From a virus: a stretch of 64,000 bases of DNA. Positions 1-64,000 of the stretch are shown here, piece by piece (position 1 is the stretch's first letter; every line of letters starts with the position of its first letter). The notes under the pieces are model-generated. The model was not told the origin of the DNA, did not search any database, and saw only the letters and a list, made by a program, of their open reading frames with translations. The stretch spans positions 1 to 64,000 of IMG/VR virus record IMGVR_UViG_3300043464_001711, one strand, 5' to 3'. Both the position numbers and the translations under genes were made by a program.

Positions 1-173
1 CTACAGGAAAACCAAAAAAAATTAAGACACAGTATCTTGTAGATGCTATGACTTGTACTGAAGCTGAAGCTAGAACACATCAATACCTAAATGGTACTGT
101 ATTAGATTATGAGATTGTATCAGCAGTAAAATCTCAAATTGAGGATGTTATTAAGGTTGAGGTTACAGCTTAA
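1..173 (+). CDS. DUF4494-like protein, 3' end only
   Basis: The frame is open from the left edge to TAA at 171-173, so only the last 56 residues are visible and the start lies outside the window. The stretch with YLVDA followed by TEAEAR resembles the core of DUF4494, a small family of unknown function from Bacteroidota and their phages; this comes from memory of the family. A strong terminator follows directly. The last 15 codons and the terminator recur about 1.16 kb downstream, after the next gene. The family call is moderate; function is unknown. Confidence 0.5.
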   Translation, partial: TGKPKKIKTQYLVDAMTCTEAEARTHQYLNGTVLDYEIVSAVKSQIEDVIKVEVTA

Positions 174-228
174 TCTTTTTTCCAATAAAAAAATTAAAAG
201 ATTCACAGAAATGTGAGTCTTTTTTTTT
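128..228 (+). repeat. 101-bp direct repeat, copy 1
   Basis: Covers the last 15 codons of the DUF4494-like gene, its stop codon and its terminator. It aligns without gaps to 1286-1386 with about six substitutions, two of them in the terminator hairpin. It is the functional copy, because the coding frame upstream is intact. Confidence 0.9.
199..228 (+). terminator. Rho-independent terminator after the DUF4494-like gene
   Basis: Stem AGATTCACA / TGTGAGTCT (one G-T pair) closed by a GAAA loop and followed by nine T. It separates the partial gene from the leucine-rich-repeat gene. Confidence 0.85.
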
Positions 229-232
229 GTGA

Positions 233-241
233 TATATTTAT
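233..241 (+). promoter_or_regulatory. putative phage late promoter (TATATTTAT)
   Basis: Matches the recurrent motif (G/A)ATATTTAT and ends 15 bases before the ATG at 257. It lies directly after the terminator, so the repeat gene forms its own transcription unit. Confidence 0.5.
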
Positions 242-256
242 AAATAAAAAATTGTT

Positions 257-1231
257 ATGAATAAAAAATTAATAAGAGAAATGAGATTCATGATGGAGAG
301 GTTAGAATCCCCTAGAATGACTGATTCAGAAGTTCAGAAAAAATATAAAAAATTAAATGAAACTGATGATTTTGATTTTCTTAGAGATGATATTAATGGT
401 GAAGAGTTAAGAGATTTAATACTTAAAAATGAGTTAACAACCATCCCCTTTGAAAGGGTTGCCGGGGATTTAAATTTGGAAGGTACGAAAATTCAAAATC
501 TTGGCAAACTGAAGAGTGTTGGGGGTGGTTTAAAACTTGAATGGTATAGTGGGATTAAAGATCTCGGTAATTTGGAGATTGTTGGGGGTTATTTAGTTGC
601 GAATCGTTGGCTTACAAATCTCGGTAATTTGGAAAGTGTTGGTAGTCATTTAAATTTGGAAAATACGAAAATTGAAAATCTTGGCAAATTAAAGAATGTT
701 GGGGGTTATTTGAATTTAGCCGGAACATCAATTAAAAGTCTCGGTAACTTGGAGAGTGTTCGTTGGGATTTAAATTTGGAAAATACGAGAATTAAAAGTC
801 TCGGTAATTTGGAGAGTATTGGGGGTGATTTAAATTTGGAAAATACGAGAATTAAAAGTCTCGGTAATTTGGAGAGTATTGGGGGTAATTTATATTTGGA
901 ATACACCAAAATTGAAGACCTCGGTAATTTAAAAAGTGTTGGGGAGGACTTTTTTTCGGTTGATGGGAGAATTAAAAGTCTCGGTAATTTGGAGAGTGTT
1001 GGGGGTCATATTGAATTTGTTGACACCCCAATTGAAGACCTCGGTAATTTAAAAAGTGTTGGGGGTTCTTTTATTTTAGATAGAAGTAGGGCTAAAATTA
1101 AAAGTCTTGGTAATTTAGAGTTTGTTGGGGAGGATTTATATTTGGTTAACACCCCAGTTTCAAAAAATTATTCAAAAGATGAGATAAGACAAATGGTCCG
1201 TGTTAATGGAAATATTTATTTAGAATTTTAA
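257..1231 (+). CDS. leucine-rich-repeat-like protein
   Basis: 324 residues. After an N-terminal region of about 60 residues, the rest is about eleven near-identical repeats of mostly 20 residues with the pattern I-x-x-LGNLxSVGG-x-L-x-L-x-x-T, predicting a curved or beta-solenoid repeat protein suited to binding another protein. The DNA repeat unit is 60 bp, and the units at about 776-835 and 836-895 are almost identical, so expansion is recent. The N-terminus (MNKKLIREMRFMMERLES) resembles the short leaders on several other genes here, although it lacks the (I/L)-x-E site. It is bracketed by direct repeats and looks like an inserted cassette. Partner and function are unknown. Confidence 0.8.
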   Translation: MNKKLIREMRFMMERLESPRMTDSEVQKKYKKLNETDDFDFLRDDINGEELRDLILKNELTTIPFERVAGDLNLEGTKIQNLGKLKSVGGGLKLEWYSGIKDLGNLEIVGGYLVANRWLTNLGNLESVGSHLNLENTKIENLGKLKNVGGYLNLAGTSIKSLGNLESVRWDLNLENTRIKSLGNLESIGGDLNLENTRIKSLGNLESIGGNLYLEYTKIEDLGNLKSVGEDFFSVDGRIKSLGNLESVGGHIEFVDTPIEDLGNLKSVGGSFILDRSRAKIKSLGNLEFVGEDLYLVNTPVSKNYSKDEIRQMVRVNGNIYLEF

Positions 1232-1285
1232 GTAATTAATGATTTAATTGAGTTACCAATTAAAAAGATAAAAAGGTAATAAATA

Positions 1286-1386
1286 AAAATCTCAAATTGA
1301 AGATGTTATTAAGTCTGAGGTTACAGTTTAATCTTTTTTCCAATAAAAAAATTAAAAGATTCACGGAAATGTGGGTCTTTTTTTTT
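1286..1386 (+). repeat. 101-bp direct repeat, copy 2 (orphan gene end)
   Basis: Second copy of 128-228. It encodes a C-terminus like that of the DUF4494-like gene (KSQIEDVIKSEVTV, stop), but no frame leads into it, so it is a leftover 3' end plus terminator. It marks the right border of the segment carrying the leucine-rich-repeat gene. Confidence 0.9.
1357..1386. terminator. bidirectional terminator (second copy)
   Basis: Stem AGATTCAC / GTGGGTCT with two G-T pairs and a T-tract at 1378-1386. On the minus strand the hairpin is followed by a T-rich run, so it can also end the SprT-like gene, whose stop codon (1385-1387) lies at its edge. Confidence 0.75.
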
Positions 1387-1813
1387 AATCCCTATATTTT
1401 TCAGGTAAACCTACTTTATCTGCTATCTTATCAAATAAACCACCATGTTCTTTTGAATGTGATATATTTTTTCCGACAGCCGCATGAATCAATTCATGTG
1501 TTATTACCCATCTAAGATATTCGATATCATCTAAGGCTTTTGATTTAATACCCATCATACCATTTTTACCTTTACTTGGGTGGTCAAATCCGGCTATCTT
1601 ACCATCAATTATATTATCATCTATTTTAATTTCTATTGTAGGCAAATCTAATTCTTTACCTGTTACTTCTAGGTAAGCGTTTTTTATTTTTTTTTCAATA
1701 GAGTTTTTAAGTGATTTAATTTTTTCTAAATCCCCTATTTCTTTATTTAAATGGGGGTTTTTTACTTTTTCAGAAATAATTTCTTTAATAATATCAGATA
1801 AAATATAATTCAT
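1385..1813 (-). CDS. SprT-like zinc metallopeptidase domain protein
   Basis: 142 residues. The zinc-protease motif HELIH is at residues 106-110, followed by EHGGLF at 122-127, whose His123 would be the third zinc ligand, as in SprT/Spartan-type domains (H-E-x-x-H, then H-G-x-x-F). The domain is short, as in other phage versions. Cellular relatives cleave proteins crosslinked to DNA; a similar phage role is only inference. The N-terminus (MNYILSDIIKEIISEK) matches the proposed head-targeting leader. A late-type motif lies 5 bases upstream. The motif call is firm; substrate is unknown. Confidence 0.72.
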   Translation of the reverse strand: MNYILSDIIKEIISEKVKNPHLNKEIGDLEKIKSLKNSIEKKIKNAYLEVTGKELDLPTIEIKIDDNIIDGKIAGFDHPSKGKNGMMGIKSKALDDIEYLRWVITHELIHAAVGKNISHSKEHGGLFDKIADKVGLPEKYRD

Positions 1814-1818
1814 ATAAA

Positions 1819-1827
1819 ATAAATATC
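1819..1827 (-). promoter_or_regulatory. putative phage late promoter (GATATTTAT)
   Basis: Exact match to the motif on the minus strand, with an unusually short gap of 5 bases to the start codon at 1813. The transcript would be almost leaderless. Confidence 0.45.
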
Positions 1828-1878
1828 AAAACTTTTTAAAGAATCTTTTAAAAAAATAAGTCTTTTCCACACTTATAA

Positions 1879-1920
1879 CATATTTATTTGAAAAACACGC
1901 TTTTTAATGCGCTGTTTTTT
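1879..1920 (+). promoter_or_regulatory. late promoter and structured leader before the scaffold gene
   Basis: CATATTTAT at 1879-1887 matches the late motif. A hairpin follows at 1891-1919 (arms AAAAACACGC and GCGCTGTTTTT, one bulged C), 30-60 bases before the ATG at 1951. The long structured leader differs from the 12-18-base leaders of other late genes; it may protect the capsid mRNA or act as an attenuator. Confidence 0.45.
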
Positions 1921-1950
1921 CAATAATAACAACCAAAAAAACAAAAAAAA

Positions 1951-3183
1951 ATGGCTGAAAAAAGAAAGTCTATCATCGACGAAGCTTTTATGGAAGCAGA
2001 AAGTATCGACAAAGCTTTCAAAGCCAACGCGAAAGAAATACTGGCTCAAACAATGAGTTCAGAAATTGAGGAAATGGTAAAAGAATCTTTAAAAGAAGAT
2101 TGGAAAGGCTTAGAAGAAGACGAAGATGAAGAAGAAATTGAAGATCTAGAGTTTGATGACTCTGATTTAGCTAGCTTAGACGCTGGTGACGACCTTGACT
2201 TAGACCTTGGGGATGATGAAGAAGGGGATGACCTTGATTTTGACCTTGGAGATGACGAGGACGAAGATGTTGTTGTTCATGACCTTACTGATGCTAATGA
2301 CGAAGAAGTTGTAAACGTGTTCAAAAAAATGAGCCCTGAAGATGAAATCGAAGTGGTACAAGATGGTAATAACATTGACATCAAAGACAACGCAACTGGT
2401 GCTGAGTACAGAATAGAACTTGGTGGTGAATCTTATGAAAGTGAAGATGAATCTGATTTTGAACTTGAACTTGATGGTGAAAGTGAATACGAAATGGAAG
2501 ATGAACTTGACATGGAAGATGATGAAGAAAACATGGGAGAAGGTGTTATTTACGAAATCCATTTAGATGAGGAGGATGACATGAGTTACATGGATGATAA
2601 CATGGATGATAACATGGATGATGTTAAAGAAGCTTCTCGTACATTAGGTGCTGGTAGAAGATTTGGTAAAAAAGGTTTAGATAAACCAAAAGCTGCTCCA
2701 CGTCACTTAAGTCAAAATGAATCTACAACACCAAGAGTTTCCGGTTTAATTAACGAAAACAAAGTTCTAAAAGAAACAATTAGTTCTATAAAATCTGAAA
2801 ATGAAACTTTAAAAGAAGACTACAATAAAATGGTAGACGCTCTTAAAGAATTCAGAAATAAATTAAACGAGGTAGCGGTATTTAACAGCAACCTTACTTA
2901 CACTGTAAGATTGTTCACCGAACATTCAACTACTAAAGACGAAAAGGTTGATATCATCAAAAGATTTGATGAAGCGGGATCTCTTAAAGAATCTAAAAAC
3001 ATTTACAAAAATCTAGTTAAAGAAATCTCTAAGACAAAAGCCCCAATCAAAGAATCGATTGAAAACAAAATCAATGAGACTAAAGGTAGTGGTTCAGCAA
3101 CACAAATTACAGAATCAAAAGTTTATGTAAATCCTGAGTTTGAAAAAATGAAACAACTTTGGAGTTACGATTATAAAAAATAA
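1951..3183 (+). CDS. prohead scaffold/core protein, gp22-like
   Basis: 410 residues directly upstream of the capsid gene, the place of gene 22 in T4. The protein is extremely acidic: long Asp/Glu runs at about residues 50-115 and 160-225, then a Lys-rich, helical and probably coiled-coil part (about 260-390). That composition fits an assembly core that is later degraded. An I-D-E triplet at residues 9-11 fits the T4 prohead protease rule of (I/L)-x-E. The C-terminal tail (PEFEKMKQLW) may contact the shell. The role is inferred from position and composition, since scaffolds diverge strongly. Confidence 0.7.
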   Translation: MAEKRKSIIDEAFMEAESIDKAFKANAKEILAQTMSSEIEEMVKESLKEDWKGLEEDEDEEEIEDLEFDDSDLASLDAGDDLDLDLGDDEEGDDLDFDLGDDEDEDVVVHDLTDANDEEVVNVFKKMSPEDEIEVVQDGNNIDIKDNATGAEYRIELGGESYESEDESDFELELDGESEYEMEDELDMEDDEENMGEGVIYEIHLDEEDDMSYMDDNMDDNMDDVKEASRTLGAGRRFGKKGLDKPKAAPRHLSQNESTTPRVSGLINENKVLKETISSIKSENETLKEDYNKMVDALKEFRNKLNEVAVFNSNLTYTVRLFTEHSTTKDEKVDIIKRFDEAGSLKESKNIYKNLVKEISKTKAPIKESIENKINETKGSGSATQITESKVYVNPEFEKMKQLWSYDYKK

Positions 3184-3211
3184 AAATAACAAAAATTAAA
3201 ACAAAAAAAAA

Positions 3212-5020
3212 ATGGGATATTTATTAAAATCTGGTGAGGTTGGAAATATCGGATTGAAGCACCAAAAAGCTATCCGTGAGGCAACTGTAAATAAGTGGGG
3301 TGACCTAGGATTCCTAGAAGGACTAGACGGCCACGTAAGAGAGAACATCGCTTTGTTATATGAAAACCAAGCATCTGTTCTTATCAATGAGACAACTGAC
3401 ACTGCTGGTGGAGCATCTACTGGTTCTTTCGAAACTGTAGTTTTCCCTATCGTTAGACGTGTATTCTCTAAATTATTAGCTAACGACATCGTGTCTGTAC
3501 AAGCTTTGAACTTACCTATCGGTAAATTGTTCTACTTTGTACCTAAAATTTCTGAAAGAATTGAAACTGCTGGTTTTGCTTCTGGTGGTACTAATCAGAC
3601 AGCTTCACACGGCGAACCAATCGTTACAACTTGTCTTTCTGACGCTTCTTGTAGTGAAACAACTTATAGCTCATGTGCTAAAAATCTTTATGACAGATTT
3701 TACAATGATGGTTTATACGACCAATCAAAAGGTAAAATTACTTTAGTTGTAACAAACGGTACTCCAGTTATTTGGTCGGCTTGTACAGGTGGTGGAAGTG
3801 AATTCGGTCCTGGTGTTACAGCATTTGCTGGTGACGGTTCTGTTAGAACTCAAATTCTTAAATTAATAGGATTTGAAAACGCTGGTCAAGGTAGACTTTT
3901 AGGTCCTGATGGAAATGAAATGGATACTGAAGAATTTTTAGCTTCTTTAGCTGTTACACCTACAGGTACACTTAAAGATAAAGATGGTAAAGTTATTTAC
4001 GCTCCAGGTGATGAAGTTCCTGTAAGAGTTGTAACACAAAGATATGGTAAGGCTATCGCTAGTTACAGTGATATCTGTACAAATGACGGTGTAATGTATC
4101 TTGAAGTAGATTTAACTCACCCTGTATGTGTTGAGTGTGGTGATGGTACTTTTGATGGTTATATCGGAGCTCAATCTGGTACTACAACTATCGTACCTGG
4201 AGCTGGTGTAGCTGATTTAGGTGGTGTAGGTTTCGCTATTACTTATAGAAGATACGCTGACTTAGAACTTGAATCTCAAATGGGTGAAGTTTCTTTCGAA
4301 TTAGATTCTGTAACTGTATCTGTAACTGAAAGAAAACTAAGAGCTACTTGGACTCCTGAATTAGCACAAGACGTTAGTGCATTCCACAACATCGACGCTG
4401 AAGCTGAATTGACAGCATTACTTTCTGAGCAAGTTGCAGCAGAAATTGACCGTGAAATCTTACGTGACTTACGTAAAGGTGCAGCATGGCAATTACGTTG
4501 GGATTACAACGGATGGAAGAGATTGTCTCAAACAACTTCTTACACTCAAAAAGACTGGAATCAAACGTTGATCACAGCTATCAACCAAATTTCAGCACAA
4601 ATTCACAAATCTACACTTAGAGGTGGAGCTAACTTCGTAGTAGTATCTTCTGAAGTATCAGCTATTTTTGATGATTTAGAGTACTTCCACGTATCTAACG
4701 CTTCTCCTGAGCAAGATCAGTATAACATGGGTATCGAAAGAGTAGGTTCACTTTCAGGAAGATATACTATCTACCGTGACCCTTACGCACCAGCGTACTC
4801 AGTGTTAATCGGACACAAAGGTAAATCATTGTTAGATACAGGTTACATCTACGCTCCGTATGTACCTCTACAATTGACTCCTACAATGTACAATCCATTT
4901 AACTTTGTACCTGTTAAAGGTATCATGACTCGTTACGCGAAAAAAATGGTTAATAACAGGTTCTACGGACATATCCGTGTGGATGGTTTACGTACATTTG
5001 ATGTTAGAGAACTACGTTAA
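3212..5020 (+). CDS. 23: major capsid protein, gp23-like
   Basis: 602 residues, the main shell protein. The N-terminal region (KWG at 28-30, then ENQASVLINE and VVFPIVRR) and the C-terminal half (VTERKLRATWTPELAQD at about 370, then HNIDAEAEL) match the T4 gp23 family. L-I-N-E at 57-60 fits the family's maturation cleavage, predicted after Glu60. Between about 120 and 340 lies an insertion with seven cysteines (141, 147, 155, 191, 289, 306, 309), longer than the T4 insertion domain, probably exposed on the capsomer. C-ending codons are commoner than in neighbouring genes, as expected for high expression. A terminator follows. Confidence 0.93.
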   Translation: MGYLLKSGEVGNIGLKHQKAIREATVNKWGDLGFLEGLDGHVRENIALLYENQASVLINETTDTAGGASTGSFETVVFPIVRRVFSKLLANDIVSVQALNLPIGKLFYFVPKISERIETAGFASGGTNQTASHGEPIVTTCLSDASCSETTYSSCAKNLYDRFYNDGLYDQSKGKITLVVTNGTPVIWSACTGGGSEFGPGVTAFAGDGSVRTQILKLIGFENAGQGRLLGPDGNEMDTEEFLASLAVTPTGTLKDKDGKVIYAPGDEVPVRVVTQRYGKAIASYSDICTNDGVMYLEVDLTHPVCVECGDGTFDGYIGAQSGTTTIVPGAGVADLGGVGFAITYRRYADLELESQMGEVSFELDSVTVSVTERKLRATWTPELAQDVSAFHNIDAEAELTALLSEQVAAEIDREILRDLRKGAAWQLRWDYNGWKRLSQTTSYTQKDWNQTLITAINQISAQIHKSTLRGGANFVVVSSEVSAIFDDLEYFHVSNASPEQDQYNMGIERVGSLSGRYTIYRDPYAPAYSVLIGHKGKSLLDTGYIYAPYVPLQLTPTMYNPFNFVPVKGIMTRYAKKMVNNRFYGHIRVDGLRTFDVRELR

Positions 5021-5051
5021 TTTAACGTAAAAACTAATATTTAAACTCTAA

Positions 5052-5078
5052 AGAGGGACTTAGGTCCCTCTTTTTTTT
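5052..5078 (+). terminator. Rho-independent terminator after the capsid gene
   Basis: Perfect 8-bp stem AGAGGGAC / GTCCCTCT with a TTAG loop, followed by eight T. It closes the scaffold-capsid transcript. Confidence 0.92.
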
Positions 5079-5110
5079 ATGTGTATTATTTAAATTTTAG
5101 ATAATATGGT

Positions 5111-5119
5111 TATATTTAT
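5111..5119 (+). promoter_or_regulatory. putative phage late promoter (TATATTTAT)
   Basis: Ends 18 bases before the ATG at 5138 and lies just after the capsid terminator, giving the HNH fusion gene its own promoter. Confidence 0.5.
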
Positions 5120-5137
5120 TTATAAACATAAGATAAT

Positions 5138-6553
5138 ATGGCTAGAAAAATAATTATACCTGAAAAAGATATTAAAGAAATAATTAGATTATATACTGAA
5201 GAACTAGTTGGTACCCCCACATTAAGTAAAATGTTTAATTATCATAAATCTATAATTAATAGAACATTAAAAGAAAATGATATTAATTTAGACACACCAG
5301 GTAGACGTTATCTAGGTGGTAAAAAAGTTTCTGATTCTAAATACTATAAAAAAAATAAAAATACAATATTAGAAAGAACTAGTGAATGGGCTAAAGATAA
5401 TAGGCCTCATCTTAGAGAATATCATACTAAATGGAGAGAAAAAAATAAAGAAATTCTAAATAAAAGAAAAAGAGAATATGAGAAAAATAAAAAAGATTCC
5501 GACCCAAAATATAAACTAAGTTCTTATACTCGTACAGCAATATATACTTGTTTAAAAGAACGTAACATTAAAAAATATAATAAAACTTTTAATTTGTTAC
5601 CATACACATTAGAAGATTTAATGTATCACTTAGAAAAACAATTTTCTAATGGTATGTCATGGGACAATTATGGTGAATGGCATGTAGACCACATAAAACC
5701 TATGTCTAGTTTTGATATGATAGAAGAGGGTGATAAAGAATTTTTAGAATGTTGGTCATTAAAAAATTTAAGACCTTTATGGGGTGAAGAAAATTTATCA
5801 AAAGGTAGTAAAATATTAGCACACCAATACAGAATAAGAATAGAAAAGGAAATAGAAGAAAAAGAAAAAATTAATTTTGATTATACAAAAGCCACTTTAA
5901 AAAATTGTATAGTAAAACCAATAAATAGATATCTGTGTGAAAAAATTATAAAAGAATATGAATGGTTAGGGTATTTACCTAAATACACAAAATATTATTT
6001 TGGTATATTTTTTAATATAGATAATGAGGAGGTTTTGGGAGGCGTTGTTGCTTATCAACCAGAATATGGTGATAATATAGGTGTATGGGATAAATATGGT
6101 TTTACCGGTAAAATAATACAATTAAGTCGTGGTGTTTGTTTGTGGTGGACACCAAAAAATTCAGCTTCATTTATGATTTCAAAAACACTTAATTGGCTTA
6201 AAAATAATACTGAATATGAAATTGTTTCAGCCACTACTGACCCTAATGCTGGTGAAATAGGTACGATATACCAATCATTGGGTTGGCATTATGTTGGTTG
6301 TATGGATGGTAATAAGAAAAAAAATGGTGAGGAAATTATTAGATATGGATATAAAATTGATGGTAAAATATATAATCAGAGACATATAAGAAAAATGATT
6401 GGTACCGCTAAAAAAGAAGAAGTTCTAAAACATTTTCCTAATGTAATAATTTTTAATTCAGGTAGAAAAAGAAGGTATTTTAAATTTATTAAAAATGAGT
6501 TTATACATAAAACAACAATATCAAATATGATTAAAAATTACCCTAAAAGATAA
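5138..6553 (+). CDS. HNH endonuclease fused to a Mom-like GNAT-fold domain
   Basis: 471 residues. Residues 1-60 look like a helix-turn-helix; 60-125 are basic and helical. An HNH nuclease core spans about 150-225 (WHVDHIKP at 181-188, then LKNLRPLW and EENLSKGSK with the expected Asn residues). Residues 258-400 (YEWLG, YYFGIFF, VLGGVVAYQ, LSRGVCLWW) resemble the acetyltransferase-like fold of phage Mom-type DNA modification proteins. The C-terminal 60 residues are basic. Sitting alone between the capsid gene and the next cluster with its own promoter, it looks like a mobile homing-endonuclease gene. HNH is solid; the Mom-like call is by pattern and less sure. Confidence 0.7.
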   Translation: MARKIIIPEKDIKEIIRLYTEELVGTPTLSKMFNYHKSIINRTLKENDINLDTPGRRYLGGKKVSDSKYYKKNKNTILERTSEWAKDNRPHLREYHTKWREKNKEILNKRKREYEKNKKDSDPKYKLSSYTRTAIYTCLKERNIKKYNKTFNLLPYTLEDLMYHLEKQFSNGMSWDNYGEWHVDHIKPMSSFDMIEEGDKEFLECWSLKNLRPLWGEENLSKGSKILAHQYRIRIEKEIEEKEKINFDYTKATLKNCIVKPINRYLCEKIIKEYEWLGYLPKYTKYYFGIFFNIDNEEVLGGVVAYQPEYGDNIGVWDKYGFTGKIIQLSRGVCLWWTPKNSASFMISKTLNWLKNNTEYEIVSATTDPNAGEIGTIYQSLGWHYVGCMDGNKKKNGEEIIRYGYKIDGKIYNQRHIRKMIGTAKKEEVLKHFPNVIIFNSGRKRRYFKFIKNEFIHKTTISNMIKNYPKR

Positions 6554-6556
6554 TTT

Positions 6557-7009
6557 TTACTTAAAATTATGTGTTAATTTTTTATTACAAGAATTAAAAT
6601 CATAACAACGTATATCATCCATTTTAGCGGAAAAAATTTCATTAGTCTCAACACATTTTACTGAATGGGTAAAATCATCACCCACTTCTATAATTTTAAA
6701 TTCTTTTCCAATAAGATAATCGTGTATTGATTTGAATCCTAATGGGTCTCTTTTAAGAATGAATTTATTACCGACTGTTAAATAATTATTTTGTAACATC
6801 AAAGTTAAAAGTGATTTTAATTCGTCATGTTCTGATTTAAGTCTATTTAATTCATGTTCCTTTTCCCAAAAAGAAATAGCTAATTTTGATTTTTGATGAG
6901 CAGCATCTCTATGTAATTTTTTAAAATGTTTAAGTTCTTTTACAAGATTATAAATAATCAATACAAAAGTTACATTAAAAAATAAAAATATAAGTGAAAA
7001 TAAAATCAT
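6557..7009 (-). CDS. membrane-anchored coiled-coil protein
   Basis: 150 residues. One hydrophobic segment at about 2-22 is followed by charged helical sequence (25-70, probable coiled coil) and a compact C-terminal part (about 75-140) that could be a small beta domain. The topology suggests an inner-membrane anchor with a cytoplasmic tail. Its start overlaps the stop of the upstream gene by four bases (ATGA), so translation is probably coupled. It ends 3 bases from the convergent HNH gene with no terminator between. No family recognised. Confidence 0.6.
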   Translation of the reverse strand: MILFSLIFLFFNVTFVLIIYNLVKELKHFKKLHRDAAHQKSKLAISFWEKEHELNRLKSEHDELKSLLTLMLQNNYLTVGNKFILKRDPLGFKSIHDYLIGKEFKIIEVGDDFTHSVKCVETNEIFSAKMDDIRCYDFNSCNKKLTHNFK

Positions 7010-7317
7010 TCTACATTAATATTTCTTTCGTTCATTACCTCCATTACAGCTTCTCTAACAATATCTCTTACCCTATCTTCTGTTACTATTTCTTGGTCAT
7101 AATAGGTAATTCTATCTTCGTCTACTCTAAAAATATTATCTCCTTGGTGATTATGTAAAACCATATGTGGCCTAAAATTTGTGGTGGTATAATTATTATC
7201 AACTAAAACAGTGGTAATGGTATCCACATTTAAAATATTAGTATTAAATGGTATTTCATATTGTAAAATGGGTCCACCAGTTAAAAAATTGTGTTTTTGT
7301 ATTTGTTTTCTTATCAT
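7006..7317 (-). CDS. hypothetical protein
   Basis: 103 residues. A beta-rich first part (about 15-80, with PHMVLHNHQG) is followed by an acidic helix ending in VRDIVREAVMEVMNER. It overlaps the downstream membrane-protein gene by four bases. A terminator lies just upstream at 7339-7360, so it starts a new unit, but neither promoter motif is clear before it. No family recognised. Confidence 0.55.
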   Translation of the reverse strand: MIRKQIQKHNFLTGGPILQYEIPFNTNILNVDTITTVLVDNNYTTTNFRPHMVLHNHQGDNIFRVDEDRITYYDQEIVTEDRVRDIVREAVMEVMNERNINVE

Positions 7318-7338
7318 ACATAAAATATATAATAAATA

Positions 7339-7360
7339 AGGGGTTAATTAAACCCCTTTT
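7339..7360 (-). terminator. hairpin terminator at the end of the early minus operon
   Basis: Stem AGGGGTT / AACCCCT with a 5-base loop. It lies 3 bases after the stop of the 58-residue gene. On the minus strand it is followed by an AT-rich tract with an imperfect U-run. Confidence 0.7.
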
Positions 7361-7362
7361 AT

Positions 7363-7539
7363 TTACTTCTTGAAAACCTCCAAATAATTAATGGCATAAG
7401 ACCTAACCTTTTCACCCAAATCATAATCATTTGGATTTTCAAGAACCAATTCTTTAATGTGATTAATCATATTATCATAAACATCAATCAAATCACCTAT
7501 AGAATTAACATTTTTTATATCTGATTTTAAGTTCTCCAT
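7363..7539 (-). CDS. small hypothetical protein, 58 residues
   Basis: ATG at 7537-7539 and TAA at 7363-7365. Its start lies one base after the stop of the upstream gene, so the two form one operon read from the host-type promoter at 8314-8344. The protein is acidic and helical, beginning MENLKSDIKNVNSIGDLIDV. The tight spacing and the terminator just behind it support a real gene. No family recognised. Confidence 0.65.
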   Translation of the reverse strand: MENLKSDIKNVNSIGDLIDVYDNMINHIKELVLENPNDYDLGEKVRSYAINYLEVFKK

Positions 7540-7540
7540 A

Positions 7541-8281
7541 CTAGTCTTTAATACCTTTTTTATTTGCTACTTCTTTGTTTGTAAGACCGTTCTCAAGTCT
7601 ATCGTTAATGATATTCATGATATCACTACCCAACATACCATAAACTTTCATGGCGTTACTAACATTCATTTGAGCGTCAACAACATCCCAAATTGTGATA
7701 CCATCTGATTTATTACGGTCATTATGGAACGCTACTTTGGAGAAAATATTATTTCTTGCCTCACCCTCTTTTATTGATTTATCAATAACATATACTAGGA
7801 CACCATTCTCAGTGTATTGTTTAAAGTATTTGCCATAGTTATGGTCTTCACTTGCTACACACCATTTAGTGGCTTTTCCGTATAGGTTAGAACTACGTGT
7901 AGAAAGAGGGAAAACAACCAACCAACGGTCATCCTCATAAAGAACCTCAGTTTCTTTTTTCTTAACCTCAGAACGAGTGATTTTTTCTTTAGCTGTTTTA
8001 ACTGCCTCAATAATGTCTTGATTAGATTCGTAAGAATAGATATCTTTATTATCCAATAAATTACGTTGTGAAAGGTCTTCAAAATCTTTTATTACCTCAA
8101 ACATTTCTTTAAATGTTTCATTACGTAATTCGTTATTAATCCACTCTACCCATTCAGCGGTACATTTAATCATGAACGGGAGGTATTTATTGGACTTTGA
8201 TGGGTCCATGGTAGCCAATACATCAATTACGTCAATTGTGTAATTTGGGTTTTGTGTCTTTAGGTCTTTAACTCTTGCCAT
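7541..8281 (-). CDS. phage protein with a GKATKWC motif
   Basis: 246 residues, soluble. The helical N-terminal half leads to WLVVFPLSTRSSNLYG, then GKATKWCVAS and a Y-x-x-N-G-V-L-V-Y-V-I-D segment. The G-x-x-T-K/R-W-C motif followed by a short F-x-x-Y stretch recurs in many uncharacterised proteins of large phages, as far as I recall, with no assigned activity. It is the first gene of a two-gene operon with a clear Bacteroidota-type promoter, so it is probably made early. Confidence 0.65.
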   Translation of the reverse strand: MARVKDLKTQNPNYTIDVIDVLATMDPSKSNKYLPFMIKCTAEWVEWINNELRNETFKEMFEVIKDFEDLSQRNLLDNKDIYSYESNQDIIEAVKTAKEKITRSEVKKKETEVLYEDDRWLVVFPLSTRSSNLYGKATKWCVASEDHNYGKYFKQYTENGVLVYVIDKSIKEGEARNNIFSKVAFHNDRNKSDGITIWDVVDAQMNVSNAMKVYGMLGSDIMNIINDRLENGLTNKEVANKKGIKD

Positions 8282-8313
8282 ATTTAAAATATTTTTTCTA
8301 AACTTTGATAAGA

Positions 8314-8344
8314 CAAATATATATATCTTTTTTTAATCTATCAA
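8314..8344 (-). promoter_or_regulatory. host-type (Bacteroidota) promoter
   Basis: On the minus strand, TATATTTG (8314-8321) is preceded at a 20-base spacing by TTG (8342-8344), matching the Bacteroidota primary-sigma pattern TTG and TAnnTTTG. It drives the genes at 8281-7363. Confidence 0.75.
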
Positions 8345-8375
8345 AGGGTTTGGGTAAAATTTTTATCTTTTTGTT

Positions 8376-8384
8376 GATATTTAT
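8376..8384 (+). promoter_or_regulatory. putative phage late promoter (GATATTTAT)
   Basis: Exact motif ending 17 bases before the ATG at 8402. It diverges from the host-type promoter about 30 bp away, so early and late units face away from each other here. Confidence 0.6.
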
Positions 8385-8401
8385 ATAGAAAGTAAATTAG
8401 T

Positions 8402-8806
8402 ATGAAAAAAGTAGTTAGATTAACTGAAAACGATATAGAAAAATTGGTTCAAAAAATCATCAAAGAAGAGGGTGAAGAAAAAATAGAACATCTTAAAACA
8501 AGTAAAGGTGAATTGTCAACCATTGATAATATCATTAGTGTTATGAATCAGGCCAAATCTTCTTTTGAGGATTTATGTAAACAAGTTACTGGTTCTGACG
8601 GTTATTCAGGTGAAATAGACGGAATATTAAAAGATTTCGGTAAATTAGAACAAAAACTTCGTGATTCTAAACAAACTGTTGGTAAGTTTATCCAACAACA
8701 AACACAAAAAGTTCAAAAACCAAAAATGGACGAAAAAAGAAGAATGATGTATATGGCTCAAGAAAAGTCTAAAATGGAAGGTAAAAATTACCACTATAAT
8801 AGATAA
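8402..8806 (+). CDS. small virion-type protein with head-targeting-like leader
   Basis: 134 residues, hydrophilic and helical, with no membrane segment. The first 23 residues (KKVVRLTENDIEKLVQKIIK then EE) are a clear example of the amphipathic leader found on several proteins here, with an I-K-E site at its end. The C-terminal part is Lys/Met-rich and likely extended. It pairs with the next gene (5-base gap) behind a late-type promoter. Packaging into the head is inference; no family recognised. Confidence 0.6.
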   Translation: MKKVVRLTENDIEKLVQKIIKEEGEEKIEHLKTSKGELSTIDNIISVMNQAKSSFEDLCKQVTGSDGYSGEIDGILKDFGKLEQKLRDSKQTVGKFIQQQTQKVQKPKMDEKRRMMYMAQEKSKMEGKNYHYNR

Positions 8807-8811
8807 AAACC

Positions 8812-9204
8812 ATGAGAAGACAAGATAAATATAAAGTTATTTTAGAGGCTAATCAAAGATTAGAAGAAAAGTTTTTAAATGAAAAAGCTATAGGTTTTAA
8901 AACTGCTGGTGATAATAGAGATAAAAACACTGGTTCAGAAAAGACTAAATTAGGTTTTAAACCATCTAAAGACCTTGAAGATAAAATCATTAGTCTAATG
9001 GTTAAATTGAAAGCTATGTCTGAAAAGGGTGAATCAGGTGAAAAAGATACCGCTATGAGAAAACTTAATGACTTAGCTAAAAAATACGGTATAAATACCT
9101 CAAACTTAGGTGCTAAAAGTTCTAAGTTAGGGTTTAAATTTTCTTGGGAAGATGGTGATTACGATATTAAAGATATCACTAAAGAAGTAAATAAATTAAA
9201 TTAA
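8812..9204 (+). CDS. small basic virion-type protein
   Basis: 130 residues. The N-terminus carries I-L-E and L-N-E triplets (KVILEANQRLEEKFLNEK) of the prohead-protease form. Two short similar elements occur, KAIGFKTAGD near 25 and KLGFKPSKD near 50, and a third LGFKF near 105, so the middle may be an imperfect repeat. It is second in the operon starting at 8402 and is followed by a strong terminator. No family recognised. Confidence 0.58.
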   Translation: MRRQDKYKVILEANQRLEEKFLNEKAIGFKTAGDNRDKNTGSEKTKLGFKPSKDLEDKIISLMVKLKAMSEKGESGEKDTAMRKLNDLAKKYGINTSNLGAKSSKLGFKFSWEDGDYDIKDITKEVNKLN

Positions 9205-9238
9205 AAAAAAAAGGTCTGATTTCTCAGACCTTTTTTTT
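9203..9238. terminator. bidirectional terminator
   Basis: GGTCTGA / TCAGACC stem with a TTTC loop, flanked by an A-tract on the left and a T-tract on the right that extend the stem. It serves the plus operon ending at 9204 and the minus gene ending at 9237. Confidence 0.92.
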
Positions 9239-10751
9239 AACACCAATCTTTCTCAGATACTATTTCAAATTGAATTACATCATTATAAGTTCTAATTTGA
9301 TTACCTGATTCAATTTTTATCTCCATAAAATAATCATTTGGTATAAACCATGAAGTATCCACTAAAAAGAAATTACCGTCAGGAGTCCTATTAACCTCAT
9401 TCCAATCAATATAATCAATTTGTGTTTCACCCTCTTTTATAAAGATTCTATAATATATTTTATCTACTGCCTGTGTTTGATTAAAGGTTAATGGTATTCT
9501 AGCCTTAACATCAACTCTTCTCGTATCCCCTCTTTTAATTTTTTCTCTTCTTTTAATACCGTGTACAGCGAATTCATAATCATATATTGATCTATTATTT
9601 GCCTCACTCACACCTAAACCAAAAGCTCCTGCACTATTTGTGGAACCTATATTATAATAATTACTACTATCTTGTACAATAAAATCTAATTCAACATCAC
9701 CCACATTATGATTATTTATAGTAACATTTTCCCATACATCTCTAAATTGGACATTACCACAATACCCACTAACAGGATTACCATCAACATTAACATCAAC
9801 ACAATAAACACCAGTAGTTATTTGTGTAATACCTGTATTAGATATAATCTGATAAACATTGTCGTTTTGGTCATAGATTGAAACTTCGGATATATTAGCA
9901 TTAACTCTTTCTCCACCCGCATTAACATATAAACATAGTCTATTACTTTTATCTAAGAAAAAGTTGTCTCTATCATCTTTAATAGAATCATTATATTGGG
10001 TTTCCATAAAAGGTTCGTAAACCGTTTGTGTTTCACGAGTAAAAAATCCTACGTAACAAATACAATCTTGTGGTACTATTTCTTGTGATGGTTCATATGC
10101 AATACCTAAATTTAACTGTGTGATTCCACTAGAGATTAAATTATTAACATAACCAGTAATATCTATACATAAATTTTCATCACCATGATCAAAATGTTGT
10201 GTACCTACTATAAGATCAACAGTTGTTCCAGTATAACCTGTTGTGGAACCTGACCACCACATAGTAGGGTCTGTATAAACTCCTGGTTGTGACCAAGTAG
10301 TATTAAATTCCCTATCAAACCAGTTAGAAGGTCCTTCACAATAAACATTATCTCCTACAGTACAACCTAAACTTTTTGATACAATATAATCATACCCATT
10401 ACCCTCATCCCAAATTTCAGGGACTTCAAAAAGAATCAAATCAAATCCTGTAGCCCTTTGGACTTCACCACAAGAACTAACAACTGTTTTACAATATAAT
10501 TCCCTATCAAAATAAGATGTGTTGGTTAAATTTATTTTATGAGTCATTCTATCTATAAACAACTCTTTATTGTCAACCTTTTGGATTAAATTAGTTAAAT
10601 CAATATTAAAAATGTATCTAGAGAAAGTTACTAAATCTATATTTTTAGAACCACCATGAAATATTTCAGCTATTGGGTTCCTACCCGTATTAACACAGGA
10701 ATTTCTAACAATTATAGTATCTTTATCAAAATAAGTTCTGTATATACTCAT
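9237..10751 (-). CDS. virion structural protein, beta-rich
   Basis: 504 residues, beta-rich, Asn/Thr/Tyr-rich, with scattered cysteines and no membrane segment. The first 110 residues (YRTYFDKDTIIVRNS, then NTGRNPIAEIFHGG and FSRYIFNIDLTNL) have the look of DNRLRE-type surface modules; the last part (about 400-504) resembles an Ig-like fold. It lies beside the baseplate hub gene on the same strand, so a baseplate or tail-tip location is likely. It has its own late-type promoter and ends in a terminator. The exact role is unknown. Confidence 0.6.
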   Translation of the reverse strand: MSIYRTYFDKDTIIVRNSCVNTGRNPIAEIFHGGSKNIDLVTFSRYIFNIDLTNLIQKVDNKELFIDRMTHKINLTNTSYFDRELYCKTVVSSCGEVQRATGFDLILFEVPEIWDEGNGYDYIVSKSLGCTVGDNVYCEGPSNWFDREFNTTWSQPGVYTDPTMWWSGSTTGYTGTTVDLIVGTQHFDHGDENLCIDITGYVNNLISSGITQLNLGIAYEPSQEIVPQDCICYVGFFTRETQTVYEPFMETQYNDSIKDDRDNFFLDKSNRLCLYVNAGGERVNANISEVSIYDQNDNVYQIISNTGITQITTGVYCVDVNVDGNPVSGYCGNVQFRDVWENVTINNHNVGDVELDFIVQDSSNYYNIGSTNSAGAFGLGVSEANNRSIYDYEFAVHGIKRREKIKRGDTRRVDVKARIPLTFNQTQAVDKIYYRIFIKEGETQIDYIDWNEVNRTPDGNFFLVDTSWFIPNDYFMEIKIESGNQIRTYNDVIQFEIVSEKDWC

Positions 10752-10767
10752 TAGTCTTTATTTACTA

Positions 10768-10776
10768 ATAAATATC
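10768..10776 (-). promoter_or_regulatory. putative phage late promoter (GATATTTAT) with small hairpin
   Basis: Exact motif ending 16 bases before the start at 10751. A 6-bp inverted repeat (ATTAGT / ACTAAT) begins in the promoter and ends in the start codon, a weak version of the start-masking arrangement at 37521-37570. Confidence 0.55.
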
Positions 10777-10793
10777 CAAGAAAAAGATATAAT

Positions 10794-12170
10794 TTAAAAA
10801 ACTTTAATCTCTTCTATAGTCGGTATATAAATATTGGATACTATACCATTTTCTATCAAATAAACACCAAGATTAAGTTTTCCTTGTTGATAGGCTAAAG
10901 ACTCAACGGGATTAGTACCTGAAATGGTAGTCATTACTTCACCACTAGAATTATTAATTATTTTAAATTCAAATAACCAAGTATTACCATCGAAAACTTT
11001 AGTGGCTGTAACAGAAACTAGTGGTTGGAGAATATCGTCAACTCTAGAAATAAAAGAGTTTTGTCTTATAACTTCCTGACCAACTAATTTATTTTTTATA
11101 TCATTTAATTTTTCTTTACCAATACCTCTTAAACGTTTAGATTTTATTTTTTTGTTTTTACCACTACCTTCAAAGTCACCACCAGCAAATATATTTTTAC
11201 TATTTAATTTTGAAAATTCTTTTTCTTTCCATTTTTGTAGAGCAATAAAAGATGGGTCCCCAACATTCGGTGGTGTCCCAGGGTAAGGATGTACGTGATT
11301 ATTAATCCAATTATATAGTAATTCAATAAAATTATTCAATATATCCCCGTAAACAATTGGGTGTAATTTATCCTCTATATCTATCTCTTCTTCTTCACTA
11401 AAATATGGTTTAATTACTGATGAATTATCATCTCTACCGATTAAATATATTTTATTACTAACTAGATTAATATCCGTTCTAGTTTTCTTTAAATTTTCAG
11501 TTTCTAATTGTTTTTTAAATTTACTATCACTCGTAGTTTTAGAATCCAACGAGGTTTCAAATTTACCCGGTACAACAGTTTTTATTTGTATATAACCTGG
11601 GTTAATTTTATTTAATTTTGTTGGTTCGTTTGGTAGGAATTTTGCTGCTCTAATTAAAACTTCTGAAGGTTTAAAAATAATGTCAGCATTATCTCTACCT
11701 TGTATAGCTATCTCATCTTTTTCAGGGTATACACCTTTAGCCGTGATTATATTATCTATAGATCTATCATAACCCTCACCCCAATCAGGTCTACCTTTTC
11801 TAGCATTAAGATAGTCTGTTTTTATTAAACCCTCACCCAATTGTGGGATTAAAGGTCCAACATATTCTCTAACAAATTGTGCATTTTCAGAATCATATAA
11901 AATAACTTTAACAGATTCACCTAATTTTGGTATTATGTTTATATGTAGAGGTAAAAAAGGGAAACAAACTTGTGTATCTTCTTTTGACCAAGGTTTACCT
12001 GGGTTAGGTAATGGTTTATCATCAGGGCCTTTTATTTTTACACGTATTCTATTTGCTCTACTTGGGTCGTTAACATCAATAACCTCACCAATAAAAATCA
12101 TTTGTTTTCTACTGGCACTCTTATCATAACCACTACCACCACCATTTATAATATCAATTATGTCCGACAT
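10794..12170 (-). CDS. baseplate hub/spike protein with OB fold, gp5-like
   Basis: 458 residues. Residues about 22-125 (KQMIFIGEVIDVNDPSRANR then IRVKIKG, later FPFLPLHINIIPKLGESVKV) have the pattern of the gp5/VgrG OB-fold that sits at the centre of contractile-tail baseplates. Later parts include a module with HPYPGTPPN and a C-terminal beta region. No lysozyme domain is fused here, unlike T4 gp5; a GH24 lysozyme is encoded separately at 40563-41573. Its start overlaps the upstream 61-residue gene by 17 bases. It is the last gene of a late operon. Confidence 0.68.
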   Translation of the reverse strand: MSDIIDIINGGGSGYDKSASRKQMIFIGEVIDVNDPSRANRIRVKIKGPDDKPLPNPGKPWSKEDTQVCFPFLPLHINIIPKLGESVKVILYDSENAQFVREYVGPLIPQLGEGLIKTDYLNARKGRPDWGEGYDRSIDNIITAKGVYPEKDEIAIQGRDNADIIFKPSEVLIRAAKFLPNEPTKLNKINPGYIQIKTVVPGKFETSLDSKTTSDSKFKKQLETENLKKTRTDINLVSNKIYLIGRDDNSSVIKPYFSEEEEIDIEDKLHPIVYGDILNNFIELLYNWINNHVHPYPGTPPNVGDPSFIALQKWKEKEFSKLNSKNIFAGGDFEGSGKNKKIKSKRLRGIGKEKLNDIKNKLVGQEVIRQNSFISRVDDILQPLVSVTATKVFDGNTWLFEFKIINNSSGEVMTTISGTNPVESLAYQQGKLNLGVYLIENGIVSNIYIPTIEEIKVF

Positions 12171-12339
12171 CTACACCTCTATTTTTTAATTCTTCATTTA
12201 CAGCATTATAAACTCTTTCAATAGCTTTCATATGGTCATATTTTTTTATAGTTTCTTCTTTGACCTTATAAAAATCTTGAGCCAAACTAAATCTAAGTTC
12301 CAATAATTGTGAGTTACTTTTTTTATCTAATCCTTTCAT
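12154..12339 (-). CDS. small coiled-coil protein, 61 residues
   Basis: Charged, helical protein (MKGLDKKSNSQLLELRFSL onward) probably forming a short coiled coil. It ends 17 bases inside the hub gene and starts 2 bases after the stop of the upstream gene, so it is translated within the baseplate operon. It could be an assembly chaperone or minor tail component. No family recognised. Confidence 0.6.
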   Translation of the reverse strand: MKGLDKKSNSQLLELRFSLAQDFYKVKEETIKKYDHMKAIERVYNAVNEELKNRGVDVGHN

Positions 12340-12341
12340 AA

Positions 12342-12788
12342 TTAAAACATTTGGCCGTGACCACAGGAAGTATTAATTGTAGTACCAAAAACTTGAATTG
12401 GTCCCCCAGCATTACCCCCAGTTGCTTGTAGTTGTGTACCTGCTTTAGTACAAACATCTATTCTAGCATCTTCTGTTAATGCTTTAACAATTTCTTCCAT
12501 TCTTATTTTCTCCATAACCTCATCTGGAGCTGTTTGTCCACCAGGTAAAGGGCCAACAGGTAAACCTGCTTCAGATTTTCTTCTGATTATTCTAGCAGCA
12601 ATTTTATCGGAATCCATACCAGGTTTTAAATTACCTGTATAAGCTAAAAGAGCTGCTGGTACTAAATCAGAACTTGGGATTGTAGGTACTTTAAATAAAT
12701 TTTGTAAAGCTCTTAAAACTGATCTAGAACTTTGGAAATTTATTTCCCCTGGTACTTGGCTTTCTCTACATTTTTCTTTATTACTCAT
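12342..12788 (-). CDS. baseplate-cluster protein
   Basis: 148 residues. The middle is helical (VLRALQNLFKVPTIPSSDLV); the C-terminus is Gly/Thr-rich and ends in TTINTSCGHGQMF. Cys residues near both ends and the His-rich tail could bind metal, but no known motif is complete. It is flanked by 2- and 4-base gaps in the late operon that also carries the OB-fold hub, so a virion role is likely. No family recognised. Confidence 0.55.
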   Translation of the reverse strand: MSNKEKCRESQVPGEINFQSSRSVLRALQNLFKVPTIPSSDLVPAALLAYTGNLKPGMDSDKIAARIIRRKSEAGLPVGPLPGGQTAPDEVMEKIRMEEIVKALTEDARIDVCTKAGTQLQATGGNAGGPIQVFGTTINTSCGHGQMF

Positions 12789-12792
12789 ATCA

Positions 12793-14394
12793 CTAGGATG
12801 TTGATGGTGTAGGTTGTTTTATTGGATCTAATGTACCTTCTTCACCTACATTGATTTTTTGTTCAATATAACTTAACAATATATTTTTCTTTTTTTCATT
12901 TATTTTTTTAAGTTTTCTTTTAACAACCTTTTTTATTAATTTTATTATTTCAGGTGTTAATGACTCAAATAAAATTTCAACTAAAACAGCCCAAGATCTT
13001 CTAAGAATATACTCAAAGAAAGTTTGATTAAATATAGCGAATTCAAAACTGGTTTCTTTCATCGTCGTTGTAGAAGTAGTAATAAAATTAGATAAATTAG
13101 TTATTGCTACCACAGTAGGTTTCATAAGACTATTTTTAACTAAATTTTTGGGTATGTCTTTTATTAAGTCAGATGAAAATTTATTCTTTATAGACTCTTT
13201 ATTTTTAGGTGATTTTTTGACTGCGGTATCATTACAAGTTTTTAATAGTTGTATAGTTTTTCTTTCTTGTAAAGCAGCATTATTTTTAGTATTTTTTAAA
13301 TCATTTAGTAAACCAAATATTTTTTCACCATCAGTATCACCCAAATCAAAATCATAAATACCACAACCTAAATCTAATTCTACTATACCTAGTTTTCTTT
13401 CTTTAGATTTTTTTTCTATTTTTGATAATTCTTCGTCATTAAAAGTAAAAAAAGAGTCATCATAAACTACTTCATCATAACAAGGGTCAATACTCAACAT
13501 TTTATCCATTAACGAATTAAGTCGTTCTTCATTCATTAGTTGGTCTTTAGTTGTTTCATTTCTTGATGAAATAATACCAAAAACAGAATCTAGTAAAGTT
13601 GCCATAAATTTTTCTTTACTAAAAAGTTCTATACTAGTCATAAAATCTAATAAAAACTTAGAAAAACTTTTATCATTGTAATTACTGTTTATTTTAAAAT
13701 CAATACTATTAGTTTGTGCTGTTGTAGCATCATAACCATAAAAAGTTAAATCTATTAAATCACCGTTTGGTCCACTCCATGTATTAGTTACGTTTGGTGT
13801 TTGTATAGTATCATAAATAAATCTATCAAAATCTTTACCTGGTTCACCTAATAAAAAACTTGATGCCGAATCTTGTGGATTATTTTTAAAGTTATTTAAA
13901 AAGTCTATTTGACTAATTAACATATTTAAGTTTTGATTTGGTGGTATCGCAAAATCTGATGAACAACAAGTAGATTTTAAAATCCCATTAATTATTGCAT
14001 CTTTTAATATTAAAATAAACCTTGGGTAAAATTTATTTAAAATTTTTAACAACAATTTAACTACATAAGATCTTTCTTTTTCTTCCTCTTCCTCCTCTTC
14101 TTTAGGTTCCTCTTCACCTTTTTCTTTTTTATTGTTTAATAATTTTCCTTTACCAGGTAGATTAAAATCAAACCCACGATCAACATTTTTTTGTTTTGTG
14201 GGTTCTTCTTCTTTTTCCTCATCTTTATCATCAGTTATGATACCTAAAAAATCTAATAAAAAAGGTATTATATCCCTTGATTTATCATTAGAGGAATCAA
14301 AAGAAGAGGTTTTTTTTGTGTCAGGTATATCATTAAGTACTTTAAGTATGCCAGTTTCTTCTAGTAATAAATTTTTTTCATCTATAAAACCCAT
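12793..14394 (-). CDS. large baseplate-cluster protein
   Basis: 533 residues. The N-terminus (MGFIDEKNLLLEETG) carries an L-L-E site like the proposed leaders. Residues about 55-115 are a Glu/Lys low-complexity region. It continues with hydrophobic helices (KFYPRFILILKDAI, then a CC pair near 143) and a C-terminal helical region that may be amphipathic or membrane-interacting (about 430-510). Its start overlaps the stop of the upstream gene by one base. It may be a large baseplate or tail assembly factor; no family recognised. Confidence 0.55.
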   Translation of the reverse strand: MGFIDEKNLLLEETGILKVLNDIPDTKKTSSFDSSNDKSRDIIPFLLDFLGIITDDKDEEKEEEPTKQKNVDRGFDFNLPGKGKLLNNKKEKGEEEPKEEEEEEEKERSYVVKLLLKILNKFYPRFILILKDAIINGILKSTCCSSDFAIPPNQNLNMLISQIDFLNNFKNNPQDSASSFLLGEPGKDFDRFIYDTIQTPNVTNTWSGPNGDLIDLTFYGYDATTAQTNSIDFKINSNYNDKSFSKFLLDFMTSIELFSKEKFMATLLDSVFGIISSRNETTKDQLMNEERLNSLMDKMLSIDPCYDEVVYDDSFFTFNDEELSKIEKKSKERKLGIVELDLGCGIYDFDLGDTDGEKIFGLLNDLKNTKNNAALQERKTIQLLKTCNDTAVKKSPKNKESIKNKFSSDLIKDIPKNLVKNSLMKPTVVAITNLSNFITTSTTTMKETSFEFAIFNQTFFEYILRRSWAVLVEILFESLTPEIIKLIKKVVKRKLKKINEKKKNILLSYIEQKINVGEEGTLDPIKQPTPSTS

Positions 14395-14744
14395 TATTCA
14401 TCTTTTTTAGTAAACATATCCCTTAATAAATCCATATCTTCGGGTGTTAAAGAACCATCCGTTTTTGTTTCTGTATTATCTCCTTTAAAAATTAACGTAC
14501 TCATTAATTTAACAAGTGATAATTTTTTATCAATAGTGTTGTCAACCAATTTTAATAAATCGGTATTAGCTTTATTCAAATTAACAAGGTCGTGCATATC
14601 TTCAACATCAACCTTTTTCTTATTTTCATTAATTTGTCTAATAGCGGTAGTACGTTGTTCCACAAGTTCATTATAAGCTTCTTGTGCCATACCTAAAAAA
14701 CTATCAGTACTTAATCTTACTTCTTTTTTCTTTGGTCTACCCAT
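14394..14744 (-). CDS. possible small terminase subunit (gp16-like)
   Basis: 116 residues. A basic start (MGRPKKKEVRLS) is followed by a two-helix region (about 17-85, with VNLNKANTDLLKLVDNTIDK) and an acidic tail (PEDMDLLRDMF). The two-helix core with N-x-x-L-L-K-L resembles the oligomerisation region of T4 gp16, but the match is weak. It could equally be a small DNA-binding or assembly protein. It leads the late operon running to the OB-fold hub. Confidence 0.35.
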   Translation of the reverse strand: MGRPKKKEVRLSTDSFLGMAQEAYNELVEQRTTAIRQINENKKKVDVEDMHDLVNLNKANTDLLKLVDNTIDKKLSLVKLMSTLIFKGDNTETKTDGSLTPEDMDLLRDMFTKKDE

Positions 14745-14758
14745 TTTCTTTTTTCTTA

Positions 14759-14767
14759 ATAAATATC
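14759..14767 (-). promoter_or_regulatory. putative phage late promoter (GATATTTAT)
   Basis: Exact motif ending 14 bases before the ATG at 14744. It heads the five-gene baseplate operon and separates it from the sigma-factor and sugar block upstream. Confidence 0.6.
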
Positions 14768-14780
14768 TTTTTATTTAATT

Positions 14781-15563
14781 TTAAAAAGATTCTTCTCTCA
14801 ATACATTATATATAACACGATATCTTTTCATTGCGTTTCTAATATCTTTTGTGTTGAGGGTAGTCATTTCCCTCATATAATAAAGTATTAAGTTTTTGTT
14901 GAATTTATTTTTACCAGGGACGTTATCATCATCAAATAGATTTTCCCACTCATCTAATATTGAAGTTAGGGCTCGACCAACTTTGATTTCATTTTCAGTT
15001 AAGACTCTGTTCTCCATCTCTTTTTTTATACTGTTAGAGATATCTTCTATTAACTGAGCTAAATCTGTGTTTGGTTCATCTATGTGGTAAACCATATCTT
15101 CATTTTCCTCAACTAGTGGAGCTACATCATCGTAACTTAAATTTTGTTTTAACCTTTTATCTTCTTTTATCATTTTTCCTAAAAGATAATGTTTACAAAC
15201 AGTACCATAATAAGAATATGATTTTTTATTTTTTAAAGGTTTAAATTTATGAAATTTAATGTGTAAAAAACTTAAAGTATCAGAATGAAGGTCTTCAAAC
15301 TCCATTGTTTTAGAATAGAGTTTGTACCTTCTAATAATACTTTCAATCATTTTATCTAACGGGGCTTTGAGGTGTTTACTATAGATTCTGTTTCTAAGTA
15401 TATCCTCTTCAGTCGTACCAGTCCATCTATACCCTTCTTGTGTTGTAGGGTCTTTAATTAATTTGCCAAGTTCAAGGTATTCCTTTACTGCTTCTTCCTC
15501 TTCTGGACCAAAGTAAGGTTTTTTGTTTGGTTTCCTACCCCTTTTCTTTGGTTCATCCTGCAT
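14781..15563 (-). CDS. late-transcription sigma factor, gp55-like
   Basis: 260 residues. The stretch about 68-145 (LDKMIESIIRRYKLYSK, then FEDLHSDTLSFLHIKFHKF, then YSYYGTVCKHYLLGKMI, then KEDKRL) has the shape of sigma-70 region 2, as in T4 gp55, which binds core polymerase and reads the late -10 element. No region 4 is visible, also as in gp55. The N-terminus is basic (KKRGRKPNKK). It closes the long minus block and lies just before a late operon. It is the obvious candidate to read the (G/A)ATATTTAT motif. Inferred by motif; moderate confidence. Confidence 0.68.
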   Translation of the reverse strand: MQDEPKKRGRKPNKKPYFGPEEEEAVKEYLELGKLIKDPTTQEGYRWTGTTEEDILRNRIYSKHLKAPLDKMIESIIRRYKLYSKTMEFEDLHSDTLSFLHIKFHKFKPLKNKKSYSYYGTVCKHYLLGKMIKEDKRLKQNLSYDDVAPLVEENEDMVYHIDEPNTDLAQLIEDISNSIKKEMENRVLTENEIKVGRALTSILDEWENLFDDDNVPGKNKFNKNLILYYMREMTTLNTKDIRNAMKRYRVIYNVLREESF

Positions 15564-15564
15564 A

Positions 15565-16377
15565 TTAGACTGTTTGTTCTTCCTCGTTATAAGTTATTCC
15601 CCTGTCTTGTTTAAAATAACACTCTTTTTTAGCTGTATTAAACCACCATCTAGCTTCAAGAGGATTCATTTTTTCAGGACCACTATAGTATCCAAAGAAT
15701 AAAGATAAAGGTCTCATATTAGTTTTCTTATAACCAATTTTAGGGATGGTCATAATTTTTTTATCGTAATAAGTCATTCTTAAAAAAAACTCATAAACAA
15801 ATTGTAGTTTAACACTAGGTTTTAATTTACCAACTGAAGTAAAAGATTCTTTTTTTATTACCGACCCAGATAATTGGAAATTAGGGTAATTCAATAAAGA
15901 ATCGTTATCTAACATACCAAGTTTGTCGGAGAAATCTTTTGCCCAAACTGGTTCATTTGTGAAATGTAAAAACTTACCTTCAGTATTTGCATCTAAAACA
16001 ATAGGTAAAAATACATCTATCTCATCATAATAAGAAGAGTATTTATTGAAATTACTAAACCAAATTTTAGAATACTCGTCATCTATTTCTAAAATAGAAA
16101 ACCATTCAGTTTCAACCTTAGAAACACCAAAATTAACTTGTGAACAAAAATCAGTTTCACCATCATTTTCTACAATCTCTAAAATAGATTTAACTTTTTC
16201 ATCATAATCAAAAGATTCTACAGTATTTTTAACTTCACTATCTTTTGGTACAACAATTATTAATTTAGTAGGTAATTCTTGTTGTTCTCTAATACTCGCA
16301 ATTGCTTTAGCAAAATAATCTTTTTCATCTTCATTAAGTCTATGTACTGGTACAATAACTGTTACTTTATTATCCAT
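15565..16377 (-). CDS. glycosyltransferase, GT2-like
   Basis: 270 residues. GT-A fold start VTVIVPVHR at 5-13, then LPTKLIIVV and the nucleotide-sugar region WFSILEIDDEYS near 92-103, where the acidic cluster would hold the metal ion. The C-terminal WWFNTAKKECYF helix and an acidic tail follow. It adds a sugar to an unknown acceptor. It overlaps the next gene upstream by 8 bases within the sugar block. Confidence 0.72.
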   Translation of the reverse strand: MDNKVTVIVPVHRLNEDEKDYFAKAIASIREQQELPTKLIIVVPKDSEVKNTVESFDYDEKVKSILEIVENDGETDFCSQVNFGVSKVETEWFSILEIDDEYSKIWFSNFNKYSSYYDEIDVFLPIVLDANTEGKFLHFTNEPVWAKDFSDKLGMLDNDSLLNYPNFQLSGSVIKKESFTSVGKLKPSVKLQFVYEFFLRMTYYDKKIMTIPKIGYKKTNMRPLSLFFGYYSGPEKMNPLEARWWFNTAKKECYFKQDRGITYNEEEQTV

Positions 16378-17467
16378 TTGTCTCTTCTGTTTTAGTTTCT
16401 GTTATTCCTGTTAAATCATATTGTTCTAAACTTTTTTCAAATTCAATGACCATTTTATTGGTCAAATTATCAAAATAGTTTTTAATTATTTCTTTTTGTT
16501 CTTCAGGTTTATATTTTGTATTTGTTTCATCCATTTCTGTGTACAATTCTTGTGGTTCTAAATCCTCCAACCAAGCTTGGATATAATTACCTAAAATATC
16601 TACGATATTATTAACATTGTTGGTCCACATACCGTTTCTATCTGTCATCCATTCAGGAACCATGTTAGGGACTTTACCAATAACGGGCACCCCACATCTC
16701 ATTGATTCTAAAGGAAAAGTACCAAAACCAGAAACATCGTCAACCCAAACAGAAACACAAGATTCAGACAAATTTTCTGCGAATTTTTCTCTAGACATTC
16801 CTCTTAAATCTCTAAAAGAAACCCATTTTAAATGTGGGTATTTAATATAAAATGCTTTAAATATTTTTAAAGTATCTCTTTGGTCTCTAGTATATATTGT
16901 AACGATTGGTTTTTTCGGTTCTTCTGATTTTTTAAAATAATCAGGTATTGAAATTGAGGTAGACCCGACTTCCATGAATTGATTGGCAAATAAATTTTGT
17001 ATATATTCTTTTTGAGTTTCAGATGTGGTAATGACATCTCTAACTTTATAATCAATCCAGGTTTTACCAGGTTCTAACATTTCAAAAATGTAATCATAAG
17101 CCTGACACATAATCATTTTTCTACAAGGTAACCCTTTAATTTGTTCCAAAACATTACCAAAAATTTCAGGTATAATAACTACGTCTACACCACTAACTTT
17201 TAATTCATTTCTTTCAATTGATAGGTGTGGTAGATTACCGTATTCTTCACCTAACCAAGATGATACACTTGAGTAATCATTTTTTTCATGAAGGATATAC
17301 GCTCTATACCCTAACTCATTTAACACTTTTACGTGTTCATAAACATTGGCTACACCTGCTGTAGGTGTCCCTTTTGTGTCCATAGTAAAGAAATAAATAC
17401 CAAAATCTTTTTTTGATAACCTCTCAATGTTGGACTCAATTTGTTTTACAATTTCTAATTTTTCCAT
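16370..17467 (-). CDS. glycosyltransferase, GT4-like (GT-B fold)
   Basis: 365 residues with two Rossmann-like halves. The first begins near GIYFFTMDTKGTPTAGVANV; the second (about 185-300) contains SFRDLRGMSREKFAENLS and FGTFPLESMRCGVPVIG, the acidic nucleotide-sugar motif of GT4-type retaining enzymes. The last 50 residues are acidic. Translation overlaps the downstream GT2-like gene. The sugar donor cannot be told from sequence alone. Confidence 0.75.
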   Translation of the reverse strand: MEKLEIVKQIESNIERLSKKDFGIYFFTMDTKGTPTAGVANVYEHVKVLNELGYRAYILHEKNDYSSVSSWLGEEYGNLPHLSIERNELKVSGVDVVIIPEIFGNVLEQIKGLPCRKMIMCQAYDYIFEMLEPGKTWIDYKVRDVITTSETQKEYIQNLFANQFMEVGSTSISIPDYFKKSEEPKKPIVTIYTRDQRDTLKIFKAFYIKYPHLKWVSFRDLRGMSREKFAENLSESCVSVWVDDVSGFGTFPLESMRCGVPVIGKVPNMVPEWMTDRNGMWTNNVNNIVDILGNYIQAWLEDLEPQELYTEMDETNTKYKPEEQKEIIKNYFDNLTNKMVIEFEKSLEQYDLTGITETKTEETNG

Positions 17468-17469
17468 TT

Positions 17470-17814
17470 TTAACTTCTGTTTCTTTTTATTAATTTATGT
17501 TTTATTAAAGTATTAAAAGCTAATTTAAAAGGTATACTTAATTGGTCCTCAAGTTTTTGTATACCCATAGCCTCGTCAACAACCCCTTGTTCACTAAGTA
17601 TGGCTTCCATTAAACCTTTAGTTAATTCCCATTTAGTCATATCAACCATGGGTCCTTGTAAATCAACAGATAATTCTTCACCAGAATCTTCATTCTCTTC
17701 TTTTTCTAATAAATCTTTTAAATTTTTAGGTTCTTCTTCATCAACTCTAACAAAATCAGAAATAGATTTTAAATCAAAGTAATATTGTTCCCCAGCTATA
17801 CCAAATAATTCCAT
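17470..17814 (-). CDS. hypothetical acidic protein
   Basis: 114 residues: an acidic first half (DEEEPKNLKDLLEKEENEDS) and a helical second half that ends in a basic tail (KHKLIKRNRS). No enzyme motif is visible. It starts 2 bases before the GT4-like gene, in the same operon. No family recognised. Confidence 0.5.
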   Translation of the reverse strand: MELFGIAGEQYYFDLKSISDFVRVDEEEPKNLKDLLEKEENEDSGEELSVDLQGPMVDMTKWELTKGLMEAILSEQGVVDEAMGIQKLEDQLSIPFKLAFNTLIKHKLIKRNRS

Positions 17815-17850
17815 GATTAATTATTAATAATAAATTTTAATATGTAAACT

Positions 17851-18546
17851 TTATAAAACCCAATCACCCTTTTCTTCTACCAAAATATTTTGGATTGATT
17901 TTATAAAAGAGTCGTCTATCTCTTTAATTGTTTTAATTACTAGATTAGGTTGTATCATTAATTTATTGTGTTCTTTTTCTATTTTAACACAAACTTTTTC
18001 TTTTGGTTTAGTACTAATTATTGTTGGGTGATCAGTAATCATTACATCTACATAATCCCAAACTTTTTCATATTCTGTAACAAATTTTATATTTGGACAC
18101 ATAGATTTTGTTTTAGATAAGAAAAACAGAGTAGAGGGGATAGATAAACCACCCTCCCTAGTAATTATAATAAATTCATGTTCAGGATTTTCTAATATTA
18201 AATTATTTAAAGTTTCTACAGCTGAACTAACAACCTCATTAGCATACCCAAAAATTTCTAATGTACATTTTTCATACATAAATTCTTCTAAAGTAACTTT
18301 TTTCTTAACACTTAATAATTTAGTTTCTTCTTCAGACTCAAAAAAAGTATCTTCATTAAATTCCGGGTTAAACTCTAATTCGGCCTGCGTAATTTCTTCT
18401 TCAGGAAAAATAACCCATTTTTCTAGGTCATAATCTTTAACTTCTATTGGTTCATCATCTTCATTAGCAAAATACTTTTGAAAAGTATTTTCTATTTGAC
18501 CAAAATAATCTCTTAATACATTATCTATTGAAACACCTATCTTCAT
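17851..18546 (-). CDS. HAD-like protein with the nucleophile position altered
   Basis: 231 residues. The N-terminus IGVSIDNVLRD (3-13) matches HAD motif I, usually D-x-D at this place, but the first Asp is replaced by Ser6 while Asp8 is kept. Later segments FIIITREGGLS (motif II-like) and YVDVMITDHPTI (motif IV-like) keep the HAD order, resembling 5'-nucleotidase-type phage HADs. Without the nucleophile it is probably not a standard phosphatase. An insertion rich in Glu spans about 40-80. It overlaps the upstream 49-residue gene (ATGA). Confidence 0.58.
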   Translation of the reverse strand: MKIGVSIDNVLRDYFGQIENTFQKYFANEDDEPIEVKDYDLEKWVIFPEEEITQAELEFNPEFNEDTFFESEEETKLLSVKKKVTLEEFMYEKCTLEIFGYANEVVSSAVETLNNLILENPEHEFIIITREGGLSIPSTLFFLSKTKSMCPNIKFVTEYEKVWDYVDVMITDHPTIISTKPKEKVCVKIEKEHNKLMIQPNLVIKTIKEIDDSFIKSIQNILVEEKGDWVL

Positions 18547-18692
18547 TTTTCTTCTACACTATATATACTTAATAACTCATCAGCTATGAGTTTTTTTAAT
18601 TTTGAAAAGTAATCTATAGCCTTTTTCTTTGAATCTGCTTTTATCAAGGATATACTTTCCCCTGAATTATTTTTTAACTGAAACGTTTTCAT
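18543..18692 (-). CDS. small basic protein, 49 residues
   Basis: ATG at 18690-18692 and TGA at 18543-18545. It fills the gap between PhoH and the HAD-like gene, ending in an ATGA overlap with the latter and starting one base after the PhoH stop, which supports a real gene. Lys-rich with an even helical pattern (SKKKAIDYFSKLKKLIADEL). No family recognised. Confidence 0.65.
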   Translation of the reverse strand: MKTFQLKNNSGESISLIKADSKKKAIDYFSKLKKLIADELLSIYSVEEK

Positions 18693-18693
18693 A

Positions 18694-19449
18694 TTAGTTC
18701 TTTCTTTTAGTTACTGGTATTCTTCCGTCGGCTAAAGCCTTTTCGTAATTATCTATTATTTTAATTAAAAGTGGGTCTCTAACAATATCATTTCTGTCAA
18801 ATCTAAAATGGAACATTTGGTCATCTTCCCCTAAAATTTCTTTAACAAAAAAATCTAAAGCAACATATTTCTCATTGATATCATTTTGTCTTGAGTCACC
18901 AATAATAGTTATTTTAGAACCTTCACCAAAACGAGTAATGGTAGTCATTAATTGTTTTATATCTGCGTTCTGCATTTCATCACATATGATATAAGAATGT
19001 TTAAAAGTTCTACCCCTCATATAAGCGATAGGTTCAAATTTAATTGTACCATTATCAATCAACATTTTCAAGGTTTTACCATCCATCATCTCTACTAAGT
19101 TATCTAAAAAAGATTCCATAAATGGTTGTACTTTATCTTTTTCAGAACCAGGTAGGAAACCTAAATCTTCACCAGAAGTTTCTAATGGTTTAACTAAAAT
19201 AATTCTTTTAATTTCACCCTTTTGTAAAGCTTTAACTGCGGCCCAACAAGCTGTAAATGTTTTTGAAGTTCCTGGGGGCCCTACTATTGTTGATATTCTA
19301 GAATTTTTTAATCCATTAAAAAGTTCGTATTGTTTTTCTGACAATTTAACTGATTTATAAGATCCAAATTCTCTATTAATAGATTCATTGTCTAAATACT
19401 CATCATAAGCTTCTTGAGCATTTATTTTACCTCTTTTACGATTTGACAT
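18694..19449 (-). CDS. phoH: PhoH-like ATPase
   Basis: 251 residues, the usual length for phage PhoH. Walker A is GPPGTSKT at 57-64, Walker B is YIICDEMQN near 153-161, and GDSRQND near 184 is the sensor-like motif. PhoH proteins are P-loop NTPases related to the N-terminal part of superfamily I helicases, with a probable RNA-linked role. They are frequent in T4-like and marine phages. It starts 3 bases after the GDP-fucose synthase gene. Confidence 0.9.
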   Translation of the reverse strand: MSNRKRGKINAQEAYDEYLDNESINREFGSYKSVKLSEKQYELFNGLKNSRISTIVGPPGTSKTFTACWAAVKALQKGEIKRIILVKPLETSGEDLGFLPGSEKDKVQPFMESFLDNLVEMMDGKTLKMLIDNGTIKFEPIAYMRGRTFKHSYIICDEMQNADIKQLMTTITRFGEGSKITIIGDSRQNDINEKYVALDFFVKEILGEDDQMFHFRFDRNDIVRDPLLIKIIDNYEKALADGRIPVTKRKN

Positions 19450-19452
19450 ATA

Positions 19453-20361
19453 TTATTTTCTTATAATTTTATAGTTTTTTTCAAAATAATCAATAGTATG
19501 TTTTAAACCATCATATAATGGTGTAAATTTAAAGTTTGGTAAATAGTTTTTTATTTTACTATTATCACTAGGTTTTCTGTATTGTCCATCAGGTTTATTA
19601 GTGTCAAAAACAACATTACCTTTAAAATTCATTAATTCAGTTATAATTTCTACTACTTCTTTTATAGAAATTTCTTCTGAAGTTGACAATATTACCGGTT
19701 CCGATTCATTATAATTTTCTAAAACCCATTCTGTTAATTTTGCCACATCTTGACTAAAAATAAACTCTCTTAATGGATTACCACTACCCCACACAATAAA
19801 ATCTGTTTTATTTTCTCTCGCTAAATAACATCTATGTATTAAGGACGGTATAACATGCCCATTTTCTAAATTATAATTGTCATTTGGCCCGTATATATTT
19901 GTTGGGATGACTGACTTGTAATTTAGTCCGTATTGTTCCCGATAAGCACGTATCTGAATGTCAGCCATTCTTTTGGCGTAAGCATAAGCGTCATTACTAA
20001 AATGTGGTGGTCCTAAATGTATTTTTTTTTCGGTTAATGGATATTCTATTGTATCAGGAAATATACAAGTAGATAAAAAACAAACTAAATTTTTTACACC
20101 ACAAATCCTAGAACTTTCAATAACGTTGGTATTCATTGTAATATTATCATAAAAGAACTCACCCTTATAATTCATATTACTACCAACACCCCCTACTTTA
20201 GCCGCACAATGAATAACACTATCAAAACCTTTTAACATTAAAAGTGTAGTCCTATCTTTTTGTCTTAAATCGTATTCTGTCGATTTTGGTTTGTAGTAAA
20301 TATCACTATTAAATTCAGAACCAACAAGACCGTTACCACCTGTAATTAAAATCTTTTTCAT
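19453..20361 (-). CDS. fcl: GDP-L-fucose synthase
   Basis: 302 residues, family length. It catalyses epimerisation and NADPH reduction of GDP-4-keto-6-deoxymannose to GDP-L-fucose. The NADP-binding GGNGLVGS is at 8-15. The active-site segment STCIFP replaces the common SSCIYP but keeps Ser and Cys; Y-A-Y-A-K supplies the catalytic Tyr/Lys pair, and NGHVIPSLIHR holds the conserved His. It shares one base with the GDP-mannose dehydratase gene, so the two-step pathway is translated together. Confidence 0.9.
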   Translation of the reverse strand: MKKILITGGNGLVGSEFNSDIYYKPKSTEYDLRQKDRTTLLMLKGFDSVIHCAAKVGGVGSNMNYKGEFFYDNITMNTNVIESSRICGVKNLVCFLSTCIFPDTIEYPLTEKKIHLGPPHFSNDAYAYAKRMADIQIRAYREQYGLNYKSVIPTNIYGPNDNYNLENGHVIPSLIHRCYLARENKTDFIVWGSGNPLREFIFSQDVAKLTEWVLENYNESEPVILSTSEEISIKEVVEIITELMNFKGNVVFDTNKPDGQYRKPSDNSKIKNYLPNFKFTPLYDGLKHTIDYFEKNYKIIRK

Positions 20362-21398
20362 TAAAACCTAGGTTTAAGGATTGTATTCATAACCTCACTA
20401 GGTATATCAAGTTGGGGTTCATTACCTTTATAGTGATCTAACCAATATTCTATCATTTCATCTAACATTGTTTCAAAGCTATATTTAGGTTTCCACCCTA
20501 ATTTATTTCTTAATTTACTTGAGTCACCTTTTAAATTGTATAGTTCTTCAGGTCTAAAATGTTTATCATCAATCACGACATAATCCCTAAAATCTAATTC
20601 TAATTTATTAAATGTATATTCACATAAATCTTTAACTGAGTGTGAAATACCTGTTGAACAAACAAAATCATCTGGTTTATCGGTTTGCAACATCATCCAC
20701 ATTGCCTCTACATAATCCTTTGCATGACCCCAATCCCTAGTTGCACCAAGATTTCCTAAATATAAATTGTTTTGTAACCCTAATTTAATTCTAACCGCGG
20801 CTTTAACAACTTTATTAGTTACAAAGTTTGTTCCTCTTCTCGGTGATTCGTGATTAAATAAAATTCCATTCCATATTTTCATTCCATAAGAATTTCTATA
20901 ATTCTTACAAATATTATATGAAAATACTTTAGCACACCCATATGGTGATACAGGATTCATTGGGGTTGTTTCTCGTTGGTATCCATCATCATCAATCATA
21001 TTACCAAACATTTCGGATGATGAAGCCTGATATATTTTTGAGTTTGGGGAAACCATTCTAGCTGCCTCTAATAAATTAAGTGTACCTAAACCAGTCGCAT
21101 TAGCCGTGTATATCGGTTGGTCAAAACTAACCCTAACATGTGATTGAGCGGCTAGATTATATATTTCATCAGGTTGTACTTTTTGTAAAACTCTAACTAA
21201 TGATGCCATATCAGTTAAATCAGCATACTCTAAATTAATTTTACCCTTTGAATGTAGATGTTCTATTCTAGTAGATTGTGTTTCAGATACAGAATTTCTT
21301 TTTACTGTACCCCATATTTCATAATCCTTATCCAACAAAAATTCTGTTAAATAAGAACCGTCTTGTCCGTTAATACCTGTTATTAATGCTTTTTTCAT
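20361..21398 (-). CDS. gmd: GDP-mannose 4,6-dehydratase
   Basis: 345 residues, normal length. First committed step of GDP-L-fucose synthesis: GDP-D-mannose to GDP-4-keto-6-deoxy-D-mannose. Motifs are GINGQDGSYLTE (8-19, NADP site), YQASSSEMFG (catalytic region), SPYGCAKV (Tyr-x-x-x-Lys) and RDWGHAKDYVEAM, all diagnostic of GMD. The next gene encodes the following enzyme, and fucosyltransferase genes lie upstream. GDP-mannose must come from the host, since its synthesis genes are not in this window. Confidence 0.94.
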   Translation of the reverse strand: MKKALITGINGQDGSYLTEFLLDKDYEIWGTVKRNSVSETQSTRIEHLHSKGKINLEYADLTDMASLVRVLQKVQPDEIYNLAAQSHVRVSFDQPIYTANATGLGTLNLLEAARMVSPNSKIYQASSSEMFGNMIDDDGYQRETTPMNPVSPYGCAKVFSYNICKNYRNSYGMKIWNGILFNHESPRRGTNFVTNKVVKAAVRIKLGLQNNLYLGNLGATRDWGHAKDYVEAMWMMLQTDKPDDFVCSTGISHSVKDLCEYTFNKLELDFRDYVVIDDKHFRPEELYNLKGDSSKLRNKLGWKPKYSFETMLDEMIEYWLDHYKGNEPQLDIPSEVMNTILKPRF

Positions 21399-21406
21399 TT
21401 ATAATA

Positions 21407-22234
21407 TTAATTTTTACATAATTCCGTAACTCTCTCAAAGAAAAAAGGATATTTTTTATTCATACATATTTCATAGTTTTTTTTCATAGCATGTATTCTT
21501 TTTGTAAAATCTTCTTCTTTTAATGTTTCTAAAACGTTTTTTAATTCAGTTTGATTATTTACTACAATAATCCCGTTTTTGTCAAAAAAATCGTCTATAT
21601 TTGGACAACCCCAATAAATAGGGATAGTGAAACTCATAAAACAGTCAATTAATTTTTCTGTAAAATAATTTTTTTGTTGACAATTTTCAATCACTAAATG
21701 GAACATCGAGTTTGTAAAAAGTTCTATTTTAGTATCTATACGGTTTTTTGGGAATAAAAAATCAAACTCATATTTTTTATTAATAATATTGTCAATACTG
21801 TGTCTAAAAATATGTCCATTTAATTGTCTTTTACCACTCCTAATAAAAGACAATTTAAATTTTTTGTCTTCGATTTTGAAATTATTAAAATACCCATTTT
21901 CTAAGTCAATTTTTTCATTATTTACATCCGTTAATACCCAACAGGAACCGTAACAAAATAATTCTGAATTTGAACAATTCTTTAATACTATTTCGTCTGA
22001 AGAATATATTTTATTAAAAAATTTTTGATTGTTTATTATTATTTGTGTTAAATTCGTAAATACCAAAGGTTCACAACCATTAATAAGTATTAAATTATCA
22101 AAATTATCCCTATCATATTTTAAACTATTAAAAAAATAATCGTGACTGGGGTCTATAATAATTTTTGTTTTTTTTTCAGAATAACCAAATAAATTAGGTA
22201 TTCCATTGGGGTTATAAGATTCTATTTTATACAT
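21407..22234 (-). CDS. fucosyltransferase, GT10-like
   Basis: 275 residues. The second half holds FHLVIENCQQKNYFTEKLID followed by PIYWGCPNIDDFF, which fits the GT10 alpha-1,3/4-fucosyltransferase signature (E-N, then Y-x-T-E-K-L, then P-x-Y-W-G). These enzymes use GDP-L-fucose, made by the two adjacent genes. It overlaps the upstream gene by 8 bases. Confidence 0.78.
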   Translation of the reverse strand: MYKIESYNPNGIPNLFGYSEKKTKIIIDPSHDYFFNSLKYDRDNFDNLILINGCEPLVFTNLTQIIINNQKFFNKIYSSDEIVLKNCSNSELFCYGSCWVLTDVNNEKIDLENGYFNNFKIEDKKFKLSFIRSGKRQLNGHIFRHSIDNIINKKYEFDFLFPKNRIDTKIELFTNSMFHLVIENCQQKNYFTEKLIDCFMSFTIPIYWGCPNIDDFFDKNGIIVVNNQTELKNVLETLKEEDFTKRIHAMKKNYEICMNKKYPFFFERVTELCKN

Positions 22235-22928
22235 TTTTAACTTGAAAATATTTTATATTATGAAAAACATAACTATTTGTAATATAATTTTCTGGTATAA
22301 AACAAATAGTGTTTTTTTTATTTATAGCTGAAGCTAAAACTGATTGACCACTAAAACTACATATAAATTGGTGACAACTATTAATGATGTCTGTATAATG
22401 AAAAATAGAATCTATCTCAACGTATTCATATAATTCAATATCTCTATTTATTTTATGGTTGTCAGATATTTTATTTTTAAACTTAGGTATTACCACAGTT
22501 TTATTTGGAAAATTAATTTTTATGAAATCATCTAAATTTTTAGGTACTACGGGGTTTGTTGAAACACTACTTATATCTAAAATAATTTTATCATTAAATT
22601 CAATTATATTTTTTGGTTCATAATATATTTTTGGTATTCTATTCTGTGGTTCAAACCCGTGACATATTTCTTGATTATATATAATAGATTCATTAGGACT
22701 TACCCTTGAGAATCCTACACAAGAGCCGACATTAAAAGGTTCGTCTGAAATCCCTTTTACATATGGGTTAAGACCCCAAACTAAATCATATATTTCATCA
22801 TTTCGGTAAACGTTATCTTTTGATATGTAAAATTCATAACCTAATTTATGGTATAATTCAGGTAACGTTGAATATTGTAAATTATCCCCCAACCCACCCC
22901 AAGGTTGATATAGTACCTTATTGTTCAT
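22227..22928 (-). CDS. glycosyltransferase-like protein (GT9-like)
   Basis: 233 residues. The start NNKVLYQPWGGLGDNLQYST followed by LPELYHKLG is the nucleotide-sugar GT-B pattern of heptosyltransferase-like (GT9) proteins, and HQFICSFSGQSVLASAI near 186-202 matches their second-domain donor site. It is short and may lack part of a domain. It overlaps both neighbours (8 and 11 bases). Donor and acceptor are unknown. Confidence 0.58.
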   Translation of the reverse strand: MNNKVLYQPWGGLGDNLQYSTLPELYHKLGYEFYISKDNVYRNDEIYDLVWGLNPYVKGISDEPFNVGSCVGFSRVSPNESIIYNQEICHGFEPQNRIPKIYYEPKNIIEFNDKIILDISSVSTNPVVPKNLDDFIKINFPNKTVVIPKFKNKISDNHKINRDIELYEYVEIDSIFHYTDIINSCHQFICSFSGQSVLASAINKKNTICFIPENYITNSYVFHNIKYFQVKNV

Positions 22929-23517
22929 TAAATTCTATTATTAAAGTCCCTCTAATAGATTCTAATATATAATACGATTTGATTATTTCACTATTATTTA
23001 ACACCCATTCATCAGCGGCCTTTCTTACTTGTGGTAAGAAATTATAATCGTCAATTATAGCGACTTTACAAGAATTTTTTAATAAATTTAAATCTTTAAT
23101 TTTACCTTCATAACTGTGGTCACCATCTATATGGATTAAATCATAAAAATCATCAAATTTTGTTATTGTATGAGAATCAACATTTAAAAAAGTATATTCT
23201 AAAGATGGTTTAATATATTTTTTTATATTTTCTTCAGCAACATTTAATGAATTTTTTTCATAATCATCACAATCAATACCAACAACCTTTTCAATATTAT
23301 TACTACCAGATACCATTACACCTAAACTATAACCATATCTTACACCTATTTCTAGTATTTTTTTTGGTTGGTAATGTTTTGAAATAGCATAATAATATTC
23401 ATAATAATTATTACTTTTTAAATATTCGTCGTGTGTTGTACCCAACTCTAAAAAAAATTCTGGTTTAACAACGTCAAAAATAGACTTTGGTTTTAGTTCT
23501 AAAATTAAATTTTTCAT
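22918..23517 (-). CDS. SAM-dependent methyltransferase
   Basis: 199 residues. Class I methyltransferase motif I is ILEIGVRYGYSLG near 55-67, the acidic post-I segment is VVGIDCDD near 78-85, and DLIHIDGDHSYEGK near 123-136 is a motif common in small O-methyltransferases of glycan clusters. AIIDDYNFLPQVRKA follows. Likely methylates a sugar hydroxyl. It overlaps the next gene by 11 bases. Confidence 0.75.
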   Translation of the reverse strand: MKNLILELKPKSIFDVVKPEFFLELGTTHDEYLKSNNYYEYYYAISKHYQPKKILEIGVRYGYSLGVMVSGSNNIEKVVGIDCDDYEKNSLNVAEENIKKYIKPSLEYTFLNVDSHTITKFDDFYDLIHIDGDHSYEGKIKDLNLLKNSCKVAIIDDYNFLPQVRKAADEWVLNNSEIIKSYYILESIRGTLIIEFNEQ

Positions 23518-23520
23518 TTT

Positions 23521-24147
23521 TTATTGTATTTTTTTAAATACACCACTAAGTATGTTAGTGTAATTTTGTTCGTTTTTTCTTATAGTATCTTCTATATTGG
23601 ATATGTTAACAACATCGTAACCAATTTCATTCATAAATTTTATTAATGAATCTTCATTAAAATGCCATAAATGTTCATTTGGTTTTCTATGTTTCCAAGT
23701 CTCAAACCAATCATCCGAAAAATAATGACAATTAGGTAATGATATAACAATATATTTTGTTTTAATGTTTTTAATTTGATATATATCCTCTAAATGTTCA
23801 AGAACATCAAAAAAGCACACAACATCAAAATCTTGTGAATATATATCATCAATATATTCACAAGATTTTGGGATATTATATTCATTACTAATATCAGACC
23901 CGTAACAATTTGGAATTAAGTCGGAGGCAACCTTTAAAAAATCACCATTACCGTAACCAACGTCCAGTAATTTATTTATGGGACCATTAATACTACCCAA
24001 AATATAGCCAAGTCTTAAATACCCCATTCTTAACCCTAATTCACCTAATTTATTATAGTTATTTGAATATTCAAACCCATAATTAAAAGGTTTTTTTTCA
24101 ATTTGTTCTATTACACCGTTTTCTAATTTTTTATAATTTTCTAACAT
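23521..24147 (-). CDS. SAM-dependent methyltransferase
   Basis: 208 residues. Motif I is KLLDVGYGNGDFLKVA near 59-74; VVCFFDVLEHLEDI near 109-122 is the DxLEH motif typical of Methyltransf_23-type enzymes of sugar pathways. ISLPNCHYFSDDWFETWKH follows. Its start overlaps the FkbM-like gene by 7 bases. With its neighbours it gives three methyltransferases in a row. Confidence 0.78.
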   Translation of the reverse strand: MLENYKKLENGVIEQIEKKPFNYGFEYSNNYNKLGELGLRMGYLRLGYILGSINGPINKLLDVGYGNGDFLKVASDLIPNCYGSDISNEYNIPKSCEYIDDIYSQDFDVVCFFDVLEHLEDIYQIKNIKTKYIVISLPNCHYFSDDWFETWKHRKPNEHLWHFNEDSLIKFMNEIGYDVVNISNIEDTIRKNEQNYTNILSGVFKKIQ

Positions 24148-24761
24148 ATTTTTTTATTTTTAAAAATGGTATCACAACCAAGATAGGATATAATCTCAAA
24201 ACTATTTTCTAACATAATATTAGTTATGTTTATATCATTATAATTGTTTTCAATACTCATAAAATTAATTTGATATTTATTAAAATCTATTGTTTTTAAA
24301 ATATTTAATTCAGAGCCTTCTACATCTAAACTAGCATAATCAATTACTGATGGTAGATTTAATTCATCCATTGTTATAGTTTTACATCTAATAATTTCTT
24401 TTTTACCACCCATAGAACGTAATTCATTTTCAATTCTAGTTAAGTGTCTAGGGTCATAATTTTTTACGATACCACTAAGCATTTCAGTATACCCTTCTAG
24501 TACTAAAAAATCTTCTTCACCACTAACCCCAGAAAGAGCTGACTCAACTAAAATACAGTTACGGTTGTTTTTTAATTTTTCAAATACACTAGGTATTGGT
24601 TCTATACAAACCCCAGACCAGCCTAGTTTTTCAAACAAAAAAGTATTATTACCTGTTATACCATCATGGGCACCAATATCTAGAAAAAACCCATTTTCTT
24701 TATTTTTAAAAAAATTTTCGTATAAAAATTTATCTTGATTAAATTGACTGTAGAATTCCAT
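24141..24761 (-). CDS. FkbM-family methyltransferase
   Basis: 206 residues, family length. FFLDIGAHDGITGNNTFLFE near 25-44 is the FkbM form of the SAM site; WSGVCIEPIPSVFEKL and VIDYASLDVEGSELNIL (acidic segment VEGSE) complete the signature. FkbM enzymes commonly O-methylate glycans. It is the most upstream of three adjacent methyltransferases and is flanked by fucosyltransferases. Confidence 0.88.
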   Translation of the reverse strand: MEFYSQFNQDKFLYENFFKNKENGFFLDIGAHDGITGNNTFLFEKLGWSGVCIEPIPSVFEKLKNNRNCILVESALSGVSGEEDFLVLEGYTEMLSGIVKNYDPRHLTRIENELRSMGGKKEIIRCKTITMDELNLPSVIDYASLDVEGSELNILKTIDFNKYQINFMSIENNYNDINITNIMLENSFEIISYLGCDTIFKNKKIC

Positions 24762-24784
24762 TTTTTTATTAAAAAGTTATTATT

Positions 24785-25555
24785 TTATATTTTTATTATA
24801 TTAATAAAATATAAATCATTTGTATTATGTTGTAAATAGTTACCAAACCAATTGGTTGGTGCTATAACTTTTTTATTTGGGTTTTGATTTAACCAAGCTC
24901 CCCACCAAGAAAAACTAGAATTGGCTATAATATTATTTTTACATAAAGACATTAACCACAAATCAATATAATCTTTATTACCTTCAATAAAAATAAAATT
25001 TTCACCTTTAAACACATCTTTACACCATTCAATATCATCTGAAAAAATTAAAAATTTAGTATTTTTAGAAAATTCTTTAATACTATTTTTGTAATATTCT
25101 AGTGTACACGTTGGGTGGTGATTCGGGTATTTTAAATAATCCCCCCTTCTAACATGGAGTGAACAAGTTTCACCAGTTAATATTTCACCATATTTTTCAT
25201 ATATTTTTTTACTAGATTCATCATCTATACTATATAAATCCAATATTTTTTTTCTATTATGTATAAAATATTTTTCACTTTGGAAATAACCATGTAATTT
25301 TTGATTAGGTTTATAAGGTATTTTCTGATAATGAAAAAATGGTTCGTGATAGTTATTTTCCACATTTAAATTATGGTCAATAAATTTAATTTTAGATAAA
25401 ATATTATTAGTATAACTTTTTATTGGTTGGTGTCCTATTACACTATCATTTATATTAAAAATAATTTTATCACCATTATCTAAAGCTAAAGAATAAGCTG
25501 AGGCTATTTGAAATAAATAATTACCTAAACCACCCATTAAATTTGATGTAACCAT
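24785..25555 (-). CDS. alpha-1,2-fucosyltransferase-like, GT11
   Basis: 256 residues. GGLGNYLFQIASAYSLA near 8-24 is the GT11 start, SLHVRRGDY near 132-140 is the HxRRGDY donor motif, and NSSFSWWGAWLN near 212-223 is the third family motif, so the whole signature is present. The donor is GDP-L-fucose. It sits just upstream of the methyltransferases in the block that also makes the donor. Confidence 0.9.
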   Translation of the reverse strand: MVTSNLMGGLGNYLFQIASAYSLALDNGDKIIFNINDSVIGHQPIKSYTNNILSKIKFIDHNLNVENNYHEPFFHYQKIPYKPNQKLHGYFQSEKYFIHNRKKILDLYSIDDESSKKIYEKYGEILTGETCSLHVRRGDYLKYPNHHPTCTLEYYKNSIKEFSKNTKFLIFSDDIEWCKDVFKGENFIFIEGNKDYIDLWLMSLCKNNIIANSSFSWWGAWLNQNPNKKVIAPTNWFGNYLQHNTNDLYFINIIKI

Positions 25556-25556
25556 A

Positions 25557-26315
25557 TTATACCCAATTCCAAGTTTTAATATGATTAGTTAATTGTTCCT
25601 TATTCATATTTCTTATTTTATGAAATTCCTGTCCATTAATATTAAAAAATGGGTTTTTATCAGAACTATTGTGTGTCCTACTGTGGGTTAAATGATATAG
25701 CACACCATCAACTCGACAAAGATTATAACCCATAATTTCTATACGAACAACACGTTCCCAATCTTCATGACCCCATGAAACAAAATTTTCATTTTCTAAA
25801 CCTATCTGTGTATACCTTTCTTTGTTAAAGAAAAATGCTCCCCCCACAGAGTTCGGATTAAATAAAACACATTGTGTTAAATCAATATTTTCAATATTAT
25901 CAGAATCTACTAAATAAAATTGGTTTTTTTGAACGTCATAAAATTTACCAGAATAAGGGAATACCATATCACAACCTTCTAAAATTTTATTTCTAGATTC
26001 CATGTATTGTTCTACTGTAAATAAAACATCAACATCATAGTTAACAACAATATTTGTTTCACACATTTTAGTCATATCGTTCAACAATCTTGTTCTATGA
26101 AAAAGTTTTTCATCATTTTTTTCAAAAACATATTTTATTTTATCTGAAATTGATTTCACAAATTCCTCATTAGAATTTTCATCACTTTCTAATACAATAA
26201 TATTAGTATCAAAATTTCTCAATAAAAAGTTAATTGATGTTTTAAAATTATCTCTTCTATCCTGTGAATCAAATCTCACTGGGACTATAAATGTAACGTC
26301 TTTAAAATCAATCAT
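25557..26315 (-). CDS. glycosyltransferase with GT-A and galactosyltransferase-type C-terminal motif
   Basis: 252 residues. GT-A start VTFIVPVRFDSQDRRDNF; the metal site is NYDVDVLF near 94-101 (D-x-D). SVGGAFFFNKERY and FVSWGHEDWERVVRIEIMG near 190-208 match the C-terminal acceptor motif of beta-4-galactosyltransferase-like (GT7 C-terminal) enzymes. It shares one base with its upstream neighbour. The donor is unknown. Confidence 0.78.
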   Translation of the reverse strand: MIDFKDVTFIVPVRFDSQDRRDNFKTSINFLLRNFDTNIIVLESDENSNEEFVKSISDKIKYVFEKNDEKLFHRTRLLNDMTKMCETNIVVNYDVDVLFTVEQYMESRNKILEGCDMVFPYSGKFYDVQKNQFYLVDSDNIENIDLTQCVLFNPNSVGGAFFFNKERYTQIGLENENFVSWGHEDWERVVRIEIMGYNLCRVDGVLYHLTHSRTHNSSDKNPFFNINGQEFHKIRNMNKEQLTNHIKTWNWV

Positions 26316-27853
26316 TATCCTCTATTTTGATATATAAAATGTAATTGTTGTTGTACTTGTTCTGGTGTGGCTAAAGGTGTTTCTGTGGGTGTAATCCCAT
26401 GTTTCTTTTTATACCACATAGTACCTTTTCTAAAATTATCGTTCCATGTTGGTGTTCTAGCTATAGTGCTTTCAGCGATAGAGTTTGGTATGTCTGTTAG
26501 GTATTTCCAACTTTCGTTAATATCAGCAAAATACCAAAAAGCTGGGTGATACATTTTTTTAATTGCCTGATAGGTGTGTTCTACATGTTCCCACGCATTT
26601 TTAAATGCTGGGTCAAAACCACCAATATCCTCTAATACAGGCCTATAATAATAAGAAAATGCTCCAACACAATTTGGGTATAAAGCTATTTTAACTTCCT
26701 TGTTTAATTCATCACCATTTTCATAAGGAATAATCATTCTAGGATTTGGTTTTCCGTTTACATCTTTTCTTTCTGATAAATCGGTAAAGCCTTTACTACC
26801 AATTTTATTTGCTGGACCATGTAATGCAAAATTTAAATGTTTAATCCCTGATATTAAAGAATGTCTAATATATTCTTTGAATACATTTTCATCTTTAATA
26901 AGAATGTCATCTTCCATAATAAAAATGTGTTCACAACCTTTTTCCATTAAATAATTAATAGCGGTTGTTTTGGCAGCACCAACAGACATATTTGTTTTAT
27001 GTTGTATAATATGCGCTTGTTCGGGATAAGCATCACTAGGGTAAGGTGTTCCGTCATTAACAATAACAAAAGTTTTAATCCATTTTGGGACTGTAAAAGC
27101 ACTTTCCCTTATTCTATGTTCTGCATTATAAGTTACCATAGCAAAACCAATAGAATTAGGATCAAAATCTAACTTTTCTTCAAAAGTTTTATTACTGGTT
27201 AATCTAACAGGCAATTTATCTTTATATTTTTCTTCAAATTTTATTTTATTTTCCTCCCATTGTTGGTTAGTCATCCCTATCGACAGATGGGTCACTCTAA
27301 TCAAAGTGGTTAAACCAATTTTAACACCATCTAAATAATTAGGGAAACAAAAAGATATGTCGTAAAAATGAAAACCATCAAAGTCTTCATCAAAATCGTG
27401 TTTTATTTTTGTTTTATCTACAGCAAAAAATAAACCGTCTAAAACAACCATTTCGGTTATTTTGTTTCCTTGGTCTTTAGAATAATAATTAGTCCATTTT
27501 TTACCTTCATGCTGGTGGGAAACAATCCCATTCATAGATTCTTTCAAAGTCCACCATCTACCGTCTAGTAAATCTGTTGTACCGGCGATACCAATTATAC
27601 CGTATTCAGGATTTTTATTAAATAACTTGTCTAATTTTTGACCCCAGTTTTTAGTTTCATGTATTATATCATCATGACAAAAAACAACAATATTATTAGA
27701 AGACTCTTTTAAACCTTTATTATAGAATTTAGTTAAGGATTCACCTTGGTTAATGTATTCTATAACTTCTATATTTTTAATACCAGAAGTTTTTTTAATA
27801 TGTTCTACATATTCAGGATTATGTTCTCTTGTACAATAAACAACACTAATCAT
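26315..27853 (-). CDS. two-domain glycosyltransferase
   Basis: 512 residues, two GT-A domains in tandem. Domain 1 (1-225) starts MISVVYCTREHNPEYVEHI and has an acidic site VVFCHDDIIH. Domain 2 (about 230-490) starts IGFAMVTYNAEHRIRES and has the site IFIMEDDILI. Two acidic sites suggest a bifunctional enzyme that adds two sugars in sequence. The last 30 residues are low complexity. It is the first of the sugar genes downstream of the Ntn hydrolase. Confidence 0.75.
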   Translation of the reverse strand: MISVVYCTREHNPEYVEHIKKTSGIKNIEVIEYINQGESLTKFYNKGLKESSNNIVVFCHDDIIHETKNWGQKLDKLFNKNPEYGIIGIAGTTDLLDGRWWTLKESMNGIVSHQHEGKKWTNYYSKDQGNKITEMVVLDGLFFAVDKTKIKHDFDEDFDGFHFYDISFCFPNYLDGVKIGLTTLIRVTHLSIGMTNQQWEENKIKFEEKYKDKLPVRLTSNKTFEEKLDFDPNSIGFAMVTYNAEHRIRESAFTVPKWIKTFVIVNDGTPYPSDAYPEQAHIIQHKTNMSVGAAKTTAINYLMEKGCEHIFIMEDDILIKDENVFKEYIRHSLISGIKHLNFALHGPANKIGSKGFTDLSERKDVNGKPNPRMIIPYENGDELNKEVKIALYPNCVGAFSYYYRPVLEDIGGFDPAFKNAWEHVEHTYQAIKKMYHPAFWYFADINESWKYLTDIPNSIAESTIARTPTWNDNFRKGTMWYKKKHGITPTETPLATPEQVQQQLHFIYQNRG

Positions 27854-27874
27854 ATTTTAAAATTATCTTTTATA

Positions 27875-28366
27875 TTATTTTTCTATTTCTATAATATTAA
27901 CAGGTTCTTCACAATAAACAGAAAGATGACAAGCGGCTTTAATAGCCTCTTTAACTGAGTTACCTAAATAAAGAGCAGCTAAAGCGAAATCCATCCCAGC
28001 ACCAATAGCTGTGTAATCTGTTACTTCCTTACACCAAAAACCTTCCATTACAAAAGCCTTTCCTTCAAAAACAATAACATATTGATTACTTAGTTTAGGT
28101 TCTTCAGTTTTATTTCTATACCAATCCTGAAATTCTGACATAAACTCTACTAAAGCATCTACTGAGGCTTCTCTAGGTTTTCTTGTTTTACAATAAATCA
28201 AAAATAAACCACCTTCTTGTGCATCACCACAATCACCAATAACCATCCCATTGACTTGATTAAGTTTAGCTAATTTATCTTTTTCTTGGGTCCATCCTGA
28301 TACTAAAATACTATCAGCCCCAATTGTGATTTTTTTATTAGTTACTTTTACTGCTACTACTGACAT
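27875..28366 (-). CDS. proteasome/HslV-like Ntn hydrolase
   Basis: 163 residues, near HslV length. If Met1 is removed, Ser2 becomes the N-terminal residue; counted from it, Asp falls at 17 (TIGADS) and Lys at 33 (KLAKL), the positions of the Thr1/Asp17/Lys33 triad of HslV and proteasome beta subunits, with Ser in place of Thr. YTAIGAGMDFALAALYLG near 118-135 matches the conserved I-G-S/A-G-x-x-x-A-L-A segment. This suggests an active self-compartmentalising protease or a related amidase. No ATPase partner (HslU) is in this window. Confidence 0.7.
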   Translation of the reverse strand: MSVVAVKVTNKKITIGADSILVSGWTQEKDKLAKLNQVNGMVIGDCGDAQEGGLFLIYCKTRKPREASVDALVEFMSEFQDWYRNKTEEPKLSNQYVIVFEGKAFVMEGFWCKEVTDYTAIGAGMDFALAALYLGNSVKEAIKAACHLSVYCEEPVNIIEIEK

Positions 28367-28369
28367 TTT

Positions 28370-28696
28370 TTAAGCTTTTGTTGTTATATTATAAACTCCG
28401 TTAGTTAAAGTTAAATTATCCGTATTTGATGTTGTATACCAAATTTGTGGATAAGTTGGTGGGTAGGTCCTTGTATAAGGACTTGGGTTTGGGTCAATTG
28501 GTACAAAAGGATTTATTGGGGTGTGTGGTGTTATCGTTATAGGATTATTCCACTCCCTAATTTTCTCAACCTTTAACGTAAATTCTCTCCATAACCCACC
28601 TGGTAAAATACTATTTATTTGTTCATAGAATTCATGAAGATTAACATCCTCTTCTATGGTAATAGTTTTATTTTCTGTATCTAATTGTAATTTCAT
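28370..28696 (-). CDS. hypothetical protein with Pro/Thr-rich tail
   Basis: 108 residues. The first 50 include NLHEFYEQINSILPGGLWRE, a pattern I have seen in small proteins of Bacteroidota phages. The second half is rich in Pro/Thr/Tyr (HTPINPFVPIDPNPSP), likely extended. It shares one base with the C-terminal dUTPase fragment (TAATG). Function unknown. Confidence 0.55.
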   Translation of the reverse strand: MKLQLDTENKTITIEEDVNLHEFYEQINSILPGGLWREFTLKVEKIREWNNPITITPHTPINPFVPIDPNPSPYTRTYPPTYPQIWYTTSNTDNLTLTNGVYNITTKA

Positions 28697-29010
28697 TATT
28701 TTGTACCTGTAGAACCAAATCCCCCCTCACCACGTTCAGATTCGTTTATTTCAGCCACTTCAATTAAATCTCCGTAATCAGAACTTATTCTATGGGCGAT
28801 TACACCTTGTGCAATTCTTTCTCCTTTATCCCATGTAAATTCTTCGTTACTTAAATTAACTAAAAGAACTTTTATTTCTCCTCTATACCCACAATTATGT
28901 ATTAGGTGGTTATTACAAAAAAAATTACTATTATTTTTTACAGTAATATCATAAGTATCGACTTCACCAATATTTTCAATCCTTTTAATTTTAGTTAGTT
29001 TCATTTTCAA
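28696..29010 (-). CDS. dut: dUTPase C-terminal fragment with C-intein
   Basis: 104 residues. Residues 1-39 are a C-terminal intein half: VDTYDITVKNNSNFF is intein block F and HLIHN with final His-Asn is block G, followed by Cys40 as the first extein residue. Residues 40-104 finish a trimeric dUTPase: GYRGEIKVLL (motif III), ERIAQGVI (motif IV) and RGEGGFGSTG (motif V). It must be joined in trans to the fragment at 29917-30591 to give a full enzyme of about 198 residues. It overlaps the endonuclease gene by 20 bases. Confidence 0.88.
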   Translation of the reverse strand: MKMKLTKIKRIENIGEVDTYDITVKNNSNFFCNNHLIHNCGYRGEIKVLLVNLSNEEFTWDKGERIAQGVIAHRISSDYGDLIEVAEINESERGEGGFGSTGTK

Positions 29011-29878
29011 TAAAATTTTTTAGTTCATTAATATTATAAAATATTTTATAGTTATTATATATTTTTTTAGTAAAATTTTCTTTAATCAACACTTCTTCAC
29101 TAACCCAACCCTTCATTTCAACAATCCATTCCTCACCATTTTTTAATTTTATTAAAAAATCTGGTATGTAATTCTTTTTAACCCCATTTAAAATATAAGG
29201 TATGACTATTTTATGTTTATTAGTCCAACTTTCAACTAAAGATGTTGTATCTAAATAAACCATAGACTCTTCTTCTAGTGATGAGGCATAATAATATTTT
29301 TCACCTAATTTATCAAGATAGTAACCAGTTTTATAGATACTTTTCTCATTATTTAATTTACCGTTTAAAAATAATTCTGTAACTATTTTTGACATCTTTT
29401 CTTTAAACGTATTATTTTTTTCACATCTACCATCGTTTAATATTCTCTTTAAAGAGTTAATAACTTTTTCCCTATACTCAATATTTCCCCATCTTTTTTT
29501 AGAAGACTCTGATATTTTAGTGATTCTTTCTTCACTCTTAACCCATTTCTTAAATTCTTCAGTTTTATGATAGTTAGTAAAGCCACTAAAAATGTTAGGG
29601 TCTTCTTTATGTATTTTTTTAATTTTTTCTGACATTTTTTGTTTAAACTCAGTTTTATTATGTGTAATTTTTCTGATATTAGACATTTTTTGTTTAAACT
29701 CAACCTCAGACCATTTATTTTTTTCTCTTTCAGATATTTTTTTTCTATACTCTTCTGAAATTATTTCAGCCCCAGGGAACATCTCTTGGTATCTTTCTTT
29801 ATTTATTTTATGTGTGTGTTTCAAATGATCTTTTATCGAACATTTTTTTAAGATCCCACATATTTTACATTCCACCAT
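28991..29878 (-). CDS. homing endonuclease between split-intein halves (PD-(D/E)XK/Vsr-like)
   Basis: 295 residues. The N-terminus has a zinc-finger-like CKICGILKKC followed by HLKHTH. Then come several NUMOD-like DNA-binding repeats (EYRKKISE, EFKQKMSN, EFKQKMSE). The C-terminal catalytic part (about 215-275) has YIPDFLIKLKNGEEWIVEMKG, the PD-(D/E)XK form seen in Vsr-like homing enzymes. It lies exactly between the two dUTPase-intein genes, the arrangement described as fractured genes. A weak late-type motif (CTATTTAT) lies about 19 bases upstream. Confidence 0.8.
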   Translation of the reverse strand: MVECKICGILKKCSIKDHLKHTHKINKERYQEMFPGAEIISEEYRKKISEREKNKWSEVEFKQKMSNIRKITHNKTEFKQKMSEKIKKIHKEDPNIFSGFTNYHKTEEFKKWVKSEERITKISESSKKRWGNIEYREKVINSLKRILNDGRCEKNNTFKEKMSKIVTELFLNGKLNNEKSIYKTGYYLDKLGEKYYYASSLEEESMVYLDTTSLVESWTNKHKIVIPYILNGVKKNYIPDFLIKLKNGEEWIVEMKGWVSEEVLIKENFTKKIYNNYKIFYNINELKNFIENETN

Positions 29879-29916
29879 AATACTCAGTATATATTATATA
29901 AATAGTATAATGGTGA

Positions 29917-30591
29917 TTAAAAGATAATTATCTCATCTTCATGTGTTAAATTAATAGCTAATTTCCACCCATTATTAGTGTAAATTTCTGTATTTTCAGT
30001 AACTTCTAACACACCATTTTCTGTTTCTATTCTTAAAACATTTTGTATACCAGTGTTATGTATTTTACTAATAGTGTCTTTTTCTATTTCAAAAGTTTCT
30101 ATGTTAAAAGAATAAACAATATCGTTAATATTTAATTGATTTATAGATTTATCCCCATCAACAGTTTTAACTTTCATTTCACCACTAAAACAATCAACAG
30201 TTCCAGGTGTATTCAATACTGTTATACCATTTTTATAAGCCAACCCACTTCTAGGTCTGATTTGCATTTCGTAACCATCAGGTAATTCAAAATATAATCC
30301 TGTGCCGACTAATTTTCTTTCTAAAGGTTTTAGAGAACCACTTTCATTGGCTCTTAAATCAAAACCTGAATCACCTTCTTTTGCGTAAACAGGATTTTTA
30401 TTATCAGATTTATTAATATATTTAATTTGTATTTTTTCTTTTTCAATTTGACCTTTTTTCTTAGCATCATATTCTTGAACAGATTCAGCTAATTTGATTG
30501 CCATTAAAATTTCTTGTCTTGTAGTTTCAGGTAACATACCCATTTTAGAAAGTTCCTTTAATTCATCTATTTGTTGTTGAATTTCTCCCAT
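29917..30591 (-). CDS. dut: dUTPase N-terminal fragment with N-intein
   Basis: 224 residues. Residues 1-53 are a helical extension absent from short dUTPases; 54-133 are dUTPase with GDSGFDLRA (motif I), RPRSGLAYKNG (motif II) and LNTPGTVD (start of motif III). The intein begins at Cys134 (CFSGEMKVKTVDG, block A) and runs to the stop, including VLEVTENTEIYTNNGW (block B), where the usual His of T-x-x-H is Thr. The host protein is cut inside active-site motif III. dUTPase removes dUTP and supplies dUMP. Confidence 0.88.
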   Translation of the reverse strand: MGEIQQQIDELKELSKMGMLPETTRQEILMAIKLAESVQEYDAKKKGQIEKEKIQIKYINKSDNKNPVYAKEGDSGFDLRANESGSLKPLERKLVGTGLYFELPDGYEMQIRPRSGLAYKNGITVLNTPGTVDCFSGEMKVKTVDGDKSINQLNINDIVYSFNIETFEIEKDTISKIHNTGIQNVLRIETENGVLEVTENTEIYTNNGWKLAINLTHEDEIIIF

Positions 30592-31304
30592 TATTTTAAA
30601 TTATTTAATTTTGTAATTATATCAACAAGAGCTTTAACATCTCTTTCACAATATTCTTTGATTTCCTCGTGTTTACCCTCCCAATAATTAGTGGTTACGT
30701 TATCACCTTTAACATCACCATTTTTAGGTGAGTCAATATCTAAAACAGAACAAATCAAATCTAAAGAACCTAAAGACCAATTATTACCAAATTGCCATAC
30801 TTCTTTAGTATCTACAACCCTTAAGTCCCAAGGTTTAGTTTCATGTGTAGGAAACAATTTAGGTGGTTTCATTCCGTTAATAAAATATCTTTTACCTAAA
30901 AAAGGGATGTCAAATATTTTAATACTTTGACCACATAAATCAAAACCAAGTGGTTCAATTTTATCAAAGATTTTTCTAGTTTCAGTTAAGATATGTATTT
31001 CATCTTCACCATAAAAAGATTCAAATTTAATCTCACCCATTTTTGTTACAAATGCCATAGAAACACAAGCCACTTTACCAAACTCAGGAAAGAATGCTGC
31101 GGTTTGTCTATAAACTTCTTGGTGCATTTCACCAATAGTCATTAATTCAGAATCAATTCTAGATTCGTCAGTAATCTTCTTACGAAAAGAATCGTAATAA
31201 GACTCCCACATCTTTAACTTATCTTCAGGCATGTCATATAAGTCTTCATATTGACTTACACTTTCAATATCAAAAAATAATAATTTATCTATATTAAACT
31301 TCAT
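30591..31304 (-). CDS. DnaQ-like 3'-5' exonuclease (PolB-exonuclease type)
   Basis: 237 residues. Exo motif I is LLFFDIES at 8-15 (D and E), motif II is LCGQSIKIFDIPFL near 123-136 (with the conserved Asp) and motif III is IKEYCERDVKALVDI near 215-229 (Y-x-x-x-D). This matches the family of exonucleases related to the PolB proofreading domain. Probable role in DNA repair or degradation. It overlaps the glycosyltransferase gene by 11 bases and shares one base with the dUTPase fragment. Confidence 0.83.
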   Translation of the reverse strand: MKFNIDKLLFFDIESVSQYEDLYDMPEDKLKMWESYYDSFRKKITDESRIDSELMTIGEMHQEVYRQTAAFFPEFGKVACVSMAFVTKMGEIKFESFYGEDEIHILTETRKIFDKIEPLGFDLCGQSIKIFDIPFLGKRYFINGMKPPKLFPTHETKPWDLRVVDTKEVWQFGNNWSLGSLDLICSVLDIDSPKNGDVKGDNVTTNYWEGKHEEIKEYCERDVKALVDIITKLNNLK

Positions 31305-32547
31305 TAGTATGTTCTATTAATTGTTCAACTTCTTTTTGTTTATCATTTAAAATAGTCTTATAGAAAGACGCTCTAGTGTGTGTGACAGTATCTATATGAT
31401 ATTTGTCTTTAACAGTTTCATATAGATTATGTGACAATAACTCAACAAGAGTAGGATTTTCTTTTAACTTTTTCAAGGCTTTATACCAGTCCTTATGATT
31501 TTTAGAAGTGTCAATTAAAATAGCATTACCCTTTTCATTGATATTACCACCGTACTCAAATAAGTTTACACAATCAATCTGGTACGGTCCATAATTTTGT
31601 GCTATTAAAGCTTTTTTATGGAAACCCGACTCAATAACTTTTAACTGAGATTTTACTTTATTAAACATGTGTTCTTTAAGTGGTGACATCGATACATCAA
31701 ATAGATTGTAATTTGATGCATAAGTAGTAATAGGTTTAGTCCAAACCCTACGATATAATTCATTTAAATTATTATAACGTTTATCACTACTTTCATCATA
31801 TTTTTTTAATTGTTTTTGATAATCTTCTGGTAGTAAATTATATTCTTTAGTAAACATTTCTTCATATCTAGCCCATATACTTTCTTGTGGTTCTATTTTT
31901 CTTGTTCTTTGTTGACCAGTATTTCTATCTATTTCAGTTACATTACCTCTAGTATCAAAACCACACAACACCATTTGTGTGTCATTTTTATTTTCACCTA
32001 AAAATCTACTAACACTATCACCAATAATTTTTAAATCATGAAAATGTGAAGAACCGCCTAACCAACCAAAACGTAAAGTTTTTTCTGTATTTTCTGTGTT
32101 AGGTGTAAATTGTTTTTCGGAAGGGTCAATTGCGTTTGGTAAAACAATTACATTTTTATTTAAAACACTTATTTCTTTAGCGAAAATGGGTGTAGTAGTT
32201 GTTACGTAATTAACTCTTTTAATATTTTCTTTAATTTTTTGTGGTAAATTATCATTAATAATCATCTGATGTGCCGGATGTTCTTTCCCAGGTTCCCAAT
32301 AATCATCTAAATCCATTATTGTTATAATACCCATCGAATGGATTTTATCTAAAATAGAAAACATATCTTCCATATAAACTTGTCTTAACATACCGTCTTT
32401 TATCATGGGTAATGTTCTATGGAAATGGACGATATCAAATTTTTTCAAAAAACTATCATCGTAACTAAAATTATCTGTACCAGCCGTAATAATTTCGATA
32501 TAAAAATCATCATTATATAACTCCTGTAATTTCATGTGGGGTTCCAC
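31294..32547 (-). CDS. glycosyltransferase, GT4-like, main open frame
   Basis: 417 residues from a GTG at 32545-32547; an in-frame ATG lies four codons later. VHFHRTLP, then MDLDDYW, then VTTTTPIFAKEISVLNK, LPNAIDP, LRFGWLGGSSH and the C-terminal VIESGFHKKALIA have the order of GT-B family 4 enzymes. The natural N-terminus is probably lost from this frame: the preceding 90 bases encode a typical GT start in another frame, separated by a 5-base tandem duplication. Either the gene is broken, or it uses a start downstream, or the frame is restored in some genomes. Confidence 0.75.
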   Translation of the reverse strand: MEPHMKLQELYNDDFYIEIITAGTDNFSYDDSFLKKFDIVHFHRTLPMIKDGMLRQVYMEDMFSILDKIHSMGIITIMDLDDYWEPGKEHPAHQMIINDNLPQKIKENIKRVNYVTTTTPIFAKEISVLNKNVIVLPNAIDPSEKQFTPNTENTEKTLRFGWLGGSSHFHDLKIIGDSVSRFLGENKNDTQMVLCGFDTRGNVTEIDRNTGQQRTRKIEPQESIWARYEEMFTKEYNLLPEDYQKQLKKYDESSDKRYNNLNELYRRVWTKPITTYASNYNLFDVSMSPLKEHMFNKVKSQLKVIESGFHKKALIAQNYGPYQIDCVNLFEYGGNINEKGNAILIDTSKNHKDWYKALKKLKENPTLVELLSHNLYETVKDKYHIDTVTHTRASFYKTILNDKQKEVEQLIEHTNEV

Positions 32548-32639
32548 TGAACGAAATTTACTTAACTTACCCCCGTTCTATCTGAAGGAAAAACTAAAAC
32601 GTTAATCTTCTGAACGGGGGCATTTATACTTTTTTTCAT
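32548..32639 (-). pseudogene. out-of-frame N-terminus of the adjacent glycosyltransferase
   Basis: From ATG 32637-32639 the frame reads a leader, then INVLVFPSDRTGVS, then stops. The next frame continues KFRSVEPHMK into the glycosyltransferase. Between them lies ACTTA twice (plus strand 32560-32569). Removing one 5-base unit would join the frames as GVSKFRSVEPHMK, a normal GT start. So a 5-bp duplication seems to have caused the frameshift. Its first 38 bases overlap the end of the endonuclease gene. Confidence 0.68.
32570..32620. repeat. inverted repeat over the endonuclease end and GT start
   Basis: Perfect 9-bp arms CCCCCGTTC (32570-32578) and GAACGGGGG (32612-32620); a further AGAAG / CTTC pairing extends the stem past a small bulge. 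It is unusually GC-rich for this genome. In minus-strand RNA it forms a strong hairpin about 20 bases after the GT start codon at 32639. Confidence 0.8.
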
Positions 32640-32988
32640 ATTTATTTATAATTTTATAAATTATTTTATCATCAGAATTGTAATCTGATTCCCATATTAT
32701 TTCTAAATTATAATTATTTTTTTTTGCTAAGTAAACTTTATTATTATCGTATTTCCATATTTGATTAGCCGTCTTTTTTTTAACTTTATTAAAAAAATTT
32801 TTATCGTAAATTTTTGGGTTACAGTGGAAAAAATCACCGTTAAATTCTATTAAAAGATTATACTTTGGAATTAAAATGTCATAATTTTTTTCTTCTACTT
32901 GGGACCATCTTTCAAATTTTATATTTAAAGAATTAAGTATTACCCATATTTCTTCTTCATATTTAGAGTGTTTTAACCCAGTTAACAT
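32602..32988 (-). CDS. Vsr/PD-(D/E)XK-like homing endonuclease
   Basis: 128 residues from the ATG; the frame is open about 24 codons further upstream without another ATG, so the N-terminus may be longer. The core runs EEEIWVILNSLNIKFERW, YDILIPKYNLLIEFNGDFFH, then CNPKIYD and NYNLEIIWESDY. D-x-L-I-P, I-E-F-N-G-D-F-F-H and the late I-I-W-E-S-D resemble Vsr-like homing endonucleases of phages. It is a free-standing gene whose last bases overlap the start of a glycosyltransferase, typical for mobile endonucleases. Confidence 0.7.
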   Translation of the reverse strand: MLTGLKHSKYEEEIWVILNSLNIKFERWSQVEEKNYDILIPKYNLLIEFNGDFFHCNPKIYDKNFFNKVKKKTANQIWKYDNNKVYLAKKNNYNLEIIWESDYNSDDKIIYKIINKYEKKYKCPRSED

Positions 32989-33098
32989 TTTCCCTAATTT
33001 ATGATTTTCTTTTATTTTATCAATAACATTATTTTTATTTATAATACCTTTTTATTAGAAACATCTTTAATATCACAAGGAAAAGTATAGTAAATAAA

Positions 33099-33121
33099 AA
33101 ACCCGACTTAATGTCGGGTTT
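33099..33121 (-). terminator. Rho-independent terminator
   Basis: ACCCGAC / GTCGGGT stem with a 5-base loop. On the minus strand it is followed by TTTTTATTT, so it ends the 77-residue gene. Nearly the same hairpin recurs at 35075-35097. Confidence 0.85.
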
Positions 33122-33138
33122 ATTTTTTTAGTAAAAAA

Positions 33139-33372
33139 TCAATCAATAGCCAACTCAAACTTACGTGTATAAGGATTATATACTTGTTGACTAATAATTA
33201 AACAATCTTCTTCTTGTTTAAGTGTTGTGTGATTTTTAGTTACTAGTTCACTTTTACCTTCAATGAAAAACGTTTCTGTCACATCATCCATTTGGATTAC
33301 ATTTTTTGATCCTTTAACAAAATGTCCTTCTGTGGAAGAAGGTGCTACATTTATTTTAACTTTTGTCTCCAT
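33139..33372 (-). CDS. small hypothetical protein, 77 residues
   Basis: Beta-rich hydrophilic protein with a Thr/Val pattern (METKVKINVAPSSTEGHF) and a C-terminus YNPYTRKFELAID. It has its own terminator 18 bases after the stop. Together with the 516-residue gene upstream it lies between two near-identical terminators. No family recognised. Confidence 0.6.
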   Translation of the reverse strand: METKVKINVAPSSTEGHFVKGSKNVIQMDDVTETFFIEGKSELVTKNHTTLKQEEDCLIISQQVYNPYTRKFELAID

Positions 33373-33425
33373 ATTTATTTTTTATTTTAAATTTACTAAA
33401 TTTTATTTAATTAAAAAAGATTTTT

Positions 33426-34976
33426 TTAATACTCATATCTCATTTTTTTGAAATATTCATCCCCTGAAATAGTCACAGTATCTTGTATATCATTTTTAGT
33501 TAATTTATTATTTTTTAACATATAAGTACCTTCATCATCAAAAACAGTACTATATCTTTCACCTTGTCTCTGAATGTATTTTATATGGTTTTTTAATTTT
33601 TTTGGTATTCTATACAAACTCGCAATCGCGTCTTTAGCGTTTGTATATTTAGGTTCAACACCTAAAAAAAACATTCTATCCGTTGATGGACAATAACATC
33701 TAACAAAAGATATGTAAGTCGCATTTACAATGTCTCGTTCAAGAACTCCCATAAATAAAGTGTAAACACCTACATTGTTACTATTTGTTGTTCCTATCAT
33801 AAATTTATCTTCTTTTTTATCCACATAGGTGTCAACTTCCTTTAAAACTTTTGTGAAAAAATCATACAAATATGTATCACCATGTAAATTTCTCATTATT
33901 GATATTAATAAAGATTTATCTTCTTCATTTTTAATATCCATGAATTCTTCAAATGTTAATGTTTTTTCTTTAATCTTTTTAATTTTTTTAAGTAATTCTA
34001 AATTCACATGTCTATTTTCTATGTAGTCACAAATAAATTTTGTTTCTTCAAATGAGTACCCCCATTCTACCGCAGGACCATGCATATTATGTAAATTATT
34101 ATTTGAATCTAGATGTATTTTTTTAGGATATTTAGAAACAATACAGAAAAGTTCTGAAACTATTGTTGAATAGATATTAGAATCAGTGTATAATTCATCC
34201 CATAAATCTATTTTTTGATCTATTCCTGTTTTAACATTTAATTCATCTTTAATAAATTTATAAATAGAAAGTCTAGAATTAGATTCTAAATTTGAGGTAT
34301 ACAAATATTGAAGTTGGTCACTATATTTTTCAGATTTATTTTTTAAATCGTAAATTACTTGGTTTTCTATTTTACGTAATATATTAGAGGTTATATTATT
34401 TTCTAGACCATTTAATAAACTACCATATAATTTTGTTGTTAAACTTTTTAATAATTTCCTATTGTAAACAGCCATGTCATTTTCAAAATGACTATTTAAT
34501 TTAGAAAAAAAGAAAGAACTTAATTTATTATATAACATTTCATTAATTAGTTCAGGATAAATAACACCATCTAATTTTTCATGCATTTTAAATTTTAACT
34601 GTGAGATTATTTTAGACTTTAAAGATATATCATAATCTGAAGTTAAACCATCAACATATTCTATTTCTTCATGACCCCACTCATATTGTTCCATATTGTT
34701 TATCATACAATAATTAAAATATAGAATGGGTAAAAAATATTTTTTATTTTTAATTATAAAATTGTACAATAATTGTGATTCATAAGGGTTTTCACAAACT
34801 AATACTATAGGTTTTTTAAAACCAGCGGATTCATAAGTCCAATTAATTAATTTTTCAGCATTTTCTTTACTGAAATTTTTATATCTACTACCGTCTAATG
34901 AATTTCTAACGTATTTATTGACGTAAGATTTGAATTTTGATTGGTTTTCCGATGTTAATTTGATTAAATTTTTCAT
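33426..34976 (-). CDS. large phage protein with HGPAVEW motif (DUF6745-like)
   Basis: 516 residues, soluble, mostly helical. NNLHNMHGPAVEWGYSFEE near 296-314 resembles the N-x-x-x-H-G-P-A-V-x-W element of DUF6745-type proteins; KKPIVLVCENPYESQLLYNF near 54-73 also fits that family's start. The N-terminus KNLIKLTSENQSKFKSYVNK is basic. It has a host-type promoter (35006-35035), so it is probably made early. Function is unknown. Confidence 0.6.
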   Translation of the reverse strand: MKNLIKLTSENQSKFKSYVNKYVRNSLDGSRYKNFSKENAEKLINWTYESAGFKKPIVLVCENPYESQLLYNFIIKNKKYFLPILYFNYCMINNMEQYEWGHEEIEYVDGLTSDYDISLKSKIISQLKFKMHEKLDGVIYPELINEMLYNKLSSFFFSKLNSHFENDMAVYNRKLLKSLTTKLYGSLLNGLENNITSNILRKIENQVIYDLKNKSEKYSDQLQYLYTSNLESNSRLSIYKFIKDELNVKTGIDQKIDLWDELYTDSNIYSTIVSELFCIVSKYPKKIHLDSNNNLHNMHGPAVEWGYSFEETKFICDYIENRHVNLELLKKIKKIKEKTLTFEEFMDIKNEEDKSLLISIMRNLHGDTYLYDFFTKVLKEVDTYVDKKEDKFMIGTTNSNNVGVYTLFMGVLERDIVNATYISFVRCYCPSTDRMFFLGVEPKYTNAKDAIASLYRIPKKLKNHIKYIQRQGERYSTVFDDEGTYMLKNNKLTKNDIQDTVTISGDEYFKKMRYEY

Positions 34977-35005
34977 TTTAATAAGTTTAATATTTTTAAC
35001 TACAA

Positions 35006-35035
35006 CAAATATAATTAAAAAATGTTATTAAACAA
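35006..35035 (-). promoter_or_regulatory. host-type (Bacteroidota) promoter
   Basis: Minus strand: TATATTTG (35006-35013) with TTG at 35033-35035, spacing 19. It sits about 30 bases upstream of the 516-residue gene and just after a terminator, which supports it. Confidence 0.75.
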
Positions 35036-35074
35036 CATAACAACATAACAATATAAAAAAATATAATAAATAAA

Positions 35075-35097
35075 AAACCCGACATTAAGTCGGGTTT
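35075..35097 (-). terminator. Rho-independent terminator
   Basis: 9-bp stem AAACCCGAC / GTCGGGTTT with an ATTAA loop (plus-strand reading), followed on the minus strand by TTTATTTATT. It ends the operon of structural-type genes running from 37529 and shields the host-type promoter just downstream. Confidence 0.88.
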
Positions 35098-35101
35098 GAT
35101 A

Positions 35102-35155
35102 TTACTTTTTTGGTGTTCCTTTGCTACCTTTGCAGCCACATCCTTTAGTTCTCAT
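35102..35155 (-). CDS. possible micro-protein, 17 residues, CGC motif
   Basis: ATG at 35153-35155, TAA at 35102-35104. The peptide is MRTKGCGCKGSKGTPKK: basic, with a Cys-Gly-Cys core. It lies 24 bases after the 190-residue gene and 5 bases before a terminator, so it would be the last gene of that operon. The short length makes chance possible; the operon position and odd composition argue for it. Confidence 0.4.
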   Translation of the reverse strand: MRTKGCGCKGSKGTPKK

Positions 35156-35179
35156 TTTAGTTTTATTTAATTGTTGTTA

Positions 35180-35752
35180 TTATGTCCTTTTTGTTTTATT
35201 TGTTAAAACTTTTAACATTTTGACATTTTCTTGGATCATTTTTTTATCGAAATATTTTTCTACAATACTAGGTAAAGCTTTAGCTATTTCTTCAGCAATC
35301 ATTTTTTTAATTACATGAGCATCAAAACCTTGTTGTGTTGGTCCTTTAACCATTTCAACTTTTGTATGTCTTTGTTCTGTTATAAAATCAAATTCATCAT
35401 TCTCTGAATAATAATTTTCTTTTACTGAACTACCATAAGAAGGGTTTATTTCTTTTATATCTTCCTCATCTAAAGAAAACATACCTGGAGCATCAGGCTG
35501 TGGAATAGGGTTTTCCAACATGGCTTTTTGTATTTCAGGTGGTAATTTAGATTCTTTAACTCTTTGTTTATAAGTTTCTCCACCTACGTCTACTTTTTGT
35601 ATTTTTGGTGTTTGTGAAACACTTTCACTCAAACCCGCTTGTCTACCACTAACATTAGCCTCTAATAATGAGGTATCTACATTATCATATTTTTTAGCTC
35701 TTTCGTCTATCGCTTTAGCTTTTTGTAATATAGCTTTTAATCTTGGATCCAT
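35180..35752 (-). CDS. virion-cluster protein
   Basis: 190 residues. Basic helical N-terminus (RLKAILQKAKAIDERAKKYD), an acidic Pro-rich middle (PIPQPDAPGMFSLDEEDI), and a C-terminal helix (IAKALPSIVEKYFDKKMIQE) that looks like an oligomerisation or docking segment. It starts 2 bases after the WYL-like gene in a late-type operon. It could be a scaffold, chaperone or minor head protein; no family recognised. Confidence 0.55.
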   Translation of the reverse strand: MDPRLKAILQKAKAIDERAKKYDNVDTSLLEANVSGRQAGLSESVSQTPKIQKVDVGGETYKQRVKESKLPPEIQKAMLENPIPQPDAPGMFSLDEEDIKEINPSYGSSVKENYYSENDEFDFITEQRHTKVEMVKGPTQQGFDAHVIKKMIAEEIAKALPSIVEKYFDKKMIQENVKMLKVLTNKTKRT

Positions 35753-35754
35753 AA

Positions 35755-36120
35755 TTAAAATTGTGTTATTTTATAAACTCTTTTCATACTTTTATCACCA
35801 GTAGGGTTAAAAAGTGGTCTAGGTTGGTCAAAAGTTCCACCTAGTATCTGAAAACCTTCTATTCTATCAGCTCTAAAAGTTTTCCAACCAGGTTGTATTG
35901 TTTTAGTATCACCCCCAACTTGATATACCCTTATTATATCATTATCAGCTAAAGATAAACCATAACAATAAATCTCAACCCACCTTTGTCCTTTACCCCC
36001 TGGGTCTTCTTCGTCATCATAACGTAAACTAACAAGTCTACGTCTATTCATTGCATTCTCTATTTCAGACTTATTTGCAGCCTCTAATATAATACCTTCT
36101 AATAGAGAGTAAAGTTTCAT
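35755..36120 (-). CDS. WYL-domain-like protein
   Basis: 121 residues from the ATG at 36118-36120. This start is chosen because a longer frame would overlap the upstream gene by 110 bases, whereas this one lies one base after its stop. Residues 20-100 (NRRRLVSLRYDDEED, then WVEIYCYGLS, IRVYQVGG, PGWKTFRADRI) match the WYL-like fold, which binds nucleic acid or ligands. There is no helix-turn-helix, so it is not a standard WYL transcription factor. The N-terminus (KLYSLLEGIILEA) carries an I-L-E site. Confidence 0.6.
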   Translation of the reverse strand: MKLYSLLEGIILEAANKSEIENAMNRRRLVSLRYDDEEDPGGKGQRWVEIYCYGLSLADNDIIRVYQVGGDTKTIQPGWKTFRADRIEGFQILGGTFDQPRPLFNPTGDKSMKRVYKITQF

Positions 36121-36121
36121 T

Positions 36122-36496
36122 TTACCAATATTGTTCTCCAAAAGTAAAGTTGTAATAATTACTTCCTGCGGTTCCTGGTTTGTATTTGTTACCAGATGAA
36201 TAAAGTAGTGCATTCTTTCTTTGTTCATCAATAAGGGTACCTACACCTCCACCCGGTGTAATTTCACCTCTACCATAGTCATCACCTGTATGCTGTGCAT
36301 TAGGGTGTTGTGCATCATATTTTTGTCCATTAAGATTTTTATAAACATTAAAAGTAGTGTTTTGTTGTCTAGTAATTTCACCCTGAACTTTTAATGATGG
36401 TAATTGGTTTGTGACCCCACCACCCTCTGGGTTTAGTTCTTCTACTGAATCATTATCGGTTAGAACTGGTGCGATTGATTGTGCTGGTCCTGGCAT
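36122..36496 (-). CDS. virion-cluster protein
   Basis: 124 residues, low in hydrophobic residues, rich in Asn/Gly/Tyr/Gln (QHPNAQHTGDDYGRGE, then GGGVGTL), and ending in NYYNFTFGEQYW. The extended, aromatic-ended sequence suits a structural connector or plug protein. Its start overlaps the upstream gene by 37 bases. No family recognised. Confidence 0.55.
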   Translation of the reverse strand: MPGPAQSIAPVLTDNDSVEELNPEGGGVTNQLPSLKVQGEITRQQNTTFNVYKNLNGQKYDAQHPNAQHTGDDYGRGEITPGGGVGTLIDEQRKNALLYSSGNKYKPGTAGSNYYNFTFGEQYW

Positions 36497-36963
36497 AATT
36501 TTTTGTTTTTATCAAAAATTGTTATTAGGTTTTCTATTAACCTCATATTATAAATACCTTCTTGTCTTAAAATTTTATTTGTATCACTATCGTGATCTTC
36601 ATTATCTATTCTAACGTTAGGTAATTCTATTTTATTTGAGGCACCTATATTATCCATAGAATCTTTAGTACCTTTAATTCTTTGTCTTGCGTCTGATAAA
36701 GTTTTTTCAACCCAGTTTTTCATTAAAGTACCACCATTCAATAAATAAGGTGTACTTTTCTTACTCCCCTGATAGTTATCAAAAAAATTTTTTATTAATT
36801 TTAATTGTTCATAACTAATACCATCTTTATCTATTAATTTTTTAAGTCTTTGGTGACCTTCTTCATTTTTAGCACCTTTATATGCGTTAAAAATTAAATT
36901 TAAATGGTTTTTAATTTTTTTATCAATATCAAAAGATTGTCCTTGTAATTCTGAATTAGCCAT
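36460..36963 (-). CDS. hypothetical helical protein
   Basis: 167 residues, mostly charged helices (KKIKNHLNLIFNAYKG, then LIDKDGISYEQLKLIKNFF). Its last 12 codons overlap the start of the next gene in another frame, and it shares one base with the upstream gene. No membrane segment or enzyme motif. No family recognised. Confidence 0.55.
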   Translation of the reverse strand: MANSELQGQSFDIDKKIKNHLNLIFNAYKGAKNEEGHQRLKKLIDKDGISYEQLKLIKNFFDNYQGSKKSTPYLLNGGTLMKNWVEKTLSDARQRIKGTKDSMDNIGASNKIELPNVRIDNEDHDSDTNKILRQEGIYNMRLIENLITIFDKNKKLCQDQHNQSHQF

Positions 36964-37529
36964 TACATAATTTTCTTTTTAAGTTCATTTTTATATTCAA
37001 CAGGTATATCAGTCACGTCCATACTTAAAAGGTAATTTAACATGATAGCTTTTTCCTCACCAGTTGCTTCACCTTTTTCTATTAAATCTTTAAGATTTTG
37101 AACTTTTCTAATTAAAATGGGGTTTGTATCCCTTATAGTATCTATTTCTGGGATAGCATTTAATCTTAAATCACTTTTGGTTTTTTGGACAAACTCTTTA
37201 TCAAAATCTTTTTTAGTAAAAATATCTTCAATTAAAGAATCCATCTTGTGTCTAGACACTTCATCCAAACTTACGTTTTTTTTAATTTTATTTTTTTTCT
37301 TTTTTGGTTTTGATTTAATTTCATCACCCTCTAATTCATCGTCTTCACCTAGATATGTAACCCTACCATAATTATTATATTGGTTCCAGCCATTTTGTCT
37401 AACCATTTGTATCCTATCGTCGGTGGTATACTTTGAGGATGTCATATTATCATCTTGATTAATAGGTTCATCACCTCTAATCTTAGCACCATTTTTACCT
37501 ATAAACTCATTTAAAAATAAAATATTCAT
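36963..37529 (-). CDS. virion-cluster protein under hairpin-late-promoter control
   Basis: 188 residues. The N-terminus MNILFLNEFIGKNGAK carries an L-N-E site near residue 8, the (I/L)-x-E form of head leaders. The middle is Lys-rich (KSKPKKKKNKIKKN), then helical. The start codon (37527-37529) lies inside one arm of a 16-bp inverted repeat, and the late promoter lies in its loop, so translation should be limited to late transcripts. No family recognised. Confidence 0.6.
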   Translation of the reverse strand: MNILFLNEFIGKNGAKIRGDEPINQDDNMTSSKYTTDDRIQMVRQNGWNQYNNYGRVTYLGEDDELEGDEIKSKPKKKKNKIKKNVSLDEVSRHKMDSLIEDIFTKKDFDKEFVQKTKSDLRLNAIPEIDTIRDTNPILIRKVQNLKDLIEKGEATGEEKAIMLNYLLSMDVTDIPVEYKNELKKKIM

Positions 37530-37570
37530 GAATTACTTTTCTTATAAATATCAGGTAATTCATGAATATT
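37521..37570 (-). promoter_or_regulatory. late promoter inside a start-codon-masking hairpin
   Basis: Arms 37521-37536 and 37555-37570 are perfect 16-bp inverted repeats with an 18-base loop holding GATATTTAT (37544-37552, minus strand). The downstream arm contains the ATG of the 188-residue gene. RNA from upstream would fold and hide the start codon; RNA begun at the late promoter lacks the first arm. Confidence 0.85.
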
Positions 37571-37578
37571 TAAAAGAT

Positions 37579-40461
37579 TTAGAAATATTCCTTTTCAGTT
37601 TCTTCTTCCTCAAATCTATCTTTAACCATATAATCTGAAGAAATACCTCTCATTTTCCAAAAACGAATTTCTTCATCACTCATAGTCATTAATTCCTCCA
37701 AACTATCTTGGTCCCCTTCTTCTGAAGGTATTCCAGATACCAATTCTAATTCCGTTCTAGTAAAAAATTGTTTATCCGCAGGGTCTGTAATAAGTAAACT
37801 CTCTCTAATATGTGTATTAAATACAACTAATAACGGCTCTACTTTTTTATTAAAAGAATCTATATATTTTGGTACATTATACTCACCCTTCATATTAGGG
37901 TTTTTCTCCATCTCTTCTGAAGTAATCAAATAAGAATTAAAAACCAAAGTACCTTCAGGTGGATCATTTTTAGTTTTCTTAACTTGTATATCACCGTGTG
38001 ATTTTTTATTTCCGTTATTTACGTAATAAACTTGATCCCCTAATTGTGGATCTAAACCTTCTTTAATTAAAAGTTCCATGTGTGCTTGTCTAGCCAAATC
38101 CTTACCATTCTTATCAGTACCTCTATTTAGATACTGTTTAATAGTCTTTTTAACTTTAGCTTTATTCGCTATATCTGCTAATGGTATATCTTTATTATAA
38201 ATCTTTTCAAGGTATTCATTATAATAATCAACAAATTCTTTACCCTTACCATCTAATAACATTTTAATACCGTTATTCAAAAAAGTTTTAATGTATTTTT
38301 GAATCATTTTACCTTTAATAGTATTACCTGTTAATTTAATTTTACCATTTGGTTTTAAGGTTGCATAGTTTTTACGAGATAAATTAATTGTTGCTGGCCA
38401 AACCTCATCAATATCAAGACCCATTGCTTCATACATATATCGGTCATTATACTCCATTACATCGGCCTCAATACCTTTATATTCTTTACCCTTCTCAACA
38501 AATCTATGATAACCTCTACCAATGTAAGTATGGTTCTCAACCTCTTCATCATATGAGAAGTTTACACCATCTGTATCTAATACCAAAGGTTCGTACCCTC
38601 TTTCCATAAAAAATCTAATCATATGTCTAAGATATTGTCTACCAGTACAAGTAATAGTCTCACCAATATCAATATCACCCCAAGGAAAAATATAAGGAGC
38701 CGAAATAGAACCAAAAGCGGAGTTATTGAAAATTTTAATCGGTAATTGTTTTTTATCAAATTTACCGGCTAACTTTTCATCACCCTCTTCTTTATATTTG
38801 TTAGCCAAATATTTGTACTCATTACGTGTATCCAAAAGATATTTTAACATCGCTCTTAAGGCACCTGAAACATCTACTTCAGGGAAAACTTCATGTGTTA
38901 ATTGTATAGAAGGGTAAAGTGAAGCGTAGTCAAATTTAGCGATATTTTTACTATACCCTAATTTCAAAAGACGAGATAATCCTCCCACAAAATCTCTTTT
39001 TGGTGATACGTCTGGTAAAGCTAAATTGTTTTCGTAAGACCATGCCATCATAAGTGTCTTCCACATTGTAGCTGTACCCATCGTAATAGACCTAATAAAG
39101 TTTGTTGGTACCAAAGCAGATGTTAAAAATCCTGCCTGAGCATAAATGTCGTCAACCTGTTCAGTTTCCCAAAGGTCATCATGAAGATATTCTTTAATTA
39201 AAAATTGTCCGTCAACAATTTCCCAAATGTCTTCATAACCTTTTATTATTTCACCATCAATTTCTTTGGGGTTGGGTTTTTCACCATCTAATGAATACCA
39301 TTGTCCACTAGTTTTATTATAATAATATTTTTTATTTTCAGACCAAATCCTACCCAATTGGTTACCATCAACATAAACACGATTTGGTCTTTCTACTTTA
39401 GATTCTTTCGCAATATATTTCAAACCACCTTCTTGTAGATTAGAGTTCAAAGCCATGGCCTGTCTAACTCTATGGTAAGTGTCCATTACATTATAACCCC
39501 ATAATTGAGTTTGTTCGTATTCTTCAGTTTCAGCACCCAACTTCAAACTAGCCTTTTTTCTAGATGCTTTAATCATTGGATGTTTAGTTTTTATAATGTC
39601 ATCAGTACTCATACCTAAAAGTTGTGCCCGTCCAGGTATTAAAGTTTTTTTAACATCCATTTTTTTTGTTCTAGGATTTTTAAACTTTTCCTCTTCTGTT
39701 TTACCAATTAGATAAGTCCAGTCAAAGTTTTCTGAGTTATAACCTATGATTATTGTTGGTTCTAGTTCATGGATTATCTCAAAAAATTCTTTAATCATTT
39801 CCCTTTCACCTTCCTCACTATACTTACCATCTTCACCATAAGCAGTTAAAAGTTTCTGAAAACCACGATTATCTTTAACCCCAATCATAAAAGTATGACC
39901 TTCTGATGGGTCAAGACTTGTGGTCTCAATATCGAATGTTAACTTATGGACCTCAGTATAATCTTCATAACCCTTAAACAACCTTTTACCTGTTTGAATC
40001 ATAAATTGTTCTACAGGGGGTAGAATTTGTATTAATCTTCTATCTCTATCCCAAGGGTCAATCCCACCTCTTTTAAAGAAATTAACTAAATCTCTATAAG
40101 TACCATTTGATTTAACCAAAAAATTAAAGCCTTCACCTAATCTTTCGTTATCACCTGTATTTAATTTATGTGTACTTATACCGTATTTTTTGGCCTCACG
40201 TTTTATAACATCTAGGTTATCACCATAAAAACCACTACCCCGTAATGATTTGGTCCAACAAAAAGGCGTGAATTTTTGTACTTTGACTTTTTTACCCTTA
40301 TTAGGGTCATCGATAATTAAATAAACTTTGTTAGTTTCATCGATTGACCAATCATCTGTTTGGTCTAACTCAATGGAGACAATATATTTTTCAGGGTCAT
40401 GTCCTTCTAAAAATAATTTAATGTCTTCAGGAGTTGCTTGTTTAATAGCATCTTTACTCAT
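37579..40461 (-). CDS. 43: DNA polymerase, family B (gp43-like)
   Basis: 960 residues. The 3'-5' exonuclease has FDIETTSLD (Asp177, Glu179), GYNSENFDWTY (near 240-250) and YNVMDTYH (Asp327). The polymerase has motif A KFDYASLYPS (Asp511), motif B KKQLPIKIFNNSAFGS (570-585) and motif C LDTDGV (Asp629, Asp631). All catalytic residues are present, so the enzyme should replicate and proofread. Its stop lies 9 bases before the inverted repeat of the next gene. No host-type or late-type motif is clear in the 100 bases upstream. Confidence 0.95.
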   Translation of the reverse strand: MSKDAIKQATPEDIKLFLEGHDPEKYIVSIELDQTDDWSIDETNKVYLIIDDPNKGKKVKVQKFTPFCWTKSLRGSGFYGDNLDVIKREAKKYGISTHKLNTGDNERLGEGFNFLVKSNGTYRDLVNFFKRGGIDPWDRDRRLIQILPPVEQFMIQTGKRLFKGYEDYTEVHKLTFDIETTSLDPSEGHTFMIGVKDNRGFQKLLTAYGEDGKYSEEGEREMIKEFFEIIHELEPTIIIGYNSENFDWTYLIGKTEEEKFKNPRTKKMDVKKTLIPGRAQLLGMSTDDIIKTKHPMIKASRKKASLKLGAETEEYEQTQLWGYNVMDTYHRVRQAMALNSNLQEGGLKYIAKESKVERPNRVYVDGNQLGRIWSENKKYYYNKTSGQWYSLDGEKPNPKEIDGEIIKGYEDIWEIVDGQFLIKEYLHDDLWETEQVDDIYAQAGFLTSALVPTNFIRSITMGTATMWKTLMMAWSYENNLALPDVSPKRDFVGGLSRLLKLGYSKNIAKFDYASLYPSIQLTHEVFPEVDVSGALRAMLKYLLDTRNEYKYLANKYKEEGDEKLAGKFDKKQLPIKIFNNSAFGSISAPYIFPWGDIDIGETITCTGRQYLRHMIRFFMERGYEPLVLDTDGVNFSYDEEVENHTYIGRGYHRFVEKGKEYKGIEADVMEYNDRYMYEAMGLDIDEVWPATINLSRKNYATLKPNGKIKLTGNTIKGKMIQKYIKTFLNNGIKMLLDGKGKEFVDYYNEYLEKIYNKDIPLADIANKAKVKKTIKQYLNRGTDKNGKDLARQAHMELLIKEGLDPQLGDQVYYVNNGNKKSHGDIQVKKTKNDPPEGTLVFNSYLITSEEMEKNPNMKGEYNVPKYIDSFNKKVEPLLVVFNTHIRESLLITDPADKQFFTRTELELVSGIPSEEGDQDSLEELMTMSDEEIRFWKMRGISSDYMVKDRFEEEETEKEYF

Positions 40462-40562
40462 AATATATTTTTTGATTTTTGGTACGGGATAAATCTTAAC
40501 CTCTCGTTATTATTAATAATGATTAATTATAATCACTATTATTTAAAAATTAAATAAGCCTT

Positions 40563-41573
40563 TTAGAATTCTTTCGGTAATTTAAACATTTTAGATTCTT
40601 CTTCTCTTCTTTTCTTTAACCCAGGATATTCATCAAATAGATTACTTGAAATATTTTTAATTTCTTCCTTAGCCTTTTCAAGTTCACCCCTTTTAACATA
40701 TTGTATGAAATCACTCATTCGTAAATTATTAACACCATAATTATAGGCTATTGAAGCCATAGCATTATACATACCTTGTGTTATTCTAGGTTTTATATCT
40801 TCTAGTTCCCAGTCATCTAATATTTTATTAACACCTTTTGAGGCCTTTAACATATCATCATATAATAATTTTTCAGCTTGAGCACTTGTTATTGTAGTAT
40901 GTTCTTTTTCGGGGTTATCTTTATCAAAAAGTATTATATCTTCATAATTAGGTACAAATGAATAATCACCACCAGTACTACCTTTTTTTGAGTTTGAGAA
41001 AACAGCGTGACCATAACCTGTTGTATATGCTCCATCACCTATGTCATAAAAATATAAAACAGGTTTGCCTTTTATACCTTCTTTCTTTTTTAAATGAGTA
41101 AAAAGTTCTTCACTTGGTTTTCTTATTTTTTCAACAACATCTTTTTTTATTTTTTCTGTTTTTTCTATTGGTGTTGTTTTTTCTATTTCAGAAGAAAAAT
41201 TATTGTATAAATAATTTATTTCAGATAATGAAAGTATACCGATAAAAGAATAAAAAATATATTTTACAACTCTTTTTTTAAAATTAGAGGGTAAATCTTT
41301 TATTTCTTCCAATAAAGTTTTTATGTATTTTATAACATCATCTTTTGTTTTAACCCATCTCCTAGATTTTTTTAAATCTTCTTTTACTTTTTGAGTTAAA
41401 TCCCAATGATAAGTAGGACTTGGTTCATCCTTAGTCCATTCACTTTCATCTTCATTTTCGTTGATTAATAAAAGATTATTAACAACTTTTTTTAAATAAT
41501 ATTTTGTTTCTAAAATATTATCATAGTGAATAGATTTATTAATCTCTTCTTTTATTATTAGTTTGATATCCAT
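40563..41573 (-). CDS. GH24 lysozyme with N-terminal leader and membrane-type segment
   Basis: 336 residues. Residues about 157-336 are a T4-type lysozyme: Glu165 (KKKEG) and the DIGDGAYTTGYGHA stretch (177-190) supply the catalytic Glu/Asp/Thr set. The first 150 residues are unusual: a leader (MDIKLIIKEEINKS) with an I-K-E site, an acidic region, and a hydrophobic helix at about 102-121 (VVKYIFYSFIGILSLSEINY). It may be a virion-borne lysin or signal-arrest-type endolysin. Its start shares one base with the DHH gene. Confidence 0.82.
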   Translation of the reverse strand: MDIKLIIKEEINKSIHYDNILETKYYLKKVVNNLLLINENEDESEWTKDEPSPTYHWDLTQKVKEDLKKSRRWVKTKDDVIKYIKTLLEEIKDLPSNFKKRVVKYIFYSFIGILSLSEINYLYNNFSSEIEKTTPIEKTEKIKKDVVEKIRKPSEELFTHLKKKEGIKGKPVLYFYDIGDGAYTTGYGHAVFSNSKKGSTGGDYSFVPNYEDIILFDKDNPEKEHTTITSAQAEKLLYDDMLKASKGVNKILDDWELEDIKPRITQGMYNAMASIAYNYGVNNLRMSDFIQYVKRGELEKAKEEIKNISSNLFDEYPGLKKRREEESKMFKLPKEF

Positions 41574-43435
41574 TACTTACTAGAATCTATTTTAGACTTT
41601 AGTTGGTTAATAAACTCCTCAGAGAATTTCTTTAAGAAAGAAACACCATCTTTCCCGAAATACATCAAACCTGATATGTTAGTGATACATTTATGACCAC
41701 CAGAATTTGATTTAATCATATCCCACCCAGTAATAGTTATTGTTTTAAGAGCCTTTATTTCTCTTTGGTTTAATTCTGAATATGGTTTATCTAACACTTT
41801 CTTTAAAGCTTTTACCCATCTATTAACAGTATAACCTTCAGGAGAACCTTTAGGTGTAGTAGTTAAGCCATTAATACCGCCAAAAAAGTTTTTACCATTT
41901 ATATCTGTTTTAGATAAAAAATTTAAAAAGTTATTTTTTAATTCAAAAAATTTATTTTTTCTTAATGTATGAACTTCTTCACTATTTTTTTCTTTACCGT
42001 ATAACAGTATCTCATTAAAATTAATGGTATACAAAATTAATTTTGTTAAAAAATTTAAATCATCATATGTTTTTTTTGTTATAACTGATTTAATTTTATT
42101 GATAGCTAAATCATAATCACCTTTTTCATAATAGTCTGAAATTACTTTATATTTTTTACTAAGTTCTTCATCTGTCGTTGTAGTAGTAAGATCTAAATAT
42201 TTTTTATTAAATAATTTAGAAATAGAGTTTTTTGTAAAATTAATTTGATCGTCTAAAGCTCTTGAAGCCCGATTAAAATTATTATCGTCTTCATAGTCTA
42301 ACATATCATTAAATGCTATATCTGAATCAGTACCATAAATAGAAAGTAAGGCGTTATAATCAAAACCAACAGAGTCTTCGGTAAAATCTTTATTTTTTTC
42401 AGCAAAATATTTTATCGTATCAAAAGTCAGTATTTTATTATACAATTCATTTTTAAACTTATCTAAAACAACATCTTTCATTTTACCTAAATCAACACCT
42501 TTTAATTCTCTATTAGCCTTAAAAGGGTTACAGGAAGCTTGTAGTAAACCTAAAGGCCATGCTATAACAAAAAAGTTAGCATCAGGATATAATTTAAAAG
42601 GTACATATCTATCATAAGAACCTGGTTTAAACATTGAACCCCCACCATATTGAGATATTATCCCATATTCCTCATCATATTCTACATTACTATTTTCAGA
42701 TTGTTTTTGAATATAATCTTCTAAATTTTGTTTCATTTCTACAGCTGAAGCATAACCCTCTTCTTTAGCTAATTTAACAATATTTAAATAAATGTTTAAA
42801 AGTGATGGGGTGGAATTTAAAACAAGTCTTTCTAAAAATTTTGGTTTATTTTTGTAGGCTAATAACAATTTATTTGTTACTAATGCCATAGCTATTTTAT
42901 TATTAACAAACTCTTTTGTTTTATCTAATTTAAAAATGTAATTCATTACATCATCAGGTGTAATACCTAATCTTGCGTAGTCAGCACTATCTACTGTAGA
43001 TATCATCATAATATCACTTGAAGGGAAAACATCTTGTGGTGATAATATTTGTGAAATAGTTTCTACATTTGAACGAGAATGTCTAAAAGATGTTGATGTA
43101 CCCTTATCAACCCCCACCTGTGAATCATGGTGGTCTGTATGTATAACAAACATTGGTTTACCATGAGCAAAGTCAACCAACACCGGCATTATATCACCAC
43201 TAGCATCAGGTTTTTTAATAGAAAATTCTTTATCTCCATATTGAATTATTTCCGCATCAACCGTTTTAATACCGTACTTTTCAAGGTAAGCTTTCATTGC
43301 TATAGCGGTGGTAACACCATCTAAATCTTGGTGAAAATAAATTTTAGCCTTTTTATATCTTTTAGCTAATTTATTTATATTTTGTATACCACTTTCTGAT
43401 ATAATTTGTTTAATAGAGTTTTCAGTAATAATCAT
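41573..43435 (-). CDS. DHH-family phosphoesterase
   Basis: 620 residues. YFHQDLDGVTTA (33-44, Asp37 and Asp39), VLVDFA (Asp88), DHHD (101-104) and VDSADYA (near 148-154) are the four DHH metal motifs; SGGHKCITNISG near the C-terminus is the DHHA1 GGH element. The family includes RecJ and NrnA, which cut single-stranded DNA or small nucleotides. The 300-residue middle has no clear match. The first 15 residues (MIITENSIKQIISES) match the head-leader pattern with an I-S-E site and precede the fold. Confidence 0.8.
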   Translation of the reverse strand: MIITENSIKQIISESGIQNINKLAKRYKKAKIYFHQDLDGVTTAIAMKAYLEKYGIKTVDAEIIQYGDKEFSIKKPDASGDIMPVLVDFAHGKPMFVIHTDHHDSQVGVDKGTSTSFRHSRSNVETISQILSPQDVFPSSDIMMISTVDSADYARLGITPDDVMNYIFKLDKTKEFVNNKIAMALVTNKLLLAYKNKPKFLERLVLNSTPSLLNIYLNIVKLAKEEGYASAVEMKQNLEDYIQKQSENSNVEYDEEYGIISQYGGGSMFKPGSYDRYVPFKLYPDANFFVIAWPLGLLQASCNPFKANRELKGVDLGKMKDVVLDKFKNELYNKILTFDTIKYFAEKNKDFTEDSVGFDYNALLSIYGTDSDIAFNDMLDYEDDNNFNRASRALDDQINFTKNSISKLFNKKYLDLTTTTTDEELSKKYKVISDYYEKGDYDLAINKIKSVITKKTYDDLNFLTKLILYTINFNEILLYGKEKNSEEVHTLRKNKFFELKNNFLNFLSKTDINGKNFFGGINGLTTTPKGSPEGYTVNRWVKALKKVLDKPYSELNQREIKALKTITITGWDMIKSNSGGHKCITNISGLMYFGKDGVSFLKKFSEEFINQLKSKIDSSK

Positions 43436-43450
43436 TTTACTTATTTTCCA

Positions 43451-43459
43451 ATAAATATC
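43451..43459 (-). promoter_or_regulatory. putative phage late promoter (GATATTTAT)
   Basis: Exact motif ending 15 bases before the start at 43435. It overlaps the stop codon of the DUF3310 gene, and it would drive the DHH and lysozyme genes late. Confidence 0.6.
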
Positions 43460-43736
43460 ACTGATTTTGATTCAATTTAGATTTAAGTTGATTAATGTGA
43501 TGATTTAAATACCAAGAGGCCTTATTTAAATCCTCCAATTCTTTATTAGGGTCTTTTTTTCCTGCTCTTGAAATGTACTTTACCGTGTTTCCCAAAGAAA
43601 ACCCCAGTCCCCACGCATCAATAACTTTTATCGCTTCATATAAATTGTCTTCACCCCCATAATGTGTAGGATGGTTAACCTGTTCTTTTCTTGGTGGCGG
43701 TGGTGTATTTTTATAGTTCAAATCATTATTCTCCAT
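43458..43736 (-). CDS. DUF3310 protein
   Basis: 92 residues. VNHPTHYG (20-27), then YEAIKVIDAWGLGFSLGNTV and KYISRAGKKD, then DLNKASWYLNHHI is the full DUF3310 pattern, a small phage family often labelled nucleotide-kinase-like without proof. The first 18 residues are Pro/Asn-rich and disordered. It is divergent from the early gene at 43790, with only 53 bases between them. Confidence 0.88.
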   Translation of the reverse strand: MENNDLNYKNTPPPPRKEQVNHPTHYGGEDNLYEAIKVIDAWGLGFSLGNTVKYISRAGKKDPNKELEDLNKASWYLNHHINQLKSKLNQNQ

Positions 43737-43741
43737 TACTT

Positions 43742-43770
43742 TTGTTTTTAATTAAAAATACTTATATTTG
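43742..43770 (+). promoter_or_regulatory. host-type (Bacteroidota) promoter
   Basis: TTG at 43742-43744, an 18-base spacer, TATATTTG at 43763-43770, then 19 bases to the ATG at 43790. It fits the Bacteroidota primary-sigma pattern and marks the gene as early. Confidence 0.75.
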
Positions 43771-43789
43771 TGGTAATAAAAAAGAGTGT

Positions 43790-44398
43790 ATGAAACTAGA
43801 AAAAAATAAAAAATTAAATATCCTTGAAAAAATATCTCTTTGGTGGAGATTTGAGGGTAGGTATTACCATAGAGATTTTAAAAATGGTATTAAAAACCTT
43901 TGGAAGTGGTTTCCTGTTATATGGAAAGACCGTGACTGGGATGACCATTATATTTTTGAAGTTTTAAAGTTTAAACTTAATAAACAGGCAGATTATACTG
44001 GTGGTAGAGGGAATCACGTTAGTGCTAAAAGAGATGCTGAAATTATGCGTCTTGTTACTAAATTAATTAAATTACAACAAGATGAATTCTACGGTATGGA
44101 ATATATGGATTACCATAACACTGATTATGACTTTGTTCCAACTGACTATAAAATTGATGGTAAAAAGTGTTTTGAAATGAAATCAACCCTAGTTAGTGAA
44201 GATTTTGATTCTTACTTTAAAAAATACCCAAGACAATACAAAAGAGTTTTGTCTGGTGATATTAGTAGATACAAAAAACCTATAGAAAAATTGACAAAAG
44301 AATTAATTGCGATGGAAATTGCACACGAAAACCAAGACAGATGTAACAAACTTATCTTTAAACTTCTTGAGGGGAATATTCAAAAATGGTGGAATTAA
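43790..44398 (+). CDS. conserved phage hypothetical protein (KDRDWDDHYI motif)
   Basis: 202 residues from the ATG at 43790. An upstream in-frame ATG at 43691 is rejected because it would run through the promoter and the opposite gene. FPVIWKDRDWDDHYIFEVLK near 44-63 is a motif I recall in small proteins of many large phages, without function. The rest is helical and charged. It ends overlapping the convergent helicase gene by four bases. Confidence 0.7.
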   Translation: MKLEKNKKLNILEKISLWWRFEGRYYHRDFKNGIKNLWKWFPVIWKDRDWDDHYIFEVLKFKLNKQADYTGGRGNHVSAKRDAEIMRLVTKLIKLQQDEFYGMEYMDYHNTDYDFVPTDYKIDGKKCFEMKSTLVSEDFDSYFKKYPRQYKRVLSGDISRYKKPIEKLTKELIAMEIAHENQDRCNKLIFKLLEGNIQKWWN

Positions 44399-46218
44399 AA
44401 ATACCCCCGTATAAATTGGTTAAATAAATCTTCTTCTATATTCATAGACACATGTTCATCACCGATTACAGTGTCTATGATTTTTCTTTTCTTTTCCAAA
44501 ATATTAAACATCATCTCATCTATTGTACCGACGGCTATTGGATAATATACATTTGTTGTCGACTGACTACCTATTCTATGTGCTCTATCTTCAGCCTGTG
44601 CATGGTTAGCTGGTACAAAATCTAAATCATTCATAATAACAACTTCCGCTTCTGTGAGTGTAATTGCTGTACCTGCTGAAACTAAATTACCAACAAAAAC
44701 CATAATATTTTTGTTACTTTGGAATTGGTCTACCGAATTTTGTTTTTGTGTGCTATTCATTTTACCATTATGACCTACAGCAATTTTACCAAAATGGTTC
44801 ATTAAAGCATCAAATGAGTGTGTGAAATTGGTAAATATTATAACTTTCTGACCATTCTCTATTGCTTGTTCAGCTAATTCAATCGTTTGTTTTGTTTTTT
44901 CTAAAGCCAAATATTTTCTAAGAACAACTAACTCAACCATATGTCTACCAGCACCCAATCTTTTACCTTCAGATTTTGCCCATTCTAAATATTCTTCAAA
45001 AACATTGCCATACTCTTTCATATCATCTATCTCAATGTAGTAAGGAGCTACTATTTTTGGTGGTAAATTTAGGTGGTCTTCTTTTTTTCTTCTTAGTATT
45101 AGATTTTTAGTCCTTTCATGTAACTCTTCTAGGTTAGAAGCACCATCAGTCAACCAAATATCTTTATATGTACCGTTTTTTAATTTTTTCTTAAACTTTT
45201 TACCATCACAATATCTAAAAGCGTATTGTTTCCAACTAGCCGTAACAGGTGAATCACATATCTTTAATAAATTAAAAAAGTCCATGGGTCTGTTAGCTAA
45301 AGGAGTACCCGTTAACAACCATCTTCTTTTTATGTTTTTACTTATTTGATTTATTATTTTAGCTCTGTTACTTGACGGGTTTTTAACCATATGTGCCTCA
45401 TCTAATATGATTAACTCAAAACCCTCGTTATCTAGATGTCTATATATTTCATGTTCTTTATATACTTTTCTACCATCTATTATGGTATGAAAATTTTTCA
45501 ATATATCATAATTTATTATAGTATATTTTTTGGGATTCCAATGACCAGATTTAATAATAGAGATGTCTTCTTCTGGTATATAGGCATTTATCTCCCTAAA
45601 CCAATTTATTTTTGCGTTAGCCGGACAAACGATTAATATTTTTTCTGAACCAGATTCTATTGAAGCTATGGTTGACATTAAAGTTTTACCTAAACCCATG
45701 TCATCACCCAAAACCCTATTATTTTTAGATAAAAGAAATTTTATCCCCTCCTCCTGATGTGGGAAAACTCTCCAACCACGTTTATCCATTTTAGCATACT
45801 TTTCGAAGTCAACGTCAACCTCTTTTTCAATATCATAAAGATTTTCGGATACTTGTGTTTTGGGTACATAAAAAAGTGGTGAGTATTTTTGATTTTTAAA
45901 TACTTTCCCTTTTACGTGATAACTTTTTTCAGTTTCACCTAAAACAGTCTCAACTAAAATTTTTTCAGGAATATGATTTAAATCAAATTTTTCTTGTAAT
46001 TGTTTACCTAAAAAATCGGTTATAGTAATAACCTTATTAACTTCCAAAGGTTCCCTATCAAAATTAATATCAACGTATTCAGCTAAACTGGGTGATATTG
46101 GAAAAGGACCTTCTTTTTCCAATCTTTTCTTTAAAGAAATTAAGTACTCATTTGTACCCTCATATTCCTCTAATTTAAGTAAAGCTTTTCTATTTTTTAG
46201 ACTATTGATATCGAGCAT
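44395..46218 (-). CDS. SNF2-family helicase
   Basis: 607 residues. Walker A is GDDMGLGKTL (171-180); the DEAH-type Walker B is LIILDEAHMVKNPSSNRAK near 265-283; RRWLLTGTPLANRP is motif III; the second RecA domain has KVIIFTNF, LVSAGTAITLTEA and AEDRAHRIGSQ (motif VI). The order is that of SNF2/HARP-like translocases that remodel or reanneal DNA. The N-terminal 145 residues are an extra domain. A late-type motif lies 6 bases before the start, an unusually short gap. Confidence 0.88.
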   Translation of the reverse strand: MLDINSLKNRKALLKLEEYEGTNEYLISLKKRLEKEGPFPISPSLAEYVDINFDREPLEVNKVITITDFLGKQLQEKFDLNHIPEKILVETVLGETEKSYHVKGKVFKNQKYSPLFYVPKTQVSENLYDIEKEVDVDFEKYAKMDKRGWRVFPHQEEGIKFLLSKNNRVLGDDMGLGKTLMSTIASIESGSEKILIVCPANAKINWFREINAYIPEEDISIIKSGHWNPKKYTIINYDILKNFHTIIDGRKVYKEHEIYRHLDNEGFELIILDEAHMVKNPSSNRAKIINQISKNIKRRWLLTGTPLANRPMDFFNLLKICDSPVTASWKQYAFRYCDGKKFKKKLKNGTYKDIWLTDGASNLEELHERTKNLILRRKKEDHLNLPPKIVAPYYIEIDDMKEYGNVFEEYLEWAKSEGKRLGAGRHMVELVVLRKYLALEKTKQTIELAEQAIENGQKVIIFTNFTHSFDALMNHFGKIAVGHNGKMNSTQKQNSVDQFQSNKNIMVFVGNLVSAGTAITLTEAEVVIMNDLDFVPANHAQAEDRAHRIGSQSTTNVYYPIAVGTIDEMMFNILEKKRKIIDTVIGDEHVSMNIEEDLFNQFIRGYF

Positions 46219-46224
46219 AGATAA

Positions 46225-46233
46225 ATAAATATA
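46225..46233 (-). promoter_or_regulatory. possible late promoter of the helicase gene (TATATTTAT)
   Basis: Motif match on the minus strand, only 6 bases from the start at 46218, so a real promoter here would give an almost leaderless RNA. Confidence 0.35.
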
Positions 46234-46271
46234 AAAAGAATTAAAAAAAAATAAACTAAATGGGATGAGTA

Positions 46272-46280
46272 AATATTTAT
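46272..46280 (+). promoter_or_regulatory. putative phage late promoter (AATATTTAT)
   Basis: Ends 14 bases before the ATG at 46295 and heads the neck-protein operon. Divergent from the helicase gene. Confidence 0.55.
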
Positions 46281-46294
46281 AGATAAAACTTTAT

Positions 46295-46813
46295 ATGGCA
46301 ACTAATAAAAGACCCATAAATCGCTTGCATAAATTTTATGATAACACAGACTTCAATTTAGAAAATGAAATGTCTCGTGAATTTATTGAGGGTGATTTAA
46401 ATTTTACTGTTGTCCTATTTAAAGTGGATAGGATAAAGAGTCAAACTGATGATGTTTATGGTGAAGCAAGTGCTAATGAAATAATATTTTACCCACCAAA
46501 AGAATTAAAAGTTAGACCTCTTTTAAATGAACCAGAGTCTAAAACTTATTCTGAGGGTTATGGTAGATACCAAGACTATGGTAACTTTAATTTCACTGTT
46601 TTTGTAGACCATCTTAATGAATTGAATACTGATATTGATTATGGTGATTACATTGGTTATCCGGATTTTGAGGATAATATAAAATATTTTACCGTAGTAG
46701 ATGATGGTAAAATATTTTCAGACAATGCACATACAAGACTTGGTTATAAAGGGTATTATAGAACAATTAAATGTGTAGTTGCTGATACAAATGAATTTAA
46801 CCCTAATTATTAA
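46295..46813 (+). CDS. neck/head-completion protein, gp14-like
   Basis: 172 residues, beta-rich. DDVYGEASANEIIFYPPKEL near 52-71, then FNFTVFVDHLNELN and YGDYIGYPDFED, then KYFTVVDDG follow the layout of T4 gp14 neck proteins (a F/Y-G-E segment, then a GD-x-I element and a F-x-V-x-x-V segment). It is followed by a gp15-like gene, and in T4 genes 14 and 15 are adjacent. The sequence match alone is weak; the gene order adds weight. Confidence 0.5.
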   Translation: MATNKRPINRLHKFYDNTDFNLENEMSREFIEGDLNFTVVLFKVDRIKSQTDDVYGEASANEIIFYPPKELKVRPLLNEPESKTYSEGYGRYQDYGNFNFTVFVDHLNELNTDIDYGDYIGYPDFEDNIKYFTVVDDGKIFSDNAHTRLGYKGYYRTIKCVVADTNEFNPNY

Positions 46814-46820
46814 AGAATAA

Positions 46821-47861
46821 ATGGCTTTACCAAAAAAGAGAAAAACTAATATCCAAATAAAGAGTATTGACCCCCAAGGAGGTCCTGCTCATTGGGTTGA
46901 CCAATTTATAGATAAAAACAAACAATTTCTGCCTAGGTCAGTTGATTTAACTGATTTAGACGAAGGTTTTGTAGAATTTGTTAAAGCTGATTTAGGTGTT
47001 GTAATTGAGGGTGAAAAAGTACCTGTTAATTTTTTAACATTACAAAGGTGGAATGAATTTGCTAAAACTTGGCAAAATACAGATAAATATAAAAACTTAA
47101 AAATACCTTTTATATCAGTAGTTAGAAGACCTAACCCTGAAACTGGTACAAATCCAGCTGATTTTAAAATACCTGTAAGAAAAAAATTTCCATATATGCA
47201 AATACCAATATGGGATGGTAATCGTAAAGGAATGGATATCTATAGTATACCTAATCCTGTTGGTGTAGACATGGTTTATACTGTACGTCTTTTTAGTTAT
47301 AAAATGCGTGAGTTAAATAAGTTACACCAAAAAGTATTACAAACATTCGCGTCGGCTCAGGCATATGTTAATATTAAAGGTCATTATTTCCCTATTTTAT
47401 TAGAGAGTATGGGTGATGAAAGTCAAATAGATGATTTAGAAGGTAAAAGATTTTATGTCCAAACATACGAAATGAAACTACAAGGTTATATTGTTGATAG
47501 TGAAGAATTTGATGTTAAACCAGCTGTCACTAGAGCTTTTGTTTCTTTTGAGGTTGGGGACAAAAAACCTAAACCAATCTTTAAAATTATTAAAGATGAG
47601 ACAGAGAATGATAAAACTTTAAAAGTAATTGTTCAATTCTTACCCGGTTCTTTCACTGAAATCACGTTGAGTTTGGATTCATCGTCACAAATAACTTCTA
47701 TTCAACCAGAAAATGTTATAACATACACAATATTAAAAAACGGTTCCCCTGTTACGTTGCCTTTCACAGCAAACGAAAACGATTCCATATTTATTAGTAT
47801 CGTTAAAGATGATACTACAAAATTTAGTGAAATAATACTTAGAGGATTAGTGATAGTATAA
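46821..47861 (+). CDS. tail terminator/sheath-stabiliser, gp15-like
   Basis: 346 residues. Residues about 120-235 (MQIPIWDGNRKG, then IPNPVGVDMVYTVRLFSYKM, then FASAQAYVNIKGHYFPILLE, then RFYVQTYEMKLQGYIVD) follow the order of T4 gp15: a Pro-led motif, a basic beta strand and a final aromatic strand. The last 110 residues are an added Ig-like module. It lies 8 bases after the gp14-like gene and shares a base with the next. Assignment rests on pattern plus order. Confidence 0.52.
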   Translation: MALPKKRKTNIQIKSIDPQGGPAHWVDQFIDKNKQFLPRSVDLTDLDEGFVEFVKADLGVVIEGEKVPVNFLTLQRWNEFAKTWQNTDKYKNLKIPFISVVRRPNPETGTNPADFKIPVRKKFPYMQIPIWDGNRKGMDIYSIPNPVGVDMVYTVRLFSYKMRELNKLHQKVLQTFASAQAYVNIKGHYFPILLESMGDESQIDDLEGKRFYVQTYEMKLQGYIVDSEEFDVKPAVTRAFVSFEVGDKKPKPIFKIIKDETENDKTLKVIVQFLPGSFTEITLSLDSSSQITSIQPENVITYTILKNGSPVTLPFTANENDSIFISIVKDDTTKFSEIILRGLVIV

Positions 47862-48295
47862 TGGGTGGAAACGGATGTAATTCTGAAATAGTAAAATACT
47901 ATGTAGTACAACCACCTAGTGGTGGTGGTGGTTTTACAGGGACTACTGGTGATTTTACCATAGGTGGTGATTTATATGTTTGTACAACAGGATCAACAAT
48001 TTATACCAATTCTATAGATCCTTGTGATACAGGTGTAACAATCTCAAACATAATAACAATTAATACTAATGGTACTATTATACCAACAAGTGATAATTTT
48101 GTTGATTTAGGGTCACCAATAAACAGATTCAGAGATATAAATACAGTTAGTGGGACATCCACTGTATGGACATCAACAAATCAAGTAATAACACCAAATT
48201 TAAATCTAGGTTTAGATGGATTAGGTGAACAAAGAACAATAAACGCTAATAACTCTATCATACAAGATGATACATTATTAGGTGGAAGTTATTGA
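47861..48295 (+). CDS. short tail-fibre-type protein
   Basis: 144 residues. A Gly-rich segment (PPSGGGGFTGTTGDFTIGGD), then beta-rich Thr/Asn sequence ending in VDLGSPINRFRDINTVSG, the L-G-S-x-x-x-R-F-x-x-I element common in phage fibre domains. The first Met overlaps the stop of the gp15-like gene. It lies before the large fibre, so it may be a fibre connector or a shortened fibre module. Confidence 0.6.
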   Translation: MGGNGCNSEIVKYYVVQPPSGGGGFTGTTGDFTIGGDLYVCTTGSTIYTNSIDPCDTGVTISNIITINTNGTIIPTSDNFVDLGSPINRFRDINTVSGTSTVWTSTNQVITPNLNLGLDGLGEQRTINANNSIIQDDTLLGGSY

Positions 48296-48303
48296 CAATA
48301 ACA

Positions 48304-48312
48304 AATATTTAT
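48304..48312 (+). promoter_or_regulatory. putative phage late promoter (AATATTTAT)
   Basis: Ends 14 bases before the ATG at 48327 and heads the large fibre gene. Confidence 0.6.
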
Positions 48313-48326
48313 AAAATAAAAAAAAA

Positions 48327-51311
48327 ATGGCAATTAGAAACACAAGACTTATATTAAAAAATTCTGATATTGTTAATAGGCCACTACCCTCTAGTTTATT
48401 AAAGGGTGAGGCTATTGTTAACACTGCTGATGGTATAGTATTATTTTCGGGAGTTACTACATCTACGGCTGAATGGACACCGGCTGGAACAGGTACAACA
48501 GCTAATTTCTTTGAGGTTGGTTCTAACCTTTATGATTTAAAGATTAGAAATCAAATCACATCGTATAATAATTTAACAAATCTTTCTGGTAAATTTCTTT
48601 CTGGAACAACTAATGGTTTTGTTTTAGCTGATATAGCTGATATAGCTAACACATCTGATAGTTATGTTACTGGGGCAACATGGTCACCTAACACTTTAAC
48701 ATTAAAACATAACTTAAATAGACCAGATGTCACTGTAACCATTAATGACTTTAATAACGTTTCTTTATACGGTACAACAAATGTTAATGGTGATTTAACT
48801 GTCACTGGAACAACAACGTTAAATGGTCCAGCTTATTATAACAATACTGCATCAGTTTCAAATGAAATTGTTAATTATGGTTTATTAACAGCGTTTTCAC
48901 AAACAAACGATGTTTATGTAACAGGTAATACATTAACAGCGGCTAATGATAATACAGCAACACAATCAGCTCAATTAGAATATCATGGTGTCCCTGTTGG
49001 TGGACCTTATTTCATAACAACTGAAAACACATTCACAACAGGTGGTACATGGAACTCAGGTTCAACCTCAATTGATTTCACAAGAAACGATGGGGTTACT
49101 TATAGCGTTAATTTATCTAACATTGATGTTAATGATACTTACGTGACAGGTGGTACGGTAACTTCATTAGGTGATTTAGATTTATTTAGAAATGATGGTG
49201 TAACTGTAACAGTACCAAAAGTTACCTATTGGACATCAGGTTCTACAGGTAGTTTTTCAATTAAAGCTATTAATGGTTCTGGTCTTGATTCCACAGGAGA
49301 TAGATCGGTATCGTGGGGTAATCAAACGTTAGCTTCAGGTCAAGACTCAACGGCTTGGGGTGTTCAGACATCAGCGACAACTTTAGGAAGTACCGCTAGT
49401 GGTTATCAAACATTAGCAAGTGGAAATTATTCACACGCAGAAGGTTATACTACAACAGCATCTGGTTCATTTTCACACGCAGAAGGTGCTACTACAACAG
49501 CTAGTGGGAATGGTTCACACGCTGAAGGTCAAAATACAACCGCATCTGGAGATTATTCACACGCCGAAGGTGGTACTACAATAGCCTCCGGTTCATATTC
49601 ACACGCTGAAGGTGCTACTACAACAGCTAGTGGTGATGCTTCACATGCTGAGGGTGGTGGTACATTGGCTAGTGCTATTGCTTCACATGCCGAAGGTTTA
49701 GAAACAACAGCTAGTGGTTATGCATCACATTCTGAAGGTTATCAAACAACAGCTAGTGGCATTTATTGTCACGCTGAAGGTTGGTTGACCTCAGCAACGA
49801 CTGTTGGTTCTCACGCTGAAGGTTATATAACTTTAGCTAATGGTGATGGTTCTCACGCTGAAGGTGGTCAAACAATTGCTTCTGGTCAATACTCACACGC
49901 TGAAGGTCAATTAACTTTGTCCGTTGGTAATTACTCACACGCTGAAGGTGGTAGTACAACTTCTTCTGGTGGTTACTCACATGCTGAAGGTTATGGAACA
50001 TCAGCAACAACAACAGGTTCCCATGCTGAAGGTTATCAAACATTAACTAGTGGTGATTATTCTCACGCAGAAGGACATCAGACAACGGCTTTAAGTAATT
50101 ATTCTCACGCAGAAGGTTATTTAACAACAGCTTCAAATATAGGAGCACATGCTGAAGGTAGAAATACAACAGCCAGTGGATTGTATTCTCACGCTGAGGG
50201 TGCTAATACACTAACAAATGTGTATGGATCACACGCTGAAGGTTTTAGTACAACAACAAATGGATTGTATTCTCACGCAGAAGGTAGTAACACAACAGCT
50301 AATGGTTCTTTTTCACATTCACAAGGTTCTGGAACAACTGCTTCAGGAATAGCTTCTTTCGCTTCAGGTGTTAAATCTATAGCACAAAGTGATTATTCAT
50401 TCATACATTCAGAAAATTCAGTAGTTAATGGACAAAGAAGTGTTGTGTTAGGGGGTCAAAATATTACAGGATCAACAAACGATACGGTTTATGTTCCTTA
50501 CTTGAATTTAAACCTTACACCAACACTTAATAACTCAAATACAGAAATATTAAGTAGAAACACAGGAACAGGTCAAGTTGAATATACTCCGTTAAGTGCT
50601 TTCACATCACTCGACACATTTGTAACAGGTTTCACTTACAACCCTAATAATAACACATTTACAATTTCTCAAAACCAAGGTCAACCTAATTTAACAGCAT
50701 CAATTGATACAGTATCAGGATTAACTATTTCAAACTTAACAGCTGGTAGAGTTGTTTATGTTGGGTCAGGTGGTTTATTAACAGATGAGGCTGGATTTGA
50801 ATATAATGATGGTACAAACTTATTAACAGTTGGTAATATCAATGTTACAAACGCATCAGGAACAACAGCTACAATAGGACAAGGTGGATTAGTAATTGGT
50901 TCAGGTGGTTCTTTTTCGGTACCTGGTGTTGGTAGTTTAACAGTTCACGGTGATTTAACTGTTTTTGGTGATACTACAACAATATCTACTAGTGAACTTT
51001 ACGTTGAGGACCCACAAATCACTTTGAACTATAACCCAACCGGTAATACTTCAATAACTTCAATAGCTTCAGGTTTAAGAATCCAAGATGGTGACGGTTT
51101 AGGGAACGATGTTCTTTATACTGTAGCACAAATGAACACCTTTACAGGTGGTTCAGTAGCAGAATACACAGGAGCCGACGGATACACGAATAGAGCTTTC
51201 TTAACTCAATTAAATGATATTGTTATTAGAAATACAAATAGTAACAATGGAGCACCTGACGGAGTAAGAGTACTGGCCGAATTTGATACGTTAGATGGGG
51301 GATCTTATTAA
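48327..51311 (+). CDS. long tail fibre with YadA-head-like repeats
   Basis: 994 residues. N-terminal part 1-340 is beta-rich with a start (RNTRLILKNSDIVNRPLP) like that of the second fibre. Residues 369-676 are 22 exact 14-residue repeats of the form SHAEG-x-x-T-T-A-S-G-x-x, the YadA/Hep_Hag head type, which forms a trimeric left-handed beta-roll. The C-terminal part (about 690-994) is beta-rich with repeating GDLTVFGDTTT-type elements. No peptidase or enzyme domain is visible. A trimeric receptor-binding or connector fibre is likely. A terminator follows. Confidence 0.85.
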   Translation: MAIRNTRLILKNSDIVNRPLPSSLLKGEAIVNTADGIVLFSGVTTSTAEWTPAGTGTTANFFEVGSNLYDLKIRNQITSYNNLTNLSGKFLSGTTNGFVLADIADIANTSDSYVTGATWSPNTLTLKHNLNRPDVTVTINDFNNVSLYGTTNVNGDLTVTGTTTLNGPAYYNNTASVSNEIVNYGLLTAFSQTNDVYVTGNTLTAANDNTATQSAQLEYHGVPVGGPYFITTENTFTTGGTWNSGSTSIDFTRNDGVTYSVNLSNIDVNDTYVTGGTVTSLGDLDLFRNDGVTVTVPKVTYWTSGSTGSFSIKAINGSGLDSTGDRSVSWGNQTLASGQDSTAWGVQTSATTLGSTASGYQTLASGNYSHAEGYTTTASGSFSHAEGATTTASGNGSHAEGQNTTASGDYSHAEGGTTIASGSYSHAEGATTTASGDASHAEGGGTLASAIASHAEGLETTASGYASHSEGYQTTASGIYCHAEGWLTSATTVGSHAEGYITLANGDGSHAEGGQTIASGQYSHAEGQLTLSVGNYSHAEGGSTTSSGGYSHAEGYGTSATTTGSHAEGYQTLTSGDYSHAEGHQTTALSNYSHAEGYLTTASNIGAHAEGRNTTASGLYSHAEGANTLTNVYGSHAEGFSTTTNGLYSHAEGSNTTANGSFSHSQGSGTTASGIASFASGVKSIAQSDYSFIHSENSVVNGQRSVVLGGQNITGSTNDTVYVPYLNLNLTPTLNNSNTEILSRNTGTGQVEYTPLSAFTSLDTFVTGFTYNPNNNTFTISQNQGQPNLTASIDTVSGLTISNLTAGRVVYVGSGGLLTDEAGFEYNDGTNLLTVGNINVTNASGTTATIGQGGLVIGSGGSFSVPGVGSLTVHGDLTVFGDTTTISTSELYVEDPQITLNYNPTGNTSITSIASGLRIQDGDGLGNDVLYTVAQMNTFTGGSVAEYTGADGYTNRAFLTQLNDIVIRNTNSNNGAPDGVRVLAEFDTLDGGSY
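49431..50354 (+). repeat. 22 tandem 42-bp units in the fibre gene
   Basis: Each unit encodes 14 residues with a SHAEG core. All 22 units have identical length with no insertions. Codon and residue changes are spread through all units, so the array is old and kept by selection for fold, rather than recently expanded. Confidence 0.95.
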
Positions 51312-51336
51312 GAGTTTAAAACTAAAATAAAAATTA

Positions 51337-51361
51337 AAGGAGGGGAAACCCTCCTTTTTTT
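51337..51361 (+). terminator. Rho-independent terminator
   Basis: Perfect 8-bp stem AAGGAGGG / CCCTCCTT with a GAAA tetraloop, then seven T. It separates the fibre gene from the sulfotransferase gene. Confidence 0.92.
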
Positions 51362-51400
51362 GTTATTCACATTTTTGTATTTGTAAATATTTTTAGGTTT

Positions 51401-52216
51401 ATGGTACAAAAAATATTCTTTCAAAGCTCACTGCCTAGAGCAGGTTCAACTTTATTACAAAATATAATAGGTCAAAATCCCGAATTTTATGTCACACCCA
51501 CTTCTGGTGTTTTAGAATTACTTTATGCGTCAAGAAGTAATTATACAAATTCACCAGAATTTAAAGCTCAAGATACCCAATTAATGAGTCAAGGTTTTAC
51601 CTCTTATTGTAGAAGTGGTTTAGAAGGTTTTTTTAATGGTATAACAGATAAACCTTATGTCCTAGATAAAAGTCGTGGGTGGGGGATTCATTACCATTTT
51701 TTAAACTCTTTCTATCCTGACCCAAAAGTCATTTGTATGGTTAGGGATTTAAGAGGAGTATTTTCCTCAATGGAAAAAAATTTTAGAAAAAATCAAGATA
51801 AAGATTCAGGAATTGTTAATCATTCACAAATGAAAGGTACAACCACAGAAAAAAGAGTAGACATTTGGGCAAACACACAGCCCGTAGGTCTTGCAATAGA
51901 AAGAATCTACCAAATGATTAGAGAAGGTATTGATCAAAAAATACTTTTTATAAAATTTGAGTATTTCTGTTCAAACCCAAAACAAGAAATGGTAAAAATA
52001 TATGATTTTTTAGAATTACCTTATTATGATCACGATTTTAACAATGTAGAACAAATAACACAAGAAGATGATTCTGTTTATGGTATTTATGGTGATCATA
52101 CGATAAAAAAAGAAATTAAACCATTAAAGGATGATTATAAAGAAGTATTAGGTCCGGGTATTTGTAATGGTATTAAAGAAAAATATAAATGGTATTACGA
52201 ATTTTTTAATTACTAA
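51401..52216 (+). CDS. sulfotransferase
   Basis: 271 residues. SLPRAGSTLLQNIIGQNPEF near 9-28 is the 5'-phosphosulfate loop and ICMVRDLRGVFSSMEK near 110-125 the 3'-phosphate site of PAPS-dependent sulfotransferases. Expected products are sulfated sugars or tyrosines; substrate is unknown. The gene lies between two fibre genes. A near-miss of the late motif (AAATATTTT) lies about 10 bases upstream of the start. Confidence 0.82.
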   Translation: MVQKIFFQSSLPRAGSTLLQNIIGQNPEFYVTPTSGVLELLYASRSNYTNSPEFKAQDTQLMSQGFTSYCRSGLEGFFNGITDKPYVLDKSRGWGIHYHFLNSFYPDPKVICMVRDLRGVFSSMEKNFRKNQDKDSGIVNHSQMKGTTTEKRVDIWANTQPVGLAIERIYQMIREGIDQKILFIKFEYFCSNPKQEMVKIYDFLELPYYDHDFNNVEQITQEDDSVYGIYGDHTIKKEIKPLKDDYKEVLGPGICNGIKEKYKWYYEFFNY

Positions 52217-52288
52217 TACTATTTATTATTTAAAGGTTCATATAACCATAAATAACACCTTAAATAAGGTTACATAATAGTCATAAAT

Positions 52289-55200
52289 ATGGCAAAAAGA
52301 CAAAATACATTCCTTTTAAAAAGGTCTAATGTACCTGGAAAAATACCATCTCCCGGTGATTTACAATTAGGTGAATTAGCATTAAATACGGCAGATGTTA
52401 TTTTATATGCATCAGGAACAACATCCAATCAAATATTACCAATCGGATGGGACAGGTTATCAATCTTATCAGGTGGTACTGTCAATGGTAATGTTAATAT
52501 AAATGGATCAATTTCAGCAACAACATATTTAAATTTACCTTCATTTTCTGGTGATTATTTACCATTAAGTGGTGGTACAGTTTATGGTGAAACATTTTTT
52601 ACAAGTGGGATAACTTCCAATGCCATATATACTGATTATATTGACTTTAATACAAACCCAATAGTTCCATTAGTGACAGGTGGAACATTATATTTTGATT
52701 CAAATGAAAATGCGTTATCATATAAACCAATAACAAATCAAAATGATGTTACGGTTAACTTGGGTCAAGAAAGTTTAATTAGGATTTATAATGATTTACC
52801 AACAACAATACTTAACGGACAGGTTTTACATATAACTGGTGCAACTAGTGGGGTACCTACAGTTGCATTAGCTAACGCATCAAAATTAGGGACATCATTT
52901 TTAAATAGTTTAGCCCAAAGTTCTGGTGTTGCGACTCATGACATACCAAGTGGTGAATATGGTTTTATGACCAATTTTGGTATTGTTAGAGATTTAAATA
53001 CGAGTGCGTTTACTGTGGGTCAAGAAGTATTTTTATCTGATACAATTGATGGTGGTTTAACTAATGACCCTGACTCTATTGAATTCTCGTCAAGGATATC
53101 AACTGTTGGTTATTGTTTGGAGTCACATCCAACAACAGGTAAAATTTTAGTGGTAATATCTAATGAAAACTCACTACAAAGTTTAACACAACAAGAAATA
53201 AATGTATTACTAGGGAATGTCATTTCGACAGGTGTATATGATTATACGGGAATGACTAAGGCCTCTTCAACAACAGTAAATGTTGCTCCAATGAGAGGGT
53301 GGATTGTTTTTAATACGGATGAAAGGGCGACTGATCCATTAGTATTAAATGTCTATTATAGTGGTGGAACAAATATTCCTGTAACAAACATTAACTCATC
53401 TTTAGATACTTACTTTTTGGTAAATAGTGGTGGAACTTTATTCCAGCAAACAACTTTTCCAACACCAGTAGAAAGAAGAGATAATATATTTTTAGGTAGA
53501 GCAGTTCACCCAAATAAAACTGATATACTTAACGTAGAACAAAGTGTTGATTATGATGTATCCCCATTATCATCATTAAGGGATTTATGGACACCAATTA
53601 GATTAATTAATCAAGGTGTTATTATTTCAAATAATGGTGCTAATTTAACATTTAAAACCTCATCAGGTACTTTTTGGGGTAATGGTATTGGTTGGGACAC
53701 AAATCAAAAAAATCCTAACTCAATAACAGTTCCAGCTCAAATACCTGCAGTATTTTATTATACAACACAAACAGGTGGAACATTCACAACAACGGCATCA
53801 ACTATAGATACCACAAGTTATGACGTTAATGGTATAATAACACCAATACCGGGGTCTGGTAACTATTCAACTCAAAGAATTTATATGTCCCAAAGTGGTG
53901 TTATAAGAATACAATACGGACAAGTGGTTTATCCAACTTTAGCAAAGGCTATTGCTGCACTACCAAGTGAACTTTTTGTTGAAAACGCGGATAATGCGAT
54001 AGATTGTATTTTAATTGGTACATTAACTGTGAAAGATGGTGCTGGTGATTTAAGTAATACTGATGATGCGGTATTTTCACTTGTTTCTAAATTTGGTGAA
54101 GTTCTTGGTGGTACTGCCGGTATATCAACAACAACATTACAACAAGCATATAATAATTCAGTTAATCCTGAAATCACAACAAACACCACTTTAGGTAGTG
54201 TTCAGTTTAGAGGTGGGACCGGAAGTAACACAGATAAAAATATATCAATTGAAAATAATTCTGGTATAGAAACAGCATTTATTAGAGCAGATGGTTATGG
54301 TAAATTTACAACTTTATCAGCAACAACAATTGGTGCTTCAGGAAACTGTGTGACTGATTTATATATATCAAATATACGTTCTTGTTCACCATTAAACGTC
54401 CAACCAAATAATGAGGGTAATGTTTATTTTGGGTCTACAAGTGCGGTTACCATTGATTTAGCAAATAATAGATTAGGGGTTGGGATTGCAAATCCAACAG
54501 CAAAACTACACGTTAACAATACAGGTTCTGGTAACTCATTCTTAGTAGAAGATGATACGAATCCAGATTCAACACCATTTGTAATTGATTCTATAGGACG
54601 TGTTGGTATTGGTACAACAAACCCAGGTGAAAAAGTATCCATAGTAGATGGTAGTCAATTTATATGGGGGTCAGGTAATACTAATACCGGTTTAAGATTA
54701 CAATATGGGTTAGGTACATCTTTTTGGGTTAATACTCCTTCTGGTGGTACTATGTCAATAGGAGGTATTGGAACGTCTGCACCATCATCTGGTGTAATAA
54801 ATATCACTAGTACAGGTAACGTTGGTATCGGTATACCTACCCCAACCGAAAAATTACATGTCGCTGGTAACGCTTTAATAACAGGAACAACATTCACAGG
54901 AAACTTAATAGTTACTGGTGGAACTGGTATTAACTGGATAAGTGGATCAACTTCCACTGATATTTTAAGAATTACACAAACAGGTAATGGTAACGCTCTT
55001 GTTGTGGAGGATTCAACAAATCCTGACTCATCACCGTTTGTAGTAGATGCCGCTGGTAATGTTGCTGTAGGTTCTGGTTCTGCATCTAACAAATTTATTG
55101 TTAGTAACGGTACAAATGATGTGTTCACAGTTAATACTGTTAATAGTACAGTATGGGCAAGGGGTGCTGGAAATGTATCTTCTAATACTTCTTTTGGAGA

Positions 55201-55843
55201 GAATGCACTGGATTCAAATACAACAGGAACAAGTAACACCGCTTTTGGTCAGAATGCATTAACAACTGTAACAACTGGGTCTAATAATAGTGCATTCGGA
55301 AGGGCGGCATTACAATCCTCAAATGGCAATGAGAACGGTGGCTTTGGAATATCATCTTTAATTTTTCTTTCATCTGGCAATAGTAATGTTGGTTTAGGTT
55401 TTCAATCTGGAATTTACATTACTGATGGTGTGACACAATTAACAAACGCAGGTTCTTCTATTTTTATAGGCGCAAACACTAAAGCACTAGACAATAACCA
55501 AACTAATCAAATAGTAATTGGTCACAACACTACAGGTAACGGATCAAATTCAGTGACACTTGGTAATGATTCAATCACAAAAACAATCCTACAAGGTAAC
55601 GTTGGGATTAACACAACAACACCATCAGAAAAATTACAAGTATCTGGTAATACAATAGTATCAGGAACAATAAGTGGTGGGACTATGGTGATAACAACAC
55701 AACCAACAAGTGGTTACACATCAACACAAATATTGATGAGAAACTCTACTTCAGGGGAAGTTGAAATAACTGATAGCACTTCTCCATCAATATATAACTA
55801 CGGTATGACATATGTAATGTCAACATTTAACTATTTAACATAA
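52289..55843 (+). CDS. large tail fibre protein
   Basis: 1184 residues, beta-rich. The N-terminus (KRQNTFLLKRSNVPGKIPSP then GDLQLGELALN) is the attachment form common in phage fibres and matches the start of the 994-residue fibre in style. Later come modules with RLGVGIANPTAKLHVN, VGIGTTNPGEKVSI and VGIGIPTPTEKLHVAGN, repeated three times and probably a knob-type fold, plus SNTAFGQNALTT-type repeats near 975-1010. No C-terminal chaperone domain (peptidase S74) is seen. It probably binds the host surface. Confidence 0.82.
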   Translation: MAKRQNTFLLKRSNVPGKIPSPGDLQLGELALNTADVILYASGTTSNQILPIGWDRLSILSGGTVNGNVNINGSISATTYLNLPSFSGDYLPLSGGTVYGETFFTSGITSNAIYTDYIDFNTNPIVPLVTGGTLYFDSNENALSYKPITNQNDVTVNLGQESLIRIYNDLPTTILNGQVLHITGATSGVPTVALANASKLGTSFLNSLAQSSGVATHDIPSGEYGFMTNFGIVRDLNTSAFTVGQEVFLSDTIDGGLTNDPDSIEFSSRISTVGYCLESHPTTGKILVVISNENSLQSLTQQEINVLLGNVISTGVYDYTGMTKASSTTVNVAPMRGWIVFNTDERATDPLVLNVYYSGGTNIPVTNINSSLDTYFLVNSGGTLFQQTTFPTPVERRDNIFLGRAVHPNKTDILNVEQSVDYDVSPLSSLRDLWTPIRLINQGVIISNNGANLTFKTSSGTFWGNGIGWDTNQKNPNSITVPAQIPAVFYYTTQTGGTFTTTASTIDTTSYDVNGIITPIPGSGNYSTQRIYMSQSGVIRIQYGQVVYPTLAKAIAALPSELFVENADNAIDCILIGTLTVKDGAGDLSNTDDAVFSLVSKFGEVLGGTAGISTTTLQQAYNNSVNPEITTNTTLGSVQFRGGTGSNTDKNISIENNSGIETAFIRADGYGKFTTLSATTIGASGNCVTDLYISNIRSCSPLNVQPNNEGNVYFGSTSAVTIDLANNRLGVGIANPTAKLHVNNTGSGNSFLVEDDTNPDSTPFVIDSIGRVGIGTTNPGEKVSIVDGSQFIWGSGNTNTGLRLQYGLGTSFWVNTPSGGTMSIGGIGTSAPSSGVINITSTGNVGIGIPTPTEKLHVAGNALITGTTFTGNLIVTGGTGINWISGSTSTDILRITQTGNGNALVVEDSTNPDSSPFVVDAAGNVAVGSGSASNKFIVSNGTNDVFTVNTVNSTVWARGAGNVSSNTSFGENALDSNTTGTSNTAFGQNALTTVTTGSNNSAFGRAALQSSNGNENGGFGISSLIFLSSGNSNVGLGFQSGIYITDGVTQLTNAGSSIFIGANTKALDNNQTNQIVIGHNTTGNGSNSVTLGNDSITKTILQGNVGINTTTPSEKLQVSGNTIVSGTISGGTMVITTQPTSGYTSTQILMRNSTSGEVEITDSTSPSIYNYGMTYVMSTFNYLT

Positions 55844-55868
55844 CAATAAATTTAATATATTTTAAAAA

Positions 55869-56294
55869 ATGCCAGCAAATAACCAACCAATTTTTACAAG
55901 GACACCGGATATTCAGTGGACGGTATCCGCAATGACTGTAGCTAACACAACTACAGATTTAACAGCAGGAACCATTTATTTGGCTTTCACAGCCGATGCA
56001 ACTAATGGTGGATATGTACAGAGAATACGTTTTAGAACTTTGGGGACTAATACAAATGCAACAGTTGCTCGTGTATGGGTTAATAATGGATTAACAACCG
56101 CAACTGCGGCAAATAACACATTAATAGATGAAATAACATTGCCAAATACAATAGTATCACAAGTTGCTGCACAGGCGAATTATGAACTACCATTAAACTT
56201 TGCGTTACCAGCGGGTTATAGAATTTATATAACATTAGGTACTGCACCTACATCTGCCGGATGGGAAGCGACAGTAATCGGAGGAAAATATTAA
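55869..56294 (+). CDS. small virion structural protein
   Basis: 141 residues, beta-sandwich-like, Thr/Ala-rich with no Cys (TAGTIYLAFTADATNGGYVQ). Located between the large fibre and the glycine-rich genes, it may be a fibre tip or head/tail decoration protein. The start follows the fibre stop by 26 bases. No family recognised. Confidence 0.6.
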   Translation: MPANNQPIFTRTPDIQWTVSAMTVANTTTDLTAGTIYLAFTADATNGGYVQRIRFRTLGTNTNATVARVWVNNGLTTATAANNTLIDEITLPNTIVSQVAAQANYELPLNFALPAGYRIYITLGTAPTSAGWEATVIGGKY

Positions 56295-56298
56295 CGTT

Positions 56299-56478
56299 AT
56301 GAAATATAGTTTATGTGAGTTTGAATATGGATATGATGGTCAGTTTTATCAAGAAAGTGATCAAAATGGACTAGTTAGATTTATGGATTTAAATTGTAAC
56401 ACTTTGGAATTAATACCTCCATATGGGTATTATGTCGTTGACGATAGCATACCAACACCTGATTGTATAATAGATTAA
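56299..56478 (+). CDS. small hypothetical protein, 59 residues
   Basis: ATG at 56299-56301 and TAA at 56476-56478. It is acidic and aromatic (CEFEYGYDGQFYQESDQ, then PPYGYYVVDDSIPTP) with three Cys. It starts 5 bases after the previous stop and ends 6 bases before the glycine-rich gene, so it fits the operon. No family recognised. Confidence 0.6.
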   Translation: MKYSLCEFEYGYDGQFYQESDQNGLVRFMDLNCNTLELIPPYGYYVVDDSIPTPDCIID

Positions 56479-56483
56479 TATGT

Positions 56484-57419
56484 ATGATAGATTATTCAAA
56501 TATACCATCAATAACTAACCATCAAACTTTTTTTGCTTTAGGTTCAACTACTTGGCAAACTTGGCAAAAACCAAGAAACTGTAAGTTTGTTTATATTACA
56601 GTTATTGGAGGAGGGGGTGGGGGTGGTTCATCTTCAAATGTCGCCGGAAATGGTGGTGGAGGAGGTGGGGGTGGTTCATCCGCAATTACTAATATATTAA
56701 TACCTTCAGTATTACTACCAGATACCTTATACGTACAAGTTGGACTTGGAGGTGCTGGTGGTACATCTGGTGGTGATGGTGGTTTTGGTGGTCAATCTTT
56801 TGTTTCAATTAGCCCCTCAACGACCGCTATTGATGTTATTATTAGGACATCTACTACCGCAGCTCTTGGTGGTTTTGGGGGTGACTCTGGTGCTGGTGGT
56901 ATTGGTGGTAATGGGGGTACACCTTTTACTCAAACCGCTGGATTTTTATCATCACTTGGTATTTGGAATAGTAGAGTTGGTGATGCTGGTGCTACTGGTG
57001 GTTTTGGTTCTTCTGGTGCTGGAGGTTCTAAAACAGCTTTAGCTAATTTTCCACTTTGTGGAGGTGCTGGTGGGGGTGGAAAAACATCTACTACTAATTT
57101 TGCTGGTGGTTCTATATTGGCAGGTGGTGTTTTAGGTAGAGTTGCCGGAGGTACCGGTGGGGGTGGTGCTGCTAGTGCTGGTTCTAAAGGATTAATAACA
57201 ATAACCCCAAATTTATTAACTTATTCATCAACTGAATTTCCATTTGCAACAACAGGTGGTTCAGGTGGTGGAAGTAATGTTACCATTAGTGGTGGTGGTG
57301 GAAATGGAGGTGCTGGTGAAATAGGTTCTGGTGGCGGGGGTTCTGGAGCTATAGATGGTGGTACTGGTAGAGTTGGGGGTAGAGGTGGTGATGGAATTGT
57401 ATTTATAACAACATTTTAA
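56484..57419 (+). CDS. glycine-rich receptor-binding-type protein, copy 1
   Basis: 311 residues from the ATG at 56484; an earlier TTG (56463) in frame would overlap the upstream gene and is not used. After TTWQTWQKPRNCKFVYITVI comes a body of glycine-rich runs (GGGGGGG and G-G-x-G-G-x), as in gp38-type adhesins of T-even phages, where glycine helices carry variable loops. Its N-terminal 40 residues match the second copy closely. Located between fibre and sheath genes. A receptor-binding tip is likely. Confidence 0.78.
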   Translation: MIDYSNIPSITNHQTFFALGSTTWQTWQKPRNCKFVYITVIGGGGGGGSSSNVAGNGGGGGGGGSSAITNILIPSVLLPDTLYVQVGLGGAGGTSGGDGGFGGQSFVSISPSTTAIDVIIRTSTTAALGGFGGDSGAGGIGGNGGTPFTQTAGFLSSLGIWNSRVGDAGATGGFGSSGAGGSKTALANFPLCGGAGGGGKTSTTNFAGGSILAGGVLGRVAGGTGGGGAASAGSKGLITITPNLLTYSSTEFPFATTGGSGGGSNVTISGGGGNGGAGEIGSGGGGSGAIDGGTGRVGGRGGDGIVFITTF

Positions 57420-57431
57420 AATTTTTAATAT

Positions 57432-58394
57432 ATGATAGATGTTTTTAACATACCTAATATTGATACAAATGTACAAGTATTTTACACAAAAGGTTCAGGT
57501 GTTTGGCAAAATTGGGTGAAACCTAAAAACTGTAAATTTATAAACATTACCACGATAGGTGGTGGTTCTGGTGGAGGTGGTGGAAGAGGTTCCAACAGTA
57601 GTGCGGCCATCGGTGGTGGAGGTGGTGCGTCTTCATCGGTAACGACTGGTATTTTTCAGGCAAATTTATTGCCAGATACTTTATATATTCTTGTGGGTCC
57701 TGGTGGTACCGGTGGAACATCAGGTCCTGCAGGGTTTAGTGGTGGTACAGGTGGGGTGGGATCAATTTCATATGTATCAGTTTTACCATCAACCGCATCA
57801 ACATCAAATATTATTTTAGCAAGTGGTGCTGTAGCGGCCACTGGTGGTGCTGGTGGTGCAATAGGACCTGGTACTGCAAATGGAGGAACTGCTGGTACAA
57901 TATTTACGTCTACCAACGGTATTTTATCATCTTTAGGTATTGTAAATTCAATTGCAGGACAAAATGGTGCATTAGGTCGAAATATTACATTTGGTGATAA
58001 TATAGCGGTAATTAATATCGTAACTGGTGGAGCTGGTGGAGGAGGATCATCAAGTTCATTATCTTCTTATTCTGGAGGTTCAATTACTACTTCAGGATTT
58101 ATACCCCAACTTAATGGTGGTGCATTAGGTTTTGTTGCTAACGCTGGTGTTGGTAATTCCGGTTTTATTAGTTTGAATCCGTCATCTTTAACAACTTCAA
58201 GAACCCCATTTTTAACTACAGGCGGAGCTGGTGGTGGTGGAGCAACAAACAACGCTTCAGGTACATTCACAGGTGGAGACGGAGGTAATGGTGGATATGG
58301 TTCAGGTGGTGCCGGTGGTGGAGGTTCGTATAATGGTGCAGGAGGTACTGGAGGTCGTGGTGGTGACGGTATAGTTATTATCACTTGTTGGTAA
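57432..58394 (+). CDS. glycine-rich receptor-binding-type protein, copy 2
   Basis: 320 residues. It starts MIDVFNIPNID and continues GVWQNWVKPKNCKFINITTI, closely matching copy 1. The body has GGGSGGGGG and G-x-G-G-x-G runs with loops of different length and sequence. It lies 12 bases after copy 1, in tandem on the same strand. The two copies share ends and differ in the loops, as expected when loops decide host binding. Ends one base before the small minus-strand regulator gene. Confidence 0.78.
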   Translation: MIDVFNIPNIDTNVQVFYTKGSGVWQNWVKPKNCKFINITTIGGGSGGGGGRGSNSSAAIGGGGGASSSVTTGIFQANLLPDTLYILVGPGGTGGTSGPAGFSGGTGGVGSISYVSVLPSTASTSNIILASGAVAATGGAGGAIGPGTANGGTAGTIFTSTNGILSSLGIVNSIAGQNGALGRNITFGDNIAVINIVTGGAGGGGSSSSLSSYSGGSITTSGFIPQLNGGALGFVANAGVGNSGFISLNPSSLTTSRTPFLTTGGAGGGGATNNASGTFTGGDGGNGGYGSGGAGGGGSYNGAGGTGGRGGDGIVIITCW

Positions 58395-58544
58395 TTATTC
58401 TCCGTAAATATCTACTTTAGTTTTACAAGCATCCTTAATTAATTTCTCAACAAAAGCAAACATTTTAAGACCGTTATTTTCACAATACTCTTTTAATAGT
58501 TTATGTGTTTGTGGTGTTATTTTTAAATTTTTGTCCCTTTTCAT
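58395..58544 (-). CDS. small ribbon-helix-helix-like regulator, 49 residues
   Basis: ATG at 58542-58544 and TAA at 58395-58397. A basic start is followed by LKITPQTHKLLKEYCENNGL and KMFAFVEKLIKDACK: one strand then two helices, the layout of Arc/MetJ-type ribbon-helix-helix repressors. It lies alone on the minus strand between the glycine-rich genes and the sheath gene. A late motif and a 9-bp inverted repeat are just upstream. The fold call is by pattern. Confidence 0.58.
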   Translation of the reverse strand: MKRDKNLKITPQTHKLLKEYCENNGLKMFAFVEKLIKDACKTKVDIYGE

Positions 58545-58556
58545 GGTTTTTTAACT

Positions 58557-58580
58557 ATAAATATGATAAAAATCATATTT
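58557..58580 (-). promoter_or_regulatory. late promoter overlapping an operator-like inverted repeat
   Basis: CATATTTAT on the minus strand (58557-58565) ends 12 bases before the start at 58544. AAATATGAT and ATCATATTT (58559-58567 and 58572-58580) form a 9-bp inverted repeat with a 4-base gap that overlaps the motif, so a repressor bound here would block the promoter. Confidence 0.55.
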
Positions 58581-58636
58581 GTGTCATACTATTTTTTGTT
58601 GTAGAATAACAAAAAAAATCTTTTGATAATTTCAAC

Positions 58637-58645
58637 AATATTTAT
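58637..58645 (+). promoter_or_regulatory. putative phage late promoter of the sheath gene (AATATTTAT)
   Basis: Motif match with a longer gap (38 bases) to the ATG at 58684. The leader is almost only A and T. Confidence 0.5.
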
Positions 58646-58683
58646 TTATAAAATAACGAAATAAAAAAAATAAAAAATTAAAA

Positions 58684-61485
58684 ATGGCATCAGACAAAAT
58701 ATTCGTATCACCAGGTGTGTTTACATCTGAAAAAGATTTAAGTTTTGTAGCACAACAAGTTGGTGTAACCACTTTAGGTGTTGTCGGAGAAACAACCAAA
58801 GGTCCTGCTTTTGAACCAATCTTCATTACAAATTATGAAGAGTTTACGGCAATATTTGGTGGTCTTAACCCTAAAAGATTTGGGGGTGAATCTAGAAAAC
58901 CTAAATTTGAATTACCTTATATAGCGAAAAGTTATCTACAACAATCAAACCAAATGTTTGTAACAAGAATTCTTGGTTTAACTGGTTATGATGCTGGTGA
59001 CGCTTGGTTACTAACGGCTAGTGCTAACTACGACCCATCAACAATTGGTGTTTCTGTAGCGGCTCAAGATTTTACTTGTAACTTTACAGGTGGGACCGAG
59101 TACTTTAATTTTGCAGGACCAGGAGCTACTGAGGCTGAAGTGTTATTTGATGCAGCATTATTCCCTAATGGGCCAACAAATACTACTGCAACCCCAGTAC
59201 CAAATGATACTGTTACATACCCTGAAGGTATCTATTTTGAAAAAGTAGGAACTTCTTTCGTTGGTTATAGTGCTAGTATTGTACAAACAGGTGTTGTTGG
59301 TACAAGTGGTACGTCATCGGGTACTGTAATAACATATTCAGCATCTTCTTACTCAGAATATGAAGGAATGGTATTAGCTATGTTAAGGTCAAGAGGTGAT
59401 TATGGTGACGTTAATAATGTTACAGATACTCTTACATATAGAACTTTACAGTCACAATCTGGACTTGTTATGAACCCATTAAATACTGGTACAAACTCTG
59501 AAGCTGATTTTGTATTATCTGCGACAAACAATACTACAAGTGCTATTACTAGATATGATGTTTCTTTAGATACAACTTCTAGAAATTATTTACCTAGAGT
59601 ACTTGGTACAGATTTCTTTGATAGAGATGCTTTAGTATTTGTTGAAGAACTTTATCCTAATAAACTAAATGAATTAATTGAAAATGGTTATATTCTTGGA
59701 TTAAACACAGGCTTAACCTATACAAATAATTTTGAAAATTACCAACAACAATGGCAAACACCTGAGACACCTTGGGTTGTTTCTGAATTACGTGGTAACA
59801 TTGTACAAAAATTATTTAAGTTTGTATCTATATCTGATGGTACTATGGCAAACAAAGAAATTAAAATTTCAATAGCTAACATTAAACCTGATACAAAAGA
59901 GTTTGACATTATAGTTAGAGATTTTTATGATAATGATACAAGACCTTCAATTATTGAGTCTTTCCGTAAAGTTGTTATGGACCCTTCTAGTAGTAATTTT
60001 ATTGGTAGAAGAATAGGTACAGCCGATGGTGAATTCTCTTTAAGAAGTAGATATATCATGATGGTAACTAACCCTGAATCCCCAATTGACGCATTCCCAG
60101 CGGGTTATGAAGGTTATATCGTTAGAGATTACCCAACAGGAGTTTTAGCACCACAATTAAATTTTAAAACTCAATATGATATTGTAAACGATAATATCAG
60201 AAAAGTATATTTAGGTTTATCCGATACTGTTGGTATTGATCAAAACATGTTTAACTGGAAAGGTTATACAAATGGAGTTACACCAGCTCAGTGGACAGCT
60301 AGAACAGAAGGATATCACATGGATAGTGGAGCTACAGTAGCTGGTAATTTTGTTGTAGGATGTTGTCCATTTAGAACACTTTCTGGTCTTGAAGGTACTT
60401 CTTACGAATCTATTCAATCCAGAAAATTCACATTAGCACCTTATTTAGGTTTTGATGGTTGGAACTCTTACAGAACAACTAGAACAAATGAAGATAGGTA
60501 TAAAGTTGGTAGAGCCGGATTTGAAAATGGTTTAAATGAAGAAGAATTTAAAATTGTGGGTACTAATGAAGGAACTTCTGACTATTACGCATACTTACAA
60601 GGTATCCGTACTTTTAGAAATCCTGAAGCGGTTAATATTAACGTATTAGCTACACCTGGTATTGATTATAGTGACAACTCAGAATTAGTTGGTATAACAA
60701 TTGACATGGTTGAAGAAGAAAGGGCAGATTCAGTTTATATCTTAACTTCACCTGAAGGTGTTACTTATAATAGTGTCACACAATTGACTAGTTTAGGATT
60801 CTCAACGGTAGATGTACCTTCAGCTGACGACATGGTAGGTTTACTTGAAGCAGCCGACATTGATTCTAACTACACAGCCACTTACTGGCCATGGATTCAA
60901 TCATTAGATAATGAAAACAATGTTAATGTTTGGTTACCACCTACATATGAAGTAGTACGTAACATCGCTTTAACTGATAACGTATCATTCCCATGGTTCG
61001 CTTCGGCTGGTTATACAAGAGGTCTTACTTCAGCTATCCAAGCTAGAGTTAAATTGACTGAATCAGATAGAGACACTCTTTATGAAGGAAGAATTAATCC
61101 AATGGCTACATTCTCTGATCAAGGAGTTGTAATTTGGGGTAATAAAAATTTACAAATTAAAGATTCAGCTCTTGATAGATTGAACATTAGAAGATTGTTA
61201 CTACAAACAAGAAAATTAATTTCAGCGGTAGCAGTAAGATTGTTATTCGAACAAAACGACCAAATTGTGAGAAACCAATTCTTATCACTTGTTAATCCAA
61301 TCTTGGAAAACATTAAGAGAGAAAGAGGTTTGGCTGACTTTAGAGTTGTTCTTTCTAATGACCCTGAAGAAATCGATAGAAATGAATTAAGAGGTAAAAT
61401 ATTTATCAAACCTGTACCATCACTAGAATTCATAATCTTAGAATTCAATGTAACATCTACAGGAGCTTCTTTCGATAACCTATAA
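58684..61485 (+). CDS. 18: tail sheath protein, gp18-like
   Basis: 933 residues, longer than T4 gp18 (about 660). It starts SDKIFVSPGVFTSEKDLSFV, followed by GVVGETTKGPAFEPIFITNY and EEFTAIFGGLNP, the conserved sheath N-terminus. The C-terminal part (RRLLLQTRKLISAVAVRLLF, then EQNDQIVRNQFLSLVNPILE, then FIKPVPSLEFIILEF) is the conserved sheath C-terminal domain. The extra length lies between about 130 and 400, probably added outer domains. Contracts to drive DNA injection. A strong terminator follows. Confidence 0.9.
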   Translation: MASDKIFVSPGVFTSEKDLSFVAQQVGVTTLGVVGETTKGPAFEPIFITNYEEFTAIFGGLNPKRFGGESRKPKFELPYIAKSYLQQSNQMFVTRILGLTGYDAGDAWLLTASANYDPSTIGVSVAAQDFTCNFTGGTEYFNFAGPGATEAEVLFDAALFPNGPTNTTATPVPNDTVTYPEGIYFEKVGTSFVGYSASIVQTGVVGTSGTSSGTVITYSASSYSEYEGMVLAMLRSRGDYGDVNNVTDTLTYRTLQSQSGLVMNPLNTGTNSEADFVLSATNNTTSAITRYDVSLDTTSRNYLPRVLGTDFFDRDALVFVEELYPNKLNELIENGYILGLNTGLTYTNNFENYQQQWQTPETPWVVSELRGNIVQKLFKFVSISDGTMANKEIKISIANIKPDTKEFDIIVRDFYDNDTRPSIIESFRKVVMDPSSSNFIGRRIGTADGEFSLRSRYIMMVTNPESPIDAFPAGYEGYIVRDYPTGVLAPQLNFKTQYDIVNDNIRKVYLGLSDTVGIDQNMFNWKGYTNGVTPAQWTARTEGYHMDSGATVAGNFVVGCCPFRTLSGLEGTSYESIQSRKFTLAPYLGFDGWNSYRTTRTNEDRYKVGRAGFENGLNEEEFKIVGTNEGTSDYYAYLQGIRTFRNPEAVNINVLATPGIDYSDNSELVGITIDMVEEERADSVYILTSPEGVTYNSVTQLTSLGFSTVDVPSADDMVGLLEAADIDSNYTATYWPWIQSLDNENNVNVWLPPTYEVVRNIALTDNVSFPWFASAGYTRGLTSAIQARVKLTESDRDTLYEGRINPMATFSDQGVVIWGNKNLQIKDSALDRLNIRRLLLQTRKLISAVAVRLLFEQNDQIVRNQFLSLVNPILENIKRERGLADFRVVLSNDPEEIDRNELRGKIFIKPVPSLEFIILEFNVTSTGASFDNL

Positions 61486-61501
61486 GAATAAATAAATAAC
61501 T

Positions 61502-61534
61502 AAAAGGCTCACTAGTAAAGTGGGCCTTTTTTTT
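61502..61534 (+). terminator. Rho-independent terminator after the tail sheath gene
   Basis: 11-bp stem AAAAGGCTCAC / GTGGGCCTTTT with one G-T pair, a 7-base loop and a T-tract of eight. Confidence 0.9.
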
Positions 61535-61562
61535 ATCAAAAATAACTTTTTCTTAAAAGAAA

Positions 61563-61571
61563 GATATTTAT
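61563..61571 (+). promoter_or_regulatory. putative phage late promoter (GATATTTAT)
   Basis: Exact motif ending 15 bases before the ATG at 61587 and lying just after the sheath terminator; it heads a two-gene unit. Confidence 0.62.
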
Positions 61572-61586
61572 AATAAAAAAGAAATT

Positions 61587-62144
61587 ATGTCAAAAATTAT
61601 TAATAAAAAACAATTGGACGTTCTTATTGAATCAACACTTAAAGAATGGAATTATAATATGGATTCTCATGGTATGAGTCAGGCAACGGGTGGCTTTTGT
61701 GAAGGAAAATGGGGTGATCCTGAATGTATGAAATATTGGTTAAATACTGGGCATATACATAAAAAAGAATATGATGACTGGGAAGAAAATTATTCACAAA
61801 AAACGTCTGAAATAAAAGAAGGCAAAGGTACCATGTGTGAATGTGGTGGTATGGTGTATGAAGGAGAATGTAATGAGTGTGGAACTTCATATATGAAAAA
61901 AGGTAAAAAAGAAGAGAAAATAAAAAATCCTGGTAAATATATAAATGGGCCTAGAACAGAAGCCGGAATTGATGATGACGGTGATGGTGTCCCTAATCGT
62001 GCAGATAAAAAACCTAAAGATGGTAATGTGACAGAAGCTTCAGTTAAAGATTTAGCTGAATCAGTTACAAAAACATTTGACGCATCATTCTTAACAGAGA
62101 ATATGGATAACTTTAAAAAGTTAATTAATTACAGAAACAAATAA
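61587..62144 (+). CDS. virion-type protein with zinc-ribbon and Ca-binding-like loop
   Basis: 185 residues. The leader MSKIINKKQLDVLIESTLKE has L-I-E and L-K-E sites. Cys-x-Cys pairs near 84-86 and 94-97 (CECGG, then CNECG) form a zinc-ribbon-like knuckle. DDDGDGVPNRADKKPKDG near 131-148 resembles the Asp-rich calcium loops of thrombospondin-type-3/dockerin-like modules. The combination is unusual in a small phage protein. It starts a two-gene unit. No family recognised. Confidence 0.62.
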   Translation: MSKIINKKQLDVLIESTLKEWNYNMDSHGMSQATGGFCEGKWGDPECMKYWLNTGHIHKKEYDDWEENYSQKTSEIKEGKGTMCECGGMVYEGECNECGTSYMKKGKKEEKIKNPGKYINGPRTEAGIDDDGDGVPNRADKKPKDGNVTEASVKDLAESVTKTFDASFLTENMDNFKKLINYRNK

Positions 62145-62155
62145 AAACTAATAAA

Positions 62156-62812
62156 ATGACAAAAGTAAGATATAAAATCAGAAAAGAACAACTAGAAAGA
62201 GTTGTTGAAAATTTTGTAATGGAATCAGCGATGATTGAAAAGAACGCTGCTAAAAAACACAAAATGTCGATGGGTGCTGAACAAGCTGACGATATGGGTG
62301 AAGGAATGGAAAAAGCTAAAGAAGTTAAAAAAGCTAAAATGAAACAAGCTCCTGAAGTTAAAAAACACATCCACGGAAAAGTTAACGAATCTAGAGTGTT
62401 AAGAGAAAATTCTGAAGAAGAGGCGATGGAATTTTTAAATGATTTAAAAGAAAATGACCCTGAAGCATACGCAAAATTAGAACAATCAGCAAAAAGTATT
62501 CAAGCAAAATTAGAATCTGGAATGCAAGAAGAAGGATTACGTGATACTTTTAATAGGATAAAGGGTAAAATAGGTGGTGTACTATCTACTATTGGTATTG
62601 GTGGTTTAGGTGTTTTTGGTAGTAGCCTTGAACAAGCGGCTAAAATGGGTAATTACGCAGTAGATTTGACAGACCCTTTATTTGTTACATCTGTGATAGC
62701 TCTTTTAACTGGTGGTGGTCTTGTAGCCTCAAAAATACACCAAACAACAAAAGCACAAGAAAAAGAAAGAATGGAAAGAGCTAAGGCTAAATTAAAAAAT
62801 AGAAATATATAA
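62156..62812 (+). CDS. protein with leader and hydrophobic C-terminal region
   Basis: 218 residues. The leader MTKVRYKIRKEQLERVVENF then VMESA is amphipathic with several Glu residues. A basic helical middle (KEVKKAKMKQAPEVKKHIHG) and an acidic helix (85-115) follow, then two hydrophobic stretches at about 139-160 and 173-200 (DPLFVTSVIALLTGGGLVAS). The hydrophobic parts suggest a membrane-interacting protein, possibly ejected with DNA. Ends just before a terminator. No family recognised. Confidence 0.58.
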   Translation: MTKVRYKIRKEQLERVVENFVMESAMIEKNAAKKHKMSMGAEQADDMGEGMEKAKEVKKAKMKQAPEVKKHIHGKVNESRVLRENSEEEAMEFLNDLKENDPEAYAKLEQSAKSIQAKLESGMQEEGLRDTFNRIKGKIGGVLSTIGIGGLGVFGSSLEQAAKMGNYAVDLTDPLFVTSVIALLTGGGLVASKIHQTTKAQEKERMERAKAKLKNRNI

Positions 62813-62833
62813 ATTTTTTATTTAAAATAAATA

Positions 62834-62857
62834 AACCCCGTTTAATCGGGGTTTTTT
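62834..62857. terminator. bidirectional terminator
   Basis: Perfect 7-bp stem AACCCCG / CGGGGTT with a 6-base loop and a T-run of six. The stop codon of the minus-strand gene (62842-62844) lies in the loop, so the terminator serves both converging genes. Confidence 0.9.
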
Positions 62858-63201
62858 GTTTTATCTAATTTTCTACTTTTTAAAACTATATCACATTTTT
62901 CTTTTGTTATAAGAGCTGATTCTCTAATTTCCTCGGTATAGTTAAAGGCTTTTTTTAAGTAAAAAAACCAGAAAAAAAAGTGTCCAACAAAGGAGGGGAA
63001 TAATATTAGTTTAGCAAAAGTTGGTGCTCCAAATAAAAAACAAACAATAGACGGAGACATAAAAATTAAAAAGAAAAGAATAAACATATAGTTTTCGTTT
63101 GAATAAAAAAGAATTCTTTTACACTCTTTTTTAGTTTCCACAATTTCTTCAGTTGAAACATCTTTCCACTTTTCAATAATCATATGTTCTTTATAATCCA
63201 T
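62842..63201 (-). CDS. small membrane protein
   Basis: 119 residues with two adjacent hydrophobic segments (about 38-60 and 62-84, including YMFILFFLIFMSPSIVCFLF) and charged ends. The N-terminal 35 residues are charged and helical (EKWKDVSTEEIVETKKECKR). Likely an inner-membrane protein with both ends in the cytoplasm. No promoter motif is clear upstream. No family recognised. Confidence 0.6.
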   Translation of the reverse strand: MDYKEHMIIEKWKDVSTEEIVETKKECKRILFYSNENYMFILFFLIFMSPSIVCFLFGAPTFAKLILFPSFVGHFFFWFFYLKKAFNYTEEIRESALITKEKCDIVLKSRKLDKTKNPD

Positions 63202-63249
63202 TTTATAATGTATTTAATCAGATTAATATTCTCTTTTTATAAAGATAAC

Positions 63250-63258
63250 AATATTTAT
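63250..63258 (+). promoter_or_regulatory. putative phage late promoter (AATATTTAT)
   Basis: Motif match ending 29 bases before the ATG at 63288; a second AT-rich match (AAATATTTT) lies closer to the start. Confidence 0.5.
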
Positions 63259-63287
63259 CTATATAACTATAAATATTTTAAAAAAAA

Positions 63288-64000
63288 ATGAAAAAAATTA
63301 TCATAACTGAATCACAAGCAAAGTTTTTAAAACAATATCTTAACGAAGAAAGAGATTTAAGATTATACTCATTTGATTGGGATGATAACATATTAAACAT
63401 GCCAACTGAAATTTATCTTAAAGATAATATGGGAAATGTTGTTGGGATGTCCACACATGAATTTGCTGAATACAGACATTTAATAGGTAAAGAACCTTTT
63501 AAATATAAAGGTAAAATGGTTGTGGGTTATGATGAAGACCCTTATAGAGATTTTAAAGATCCAAATGCATTTATTAGAGATGCTAAAATAGCTATAGAAA
63601 ATGAAGATTTTGCGCCAAGTATCGGTAAATTTATTGAAGCTTTAATTTACGCTAATCCACTTTCAATTAATACGGCTAGGGGGCACGACCCAAAAGTTCT
63701 TAAAAAAGGTCTTAGATTTTTTATCGATAAAGTTCTTACAGAAGATGAAAAAGAAGAAATGGTTGAAAATATAAAAGACGCTTACCAATACGAAGGTAAT
63801 TATCCACAAGACTTTTTAAATAAAATAAATAACCTTAATACCAATCAGTTAATAGATTTTTATTTAGATAGTAGGGTTAAATATTATCCTGTTTCTTCTG
63901 ATAAATTTGGTGAGAAGTCTGGGTTACCAGTTACAGGTGGGGCAGCAAACCCTGAATATGCAAAACAAGTAGCTTTATCACATTTCTTACAAACTAATTT
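63288..64000 (+). CDS. HAD-like protein with leader, 5' part only
   Basis: The frame is open to the right edge (over 237 residues). The leader MKKIIITESQAKFLKQYLNE then E ends in an L-N-E site. It precedes LYSFDWDDNILNMPT (26-40), a HAD motif I with Asp30 and Asp32, so the enzyme fold begins only after the leader. INTARGHDPKVLKKGLRF further on fits motif II, with Thr and Arg-Gly-His. The layout supports a removable leader on a HAD-type phosphatase or related enzyme. The end of the gene is not in the window. Confidence 0.78.
   Translation, partial: MKKIIITESQAKFLKQYLNEERDLRLYSFDWDDNILNMPTEIYLKDNMGNVVGMSTHEFAEYRHLIGKEPFKYKGKMVVGYDEDPYRDFKDPNAFIRDAKIAIENEDFAPSIGKFIEALIYANPLSINTARGHDPKVLKKGLRFFIDKVLTEDEKEEMVENIKDAYQYEGNYPQDFLNKINNLNTNQLIDFYLDSRVKYYPVSSDKFGEKSGLPVTGGAANPEYAKQVALSHFLQTN

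Follow-up and report, generated by a model that had tools for sequence, protein, structure and literature searches.

The window, a stretch of 64,000 nucleotides, is part of a 93,997-bp virus record in IMG/VR. On its minus strand a gene for a 188-aa protein follows the DNA polymerase gene, an assignment made earlier from the letters alone and now backed by a PHROG match (Table 1), and the same two genes adjoin in every one of the large contigs compared. The polymerase stop at 37579 is separated from the 188-aa ORF by an intergenic gap of 49 nt, in which the terminator scan found no terminator, so that read-through from the polymerase gene is expected. The 188-aa gene is the first of a five-gene unit, whose ORFs overlap or nearly touch and which is closed by a terminator-like hairpin. 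The protein itself has no PHROG and only a sub-threshold match in Pfam, and its AlphaFold model was uninformative (low confidence, mean pLDDT 53). All 17 matches of the polymerase to named phages were to phages of Salinibacter, Nostoc, Anabaena or Dolichospermum, the best being Salinibacter phages at ~24% identity; the polymerase is not clearly of the T4 group, as membership of the Straboviridae (T4-like phages) would require. Two further features of the polymerase gene were observed. A strongly conserved hairpin, ACGAG(A/T)GGTTAAGATT..CCCGT, lies ~20–45 nt upstream of the polymerase ATG in 12 of 12 relatives (40484–40507, minus strand, in the window), and by position it resembles the autoregulatory operator of T4 gene 43, although a shared function is a guess drawn from that analogy. 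In one contig (G011; L037, 5001–8900) the polymerase ORF is 1313 aa long, compared with the usual ~960 aa, which suggests an intein.

Table 1 Features of the masked-start locus and of related loci (window positions unless a contig is named).
Feature	Position	Strand	Basis or remark
Terminator-like hairpin closing the unit of the 188-aa gene	35075..35097	-	Terminator scan
Downstream genes of the unit (167, 124, 158 and 190 aa)	35180..36963	-	ORFs overlapping or nearly touching
188-aa gene with predicted masked start	36963..37529	-	Adjoins the DNA polymerase gene, downstream, in 12/12 large contigs
3' hairpin arm with start codon (ATG 37529–37527)	37520..37536	-	
Putative RNA start region, A-run 4–6 nt past the motif	37537..37540	-	A enrichment and invariant AAA
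Putative promoter motif GATATTTATA in the loop	37543..37552	-	ATATTTAT invariant in 18 members; oriented; at unit starts
5' (upstream) hairpin arm	37555..37571	-	Perfect complement of 37520–37536; exclusive to polymerase-side read-through RNA
DNA polymerase gene, from which read-through RNA probably originates	37579..40461	-	phrog_262, E 1.9e-58
260-aa candidate phage sigma factor	14781..15563	-	Conserved in eight contigs; weak matches
Homing endonuclease	G000:70212-71747 = L141:10212-11747	+	Window's record, outside the window
Homing endonuclease	G008:51340-52884		Predicted start lock

The junction of the two genes is occupied by an inverted repeat forming a perfect 17-bp stem with an 18-nt loop. 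An earlier note had described perfect arms of 16 bp at 37521–37570; the arms are indeed perfect, but the stem extends outwards by one more base on either side. The placement given there, with the ATG of the 188-aa gene inside one arm (the 3' arm) and the motif inside the loop, agrees with our analysis. The stem is A-T-rich, with few G-C among its 17 pairs, and each arm holds the palindrome ATTCATGAAT. When the plus strand was folded as RNA, the hairpin was more stable than its shuffles (z = -4.2; 0 of 200 equally good), and the longest perfect stem in 12 simulated first-order Markov windows was at most 12 bp. A second perfect stem of at least 17 bp is nevertheless present in the window, within a coding region, so a long perfect stem is not unique by itself; this second inverted repeat (23826–23870) has 19 bp and a 7-nt loop and lies inside a 208-aa ORF (23521–24147). 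Rfam and tRNA scans gave no match. That the hairpin is a terminator, or a 3'-end stabiliser of the polymerase mRNA that overlaps the next start by chance, is highly improbable: the position just past the polymerase stop, with T-rich sequence after a long stem, would fit, but the stem has few G-C pairs and an 18-nt loop, was not flagged by the terminator scan and does not show the G+C-rich stem, short loop and T tract of an intrinsic terminator, the T-rich stretch encodes conserved protein sequence (MNILFL), and the stems of the relatives are short, mostly A-U and unlikely to terminate.

The loop motif had been described as a late promoter, and a reading of it as that of T4 did not hold: GATATTTAT does not match the T4 late consensus, and exact TATAAATA occurs here only on the opposite strand (37543–37550, plus), facing away from the gene. 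Comparison across the phage family gave ATATTTAT as the working orientation, and motif statistics were collected from the window's whole record and eleven related contigs (31 to 380 kb) in which ORFs had been called. ATATTTAT stands upstream of 289 of 1521 genes, its reverse complement upstream of 61, and its position peaks 12–18 nt before the ATG. At offsets of 4, 5 and 6 nt after the motif, A is found at 79, 90 and 83% of 225 motif sites. Among co-directional genes with gaps of 25–60 nt, 35% have the motif in front of them, and it is nearly absent (2 of 707 genes, 0.3%) where gaps are below 12 nt, a distribution that points to transcription starts rather than to a translation element. None of the 18 members of the 188-aa family departs from ATATTTAT or from the AAA downstream of it. 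ATATTTAT is thus very probably the lineage's own promoter, and from the A enrichment we infer an RNA start at the A-run 4–6 nt past it. Its activity is probably late, judging by analogy with T4 and by what some of the downstream genes encode; PHROG searches with 20 other proteins, nearly all from motif genes, yielded few functions. The major capsid gene has no exact motif nearby, and some late genes may thus be driven without it. No TATTTATA late promoter came up in a literature search. Family-wide, ATATTTAT also forms a smaller second class of sites 4–6 nt before the ATG, for example upstream of 1385–1813 and 44395–46218 (both minus strand) in the window, and if active as promoters these sites would yield nearly leaderless RNA.

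Starts in this lineage show no Shine-Dalgarno signal: SD-like 4-mers occur at 3.5% just before starts and at 4.2% further upstream, and A-rich leaders are found in their place. As a possible reader of the motif, a 260-aa protein is conserved in eight contigs (Table 1). It matches Pfam Sigma70_r2 at E 0.017 and, in two of its eight members, a 'late sigma' PHROG at E 0.005, and hhalign aligns it with residues 50–152 of T4 gp55 at E 0.05; the top PDB matches of a fold search include several sigma factors, none significant. These matches argue weakly for the protein as reader of the motif, and kinship with gp55 is unproven.

The 188-aa family comprises the window and 17 distinct relatives from IMG/VR; no relatives were found in genome_contigs. 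Across these 18 distinct members, the start region costs more energy to open than it does behind dinucleotide-shuffled upstream sequence (mean z = +3.0). In contexts of 100–300 nt, the ATG is predicted to pair with bases upstream of the putative RNA start at a probability of 0.92–1.0 at 11 of 12 loci and of 0.39 at one, and in the window the 5' arm pairs with the ATG at a probability of ~1. RNA initiated at the putative promoter has an opening cost of 0.2–4.1 kcal/mol over the 12 loci. Folding the two RNAs, the check proposed with the original suggestion, gave the predicted outcome, with near-complete pairing of the ATG in read-through RNA of the window and an opening cost that falls from 7.3 to 1.7 kcal/mol in promoter-initiated RNA. 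The corresponding drop is from 14.4 to 0.2 kcal/mol in G004, and G001 is opened only in part (6.3 to 4.1 kcal/mol). These predictions support masking of the start codon in nearly all 18 members.

The members mask their starts through two kinds of fold. In type A, found in the window and in L012, L014, L021, L023, L027, L028, L030 and L031, the ATG has its partner upstream of the motif. Type B comprises L016, L017, L019, L022, L029, L032, L035 and L037; in these the motif region GAUAUUUAU pairs with the first codons AUGAAUAUC, the blocking pairing being that of the promoter motif with ATGAATATC. L018 is of mixed type. On the polymerase tree the fold type has switched at least three times, with masking persisting throughout. 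The type-A arms covary: 89 of 99 pairs are standard, compared with 69.8 ± 4.4 when arms are exchanged between relatives (p about 4e-4) and 25–33% in slid arm registers, and changes on both sides occur at pairs 2–9, with two adjacent pairs exchanged between the window and L012. For this count the arms were placed by eye and the pairs counted by script, as a MAFFT alignment of the trimmed arms gapped the stem. Five motif-pairing members use ATC for the Ile codon at position 3, a codon that accounts for 9% of Ile codons in these genomes, and type-A members with Ile at this position use ATT; ATC would be used because it is needed to pair with the G of the motif, a point made post hoc. Three type-B members (G006, G008 and G011), which rank 27, 32 and 20 of 60, are not above a null in which a motif and the actual start region are retained and the upstream part alone is exchanged; some of type B may thus stem from the AT-rich sequence of the motif. 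Conservation of masking while sequence and fold change, as read from this comparison, would clearly illustrate how selection acts on RNA accessibility.

Two other explanations bear on these comparisons. Translational coupling, by which the AUG would stay shut until a ribosome terminating on the polymerase gene opened the hairpin, so that the 188-aa protein was made in step with the polymerase, is unlikely but the stronger of the two. The polymerase stop lies within or beside the 5' arm in several relatives, with gaps of 29 nt in G002 and 32 nt in G008, G009 and G010. Masking persists, however, at gaps of 45–69 nt (G000, G001, G003–G007 and G011) and where an extra small gene lies between the two (L019, L020 and L022), and, judging from its footprint, a terminating ribosome in the window would upset the outer pairs only. 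Coupling also leaves unexplained the invariant promoter motif and a blocking partner that always lies upstream of the putative RNA start. We give still less credence to a palindromic protein-binding site or other DNA element, or to a perfect repeat that owes its persistence to template-switch mutation and not to selection. The perfect and internally palindromic arms of the window would suit such an origin, as would the finding that an equally long stem is present in just one close relative, L012. Yet arm sequence varies among relatives with pairing retained, and other relatives pair with a wholly different partner, the motif; neither observation would be predicted by a sequence-specific site or by template switching alone.

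A lock of this kind is not a general property of motif genes. The comparison covered 174 motif genes, grouped in 72 families. Most of these are at background, even among families present in 7–10 genomes, which rules out a lock at every motif gene, and the 188-aa family is the most strongly masked of the widely distributed motif families (12 of 12, mean z 4.3). A few other genes stand out. The starts of the homing endonucleases (PHROG E 2.7e-113) at G000:70212 and G008:51340 have opening energies of 17.3 and 16.0 kcal/mol and lie in long predicted hairpins that include the promoter motif, with different sequences but the same fold, and the start of an HNH endonuclease (G001:189374) is also predicted to be locked. 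The gene for the head maturation protease is predicted to be locked at 6.9–8.9 kcal/mol where the upstream gene is co-directional (G001:23887, G003:151747, G004:2612 and G005:8488), in contrast to 1.1 kcal/mol, an open start, where it is divergent (G002:104290), a single natural contrast; at the level of families, the difference between co-directional and divergent upstream genes was not significant (p = 0.25). When the same calculation was applied to 32 T4 genes as a control, e, I-TevI and I-TevII ranked at the top and 49 was found; soc, a known case, was missed.

The computed hairpin, motif statistics, conserved masking, covariation and loss of masking in promoter-initiated RNA lead us to read the start of the 188-aa gene as a cis-acting RNA time switch, with a probability of about 0.7. 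RNA reading through from the polymerase gene would carry both arms, and its fold would bury the AUG and repress translation. RNA begun at the loop promoter ATATTTAT, some 4–6 nt past the motif, would lack the 5' arm and leave the AUG open, an arrangement with which the position of the motif agrees in all 18 members, and starting there would remove the blocking partner of type A and type B alike. The 188-aa gene and its unit would then be silent while the polymerase gene is being read and be switched on once the promoter becomes active, probably late. The essence of the original proposal, that a transcript from upstream masks the ATG and one begun in the loop does not, is borne out in prediction by the invariant motif, the covarying arms, masking through two interchangeable folds and the T4 controls. 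More tentatively, and with the odds somewhat against it, a remote SD-free lineage may have independently evolved a general class of start-codon lock in which the promoter can double as antisense of its own start, used on genes possibly harmful early in infection (homing endonucleases, head protease and the gene after the polymerase) and kept only with a co-directional upstream gene. The time-switch reading would extend a textbook mechanism of T4 to a remote lineage of uncultured phages with contigs of up to 380 kb, and to SD-free translation, for which folding of the mRNA around the AUG is perhaps the chief control available. A usable promoter motif is also gained for this lineage, on which we found no transcription data.

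Initiation without Shine-Dalgarno sites, tuned partly by mRNA structure, has been described in Flavobacterium johnsoniae, a member of the Bacteroidota (PMC6847099). The Bacteroidota share with this lineage the lack of Shine-Dalgarno sites and an A-rich leader, but that work covers bacterial genes generally and no promoter-dependent switch. In T4, a block on early transcripts with translation of late-promoter transcripts is documented for e, soc, 49 and I-TevI (PMC3014915, PMC2988022). For I-TevI, I-TevII, I-TevIII and segB of T4 and mobE of Aeh1, transcripts must come from upstream promoters for the hairpin to form, and a late promoter at the hairpin gives open RNA (PMC2988022). The homing endonucleases at G000:70212 and G008:51340 have a predicted lock of the I-TevI kind; the 188-aa protein, by contrast, is no recognisable endonuclease, and its gene follows the polymerase gene and heads a five-gene unit. 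In T4 e, a helix in the longer early transcripts buries the initiation region, and RNA from a late promoter just upstream lacks the 5' part and is translated (PMC3014915). T4 e relies on TATAAATA and a Shine-Dalgarno site, whereas the locus described here has ATATTTAT, no Shine-Dalgarno site, a different gene and a remote lineage, and the predicted helix masks the AUG alone rather than hiding a Shine-Dalgarno site as in the T4 class. The logic of the switch, known here from structure prediction, is nonetheless the same, and the 5' arm in T4 e consists of the late promoter itself, which is the arrangement of type B in this family.
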